This document shows positions 1 through 20,423 of a stretch of 20,423 bases of DNA, in pieces; within the stretch, counting starts at the first letter, position 1, and the number at the start of each line of letters is the position of its first letter. Origin of the DNA: a virus. Position numbers and translations under genes: made by a program. Under the pieces are notes generated by a model, which searched no databases, was not told the origin of the DNA, and saw only the letters and a list, made by a program, of their open reading frames with translations. The DNA is taken from IMG/VR virus record IMGVR_UViG_3300042879_001108, positions 1-20,423 of that record; one strand, written 5' to 3'.

Positions 1-1010
1 GCCTTGCCGAGAGGTTTGATCTCAGTCTTCTCGCGTTTGTCGGAGAGAGCAAAGCCAGCTCCGCTCAAGAGTCCTCCACCAATACCGCCGATCATTCCCA
101 TGGTCGCGGCGTTGTTCATGGCGCCAGCCTGCATCGAGGCTCCGCGCATGGCCGCCCAGTTGTTCATCGCTGAGTTTGCTCTGGTGTCCAGCATGTTTGC
201 GTTGAAGCTGCCCACGTTGCCAGCCATGGTCATGGCGTTGCCGAAGGTATTGCTCATCTGCTGCATTTGGCTTCCCTGCGTTGGCCCTGCGTATCCAAGC
301 CCCGGTCCTAGCGCACGGCTGTAGGGGTCAGCGGCGATTAGGTTGTTAGCTCCGACAATGTTCGCATTGGCAATCGCCGTGCGGCGCTGGCCGACATTTT
401 GCGTCAGCATGTTGTTGGCCGCGCTGGCGAAGTTGCGGCGTTCAGCCTCGCGCTGATCGGCGTAAGACTGGCGTGATAGGATTTCAGCGGCCGACGAGCC
501 AAGGCCGGTGCCCATCCCGCGTGCCGCGAAGGCGGCGCGAGCAGACTGCTGGGCGGCGCGTTCGTCTTCAGCGGACAGCGAGCGGCCGAGGGCCAAGTCG
601 CTTTCTGCTGAGTCGTAGAGGCTCCGCTCGATGCTTGTCGGGTCAGCGTCTTTTGTGCTGTAAAGCGACATGCTGCGGCGGATGGCGGCCATGGCATCAG
701 CGGTCTGCTGGTTGCCTTCGGACATGCCGACCTGCTTACGCTCCATCCCGATGACGCGACCGCGACTATCCTTCTTCTCGACCATTTCAAAGATGGGCTG
801 CGGTGTAGTCCCGAGGCGTCCGGCGATGCGGTCAACCGTGCCGAGGGCTTGCGTCTCCAAGGCCGGATAGTTTTCGATCTGCGCCTTATACTGCTCACGC
901 ACCATTGAGCGAGCGGCGGCCGCAGACGATTGCATGAGCGCGTTGTAATCCAACGGCTCCGCGTATTGAACTTGCGGGCGTGGTCCCGCGCTAGGTGCTG
1001 ATCCTCCCAT
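1..1010 (-). CDS. Virion/ejection-type structural protein, 3' end cut by window edge
   Basis: This ORF stays open from an ATG at 1010 to the left edge, giving 336 visible residues. The N-terminal half is charged and helical, with many Arg, Glu, Gln and Ala. The second half is rich in Asn, Ala, Met and Gly, and a glycine-rich hydrophobic stretch (MGMIGGIGGGLLSGAGFAL) runs into SDKREKTEIKPLGK at the edge. That last motif resembles the start of the intramolecular chaperone (Peptidase S74) domain, usually SD[KR]RLK.DI. Proteins of this layout in podoviruses are internal virion, ejection or tail-tip proteins; this assignment is inference. A clean AGGAGG site eight bases upstream fixes the start, and the upstream gene's stop lies one base before the ATG. 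Its last position in the tail module fits a late structural role. Confidence 0.75.
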   Translation of the reverse strand, partial: MGGSAPSAGPRPQVQYAEPLDYNALMQSSAAAARSMVREQYKAQIENYPALETQALGTVDRIAGRLGTTPQPIFEMVEKKDSRGRVIGMERKQVGMSEGNQQTADAMAAIRRSMSLYSTKDADPTSIERSLYDSAESDLALGRSLSAEDERAAQQSARAAFAARGMGTGLGSSAAEILSRQSYADQREAERRNFASAANNMLTQNVGQRRTAIANANIVGANNLIAADPYSRALGPGLGYAGPTQGSQMQQMSNTFGNAMTMAGNVGSFNANMLDTRANSAMNNWAAMRGASMQAGAMNNAATMGMIGGIGGGLLSGAGFALSDKREKTEIKPLGK

Positions 1011-1011
1011 A

Positions 1012-1368
1012 TTATTGTCCTCCTGTTTTCTTACTAAGTTTGTTCCAGTTAAAAGCTCTCACGCGCATCTCACCGCGTCGGCACCAGAGCACCCACGGTT
1101 GCGGGTGTGGCGCCACACGCATGAAGCGGCCAAAAGCGTCTGCGCCGTCAGACACAGCAGCCAGCTCAACGAACCAAGCGTTTGGGCTTTGGCTGTCATT
1201 GACGACTTCCTCCCGACCCGCATCCCAATGCACCTCGCGTGCGAGCATGAAGGCGTCCGGAGCCGAGTAGACCACACCGGCTGACAGGTGCCAGCCGAGG
1301 GCTTCCGTAAACGTCTCGGTCGCTATGTGTTCGTCGTGCCATTGTTTCGCGAGTTGCCAAGGGGTCAT
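1012..1368 (-). CDS. Conserved-looking phage protein of unknown function, 118 aa
   Basis: I do not recognise a named family. The protein is soluble and mixed alpha/beta in look, and rich in Trp and His. It has a central WFVELAA stretch and a PHPQPWVLWCRR motif near the C-terminus. Proteins with this look occur in phage tail gene clusters, but I cannot give a role. The ATG at 1368 overlaps the TGA of the preceding fibre gene as ATGA, so translation is probably coupled. No strong Shine-Dalgarno site precedes it. It lies between a fibre gene and the virion protein at the left edge, suggesting a tail assembly or accessory role (inference). Confidence 0.8.
   Translation of the reverse strand: MTPWQLAKQWHDEHIATETFTEALGWHLSAGVVYSAPDAFMLAREVHWDAGREEVVNDSQSPNAWFVELAAVSDGADAFGRFMRVAPHPQPWVLWCRRGEMRVRAFNWNKLSKKTGGQ
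1019..1024 (-). promoter_or_regulatory. Strong Shine-Dalgarno site AGGAGG
   Basis: The minus strand reads AGGAGG eight bases before the ATG at 1010. It is one of only two full-length Shine-Dalgarno matches in the window. It lies inside the last codons of the upstream 118-aa gene. Confidence 0.85.
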
Positions 1369-2039
1369 CGGAGAATCATCACGTTGACCTCCGCGACATC
1401 GTCCATTGCGCTCGAATTGGTTGCCCCAGTAAGAACGGATACGGCCGCCGTTGTTTTGTTTGAGGCGCCGCCATTGACTGTCCCCTTGACAACGCCGTGC
1501 CGAGCGGTGTTTGAATTATCAATACCGCACGTTGTTACAACAACAGTATAGCTTGCGTCAGGCATTGCCGTTGCGAAAGTGACAGTGTAATCTCCAACCG
1601 CATTGCGCAACACACTAGACACATTGCCGCTTTGGCGAATTTGGCGATTTGTGTTGGATGTCGAAACCGTTCCTGTTGTGTCTTTTGTTCCGTCAAAATT
1701 CACCCACGCGCGCACGCCGTATATGGGGGCATCACCTGTTTGCGCGCCGGACAACTTTGGAGCGGTCACGGCCGCATTGTTGATTTTTGCCGTTTCAACG
1801 CTGCTTGACGCCAAGACCTGCGGCGTAACAACGCTGCTTGGCAGGGTGAGCGTCTTTGTAGAAAAGTCTAGTGTGTTTGATAGTTGCGATGCCGCAATAG
1901 CTGCGGAAGCCGAAATGTCCGTGCTGACAATGCCGGAAACGGTGACAGTTGGCAGTCCGAGGGCGTTTAAGTTGTTTGGGTTTACCTCGTCGCCAGAGAC
2001 AAAGTTGGCGGCGGGGTTTGTTACGTTGATTGTTGCCAT
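1365..2039 (-). CDS. Tail fibre protein with RAWVNFDG-type C-terminal domain, 224 aa
   Basis: The start is the ATG at 2039 (MATINVTNPAANF), just after the TAA of the nozzle gene; a longer reading to 2546 would run through the upstream gene in another frame. The N-terminal ~100 residues are rich in Ala, Ser, Thr and Val, as in a trimeric fibre shaft. The C-terminal half carries the widespread phage fibre domain seen here as VRAWVNFDGT, then IRQSGNVSSVLRNAVGDYTV and TFATAMPDASYTVVVTT. This domain is known from many podovirus and prophage fibres and probably forms the distal receptor-facing tip. No Shine-Dalgarno site is evident, so coupling to the upstream gene is likely. Family assignment is good; the receptor is unknown. 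Confidence 0.88.
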   Translation of the reverse strand: MATINVTNPAANFVSGDEVNPNNLNALGLPTVTVSGIVSTDISASAAIAASQLSNTLDFSTKTLTLPSSVVTPQVLASSSVETAKINNAAVTAPKLSGAQTGDAPIYGVRAWVNFDGTKDTTGTVSTSNTNRQIRQSGNVSSVLRNAVGDYTVTFATAMPDASYTVVVTTCGIDNSNTARHGVVKGTVNGGASNKTTAAVSVLTGATNSSAMDDVAEVNVMILR

Positions 2040-2044
2040 AGTAT

Positions 2045-4066
2045 TTAAGCTGCGTTGCGGGTTTCGGTAGAGGGCAGGCTCTTGGGCGATGCCTCGATGC
2101 TGGCCGAGCGGATCTCGGGTCGGCCGTTGCTGGTCTCGTAAATGACTTCGGCGGCATGCGCTTTGAAGCGAACCGGAGACTTCATGTTGTAGTCCTCGTC
2201 GCCGACATTGTTGTTGGTCAGCGTGCCGATTGTTTCTTCGGTGTCTGGATTGATCGTGCTGATCTTGGTGGTCAACGTGGAGCCGGACGGAATAACCACA
2301 TCGGCGATTGTTCGCAGGAACCGCTTGCTGTGCATCTCGCCAAAGTCGAAGCGGCGGGTTTTGATGCGGCCGGTTGGAGCAATGGTCACGTCCACCTCGC
2401 TGTCTGTTGACTCGTCGCCCTCTTCCACCTCGTCCAGCAGCATGAGTTTGCCCGCTTGGTTGCTGACGAACATGCGGCGCTGTCCGTCGTAATCGCCAAC
2501 CAGAAGGTTGCCAACGCCAAAGCCGTAGACATCCTTGCTCTCCCACTGCTCGCTCAGTTGGTTGTAAATGTAGACGACGTTGTTGTTGTCCGAGCCTGTC
2601 TTGGGCACGGCGATGTAGTAGCGGTTGTCGTGGTAAAGGCCGACTGCATCGTAAACCAGATCGGCGTTGAGAGTCTGGAACTGGTCGGCGATGGGATCAG
2701 ACAGCGGGCGAGTGTTGCCGCGCAGCTTGAGGTCAAGCTGGGTGTCGAGGCGGTAGACACCGGCGTCGGAAAGGAAGTAGATAAACTGACCAGCCGTAGC
2801 GATAGACCGGCGGGCCGAGCAGCCGATCTCGTCGGTCAGCAGGGTCAGCTTGTTGATGCCTGTCTCAATGCTGTATGCCGTGCCTGTCGGATTTGGATAT
2901 TGTTGAACCTCGGCAACCCAAATGCTTTTGCGGCAGAACACCAAGACGGCGCCTTCGACCCATGGATGCACAGCGACAACGAAGTCATTGCCGCCAACGC
3001 CAACGCGGAAACTCTGCCAGTAAGGATCAAACGTATCTGGGTCGAGAATATCGGACAGCATGATGTTCTGCTTGCCGTCAGGAACCACCAGCCGGTTGTT
3101 GATGTAACTAGCCCAAGGTGCCGAGCGCAGTCTGCGGTAGGTGATGCCAACATTGGGAATCCCCTCGGCAGACAGCACAAAGCTGCTGCTCGTATCCTTG
3201 CAGTCCCAATACATCGGAGGCTTGACGCGGCGGACGGCTATGCCCGCCACCAGCGCTGACGCCGTTCCGCTGGGGACGGTAATCGTGAAGCGGTTGGCGT
3301 TGCTGCTCGGCGCCGCGCTGACGATGCGGTATTCATGGCCGTCGAATGCCGCCACAGTGCTTCCTTCAATGCGAACTGTGGCACCAGCAGGATAGCCGTG
3401 CGGGCCATTAAAGCAGACTGTTGCCGTTGTTCCTAAGACGGAGATTCCGGTGACGTCGCTGTCGGTGGAAGTGTATTTGGTTTCCCAGCCAGCTTGCGTC
3501 ACGTCGGCCTCGCGGAACAAATACAAGCGGTCGTAGGCTTGCAGCATTGTCACTTTGTCGGTCGGCTCAATCGTTTCAGCCGGTGTAGGCGGGTAAGCCA
3601 GCTCGGTCGGCAAGGAGCCTGCGACTATCGCTTCGCCGGTTTCGGTCTCAAAGCTCTCCGTTGAATCAACCGCCAGCAACGTGCCCCAAGCTGCTGACGA
3701 AAAGCTGGTTCCTTTCGGCAAGTATGTGTAAGCGCGATCTGCACCGGCCAAAACAATGCATTCGACGCTCCCTGTCTCGTCCGGCGAGCGGACAGCACTT
3801 GAAGCAAACACTCCGCCGGTATAGGTGGACTGAATGATTTTATACGGCTCTGTGAGGAAGAACGGTATCGTCACCGGAGTTCCAGCGGGGCTGATGTTGT
3901 CAGCCAGCCGTTTGGCCCCCTTGCGCACCTTGGCCACGCCGCGATCCAGACGCATATTCTCCGATAGCTGCAAGATACCGGCGGGCAACGTCATTGGATT
4001 TGGCCGTGAGGCAAACCCTATGAATCCGTTGTCGCCGTTGCGCAGGACTGGAGACTCTAATGCCAT
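2045..4066 (-). CDS. Tail nozzle / DNA-stabilisation-type tail protein, 673 aa
   Basis: This is the largest tail protein in the window after the portal. Near the N-terminus (about residues 33-53) it has LSENMRLDRGVAKVRKGAKR, the signature of podovirus nozzle or packaged-DNA-stabilisation proteins in which Arg-Gly-rich N-termini lead into a beta-propeller body. Repeated aromatic beta-strand units follow, such as DRLYLFR, NNRLVVPDGK, KSIWVAE, YFLSDAGVYRLD, DNRYYIAVPK and DYDGQRRMFVS, which fit propeller blades. It would seal the connector and form the DNA exit channel of the short tail. The ATG at 4066 sits one base after the upstream TAA, without a clear Shine-Dalgarno site. The fold assignment rests on motif rhythm rather than a search. 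Confidence 0.72.
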   Translation of the reverse strand: MALESPVLRNGDNGFIGFASRPNPMTLPAGILQLSENMRLDRGVAKVRKGAKRLADNISPAGTPVTIPFFLTEPYKIIQSTYTGGVFASSAVRSPDETGSVECIVLAGADRAYTYLPKGTSFSSAAWGTLLAVDSTESFETETGEAIVAGSLPTELAYPPTPAETIEPTDKVTMLQAYDRLYLFREADVTQAGWETKYTSTDSDVTGISVLGTTATVCFNGPHGYPAGATVRIEGSTVAAFDGHEYRIVSAAPSSNANRFTITVPSGTASALVAGIAVRRVKPPMYWDCKDTSSSFVLSAEGIPNVGITYRRLRSAPWASYINNRLVVPDGKQNIMLSDILDPDTFDPYWQSFRVGVGGNDFVVAVHPWVEGAVLVFCRKSIWVAEVQQYPNPTGTAYSIETGINKLTLLTDEIGCSARRSIATAGQFIYFLSDAGVYRLDTQLDLKLRGNTRPLSDPIADQFQTLNADLVYDAVGLYHDNRYYIAVPKTGSDNNNVVYIYNQLSEQWESKDVYGFGVGNLLVGDYDGQRRMFVSNQAGKLMLLDEVEEGDESTDSEVDVTIAPTGRIKTRRFDFGEMHSKRFLRTIADVVIPSGSTLTTKISTINPDTEETIGTLTNNNVGDEDYNMKSPVRFKAHAAEVIYETSNGRPEIRSASIEASPKSLPSTETRNAA

Positions 4067-4069
4067 TGT

Positions 4070-4837
4070 TTAGGCGGCCACGGCCTTGATGACGGCAAAG
4101 CGAATCACTGGCGCCTCGTTCTTGCCGGTGCTGGAGATATTGGTGATGTTGATTGACGCTGACCCAGTCGCAGCTTGTGCGTTTAGGCCGTAGGCTCCAG
4201 CCGTTCCACCCGAGACGTGGTTTAGAATGAGCACGTCTGTCGCAGCAATGGCACTATTGGTCAGCAGAAAGGTTTTCGTCGCACCGCTGGCGATGTTGTC
4301 GCTTCCGGCGAGCGTAATAGAGCCGCAGATTGCGTTAAGTGTAACCCCAGTGCTCTTGTCGGTTGCCTGCGTAACCGTCCCGCCAGCGCCGGTCGCATAG
4401 CCCACACCGGCCGTGGCCGAGCTGCTGGTGACCGCGCCGGTGCTGGCCAGCGATGTCGCCGTTGCCGCCCCTGCCGTCAGCGCGCCGCAGGTCAAGGCGC
4501 CGCTGTCGAGGTTGAGCGGACTGGCGCCGCCGTTGACCATGAAGCCCAACGTGCAGAAAGCGTCCTTGATGTCTGCCGTGTCGGCCGCTTGGACAACCGG
4601 CGTGGCGTTGAAGAAGCCCAGCTTTTGTGTTGTTGCGGTGCCGATCTTGGTGCCGGTGCTGGTTCCGACCGCAATGTCGGTTGCGTCGGCCAGCGTCTTG
4701 GTGCCGCTAAAGGTGACGGCCGTGTTAAGCAGGTTGGTCACGCTGACCTTTTTGGTGACATTGCTCACGCTGATGGGCATTTCGTTAGCGCCCGCTGGTG
4801 AGGATTCTGCTGTAAGTTGTCCGATTGTTTTTGCCAT
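4070..4837 (-). CDS. Fibre protein, Ala/Thr/Ser-rich, 255 aa
   Basis: The protein begins MAKTIGQLTAESSPAGANEMP, a common opening for tail- or head-fibre subunits that use an N-terminal attachment segment. About residues 60-83 contain GTKIGTATTQKLGFFNATPV, a motif found again and again in phage fibre and spike proteins. The C-terminal half has TAATDVLILNHVSGGTAGAYGLNA-type strands and ends in APVIRFAVIKAV, a frequent C-terminal fibre domain. Composition is almost free of charged residues, as expected for a beta-structured trimer. It is the first tail gene after the lysis module. The ATG lies four bases after the upstream TAA, with no Shine-Dalgarno match. A head-fibre location is a possible alternative to a tail location. 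Confidence 0.82.
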   Translation of the reverse strand: MAKTIGQLTAESSPAGANEMPISVSNVTKKVSVTNLLNTAVTFSGTKTLADATDIAVGTSTGTKIGTATTQKLGFFNATPVVQAADTADIKDAFCTLGFMVNGGASPLNLDSGALTCGALTAGAATATSLASTGAVTSSSATAGVGYATGAGGTVTQATDKSTGVTLNAICGSITLAGSDNIASGATKTFLLTNSAIAATDVLILNHVSGGTAGAYGLNAQAATGSASINITNISSTGKNEAPVIRFAVIKAVAA

Positions 4838-4841
4838 AAGA

Positions 4842-5396
4842 TTAGGAGTTGTTGACTAAGACGTAGCTGAGAGTTTTGGCGTTGTTGCGTTTGAGTTCGG
4901 ACTCGGTGAGGGAAATCAGACCTGACCAACACGGCTCTGGGACGGTAGTGCAGCCCTCCGAGCTGGTAGACCTTTGCGATCCGCGATGGATGTTTATTCC
5001 GAAAAATCCGGTCTCCTCTTGTCCGCCGTCGCGGACGACTGTGACCGGAGCGCTCTGCACCAGAGCGCGGTAAGGGTTGCCGCTCCGAATGCCATGGAGT
5101 CCGAGCTTGTAGGTCCAGACACCGGCCTTGAGGCTGGCGTAGCCCTTTCCGATCTTTGGGTTTTTGCCATAGCGGCTGGGATCGACGTTCGCGTTGAAGG
5201 TGGCGTAAACATCGCCGCCGCTGGACACAAGGATGAGGGCATCGTCATAAAGTCCGCGGTCGTTGAATTTTGTCGGCCCCATCTTTGAGTAGTAGCCGCG
5301 CACCCCAACAAGGCAGACCGGATCGACAACCTTGTGCTTCTTCAAAAGCTCAAGGGTCGCTTCCTTCTTCTGCTTGGGGCGGGCGCTGGGGATCAT
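4842..5396 (-). CDS. Putative L,D-transpeptidase-like (YkuD-type) wall-active protein, candidate endolysin, 184 aa
   Basis: The C-terminal part holds GINIHRG (H137) followed by STSSEGCTT (S146, G148, C149). The spacing and residues match the catalytic H...SxGC motif of the YkuD/L,D-transpeptidase fold, where Cys is the nucleophile and His the base; the usual Arg after SxGC is replaced by Thr-Thr. Earlier blocks VRGYYSKMG, NDRGLYDDAL and ATFNANVDPS are typical of a phage protein group with this ending. There is no signal peptide or membrane segment, so export through a holin would be needed. It directly follows membrane proteins and a lipoprotein in an overlapping chain (TAATG with the previous gene). 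I infer it cuts or remodels peptidoglycan during lysis. It could instead be a wall-modifying virion enzyme. Confidence 0.72.
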   Translation of the reverse strand: MIPSARPKQKKEATLELLKKHKVVDPVCLVGVRGYYSKMGPTKFNDRGLYDDALILVSSGGDVYATFNANVDPSRYGKNPKIGKGYASLKAGVWTYKLGLHGIRSGNPYRALVQSAPVTVVRDGGQEETGFFGINIHRGSQRSTSSEGCTTVPEPCWSGLISLTESELKRNNAKTLSYVLVNNS

Positions 5397-5740
5397 TACT
5401 TGCGAAGTTCAGCCGCGGCTTGTGCCACAGTTACAGGACCGACAAAGCCGTCGAGCTTGAGCTGCGTGCCCTGATTGTAGGCGTTGAGCAGCCTTTGGAT
5501 TTGGGTGCCGTAGGTCTTGATGATGTCGGCTGGCAGTTTGGTCACGGCGATGTCAAGGATGCCCCAGATGATTCCGGCGATGACGGCTTCGTTCACTCCG
5601 AGGGCGCGGATGTCGAGGCCGCTCTTGGTTGCAATGTAGGTCAGCGCGGCAGCGGCGGCGGCGGTGACGAGCTTTTGCAGCAGCGGGCCTCCGCGTGAGA
5701 GGAGCAGCTTGACTAATTGGCGTTCTACGAAAGATTTCAT
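5396..5740 (-). CDS. Holin-like two-span membrane protein with peptidoglycan-binding-like C-terminus, 114 aa
   Basis: The start is the ATG at 5740, which overlaps the TGA of the lipoprotein gene (ATGA); upstream in-frame sequence belongs to that gene. After a basic N-terminus there are two hydrophobic stretches, about residues 24-41 (LVTAAAAAALTYIATKSG) and 51-69 (EAVIAGIIWGILDIAVTKL), giving a holin-like hairpin. Residues 81-114 then read like half of a PG_binding_1 repeat: IQRLLNAYNQG, then L-x-LDGFVGPVT (D97, G98, G101, P102, T104). Such DGxxGPxT motifs bind peptidoglycan in lysins. A membrane protein tethered to the wall, or a holin whose tail aids lysin access, are both possible. Gene order next to the L,D-transpeptidase-like gene supports a lysis role. 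Confidence 0.75.
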   Translation of the reverse strand: MKSFVERQLVKLLLSRGGPLLQKLVTAAAAAALTYIATKSGLDIRALGVNEAVIAGIIWGILDIAVTKLPADIIKTYGTQIQRLLNAYNQGTQLKLDGFVGPVTVAQAAAELRK

Positions 5741-5937
5741 TGTTCGGGCTTTTTCCACTCCTTGTAGGACTGGACGATGTTGTTGATGTTGGGAACGTAG
5801 GTGACCATAATTTTGATGCTGCCCCAGTCGCCCGCTTGCGTCTTCTCGCCGTCCACCGGCGGCAGAGGAATGCTCACGCAGCCACCAAGCATGAGCGTGG
5901 CGGCCAGCGTAATGGCGAAACTCGGGCGGCATTTCAT
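5737..5937 (-). CDS. Small lipoprotein, spanin-like candidate, 66 aa
   Basis: The protein has a short basic start, a hydrophobic core and a lipobox L17-G18-G19-C20, so signal peptidase II cleavage at Cys20 would leave a 47-residue lipoprotein. The mature start, CVSIPLPPVDGE, is proline-rich, which recalls Rz1-type outer-membrane spanins, though it has fewer prolines than classical Rz1. It sits between small membrane proteins and shares a TAATG overlap on one side and ATGA on the other. This implies a host with an outer membrane. I see no separate Rz-like partner with a long periplasmic coiled coil, so the spanin idea is only a candidate. Confidence 0.78.
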   Translation of the reverse strand: MKCRPSFAITLAATLMLGGCVSIPLPPVDGEKTQAGDWGSIKIMVTYVPNINNIVQSYKEWKKPEQ

Positions 5938-6110
5938 TAGAGTCGGGCGTCGTGGTCTTTAGCCATCCAGAGGCCCCATGCGCTGGTGAGTGCGGCGGCG
6001 ATGAGGCCGATGTCAGGGATTTGGCCGGTGGTCAGGTATTCCTTGGTGCCGGTCATGAGGGCGATGAGCGCCGTGAGCGCTGCAATGGTCGTTGTCTTCC
6101 AGTTACGCAT
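5937..6110 (-). CDS. Small holin-like membrane protein, 57 aa
   Basis: The ATG at 6110 (MRNWKTTTIAAL) is chosen over an in-frame upstream ATG at 6170 because it follows the previous gene's TAA by one base, the same layout as the gene at 1010. Two hydrophobic segments (about residues 5-20 and 34-49) flank a short polar loop, and the end reads WGLWMAKDHDARL. Small phage proteins with W-K-T near the start and an AKDH tail are usually holin-like or superinfection-type membrane proteins. It belongs to a chain of overlapping lysis-type genes. The leader carries no good Shine-Dalgarno site. Confidence 0.75.
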   Translation of the reverse strand: MRNWKTTTIAALTALIALMTGTKEYLTTGQIPDIGLIAAALTSAWGLWMAKDHDARL

Positions 6111-6111
6111 A

Positions 6112-6318
6112 TTATTTGTCTTTCTGTTGCTTCTTGCGGAGGTCGTGAAGGACCGAAAGTAGGGTGACAACGCCGACGGCGAGGCCGACGCACAGACCGG
6201 CGACTCGGAGGTAGACCTCTAGGTGGCTGACCATGCTGACGGCCGCAGAGCCAAGGCTGGCGAAGGTGCCCAAGGCGCCGCGCTCGGCTGTCGTGAAGTG
6301 TTGCTGCATGTAGCTCAT
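6112..6318 (-). CDS. Small membrane protein of the lysis module, 68 aa
   Basis: The ATG at 6318 overlaps the previous gene's TGA as ATGA and has a GGAG site nine bases upstream; a GTG six bases earlier would leave that site too close. A single strong membrane segment spans about residues 37-58 (rich in Val, Leu, Gly), followed by the very basic tail RKKQQKDK. A weaker hydrophobic stretch lies at 15-31. The layout fits a small holin, antiholin or inner-membrane lysis accessory. No family is recognised with certainty. Confidence 0.72.
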   Translation of the reverse strand: MSYMQQHFTTAERGALGTFASLGSAAVSMVSHLEVYLRVAGLCVGLAVGVVTLLSVLHDLRKKQQKDK

Positions 6319-6590
6319 AGCCACACTCTCCGTTGTTGAGTCGGCGTGACGCTGTAGTCTGCCGCTGGGTCAGGCCGGTCGTCGGTCACGCGGAGGTTGA
6401 GGTGCCAGCCGTCGAGCAGCGTGCTGACCGGATTCTCGGGGTCGGTCATGTCGGTGTCCACCAGCACGCCGACCGGATCAAGGGCGAAGCCGGTGCCGCT
6501 GGTCTGCCAGCCGGTCTCGGCATCGTAGTAATCGGCCAGCGCCGTTTGCGCCGTGGCTTCGCTTGGGAATTTGTAGAGGTAGTCTTGCAT
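6315..6590 (-). CDS. Small phage protein of fibre-adjacent type, 91 aa
   Basis: The protein opens MQDYLYKFPSEATAQTALADYY and has a later DGWHLNLRVTDD block before the end QQRRVWL. Short proteins with this opening and a 'GWH-N-L-R' block occur beside tail fibre genes in many phages; they have no agreed function. No membrane segment or signal peptide is present. The stop overlaps the next start as ATGA. The start lies 11 bases after the stop of the 68-aa gene, without a Shine-Dalgarno match. Confidence 0.78.
   Translation of the reverse strand: MQDYLYKFPSEATAQTALADYYDAETGWQTSGTGFALDPVGVLVDTDMTDPENPVSTLLDGWHLNLRVTDDRPDPAADYSVTPTQQRRVWL
6328..6331 (-). promoter_or_regulatory. Ribosome binding site GGAG deciding the start at 6318
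   Basis: The minus strand has GGAG with nine bases before the ATG at 6318. The alternative GTG at 6324 would be only three bases from it, so the ATG is preferred. Confidence 0.6.
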
Positions 6591-6601
6591 GTTAGGCTGT
6601 T

Positions 6602-6808
6602 TTAGGGCTTAATTGCGGCATGGATAAATGTGCCCTCTGTTCCTGTGAAATTCCCTCTGGCGGCGTTGGCTGGCATGTGTGCTTCGACCCTTGCCATGAG
6701 CGCAACATCTGGGGTGGCGACACCTTTGAGACCCGCGCCTATCTGTGCGCCGAATGCGGTGAGCACTTGGCCAGCGTGAGCGGAATTGAGGACGAGGTTG
6801 GTGCTCAT
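6602..6808 (-). CDS. Small phage protein of unknown function, 68 aa
   Basis: The protein is Ala- and Gly-rich (NSAHAGQVLTAFGAQIGAG, later FTGTEGTFIHAAIKP). I do not recognise a family. Support comes from its tight coupling to the LamG-like fibre gene by a TAATG overlap, its strand and its protein-like composition. A competing ORF on the opposite strand is judged to be a shadow. It may be a fibre accessory protein (inference). Confidence 0.65.
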   Translation of the reverse strand: MSTNLVLNSAHAGQVLTAFGAQIGAGLKGVATPDVALMARVEAHMPANAARGNFTGTEGTFIHAAIKP

Positions 6809-8067
6809 TAGGTCGTTAGCTGTTGCAGCAGCGTGTTGCTCAAGCGGCGGGGCCAGTAGGCGATCTTGCGGATGTGGCCGTTGAGATAGCTGGCTGCTCC
6901 TTGGAGCCTTCCCAAAACCATGTGCGTGTTTGCGGAATTCAACGTCACTGACGTATCAGCGGTCGTGAGTGTTCCGTTCACCGCCGACCTTGCGTCATTG
7001 GCAGCAAATGCAGCGGCGATCTTGGCGATAGCTCCAGAAGAAACAGAAACGCCGCCGGTCACCTCTATTACGCCAGATGTCCTATATTGGAAGCTGGCAA
7101 GAGTTCCGGTTGGAGCGAAGAACAAGACGAAACGGTTGTTGGCCGAAGATGCTTCTGCAAATTGAACGATATCAGCGGACTGCGCATAAGTGGCAGGAGC
7201 CTCCGCAAACAACGTTCCCTCGCTCTGATTATAGAAGCTGGAGATCGGCGTGACGACCGCACTGTCCGCTGCGCGGGTGGCGGCGGCGGTGGTCGTCGGG
7301 ATGTAGGACGTGGCGAAGGCGCCTTGCTCTAGCTGCGGGGCGGCTATGCGGAGGGTGAAATTTATGGTGGCGCCGTTCGTGGCCGTGACGCGCAAAACTG
7401 CTGATACTCTTGCCGTTGTAGCATCGGTTAAAGTTCTTGTATGAGAAAATCTTTGCAGCGCCGATGTAAGTGATGAAGCCGTGTTGGTCGTTGAAGCAGT
7501 AACAAATGTTCCGTCTGCCAGTCTTTCCGTAATTCCAATGTTGCAATCTGGAACGCTTCCAGAAATCAGCGCGATATAGGCTGAGTTAGTCCATGTTTGC
7601 CCAGATGATGCCGCTACTTGTGATCCAGACTCGGGATCAAGTGCGATTTGGAACGTCGCCGCTGTCACAATCCCTGAAAACTTGATGTCGATGTAAGCCA
7701 AGCCATTACTTGTTCCGGTTGCGACAATCTCTCTTGTCAGTCCTCCGGCTGTTCCCGTCAGAGGCCAATTCGTCGGAGGCGTCCCCGGCGTTCCAGCCAC
7801 AGCCCCACCAGCCTGCGAGTTGCGGATGCTGTTGGTTCTGGCCTCCTCGATGAGCAGCCCCAAGCTGCTGCCGCCGGAATGGTCGAAGCGGGGGACGTTG
7901 TTGCTGGCCGCTTGCAGCACACCATCTGCATCAAAGTAAGTCGCATCGCTTGCCCGCGTGAAGGTGATCGCGGGGCCGACACCATGATCCAGCGTCTTCA
8001 GTCCGGCAAAGTCGCGGCTGAAGCTCGGCGCTGTCTGCAAAGCGCGTCTGGAAAATGGGAGCGGCAT
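6808..8067 (-). CDS. Tail fibre / receptor-binding protein with LamG-like C-terminal domain, 419 aa
   Basis: About residues 33-80 hold the phage fibre signature ITFTRASDATYFDADGVL...NVPRFDH...LGLLIEEARTN, shared by many adsorption proteins. A central beta-rich region follows, which looks like a carbohydrate-binding module and ends APQLEQGAFATSYIPT. The C-terminal ~140 residues look like a concanavalin A/LamG-type lectin fold (EGTLFAEAP, then NRFVLFF) and finish with YLNGHIRKIAYWPRRLS, a common last strand of this domain. The likely role is binding a surface glycan. It follows the 160-aa structural gene with a six-base gap and no Shine-Dalgarno match. Confidence 0.88.
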   Translation of the reverse strand: MPLPFSRRALQTAPSFSRDFAGLKTLDHGVGPAITFTRASDATYFDADGVLQAASNNVPRFDHSGGSSLGLLIEEARTNSIRNSQAGGAVAGTPGTPPTNWPLTGTAGGLTREIVATGTSNGLAYIDIKFSGIVTAATFQIALDPESGSQVAASSGQTWTNSAYIALISGSVPDCNIGITERLADGTFVTASTTNTASSLTSALQRFSHTRTLTDATTARVSAVLRVTATNGATINFTLRIAAPQLEQGAFATSYIPTTTAAATRAADSAVVTPISSFYNQSEGTLFAEAPATYAQSADIVQFAEASSANNRFVLFFAPTGTLASFQYRTSGVIEVTGGVSVSSGAIAKIAAAFAANDARSAVNGTLTTADTSVTLNSANTHMVLGRLQGAASYLNGHIRKIAYWPRRLSNTLLQQLTT

Positions 8068-8073
8068 GGAGTC

Positions 8074-8556
8074 TTAGGCTGCGGTCTCTAGCTGTAGGCT
8101 CAGGCGCACGCGGATGTCGCTGGCGGCGGTGAAGGTCGGCGTGCCGCCGGTGGTGGCGGCGACGAAGAGGTTCTGCGCGGGCAGCTCAAAGGGCAGGACA
8201 AGGCCGCTCGTCTCGCCGTATTTGCAGCCGCCCAAGTCGGTGCCGGTGGTGACGGTGCATGTGCCGAGGATCTCGGCGGCGTTGTCGTCGGAGATGCTGG
8301 GCGCGGCGTTGACCGTGCCGAGGCTGACGTTGCTGCGTAGGAAATACAACGTGATGGTCTGCGAGGATTCATCGTCGCGGTCAATGATGCTGGCCGTGAG
8401 GATGGTGCCGCGGGCGCCGGCGCTGGTGTTGTCGCTGACGCTGACGGCGGTGGTGTCGAAGAGGACATCGCCGGCGGCGTAGGCGCTGGTGTCTACGACT
8501 GGCGTGAACCGCACGATCTTGGTGCGGAAGTTGGTGAGGGAGACGTTAGGGTGCAT
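8074..8556 (-). CDS. Phage structural protein of unknown role, 160 aa
   Basis: The protein is beta-rich and low in charge, with VVDTSAYAAGDVLFDTTAVSV near the start, ASIIDRDDESSQTITLYFL in the middle and FTAASDIRVRLSLQLE at the end. The 'Y-A-x-GD-V-L' and 'D-D-x-x-Q' pattern is typical of small virion proteins coded next to connectors and fibres. Function could be decoration, tail knob or fibre base; I cannot choose. It starts MHPN, as does the 72-aa protein at 10802-11020, so the two may share an N-terminal attachment segment. There is a six-base gap from the connector gene and no clear ribosome site. Confidence 0.75.
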   Translation of the reverse strand: MHPNVSLTNFRTKIVRFTPVVDTSAYAAGDVLFDTTAVSVSDNTSAGARGTILTASIIDRDDESSQTITLYFLRSNVSLGTVNAAPSISDDNAAEILGTCTVTTGTDLGGCKYGETSGLVLPFELPAQNLFVAATTGGTPTFTAASDIRVRLSLQLETAA

Positions 8557-8562
8557 AGGTTT

Positions 8563-9207
8563 TTAGTATTGGTTGACGCGGGCGGTCCACATGGAGGGTT
8601 GGCCCTGTTGGAAATAGTATTTGTCGCGCTGCGAGATCAGCTCGGACTCGGCCATCTGTTCCATGGCGAGAGCCTTGTCCAGTTGTCCGTCTTCGGTTTG
8701 CAGATCCGAGGTCAGCATAAGCGCGGCTGCCTTTGCTATGACGGCGGGGTAAATGTTCTCGGCGAGAGCTGCGGTCATGCCGATTGCCGCAACGCGGGCC
8801 TGCACATCTATCGGGCGGATGCGGAAGTTGACCCAGACGCTAGTTGGCAGGTCGGTGTCTTCGGGGAAGCGAATGGCATCTCCGAGGAGCGTATAGCCAA
8901 TGGCGCGGGGAGCGGCGTGGGTTGCAGGGTTGTCTCTTAGGACGCCAAAGACCTCTCCCATGGCGGTCTGGCCGACTTGCTCATAGTCGATGTAATAGCC
9001 GTTCGTAGCATCGCCCTGCACGGTGCGGCTTTCGACGCGCATAAGCTCAGGCCAGTCGGCCCACTCCCAGCAGTCGGCGATGCGTTCGTTGGCGGCGGCG
9101 ACCATCATGGTGCGGGCGCCGGATGGGATGTTAGAAATATCCGAGCCGTCGTTGCCGCTGCGTTGCCAAGCGCGGAGGAGGATGGACTGGAGGGTTACGG
9201 TTCTCAC
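8563..9207 (-). CDS. Head-tail connector / tail tubular A-type adaptor, 214 aa, GTG start
   Basis: The N-terminus MRTVTLQSILLRAWQRSG leads into a helical bundle with CWEWADWPELMRVESR at about 46-61. This layout, with several Trp residues before a WPEL block, is typical of podovirus connector proteins (T7 gp11- or P22 gp4-like in role). A long helical C-terminal part (AALAENIYPAVIAKAAALML and later) would pack on the portal ring. It is coded between the portal and the nozzle, as expected for the ring joining them. The start is a GTG just downstream of a tandem 8-base repeat. No ATG in the first codons gives as complete a protein. Confidence 0.8.
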   Translation of the reverse strand: MRTVTLQSILLRAWQRSGNDGSDISNIPSGARTMMVAAANERIADCWEWADWPELMRVESRTVQGDATNGYYIDYEQVGQTAMGEVFGVLRDNPATHAAPRAIGYTLLGDAIRFPEDTDLPTSVWVNFRIRPIDVQARVAAIGMTAALAENIYPAVIAKAAALMLTSDLQTEDGQLDKALAMEQMAESELISQRDKYYFQQGQPSMWTARVNQY

Positions 9208-9212
9208 GGGGA

Positions 9213-9228
9213 CACTAAGGCACTAAGG
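9213..9228. repeat. Perfect tandem 8-bp repeat (CACTAAGG x2)
   Basis: Two abutting copies of CACTAAGG on the plus strand read CCTTAGTG twice on the coding strand. They cover the stop of the secreted 129-aa gene and end a few bases before the GTG of the connector gene. Such units resemble short dispersed repeats of some environmental bacterial genomes. Confidence 0.7.
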
Positions 9229-9612
9229 GGCTGCAACGGGTTCGGGCAGCGGGGTGATGGTGACGGTGTCGCCGGACCAGACCCATTCGCGGGTGCGGGT
9301 TTCGGGGGCGCGGACGCTGCTGCCGCCGGCGGCGAGGATCTGGTTGATGCCGGTGGCGCTGCTGACGTAGAGCGTGAGGAGTTGTTCGCTTTGCGCGTCG
9401 CCGAGGCGTTCGAGGACGGACTTGAGCGTGGCGTCATCAAGGCCGAAGATTTTGGCGTGCAGTGTGCTGAGGCTTTGCGCGTAGAGTTCGCCGTAGTAGC
9501 GGCTGGCTGCGGCGGCGCGGTCAATGTCGCTCAATGCACGTTCGGCGGGCGTGACTGGCAGAAGTTGCGCGTGGGCGCTGGCGGCGAGGAGGAGGATGAG
9601 GAGATGTTTCAT
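9223..9612 (-). CDS. Exported small protein with signal peptide, 129 aa
   Basis: The protein opens MKHLLILLLAASAHAQ, a textbook signal peptide with AHA before Q16 for signal peptidase I, and there is no lipobox. The mature part is helical for about 80 residues (PAERALSDIDRAAAASRYYG, later LKSVLERLGDAQSEQLL), then ends in a short beta-like REWVWSGDTVTITPLP. I do not recognise a family. Export by a phage suggests action in the host envelope, for example superinfection control or lysis timing, although similar proteins are seen in tail modules without known role. The ATG is four bases past the fibre gene's TAA. Confidence 0.78.
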   Translation of the reverse strand: MKHLLILLLAASAHAQLLPVTPAERALSDIDRAAAASRYYGELYAQSLSTLHAKIFGLDDATLKSVLERLGDAQSEQLLTLYVSSATGINQILAAGGSSVRAPETRTREWVWSGDTVTITPLPEPVAAP

Positions 9613-9616
9613 AAGT

Positions 9617-10780
9617 TTAGGGAGCCATTTTGGTGACGGAGAGCATTGACGATTGGATAAGCGTTGTGGCGTCTGCCACGTTGCTTATCGGATACCAACG
9701 GTAGTTCATGGTGTTTGCGTTGCTGCTGGTTAGCACATAGACAAAGCCCGCCACGGCGAATCGGCTTCCTGTGCCTGTAGCCGTGCCGCTGGGAAGCGCA
9801 AACGATGTTACATTCGTGCCAGAAGTAATCGCCGTCACCGTAGCGTTCGCGGCTTGGCCCACGCCACTGCGATGGTTGAATTCTGAAAGATTGGTTGTGA
9901 AACCCAACCCGTGGCTGAATCCAGAGTTGGTCGTGGCGACCCATGCAACGGCGTATTCGATGCGATAAAAACTGTTAGCATCGAGCGCCCACGATCCCAT
10001 CTGTGGATCGTTGTTGGTAGCTTGATTACCAACATTGAAACCCCAGTTCGTTTTGGTTTGGTCGTTGGTGGTGAAGCGTGTGACCGTGCGGCTAACAACG
10101 AAGGACGAACCTCCTGCGCCGTCTGCGGTGAGCAGCGCACCATTGGCGGCGGCTCCGCTAGGCGGGTTGCCTGCGGTCAGGGCGCCGTTAGTGCCGATGA
10201 TGGCGGTGCGGGAGTTGGCGTTGGTGAGCGGGGCGACGCGGAGGTTGTTGCTCCAGACGAGTTCGTTGGTGCGGCGGGTGACGATGTTGCCGTTGGTGTC
10301 GCTGACGAGGCCGATGTTTTGCGCCATGGCCGAGCTGGCCATGAGGGCGGCGAGCACGATGGCGGAGAGGGCAAAGGCTACCGAGCGGACGACGCTGTCG
10401 GTGCCGGTGACTTTGAAGGTGAGCGTTTCGTTGTCGGTGATTTCTACTTGCATGCTGCGGGTTGGGGCGCCGTCGTCGTAGATGACGAATGCTGCGTCTG
10501 ACATAACATCGTGGAAGGACGTGTCGGTGAGCTGGTAGTCGTTGTCGCGGGAGGCGCCGACAATGGCTTTACGCACATACACGCCAGCCTGTTTGTAGGA
10601 GCTGAAGGGCCACGTTCCGGAATTCGAGCGGACGAGCCAGCGGCTATCCAATGCGGCCGATCCGTCGAGCGGGAGGTCCGCATAGGTTGCCACTTCGCCT
10701 GCGAAGAACGCAGAGCCGCCGCCTCCGCCAGAACCTTTCTGGTCGAAGTTGCCGGTGAACGGATTGAAGGCGAAGCCCAT
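9617..10780 (-). CDS. Tail fibre protein with internal signal-peptide-like segment, 387 aa
   Basis: The N-terminus MGFAFNPFTGNFDQKGSGGG is a well-known tail-attachment segment of phage fibres, followed by ATYADLPLDG and SRWLVRSNSGTWPFSSYKQAG. Around residues 133-153 a hydrophobic run ends ASSAMAQ, exactly like a signal peptide with an AMA cleavage site, though it lies in mid-protein. From there a new fibre-like module begins (NIGLVSDTNGNIVTRRTNE) and leads to an Asn/Thr-rich beta region and a C-terminal WALDANSFYRIEYAVAW-type domain. This looks like an in-frame fusion of a fibre base with a once-exported protein. The start is the ATG at 10780; no Shine-Dalgarno site is seen in its AT-rich leader. 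Confidence 0.85.
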   Translation of the reverse strand: MGFAFNPFTGNFDQKGSGGGGGSAFFAGEVATYADLPLDGSAALDSRWLVRSNSGTWPFSSYKQAGVYVRKAIVGASRDNDYQLTDTSFHDVMSDAAFVIYDDGAPTRSMQVEITDNETLTFKVTGTDSVVRSVAFALSAIVLAALMASSAMAQNIGLVSDTNGNIVTRRTNELVWSNNLRVAPLTNANSRTAIIGTNGALTAGNPPSGAAANGALLTADGAGGSSFVVSRTVTRFTTNDQTKTNWGFNVGNQATNNDPQMGSWALDANSFYRIEYAVAWVATTNSGFSHGLGFTTNLSEFNHRSGVGQAANATVTAITSGTNVTSFALPSGTATGTGSRFAVAGFVYVLTSSNANTMNYRWYPISNVADATTLIQSSMLSVTKMAP

Positions 10781-10782
10781 TA

Positions 10783-10797
10783 CAAATTAGAAATTTG
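10783..10797. repeat. AT-rich inverted repeat (6-3-6) in a fibre leader
   Basis: CAAATT and AATTTG flank an AGA centre, directly before the ATG at 10780. The tract continues into GAGATTTAA at the stop of the 72-aa gene. It contrasts with the GC-rich surroundings. Confidence 0.6.
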
Positions 10798-10801
10798 AGA
10801 T

Positions 10802-11020
10802 TTAAGAGCGGGTGACGGCAGCGAGGTCCGCGTCGTTGGTGGTCGGCGGGTTGGTCGTGTAGGAGAAGGTCAAAGTTGCGACTGTTTGGCCTCCGCTGCC
10901 GCCTTCTTTGTAGGTAACTGTCTGGATGTTGTTCGTGCTGCTGTAATACGAGATGCTGAGATAGTCGTGCTGCGGGATATTTAATCCGGCCACGTTCCTG
11001 ACGTTGATGTTCGGGTGCAT
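10802..11020 (-). CDS. Small tail-associated protein, 72 aa
   Basis: The protein reads MHPNINVRNVAGLNIPQHDYLSI and later TVTYKEGGSGGQTVATLTFSY. This pattern, 'HDY', then 'TVTYKxGGxxGxxVATLT', is common for short proteins coded just before tail fibre genes in podovirus-like and siphovirus-like phages; no function is established. It lies between the portal and the MGFAFNPFTGNFDQ fibre, four bases after the portal stop. The leader has no clear Shine-Dalgarno site. It probably forms a small beta domain in the tail or fibre base. Confidence 0.78.
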   Translation of the reverse strand: MHPNINVRNVAGLNIPQHDYLSISYYSSTNNIQTVTYKEGGSGGQTVATLTFSYTTNPPTTNDADLAAVTRS

Positions 11021-11024
11021 ACGG

Positions 11025-13130
11025 TTAGGCGGCGGGTTGGGCGGACATGCCGAGTTGCTGGTCTTGCTGGAGCTTTTGCAGCGCGGGCTGGGCGCCGGTG
11101 CGGCCGATGACGGCGTTTTGCTGCTGTTGCAGTTGGAACTGGAAGGCTTGTGCGCGGGCGTCGATCATCTTGCGGAAGATTTCGTCGCTCTGATATCGCT
11201 GCTGGACCGCCGGGTTGGATTGCACGATTCCTTGCAACGTCTGCAAGCGGACCTGTGCATTCTGGCCGCCTTCTTTGAGCGGTGGCTCGGCGCCGGCGGC
11301 GATCTTTGCAAAGGCTGCTTGTTCGTCTTCTTGCTCGGCTTGAGTCGCTGCGCCGATGTCCTGCACCAACATGCTCGCCATGTTTGGATCGACAGCTTGG
11401 AACATGTATTTGATGAGGCCGACTCGGTCGATTACGCCGAAGCTGTCCATGGGCACTAGGATCTTCGCCAAGTAATCCAGCTTTGCGCCGAGGGCTTCGG
11501 CATCAAGAAGTCGCGCGTCGAACTCGGCGGTGATGTCAAAGCGGCCGCGAATGTCCTGCGGGCTGGACGAGAAGGGAAGTTGGTTCCCTGTGACGCGGGC
11601 GACATCTTCCGGCGTCATGTATTGCTGGGCCAGCGCCATCGTCTGGATGACACAGAGCTTCATGTCCAAGAGCCATGAGTCGATTAGCTCCTGCGTGTGG
11701 AGCATCGACATTTGCGGCGGGACACCTTCGGCCATCCGCCCGAAATAGTTGTTCACGTCGAAGCGTGTTGCGTTCTCCACTTCGATGCTGCCGGCGTCAG
11801 GGCGCGGCGGGTCCATCCAGCCGATCTCACCGGGGCGGCGCTCGGGGATCTGGGCGCCGGGGCCTAAGACCAGATCAAACTTCCCGCGATTGGCCGGCAC
11901 GCGGACAGGCGGGAGGATGCTGATAGAGGCGCGGTCGGCGCGGTAGTCGCGCTGAATTTTGATCTCCTCTTGGGCGGTCTGCGTGATCTCAGGGACACCG
12001 CGACTCTCTAGGAGCGGGCGGGTGCTGCGCTCGCGGGGCAGCTCAACAAAGGGATAAAGCCCGTGGGCATAGGGCATCAGCTCATGGACGGCGGCCTTGT
12101 CAGGAACATGGTAGCTAATGACAGAGCGGGTGACGCGGACGGCATCGGTCTTCGGGTCGTTCTCCTTGCGATAGACGTGCCACACTTCAATCATGTCGCG
12201 CATGTGATCGTAGAGAAATTGGTCGGAGCGATGCAGGTTGAGGTTGATGCGCTTCAGCTCGCCCTTGTGTTTGGCGGCTCTCTCAACCCAATCCTCGTCC
12301 CATCCCTCGACAGCGGCCCGTTCGCGCAACTCCACTTCATTGAGTAACTCTCTGCGGGCAACGAACGCGGCGCGCTGAATAGAGAAGGTTTGGATGGGGA
12401 AGATAACGTCTTCCCACGCTTCTAGGGCGGTCCAGACGGGCTTGGATTCAAAGATGTAGGGGCTTTCCCATTCGACCTCGCCCTTGTCCCTCAGTGCGCG
12501 GACCTTGGCGACATTGCCCAGCTCGGGAACAACCTGACCGAGAAGTTCGGCAGCGGTCTCTTCTTGCAGCGGGTCCAACACAATCTCCATCAGGGCGGCG
12601 AGGTTCGGGTCTTGTGACTCCTGCACCATCATCTGCGCCTCTTCCAAGCTGAACCGCTTGATCTCCGTGCGGGTGGTCTGCTGCCAATCGACAGCCATGA
12701 CAGCCAAGCCGTATGTCTCTCTAAACTCGGCAGCCAGACGCACTTCGCGGCGCAAGTCATCCAAGCAATGCTGGAACAGCAACCACTTCAGAATGGTCTC
12801 GGCGGCGTTCTTCTTGTCGGCGTCCATGCTCTCGACCGGCTGGACTTGCACGCGGCTTTTGAAGAAAGCGTTGGTCAGGATTGTGCAGTGATCCTTGACG
12901 ATGTTGTCGGAAAGCCGAACGCGACAATCAGATGACCCTTCCCATGGCCACGGGGCCTTGCCCATAGCGGCGCCATGCTTGCGTCCGTCTTCGCTTTGCC
13001 CCGGCCAGACGCAATAGCGGGTGTTCCAGTTGCGCAGCTTTCGCTGGATGTATTGGCTGCCATCCGCGTCTGCCTGATCTATGTCAGACAGAATCTCGCT
13101 GATCTTTTCGCGGTCGGGTGTTTCGATCAT
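11025..13130 (-). CDS. Portal protein, P22-type, 701 aa
   Basis: The start is the ATG at 13130 (MIETPDREKISEIL); the longer reading to 13274 passes through the upstream gene, and no earlier ATG, GTG or TTG follows that gene's stop. Residues 60-82 hold PWPWEGSSDCRVRLSDNIV, the conserved PWPG-like block of P22-like portals, followed by the long helical body. The length of 701 residues matches this family (P22 portal 725). The C-terminus is Gln-rich (FQFQLQQQQ) and fits the barrel/crown part. As a dodecamer at one capsid vertex it threads DNA and binds terminase and connector. It is coded after the scaffold and capsid genes, an unusual position. No Shine-Dalgarno site is seen. Confidence 0.9.
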   Translation of the reverse strand: MIETPDREKISEILSDIDQADADGSQYIQRKLRNWNTRYCVWPGQSEDGRKHGAAMGKAPWPWEGSSDCRVRLSDNIVKDHCTILTNAFFKSRVQVQPVESMDADKKNAAETILKWLLFQHCLDDLRREVRLAAEFRETYGLAVMAVDWQQTTRTEIKRFSLEEAQMMVQESQDPNLAALMEIVLDPLQEETAAELLGQVVPELGNVAKVRALRDKGEVEWESPYIFESKPVWTALEAWEDVIFPIQTFSIQRAAFVARRELLNEVELRERAAVEGWDEDWVERAAKHKGELKRINLNLHRSDQFLYDHMRDMIEVWHVYRKENDPKTDAVRVTRSVISYHVPDKAAVHELMPYAHGLYPFVELPRERSTRPLLESRGVPEITQTAQEEIKIQRDYRADRASISILPPVRVPANRGKFDLVLGPGAQIPERRPGEIGWMDPPRPDAGSIEVENATRFDVNNYFGRMAEGVPPQMSMLHTQELIDSWLLDMKLCVIQTMALAQQYMTPEDVARVTGNQLPFSSSPQDIRGRFDITAEFDARLLDAEALGAKLDYLAKILVPMDSFGVIDRVGLIKYMFQAVDPNMASMLVQDIGAATQAEQEDEQAAFAKIAAGAEPPLKEGGQNAQVRLQTLQGIVQSNPAVQQRYQSDEIFRKMIDARAQAFQFQLQQQQNAVIGRTGAQPALQKLQQDQQLGMSAQPAA

Positions 13131-13150
13131 GGACAGATGCCGGTAATGTT

Positions 13151-13486
13151 TTAGGGCCGGTAGCCGACCATGGGTTTTCTCGCCGTGTAGTTGACCGCTG
13201 TTTCGGGAAAGCGTTTTTTGAAATCGTCGCGGAAGCCCTTGTCTTTCCAGCACCCCGGCTCTGCGGCCTCCCATGCGTAGTAGACATCGGCGTCTACGCT
13301 CATGGTGTGCTGCCCAATGCCGTCAACGGAGCAATGCTCAAGCCGGTCGGTCGCCTCTTTGATCCGCGCCTGCCGTGTGGCGGCAAGGGCGTTCTTGGCG
13401 TTCCAGCCGGCGACAAGCTCGTCGCGGACAAGGGCGGACATCTCATCGCCTAAGTCGGCGACTAACTCTGACCAGATTTGGGACAT
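13151..13486 (-). CDS. Phage protein of unknown function next to portal, 111 aa
   Basis: The protein is helical at first (SELVADLGDEMSALVRDELVA, NALAATRQARIKEATDRLEH), then has HTMSVDADVYYAWEAAEPGCW and KGFRDDFKKRFPE. The 'H-x-MSVD-x-x-x-Y' block looks like a conserved small family found near portals, but I know no function. It has no membrane segment. It begins just after a strong hairpin that separates it from the decoration-like gene. A role in head completion is a guess from context. Confidence 0.8.
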   Translation of the reverse strand: MSQIWSELVADLGDEMSALVRDELVAGWNAKNALAATRQARIKEATDRLEHCSVDGIGQHTMSVDADVYYAWEAAEPGCWKDKGFRDDFKKRFPETAVNYTARKPMVGYRP

Positions 13487-13494
13487 CCTAACTT

Positions 13495-13529
13495 CAGCGC
13501 CAGACCCGCAATACGCAGTTCTGGCGCTG
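13495..13529 (-). promoter_or_regulatory. Intergenic hairpin after the capsid genes (10-bp perfect stem)
   Basis: CAGCGCCAGA (13495-13504) and TCTGGCGCTG (13520-13529) form a perfect 10-bp GC-rich stem with a 15-base loop. It lies in the 60-base gap between the decoration-like gene and the 111-aa gene. No T-run follows on the coding strand, so it is not a classical intrinsic terminator. It could be a partial terminator or an mRNA 3'-stabiliser for capsid transcripts. Confidence 0.7.
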
Positions 13530-13546
13530 TGTGTTAAGACGTAGTC

Positions 13547-13987
13547 TTAGAGGTTCGCCAGCTTGTTCACGCTGAAGAAGAAGTGAACTTCTCCCGCGTT
13601 GAGGGCCGACAGGCTCTTTGCCGACATAGAGGCAAACGAGGCGGCAACCGTGCTGGCGCTCGTGGCGGTCAGCGGGGCGGTCGCGGTGTGCGCTTTGTAG
13701 AACACTTCCGTTCCGTTCACGTTCGTCTCGGTCGCGCTGATGAGAGCGGAACCGGCGGCGTTCGTGGTAACGGCGGTCGTGTTGAACGCACTGTCAGTCG
13801 TGTCTTGGAACGGCGTGATCAGCTTGTAGGCACCCGAATGCACGACATCGCCAGCGGCGAGCGAGATCAGGGTGATGGACTGGGCCGTGTTAGCGGTGGT
13901 CTCCGTCATATCGGTGTGATCGACGATGGCCTTGTGGGTGTAGCCGGTTGCGGCTTTGGTTTCAGCGGGCAGTTCGTAGACTTGCAT
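13547..13987 (-). CDS. Head decoration / capsid-associated protein (by position), 146 aa
   Basis: The protein is low in charge and rich in Ala, Thr and Ser, with beta-type segments (TAQSITLISLAAGDVVHSGAY, later EVHFFFSVNKLANL). It lies directly after the major capsid gene, where decoration or capsid-stabilising proteins are usually coded. I do not recognise a named family. Its leader has AAGGA twelve bases before the ATG at 13987, one of the few Shine-Dalgarno matches here, which fits high expression. It could instead be a minor head protein. Confidence 0.75.
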   Translation of the reverse strand: MQVYELPAETKAATGYTHKAIVDHTDMTETTANTAQSITLISLAAGDVVHSGAYKLITPFQDTTDSAFNTTAVTTNAAGSALISATETNVNGTEVFYKAHTATAPLTATSASTVAASFASMSAKSLSALNAGEVHFFFSVNKLANL

Positions 13988-13999
13988 ATTCGATTATGT

Positions 14000-14004
14000 T
14001 CCTT
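14000..14004 (-). promoter_or_regulatory. Shine-Dalgarno site AAGGA of the decoration-like gene
   Basis: AAGGA on the coding strand, twelve bases from the ATG at 13987, which is a rather long spacing. Confidence 0.5.
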
Positions 14005-14018
14005 GGTTAGTTGTTGAA

Positions 14019-15035
14019 TTAAGCAGTCGCGGCGAACTTGCCGAGTCCCTTGGGCGTGCCAACGCTCAACGCCACGATGGCGTCAACGAGGCCGCGAGGA
14101 CCGCCGCCCATGTCTTCCAGCTCCTGATAGCGGGGCCGGCGACCGTAGCGCAGTTCGATCATGCTCATGTCGAGGACGTAGCCACGCGCGTTTTGCACAT
14201 CGGCGCTCGCGTTGTCCTTCGCAAGAAACAGCGAGGGCAACAGGCTCAACGATCCGAAATCACCTTCAAAGAAGTTGACAACGGAGATGATGGATTTGCT
14301 GTCGGCGCTGTTGGTGAACGTGCGAACGCTCAGTCCGGCACCGGCAGAGCCTGTGCTGAAGCGAGTGAACTCGGTGAACTTGCGCTTGAGGGCAGGGCCG
14401 CAAACGAGGGTCAGTTCGGCAACATTGCCTGTCTGAGTGTAGATGCTCTGCAAGAGCGACTGAACTTCGGACTCGGTGAGCGAGGCGGTCGCGGTCGTAT
14501 TGATCGAACCGGCAGGGGTGCGCTGAGATGAAGCAACGGCCAGATCGCTCTGGGCGGTCGCCTGAATCCACTTGCCCAAGCCACGGGTCTTATACGGCGA
14601 TGCGCCGCTCTGCTCCTGAGACTCGGCATCGGACGAGATGACCGACTCAATATCCCTTTTAATTTCGACCAACGAGCGCGAAATCGCGCGGGCCATTTCC
14701 TTGCGTTTTCCAACGCCGGCCGTGTCGTTGACGTTCTGAACGAAGTCATCGACCTTGATGCTGCGGCGAAGTTTCTGCCCGCGAGCCGAGAGAAGAACGC
14801 GGTTCTTCGTCGGGTCATCGAAGCTGGTGACATCGGCGTTACTGAGAACACCGTCGAGGACGGGCTCGTTATACGAATCAGCTTGGTAGCTGAAAACGCC
14901 GGCATTGGTGAGGTCCGCGCCTTTCTTGGCGGCAGACGAGATGGGGGTGTTTTTGGCGTCGATGACGTGAATGACATCGGCAAGGTCTTCCCTGAGACCC
15001 GTGACTGGAGTGATAGCTCCGATTGTAGAAGGCAT
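14019..15035 (-). CDS. Major capsid protein, SU10 / DUF5309 type, 338 aa
   Basis: The N-terminus has GLREDLADVIHVIDAKNTPISSAAKKG, the hallmark opening of SU10-like (DUF5309) major capsid proteins, which adopt the HK97 fold. It continues with FSYQADSYNEP, a long helix region with SLVEIKRDIESVI (around 120-132), and a later block YVLDMSMIELRYGRRPRYQELEDMGG. Length is normal for the family. It follows the scaffold-like gene by 25 bases. The leader is A-rich and has no Shine-Dalgarno match, which is surprising for the most abundant virion protein. SU10 and its relatives have elongated heads on short tails, so this virion may too (inference). Confidence 0.92.
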   Translation of the reverse strand: MPSTIGAITPVTGLREDLADVIHVIDAKNTPISSAAKKGADLTNAGVFSYQADSYNEPVLDGVLSNADVTSFDDPTKNRVLLSARGQKLRRSIKVDDFVQNVNDTAGVGKRKEMARAISRSLVEIKRDIESVISSDAESQEQSGASPYKTRGLGKWIQATAQSDLAVASSQRTPAGSINTTATASLTESEVQSLLQSIYTQTGNVAELTLVCGPALKRKFTEFTRFSTGSAGAGLSVRTFTNSADSKSIISVVNFFEGDFGSLSLLPSLFLAKDNASADVQNARGYVLDMSMIELRYGRRPRYQELEDMGGGPRGLVDAIVALSVGTPKGLGKFAATA

Positions 15036-15060
15036 GTTAGTTAGTTTTTCTAATTAAGGG

Positions 15061-16092
15061 TTATCCAAGTAGGCTGTCGGCCACCCAGCTCTGGAGATCG
15101 TCCAAGTTGGCGCCCGACAATGCGGCGGGTTTTCCGCCCCGGTATGATGACGATTTGGCATTGCTCATCGGCTTGGCAGGGGTTGGCGGTTTGGATTCTG
15201 ACTTCTTAGACGAAACCTTTTTCTCGGCAGCGGTCTTGGCCTCTTTCGCTTTTTGCGAGGCCATGAGGGCTTGCTCTCCGTAGAGGGCGAGGCCGACCCA
15301 TAGTTCGTGCTGCGGGATCTTGAGCAGTTCTGGCGCGGTCTTAATCGTCGCCTGATACGCTCTGTTCATCGGCGTTCCCTGTTTGAATATGTCGGGGAAC
15401 AGGTTTTGGGCAGACGTGACTGCCGGCATCCGATTGTTGATCCACTGCCTACGCGCGGGCGCGTGAACTGTGAGGATGTCATCTGCTTTGATGAGGTAGT
15501 CTTTAACTTCCTCGCCGCTGACAAACTGCTCCGAGCCGTCCGGCTTCTTGATGGTTGCTCCGTCGCTATTCTGTAGCGCCCAACGCCTTACGGCTTGTGC
15601 GTTCTGAATGCGTTGCTCTAGGGCGTCCTCGCTATCGACATCGGCCAACGGGTTGTCGGCGGTCGGTGAGAGGATCGGGCGGGTTGTCTGGTTGAGCTGG
15701 GCTTCTAGTTCGGCTTTCGCCGCCTTAAGTTGCTCCAACTCTGCCGTGACCGCTGTTGCCCGTTCTTCGGACTCGCGCTGCTTGGCGACCAACTTGTCGA
15801 TTCGCTTCTGAACCTTGTCCTTGTTCGGGGCCTCTTCGTCGCTGGGATCTTTGTCCTCAGTTTCGGGCTCCTCGTCCTCCTCCTCTGGTTCGTCAGCTAC
15901 ATCGTCGCCGGGGTCTTCGGATTTCTCCTCGTCCTTGGTTTCGTCAGAAATGTCAGAGATCGTCTCCTCAGACTTCGGCTCGTCTTTGACTTCTTCTTCC
16001 GGCTTGGGAACTCCCAAGTCGGCCAAAGCCATCGAAACTACATCGCCGTCATCCGTTCCTGCGGCCTGATTGACCGCCTCTTCTGTCGCCAT
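15061..16092 (-). CDS. Scaffold-like capsid assembly protein, 343 aa
   Basis: The first ~90 residues are extremely acidic and repetitive in Glu, Asp, Ser and Pro. They are followed by a coiled coil (about 93-136: RIDKLVAKQRESEERATAV, then ELEQLKAAKAELEAQL) and a more globular middle with PLADVDSEDALEQRI and AQNLFPDIFKQGTP. The end is basic and disordered with repeated KKSES/KPP, then a short final helix LDDLQSWVADSLLG. An acidic head, central coiled coil and basic tail next to the capsid gene are typical of internal scaffolds. There is an AGGGGG ribosome site eight bases upstream. Family identity is not fixed, so this is called by layout and position. Confidence 0.82.
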   Translation of the reverse strand: MATEEAVNQAAGTDDGDVVSMALADLGVPKPEEEVKDEPKSEETISDISDETKDEEKSEDPGDDVADEPEEEDEEPETEDKDPSDEEAPNKDKVQKRIDKLVAKQRESEERATAVTAELEQLKAAKAELEAQLNQTTRPILSPTADNPLADVDSEDALEQRIQNAQAVRRWALQNSDGATIKKPDGSEQFVSGEEVKDYLIKADDILTVHAPARRQWINNRMPAVTSAQNLFPDIFKQGTPMNRAYQATIKTAPELLKIPQHELWVGLALYGEQALMASQKAKEAKTAAEKKVSSKKSESKPPTPAKPMSNAKSSSYRGGKPAALSGANLDDLQSWVADSLLG

Positions 16093-16100
16093 AAGGAAAA

Positions 16101-16106
16101 CCCCCT
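16101..16106 (-). promoter_or_regulatory. Shine-Dalgarno-like AGGGGG of the scaffold gene
   Basis: AGGGGG on the coding strand, eight bases from the ATG at 16092. Confidence 0.55.
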
Positions 16107-16221
16107 AAGTGGTGCGCCAACGCTGTTTTGGGGAGCGGCGCGTAGGACCGCTGAATTTGGGCATGAAGCCCTACTTCCGCTTACTAATAGCACACAACAG
16201 CACACACCGCAAGCAAAATGT

Positions 16222-16234
16222 TTTACAATGTAAA
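16222..16234. promoter_or_regulatory. Palindrome TTTAC-AAT-GTAAA, operator-like
   Basis: Perfect 5-bp arms around a 3-base centre, within an AT-rich patch upstream of the scaffold gene. Its centre (16228) is 33 bases from the centre of the next palindrome. Confidence 0.45.
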
Positions 16235-16254
16235 TACATTCGCTATTCGGGAAT

Positions 16255-16267
16255 GGCGTAATACGCC
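16255..16267. promoter_or_regulatory. Palindrome GGCGTA-A-TACGCC, operator-like
   Basis: Perfect 6-bp arms around one central base. The single-base centre argues against an RNA hairpin and for a protein-binding dyad. Confidence 0.45.
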
Positions 16268-16343
16268 GCTTGTGTCACAAAAACGCGCCATTGTTTGTAA
16301 CTGCGCCTAGTTCACACCGGCTTTTTATACCCGCTCGGTAATC

Positions 16344-16357
16344 CGTCAGAAATGACG
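16344..16357. repeat. Small inverted repeat CGTCA-GAAA-TGACG
   Basis: Perfect 5-bp arms enclose a GAAA loop on the plus strand (TTTC on the coding strand). It lies about 45 bases after the stop of the 95-aa gene on the coding strand; no T-run follows. Confidence 0.4.
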
Positions 16358-16400
16358 AGTTATCCCAAGTTGTCCACCTTGATTCGCCACAGTTGACGAT

Positions 16401-16688
16401 TTACGACAACTTGCTGGCCTCGGCGCGCTTCTGCTCTAGGTCGTTCCACAGTTCTTGCAGCGCATTGAGCTGGCCGGCGGCGTGGGCAAGGAAGCCGTGA
16501 TCTTTCGCCGTGGCCATGTTTGTTGCCAAGTCGGAGGCATCGGCAATGCGGTCCTGCAAGTTGAGCATGACGGCGAGGAATGCCGGGGGCGCCTGCTCGC
16601 GGGTGAAGGAGAGGGCGGCCTTCTTGTCGAAGTCTTCGCTGGCAGTGTAGATGTCGAGCGGGATGGTTTTTACCTTAGTTGTGAACAT
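16401..16688 (-). CDS. Helical phage protein of unknown function, 95 aa
   Basis: After a beta-like start (MFTTKVKTIPLDIYTA) the protein is almost all helix, with FLAVMLNLQDRIADASDLAT and GFLAHAAGQLNALQELW, ending in a charged stretch LEQKRAEASKLS. I recognise no domain. It comes just before the main intergenic region. The leader has no Shine-Dalgarno site but shares a 13-base AACACAACACATG with the 152-aa gene at 19042-19500. Confidence 0.75.
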   Translation of the reverse strand: MFTTKVKTIPLDIYTASEDFDKKAALSFTREQAPPAFLAVMLNLQDRIADASDLATNMATAKDHGFLAHAAGQLNALQELWNDLEQKRAEASKLS

Positions 16689-16743
16689 GTGTTGTGTTTT
16701 CTATCCGGTTGTTTTGAAAGGAATCGGCATAGTTTTTTCTTTG

Positions 16744-16766
16744 TAGTTCAAGTGTGGAGTGAACTA
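16744..16766. repeat. Inverted repeat TAGTTCA / TGAACTA around a stop codon
   Basis: Seven-base perfect arms with a nine-base loop; the right arm contains the TAG stop of the 67-aa gene. On the coding strand an A-rich tract follows, so it is not a terminator in that direction. Confidence 0.45.
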
Positions 16767-16967
16767 TTGCGTAATCCGTAGCCAGTAGAGCAGTTTGTCG
16801 GCGCCGATGACGTGAGGAGCACACTCCATGCAGCAGGGGCCAAGTTGCGGGTCTCGGAGGAATTGAGTTCCGAGCGGCTTGCTGCACACCTGACAAAGAG
16901 GGTGCCCGCCGGGAGCGCACTTCCAGTCTTCCGGTGGAGGAGGTTGTCGGCGGTCGAGGGTTGTCAT
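16764..16967 (-). CDS. Small Cys-rich (zinc-ribbon-like) protein, 67 aa
   Basis: Cysteines at C25-x-x-C28 and C46-x-x-C49, separated by a 17-residue loop, are arranged like a small zinc ribbon or knuckle; C17 and C45 are extra. The N-terminus is Pro-rich (RRQPPPPEDW), and the end is helical (DKLLYWLRITQ). It may bind nucleic acid or a partner protein, but no family is recognised. It lies between the DUF6321-like gene and the 95-aa gene. The leader is without a good Shine-Dalgarno site. Confidence 0.65.
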   Translation of the reverse strand: MTTLDRRQPPPPEDWKCAPGGHPLCQVCSKPLGTQFLRDPQLGPCCMECAPHVIGADKLLYWLRITQ

Positions 16968-16995
16968 TGCTTAACCCACAAGAAATCCTTGTTGC

Positions 16996-17250
16996 TCACC
17001 ACTTAACCTTGTCGGCCCAATACGCCGCGCTGCCCTTGCCCTTGGAAATGTTCTTTGCGTGTCTCGCTTTGAATGACTTGTTGCGCGGGCTGCCGTCAGG
17101 AGAGCCCTTGACGCCTTGCTGACCGAAGCGGATTAGCTTTCCGCCGACCGGCAGGGCATCGCCGCAGGCTTTGACAACGTGGGACTTGGTTGGGTGGCTG
17201 GGCGTGCGCTTGGGTTTGTTGCACGCCATCTTGGATTTGTCGGTTTTCAT
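16996..17250 (-). CDS. DUF6321-like small basic phage protein, 84 aa
   Basis: The protein is very basic and reads like the phage family DUF6321: PSHPTKSHVVKAC, KLIRFGQQGVKG, then NKSFKARHAKNISKG and SAAYWADKVKW at the end. Members are usually coded near terminase or capsid genes and have no proven role; DNA binding is likely from charge. The ATG at 17250 lies three bases past the terminase stop, with GGGAG about ten bases upstream inside the terminase end. A second Met at codon 8 is less likely as start. Confidence 0.8.
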   Translation of the reverse strand: MKTDKSKMACNKPKRTPSHPTKSHVVKACGDALPVGGKLIRFGQQGVKGSPDGSPRNKSFKARHAKNISKGKGSAAYWADKVKW

Positions 17251-17253
17251 AAA

Positions 17254-18903
17254 TCAGTAGCTCCCGCCACCACGGCACATAAGTATGTCACCCTCCACGT
17301 TGTTGACGCCGGACAGGCACAAGTAGCGGACAAGGTCAGGGAAATCCTTACTCGCGCCCTTGGTAGAATCCGCACCCGTCCACTCCTTGAGGCAGTAGAT
17401 GACGTTCTTGCACTTCTCCGAGATGTAGAGCTTCGGTTGGTTGAGGGCGCTGAGAGGCTTGTCCCGGTCATAGTGCAGCCATGAGTTAATCATGCTGACA
17501 CCTTCATCAATCGTGTCGCCGGGTGTTGCTTGGAAGTCCATGCCCAGCTCTGCCATCTCTTCGATGAGCGTGGTCGGCCGCTCTTTGGCCAAGGTCTGCG
17601 CGTTGCCGTAGCGGCTGTCCATCCATCTCTCAAAGATGCGCTCGCCGTTCTCCACGTTGCGAATCTCTTCGACATAGCGCGACAGGCCAAAGCCGAAGTC
17701 TTTCTGCGCCGGCCCTTGGCGCCCATCTGCCTTCTTGCCGTCCGGCTCTGCCCACATGCCGGGATAGCCAACCCCTTCGACATACTCGTCGGGGCAGGGC
17801 CATTCGCGGTATATGAAGCAACGGTTGGCCGAATCAAAGATTGCCCAGATCATCGCCCAATTACGGCCAGAGCAGGGATCGACAAAGTGGTAGCGGGTGC
17901 CGGTTGTCGGAATCCAATCGTGCTTGATGACGTGGATGCGGTCGTTGAATAGCGGGAAGCGGTTGTTGATGCTTCGCGTTGGGACGCCGTAGGCGCGGCA
18001 GAGAATCTTCTCCTTGGTCTCGTTGCGCAGCTCCATCTGCATGCGCTCCCAGCCGGCCCATGGGTTGTCCTTGGTATGAAAGTAAATGATCGGGCGATCC
18101 TTGCGCCCCATCTGGACGATGGGCACTTGGTCGTATCCGGTGAGGATCTTCTCGCCCTTGTCATCCTTGAACTTGGGAAGCAGCTCGGCATCGACCGCTT
18201 CCACCGTGCGGGCGCCGGTCAGGTAGTCTTTGACCACCGGACTGTAGCCTTCGATGGGCGTGAACGTGACGATTAGGACGCCGTTGCGGTCAAGCAGACG
18301 AAAGCGCAGAGTTTCTAGAAAGTCGATTGGGACAAGCTCATCGCACCAAGCAATGTCGATTTCCCCGCCCTCGATTGTGCTGATGTCCTGTGAATAATTG
18401 CGAAAGACGCACTGGCTGCCATTGGGGGCGACGAACTTAGATTCGGTAAAGCCACCTTTGACCGAGTAGGTTATGTTCGTCACCGTTCCCTTGCGTGCCG
18501 TTCTCCACTCGCCGGGGAGATACTTGAACACTCGCGGCTGCTGCATTTCGATGCTGTTGGGCGCCGTAGTTTGGAAGCACCATGCGACAGACTGGCGCTT
18601 CTCCCAAAGCCGGCGGACCACTTCACTTGCTGCCCATTCAGTCTTTCCCGATCTGTTGCCGCCCATGACTAGCAGTTCACGGTTGGCTTCTAACAGTTCA
18701 CTCGCCTTCTTCCAGTTCTTCGGCCGGTAGCCGTAGCGGAACGGATCAACCTTCTCCTTGAGGATTAACTCCTCGCGCTTCATCAAAAGGTCCCAGCCTT
18801 TCTCCGGTCCAAGGGCGAGCAAGGTCTCCTTGGGCGGGAGCTTCATCACCGGATGCACAGTCGGCGTGAAGCGGCTGGCGGCGGACTTGGGTTTGGCGCT
18901 CAT
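17254..18903 (-). CDS. terL: Terminase large subunit, 549 aa
   Basis: This is the ATPase-nuclease motor that packages DNA through the portal. Walker A is GGNRSGKT (81-88), Walker B IDIAWCDE (182-189, with D188 and catalytic E189), and a coupling motif TFTPIEGY follows at 213-220. The nuclease half starts with a YHFVDPCSG strand (D342), with further acidic candidates at D429 (RWMDSRYG) and D523 (DFPDLVRYL), as in RNase H-like terminase nucleases. Length is normal. The ATG at 18903 lies three bases after an in-frame-independent TAG and has no Shine-Dalgarno site. No small terminase is recognised among the genes just upstream; it may lie beyond the window. Confidence 0.96.
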   Translation of the reverse strand: MSAKPKSAASRFTPTVHPVMKLPPKETLLALGPEKGWDLLMKREELILKEKVDPFRYGYRPKNWKKASELLEANRELLVMGGNRSGKTEWAASEVVRRLWEKRQSVAWCFQTTAPNSIEMQQPRVFKYLPGEWRTARKGTVTNITYSVKGGFTESKFVAPNGSQCVFRNYSQDISTIEGGEIDIAWCDELVPIDFLETLRFRLLDRNGVLIVTFTPIEGYSPVVKDYLTGARTVEAVDAELLPKFKDDKGEKILTGYDQVPIVQMGRKDRPIIYFHTKDNPWAGWERMQMELRNETKEKILCRAYGVPTRSINNRFPLFNDRIHVIKHDWIPTTGTRYHFVDPCSGRNWAMIWAIFDSANRCFIYREWPCPDEYVEGVGYPGMWAEPDGKKADGRQGPAQKDFGFGLSRYVEEIRNVENGERIFERWMDSRYGNAQTLAKERPTTLIEEMAELGMDFQATPGDTIDEGVSMINSWLHYDRDKPLSALNQPKLYISEKCKNVIYCLKEWTGADSTKGASKDFPDLVRYLCLSGVNNVEGDILMCRGGGSY

Positions 18904-19041
18904 CTAAAAAAGGTGGTGGCAGCACCCCCAAGATGCCGCCACCGCGCATTGGGTTTCCGGACGATTGGCGCAACCCTGACCGGAGAAAGAATAACTACGG
19001 CCCTTTGTTGTTAATCGTCTTTTCATCCTTTGCGCAAATTG
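18904..19041. other. Gap upstream of terminase
   Basis: A 138-base gap with no supported minus-strand gene. A 40-codon minus-strand reading frame (ATG at 19026, TAG at 18904-18906, directly before the terminase ATG) exists but lacks a well-spaced ribosome site and reads unlike a protein. A plus-strand frame from 18933 looks more protein-like over this gap. No clear promoter was seen. Confidence 0.5.
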
Positions 19042-19232
19042 TCATTGGCGTTTTAGCAGCTCGCCAGTTGGCCGCAGTTTGTCGTGCGGCACGAAATAGC
19101 AGGCGGGCGGCGACGAGCATTTCCACTCATCGCGTTTGGCATCCTCCGCATTTATCCACCCATGGACAACGTAGTCGGGCGATTTGCCGCTTACCGAAAT
19201 CACAATGCCTGAGTCATCGGGGCGGACCTTGA
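18933..19232 (+). CDS. Doubtful plus-strand ORF with a membrane segment, 99 aa
   Basis: The first ~40 residues, coded in the gap before the terminase, read like a real protein: MPPPRIGFPDDWRNPDRRK followed by a membrane-type stretch GPLLLIVFSSFAQIVIGVLA. After about codon 38 the frame runs antisense to the 152-aa gene and looks like random sequence. It has no good ribosome site and opposes all other genes. It may be a remnant, a short membrane peptide gene extended by chance, or coincidence. Confidence 0.2.
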   Translation: MPPPRIGFPDDWRNPDRRKNNYGPLLLIVFSSFAQIVIGVLAARQLAAVCRAARNSRRAATSISTHRVWHPPHLSTHGQRSRAICRLPKSQCLSHRGGP

Positions 19233-19500
19233 GGTTCGGGCGCTGCGACCAGCGCACTTCATAGTTGGTGCCCGTGATGTCGGGCGTGTGAAACGTGTTC
19301 ACGCCAAACCCCCAATAAAGCCCGAGCAACTTGGCCACGGCGCATTCGGCGTGTGCGGCCTCAATGTGGAAGCCCCACAATTCTCCCGGTGTCTTCTCGG
19401 CAAATCTCGGGGTGCGCTTGCGGAAGGATGCCTCGGCGTTGCGGCGAGAGCCGATGTATGTCGAGACGAGGACTTCGTTTTGGTTAAGGGAGACGTTCAT
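19042..19500 (-). CDS. Phage protein with possible PD-(D/E)XK-like nuclease core, 152 aa
   Basis: The start is the ATG at 19500 (MNVSLNQNEV), not the in-frame ATG at 19566, which lies inside the upstream gene. A helix with E47 and E52 (FHIEAAHAECAVAKLLGLYWG) leads to TPDITGTNYEVRW, where P73-D74 and E81-x-R83 resemble the PD...ExK core with Lys replaced by Arg. Further blocks are NLKVRPDD, VVHGWINAEDAKRDEW and ACYFVPHDKLRP, a pattern I associate with a widespread but uncharacterised phage family. Its place before terminase fits a DNA-related role, but the nuclease idea is inference only. The leader has the shared AACACAACACATG and no Shine-Dalgarno site. Confidence 0.78.
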   Translation of the reverse strand: MNVSLNQNEVLVSTYIGSRRNAEASFRKRTPRFAEKTPGELWGFHIEAAHAECAVAKLLGLYWGFGVNTFHTPDITGTNYEVRWSQRPNLKVRPDDSGIVISVSGKSPDYVVHGWINAEDAKRDEWKCSSPPACYFVPHDKLRPTGELLKRQ

Positions 19501-19519
19501 GTGTTGTGTTGTGTGCTGT

Positions 19520-19732
19520 TTAGGCGTCAGAAGTGTCGGCGATGTCCAACGTCGGATTCGGCGCAAAGGCGATCTGGTCGATGCGGGCGGTGAACGGACG
19601 GCCGTTGTCCTCGCGAATGACGGTTAGGTAGTCGTTCTCGCCGGCGCCGTTCTTGCAGTAGACGTAGGTGCGGCAAGGGCAGGGGATGCCGTCAACGTAG
19701 ACGCGGTCGCGGTCTGGGCAGAAGGCGATCAT
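19520..19732 (-). CDS. Small Cys-containing protein of unknown function, 70 aa
   Basis: The protein has four cysteines in the first 26 residues (FCPDRDRVYVDGIPCPCRTYVYCKNG), then a beta-like LTVIREDNGRPFTARIDQIAF. The cysteines could bind a metal, but the spacing fits no family I know. Its ATG overlaps the TGA of the upstream 39-codon gene as ATGA. No Shine-Dalgarno site is seen. Confidence 0.65.
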   Translation of the reverse strand: MIAFCPDRDRVYVDGIPCPCRTYVYCKNGAGENDYLTVIREDNGRPFTARIDQIAFAPNPTLDIADTSDA

Positions 19733-19848
19733 AGGTAAAGGGCGACAGGCCCCGCTTTTGTTGCGGTTACGGGGCGAGCGGTTATGTCACTACCGGGGCG
19801 ATTGCCTCCTAGCGCCGCAATACTCGCGTCTGTCGCTTTTGAAATCAT
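19729..19848 (-). CDS. Very short gene joined by ATGA overlaps, 39 aa
   Basis: The ATG at 19848 overlaps the TGA of the 50-aa gene, and its own TGA overlaps the ATG of the 70-aa gene, both as ATGA. The product (MISKATDASIAALGGNRPGS, then a basic ATKAG stretch ending VALYL) matches no family. The double overlap is the main support; it fills an otherwise unexplained 112-base gap and would couple translation through it. Confidence 0.5.
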   Translation of the reverse strand: MISKATDASIAALGGNRPGSDITARPVTATKAGPVALYL

Positions 19849-19997
19849 TTGGTTTTCCGTTTGCGCAACTCTGCGCACAAGGCATCGGCCTTTTTCTTGG
19901 CCTCTTTGGCGACCATGCTGCCTCTGAGGGTCTTTAGGCGCATGATCTCTTGGTCGATAGCCTCAATCTCTGGTGTTATGATTCTATATTTTTCCAT
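19845..19997 (-). CDS. Short charged helical protein, 50 aa
   Basis: The ATG at 19997 overlaps the end of the 53-aa gene by 14 bases. The product MEKYRIITPEIEAIDQEIMR continues as a Lys-rich helix (KEAKKKADALCAELRKRK), probably a short coiled coil. The stop overlaps the next start as ATGA. No function is known. It may be a small regulatory or accessory protein. Confidence 0.6.
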   Translation of the reverse strand: MEKYRIITPEIEAIDQEIMRLKTLRGSMVAKEAKKKADALCAELRKRKTK

Positions 19998-20145
19998 AAA
20001 CTGTCAGGTGCCATAGGCCGATCTGGGCCAAGCTGTATCCAAACCAGACCAGACCGTTCCAAAAGTTCTGTTGGATAAACGCTTGGTCGATGGCCACGGC
20101 GAAATACATGAAGCCGACTAGGGCGATGAGGATGGCGCTGGTCAT
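19984..20145 (-). CDS. Small membrane protein, 53 aa
   Basis: The product MTSAILIALVGFMYFAVAID has one membrane segment at 4-19 and a second, aromatic one at about 29-47 (WNGLVWFGYSLAQIGLW). Small phage membrane proteins ending in a 'WFGYxLAxxGL' stretch are common next to packaging genes; their role is unknown. It has the best ribosome site in the window, AAGGAGG seven bases before the ATG, and an ATGA overlap with the upstream gene, so it is very likely real. Confidence 0.82.
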   Translation of the reverse strand: MTSAILIALVGFMYFAVAIDQAFIQQNFWNGLVWFGYSLAQIGLWHLTVYGKI

Positions 20146-20423
20146 TTGCTTGCCTCCTTGGCGCGCAGCCTCTCCTCGCGGTCGGCGGACATGGCGAGGA
20201 GCTTGGCTTGCTCAATGCTTTCGGACTTCCAGTGGTTGCGCTCGCGCTCCATCTGCTCTCCAAAGTTGCGAGCGATAGCCCGTTGCTTGCGTAGTCGCAA
20301 AACCGTGTCCCGCGCCTCGTCCCGCTCGCGCTCCAGTTTGCGAGCAAATTCAACATCTACGCAGTGGAGCTTCGCGCCGCTGACTGAATGAACAAGCTCC
20401 TGCGCGTCTGTTTCGGGTGTGTC
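20142..20423 (-). CDS. Charged coiled-coil protein, 5' end cut by window edge
   Basis: An open frame enters from the right edge and ends with TGA at 20142-20144, overlapping the next ATG. The 93 visible residues are a beta-like start (HSVSGAKLHCVDVEFARKLE) and then a long, highly charged helix (ERERDEARDTVLRLRKQRAI, later ADREERLRAKEASK), most likely a coiled coil. The 'V-D-x-E-F-A-R-K-L-E-R-E' block is familiar from small phage proteins of unknown role. The start is outside the window. Confidence 0.78.
   Translation of the reverse strand, partial: DTPETDAQELVHSVSGAKLHCVDVEFARKLERERDEARDTVLRLRKQRAIARNFGEQMERERNHWKSESIEQAKLLAMSADREERLRAKEASK
20153..20159 (-). promoter_or_regulatory. Strong Shine-Dalgarno site AAGGAGG
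   Basis: Seven-base match, seven bases before the ATG at 20145; it supports the 53-aa membrane protein gene. Confidence 0.85.

Follow-up and report, generated by a model that had tools for sequence, protein, structure and literature searches.

A fibre-like gene of an uncultivated phage with an internal, signal-peptide-like segment at an apparent gene fusion junction

The locus and its genes

The DNA analysed here, hereafter the window, is a stretch of 20,423 nucleotides from the IMG/VR virus record IMGVR_UViG_3300042879_001108. At positions 9617..10780, on the minus strand, it carries a fused fibre-like gene (P0001) that encodes 387 amino acids. This gene comes after a probable portal gene (749 aa), which has no PHROG or Pfam match and is named from its size and position, and a 72-aa gene matched to phrog_26903 (10802..11020, minus). 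The latter sits just upstream of the fibre gene and holds the same position in five of the related loci, which are given L-numbers here (L005, L008, L014, L017, and L018). The fibre gene, an SU10-type capsid protein, and the terminase all lie on one strand, and the fibre is therefore encoded among virion genes. The capsid and terminase genes (14019-15035 and 17254-18903, minus) find their best isolated-phage match in Phage C75C1, at about 31% and 34% identity; this phage has no host on record, and its examined fibre-region genes are without the hydrophobic segment described below.

The fibre-like protein is built of successive modules. Residues 1-105 (10466..10780, minus), which begin MGFAFNPFTGNFD, form an N-terminal fibre module common to 40 fibres without a signal segment (L021-L060). 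The LTFKVTGTDSVVRS module that follows (residues 106-139; 10364..10465, minus) was once a C-terminus, as comparison with Sinorhizobium phage AP-16-3 indicates. An internal signal-peptide-like run, residues 133-153 (10322..10384, minus), ends in AMA and is bounded by Arg132 and Gln154. Beyond it lie the NIGLVSDTNGN middle module (residues 154-227; 10100..10321, minus), which is kept in fused relatives and modelled mostly at low confidence, and a C1q/TNF-like beta head recognised with AlphaFold2 and Foldseek, the probable receptor-binding end (residues 228-387; 9620..10099, minus). Four nucleotides past the fibre stop is a 129-aa partner gene (9223..9612, minus) with its own N-terminal signal peptide, MKHLLILLLAASAHA, followed by Gln.

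Searches of PHROGs and Pfam returned nothing for the fibre or the partner, the L020 partner included, apart from one sub-cutoff chance match. Isolated phages yielded no relative of the window protein, the L020 fused protein, or the 129-aa partner, and two scans of genome contigs found no relative. A protein of cyanophage KBS-S-2A begins MAIKFNPFTGNLD, which can be compared with the N-terminal module of the window.

The internal hydrophobic segment

A preliminary description of this DNA had singled out a hydrophobic run at residues 133-153 ending AMA-Q, and this run is real. Checked codon by codon, residues 130-154 read VVR-SVAFALSAIVLAALMASSAMA-Q, that is, Arg132, a charge-free run with a mean Kyte-Doolittle value of 2.0 over 21 residues, and Gln154. 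The run is the hydrophobicity peak of the window protein (best 17-aa window 2.26), while the per-protein 17-aa maximum in the 40 related fibres without the segment has a median of 1.14 and a highest value of 1.90. It displays the features of a Sec signal cut by signal peptidase I, namely a positive residue before the run, an uncharged core, and small residues at -3 and -1 (AMA), but not the usual N-terminal location, since it begins at residue 133. The Gln at +1 (Gln154) additionally gives it the Q-rule feature.

A scan with fixed rules (a hydrophobic run after a positive residue, with small residues at -3/-1 and a Gln at +1) was applied to 1348 distinct open reading frames from the window and the loci of its relatives. 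It returned 21 internal matches, 18 of which were classed by motif as belonging to the fibre family of the window, and the other three resemble chance.

Fused relatives and exchangeable modules

The first relative search with the window protein gave 60 loci. In 40 of these (L021-L060), the N-terminal module alone matches, a different sequence comes after it, and the segment is present in none. Conversely, L009-L013 match only from residue 128 onward, with 78-80% identity, behind an unrelated long fibre. The segment and the C-terminal half thus constitute a portable unit.

The internal segment was found on 29 IMG/VR contigs, 16 with a window-type N-terminal module and 13 with a TKG...TRWR module; the two modules are unrelated to each other. 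One of the relatives (L001) matches the window protein at 100% identity and possibly represents the same virus, and the L195 fibre, cut at the contig edge, was left out of the counts. There are 13 distinct internal segments. Five are window-type and eight are TRWR-type (L009-L013 as one, L020, L075, L076, L091, L156, L178, and L182/L183), and all 13 consist of Arg, a hydrophobic run, [AGS]-x-A, and then Gln.

Origin by fusion of neighbouring genes

It had been suggested in the preliminary description that two genes were fused here, the second with its own signal peptide, and that homologues with the two halves as separate genes should be sought. Such homologues occur on four contigs (L164, L179, L180, and L181), where the two genes overlap in ATGA. 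The upstream fibre of these unfused pairs ends ...GxLSSTKL*, and the downstream fibre opens with an N-terminal signal peptide, MIKYLIAILLTASAAYS-Q. In L164, for example, the upstream fibre has 518 aa and ends ...TKGYILKSPNNSRWRITIDNDGILSSTKL. The stop codon of its gene overlaps (ATGA) with the first codon of a 341-aa gene that begins MIKYLIAILLTASAAYSQTIKTLGYNTTNG, and a partner gene of the 129-aa type comes after the 341-aa gene.

The fused protein of L020 (P0004) aligns end to end with this unfused L164 pair, and the joint lies at the old stop. The first L164 protein (P0013) shares 69% identity with the N-terminal part of P0004 over 86 aa, a match that runs to the very end of P0013. The second (P0014) can be aligned with P0004 from a point within the signal through to the last residue (34%, E=2e-28). 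The C-terminal half of the window protein also matches P0014, with 34% identity over 214 columns (E=2e-18).

The modules on the N-terminal side can be found as natural protein ends. Five isolated phages (S-CREM2, Klevey, S-B68, VP-HS15, and S-SRM01) have a protein that ends with the TRWR module, and the LTFKV...VVRS module of the window is the C-terminus in AP-16-3, whose protein ends SNTSLTFKVKGSDGVVRSGSVTLA-stop, compared with DNETLTFKVTGTDSVVRSVAFALS in the window. As both modules are C-terminal in isolated phages, both kinds of fusion sit at an old stop codon. This reflects either two separate fusions or a single one with later exchange of the N-terminal part. Together, these comparisons essentially show that two neighbouring genes, the second with a signal peptide, were joined at the old stop of the first. 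An assembly artefact was rejected because the junction recurs in many contigs that come from different metagenomes, and an out-of-frame reading because the relatives keep the frame.

Alignment with the isolated phages and the unfused relatives places the old stop after about residue 139. The run had been described as lying after the first fibre module and before the second. It does lie at the module junction, but the boundary cuts through it (~139/140), the first protein contributing residues 133-139 and the second about 140-153. Because the segment stands at the junction of exchangeable modules, it is not the conserved helix of a single-domain fibre, which the preliminary description had named as the observation that would speak against a fusion.

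The partner gene

The partner gene lies directly downstream of the fused fibre in 24 of the 26 contigs in which this could be assessed, a set that excludes L019, L064, and L076, which are cut. Its distance from the end of the fused fibre is 0-5 nt in 21 loci; for L178, L182, and L183, it falls in this range or the two genes overlap by 4 nt. The fused contigs that lack the partner are L075 and L091. Of the 40 fibres that do not have the segment, 37 are followed by enough DNA for the comparison, and the partner was found after none of the 37 (0/37), nor after the other three. This distribution shows that the C-terminal half and the partner gene travel as a two-gene unit.

The predicted model of the 129-aa partner combines a helical hairpin with a beta-hairpin (mean pLDDT 86.9) and has no PDB fold match at E<=0.001.

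A separate observation concerns L001 and L009, which belong to otherwise different phage lineages and share 85% DNA identity over the C-terminal half and the partner gene. From this identity it follows that the two-gene unit moved between the two lineages.

Conservation of the segment

Across all loci collected, only two kinds of sequence come after the TRWR module: eight distinct ones reach a stop within 5-6 residues, and seven distinct ones continue into a signal-like segment. All seven signal-followed sequences, and L076 as well, carry an Arg at the second residue after GxL, which none of the eight stop-followed ones has, although this gain may reflect shared descent, which limits its weight. 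The corresponding Arg of the window-type fibres is no evidence of selection, because it is native there (AP-16-3 also has VVRS).

Comparison of L009 with L075 reveals 14 differences among the 54 nucleotides of the segment and only two among its 18 amino acids. In closer pairs, the segment has a dN of 0.05-0.15, with dS saturated or above 1, and random drift simulated at the observed distances kept the signal-like features in 0.15-3.2% of runs. Between L009 and L091, dN reaches 0.46 in the segment versus 0.20 in the module ahead of it; the letters drift and the features stay. Such faster change is as expected for a signal peptide, and also for a loosely constrained helix. At the level of sequence, these patterns show a segment under constraint that has been kept through evolution. 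This selection is the one line of support for the suggestion in the preliminary description that the segment might anchor or cleave the fibre.

Predicted structure

The AlphaFold2 model of the window protein was built from 20 sequences and has a mean pLDDT of 65.8. It places beta structure in residues 1-125, with low to moderate confidence for the N-terminal module, a helix spanning 129-147 with a pLDDT of about 50 and beta regions on either side, and a beta head at 228-387 (pLDDT about 72-92 in 10-residue blocks); residues 168-227 are poorly predicted. Foldseek matches of the head include phage tail fibres (models), C1q/TNF domains, and the CBD of the short tail fibre of cyanophage A-1(L) (8ke9). 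The latter shares the beta-head fold of the window protein (Foldseek probability 1.00, TMt 0.42) but only 10% identity. On the strength of this model, the window protein probably has a receptor-binding-type C-terminal head.

Interpretation

The reading preferred here, with a probability of roughly 0.5, is that the gene is a stop-codon-loss chimera whose trapped signal still works and is cut by signal peptidase, making it a small polyprotein. We infer the export, the cleavage, and the role of the exported head as follows. The stop codon between two coupled phage genes was lost, the first gene encoding a fibre that attaches or forms a shaft and the second a presumably exported fibre head with a Sec signal peptide, travelling with a second exported protein. 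With the fusion at the old stop, the signal peptide was therefore trapped inside the chimera, where it has been kept. During infection, the host Sec machinery would take up the hydrophobic run while the N-terminal half stays in the cytoplasm. Signal peptidase I would then cut before Gln154, releasing the C1q-like head into the periplasm beside the co-exported 129-aa partner, and the N-terminal half would retain the signal as a membrane tail. The exported head could perhaps occupy the receptor outside the infected cell. That a dsDNA phage holds a virion fibre and an exported head in one chain, split by host signal peptidase as a polyprotein in the manner of some animal RNA viruses, and does so within a phage group with several exported fibre-like proteins encoded at its fibre locus, is put forward more tentatively, at slightly short of even odds; in keeping with it, an internal signal lies between two products that are separate in relatives. 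Across the fused proteins, about 130 to 730 residues precede the internal signal, a position that is unusual in bacterial Sec export.

The main rival is a fibre that is never cut, in which the run is a structural helix, such as a trimeric neck, linking the head with the N-terminal module, and the virion carries the protein in full. This is the strongest of the alternatives, yet it remains doubtful. The AlphaFold2 model does place the helix at 129-147 between two beta regions, and the head resembles phage receptor-binding heads. The halves are neighbours whether fused or unfused and may act together, and fusion partners often share one assembly (the Rosetta-stone argument), which would give a shaft-plus-head fibre. 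However, the pLDDT of this helix is only about 50, and the run is without the polar face that helices of soluble trimers usually have. Small residues at -3/-1 and an invariant Gln at +1 would be unexpected in a neck helix, and unfused relatives have this segment as an ordinary signal peptide at the N-terminus. Alternatively, the segment could be a passenger, a functionless leftover of fusion that is tolerated since the head folds anyway. Fusion through a stop codon automatically brings along the signal of the next gene, and most window-type copies are close kin (11 of 16 carry an identical segment). Set against this, change in L009, L075, and L156 is mostly synonymous and the signal-like features persist across 13 distinct versions, making a passenger improbable. 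Lastly, a second start site within the gene might allow the second half to be made separately as well, the segment then serving as a normal signal peptide at its N-terminus, as the second gene of unfused relatives does start with ATG at this place. In the window, there is no ATG, GTG, or TTG from Met112 to the hydrophobic run, and the sole starts inside the run (GTG at 142 and ATG at 147) would delete most of it. With no suitable codon, an internal start was rejected, and two start sites are highly improbable.

Comparison with known systems

In Bacteroidetes, substrates of signal peptidase I follow a Q-rule, with Gln at +1 (PMC5837995; PMC10653852). The +1 Gln of the segment fits this rule. 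A Sec-type signal with a +1 Gln, as in such substrates, is present in the fibre segments, in the large fibres described below, and in the partner protein. The segment of the window differs in being internal; the G+C of the window is 0.584. Porphyromonas gingivalis phages encode separate signal-peptide genes that obey the Q-rule and are thought to use host secretion (PMC10367356). They resemble the window in having phage-encoded signal peptides with a +1 Gln, whereas their genes are separate and of unknown function, and the portion of that account considered here describes no fused fibre with an internal signal. The polyproteins of pestiviruses and flaviviruses contain internal signals that are cut by host signal peptidase (PMC8002126, PMC8274601). 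The likeness is one of logic, with one translation product, an internal signal, and host signal peptidase; unlike the window virus, these are animal RNA viruses with demonstrated processing, which is here a prediction. Searches of open-licence literature listed no paper about a phage fibre carrying an internal signal peptide, or about cleavage of a phage polyprotein by signal peptidase.

As a rule, phages assemble their fibres in the cytoplasm, where they stay until lysis. The group of uncultivated phages described here encodes fibre-like proteins with conserved export signals, either N-terminal or, after fusion, internal. Either fibre heads are exported before lysis, to block receptors or for some action outside the cell, or the fibre has taken over a signal peptide as one of its parts. 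The fused and unfused forms, side by side, are a clear example of coupled genes becoming one.

Other signal-bearing fibres and candidate tail genes

A larger second fibre of the related phages, located between the probable terminase and the probable portal gene (names based on size and position), has an N-terminal signal peptide with a +1 Gln in 76 of 79 loci and in 30 distinct strings, as counted with a pattern that itself demands Gln. One example reads MKYILSLIISGALVVSGFG-Q TRNVLVGTNN. Among the remaining three, L130 is truncated within the signal by the end of its contig, and the signals of L152 and L164 are divergent.

Further fibre-like genes with an N-terminal signal peptide and a +1 Gln lie near the tail genes of related phages (L164:7938-9230, L161:14748-15773, L148:16476-17051, L160:3172-4860, L132:15058-15435, L151:14826-15179, and L143:9118-9924). 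In L132, L143, and L151, the start of the signal-first gene overlaps the stop of the upstream gene. The L151 gene matches the window protein weakly (E=0.002) and, for this reason, was not counted as a close relative. Given the unfused pairs and these other signal-first fibres, a fibre gene coupled to a predicted-exported fibre-like gene seems to be the ordinary state in the group.

Elsewhere in the window, a 66-aa open reading frame (5737-5937, minus) has a lipoprotein-type start, MKCRPSFAITLAATLMLGGC..., overlaps the 5396-5932 open reading frame, and is possibly part of a spanin. A 419-aa tail protein (6808-8067, minus) contains a Laminin_G_3/ConA-like lectin domain and is a second candidate receptor binder.
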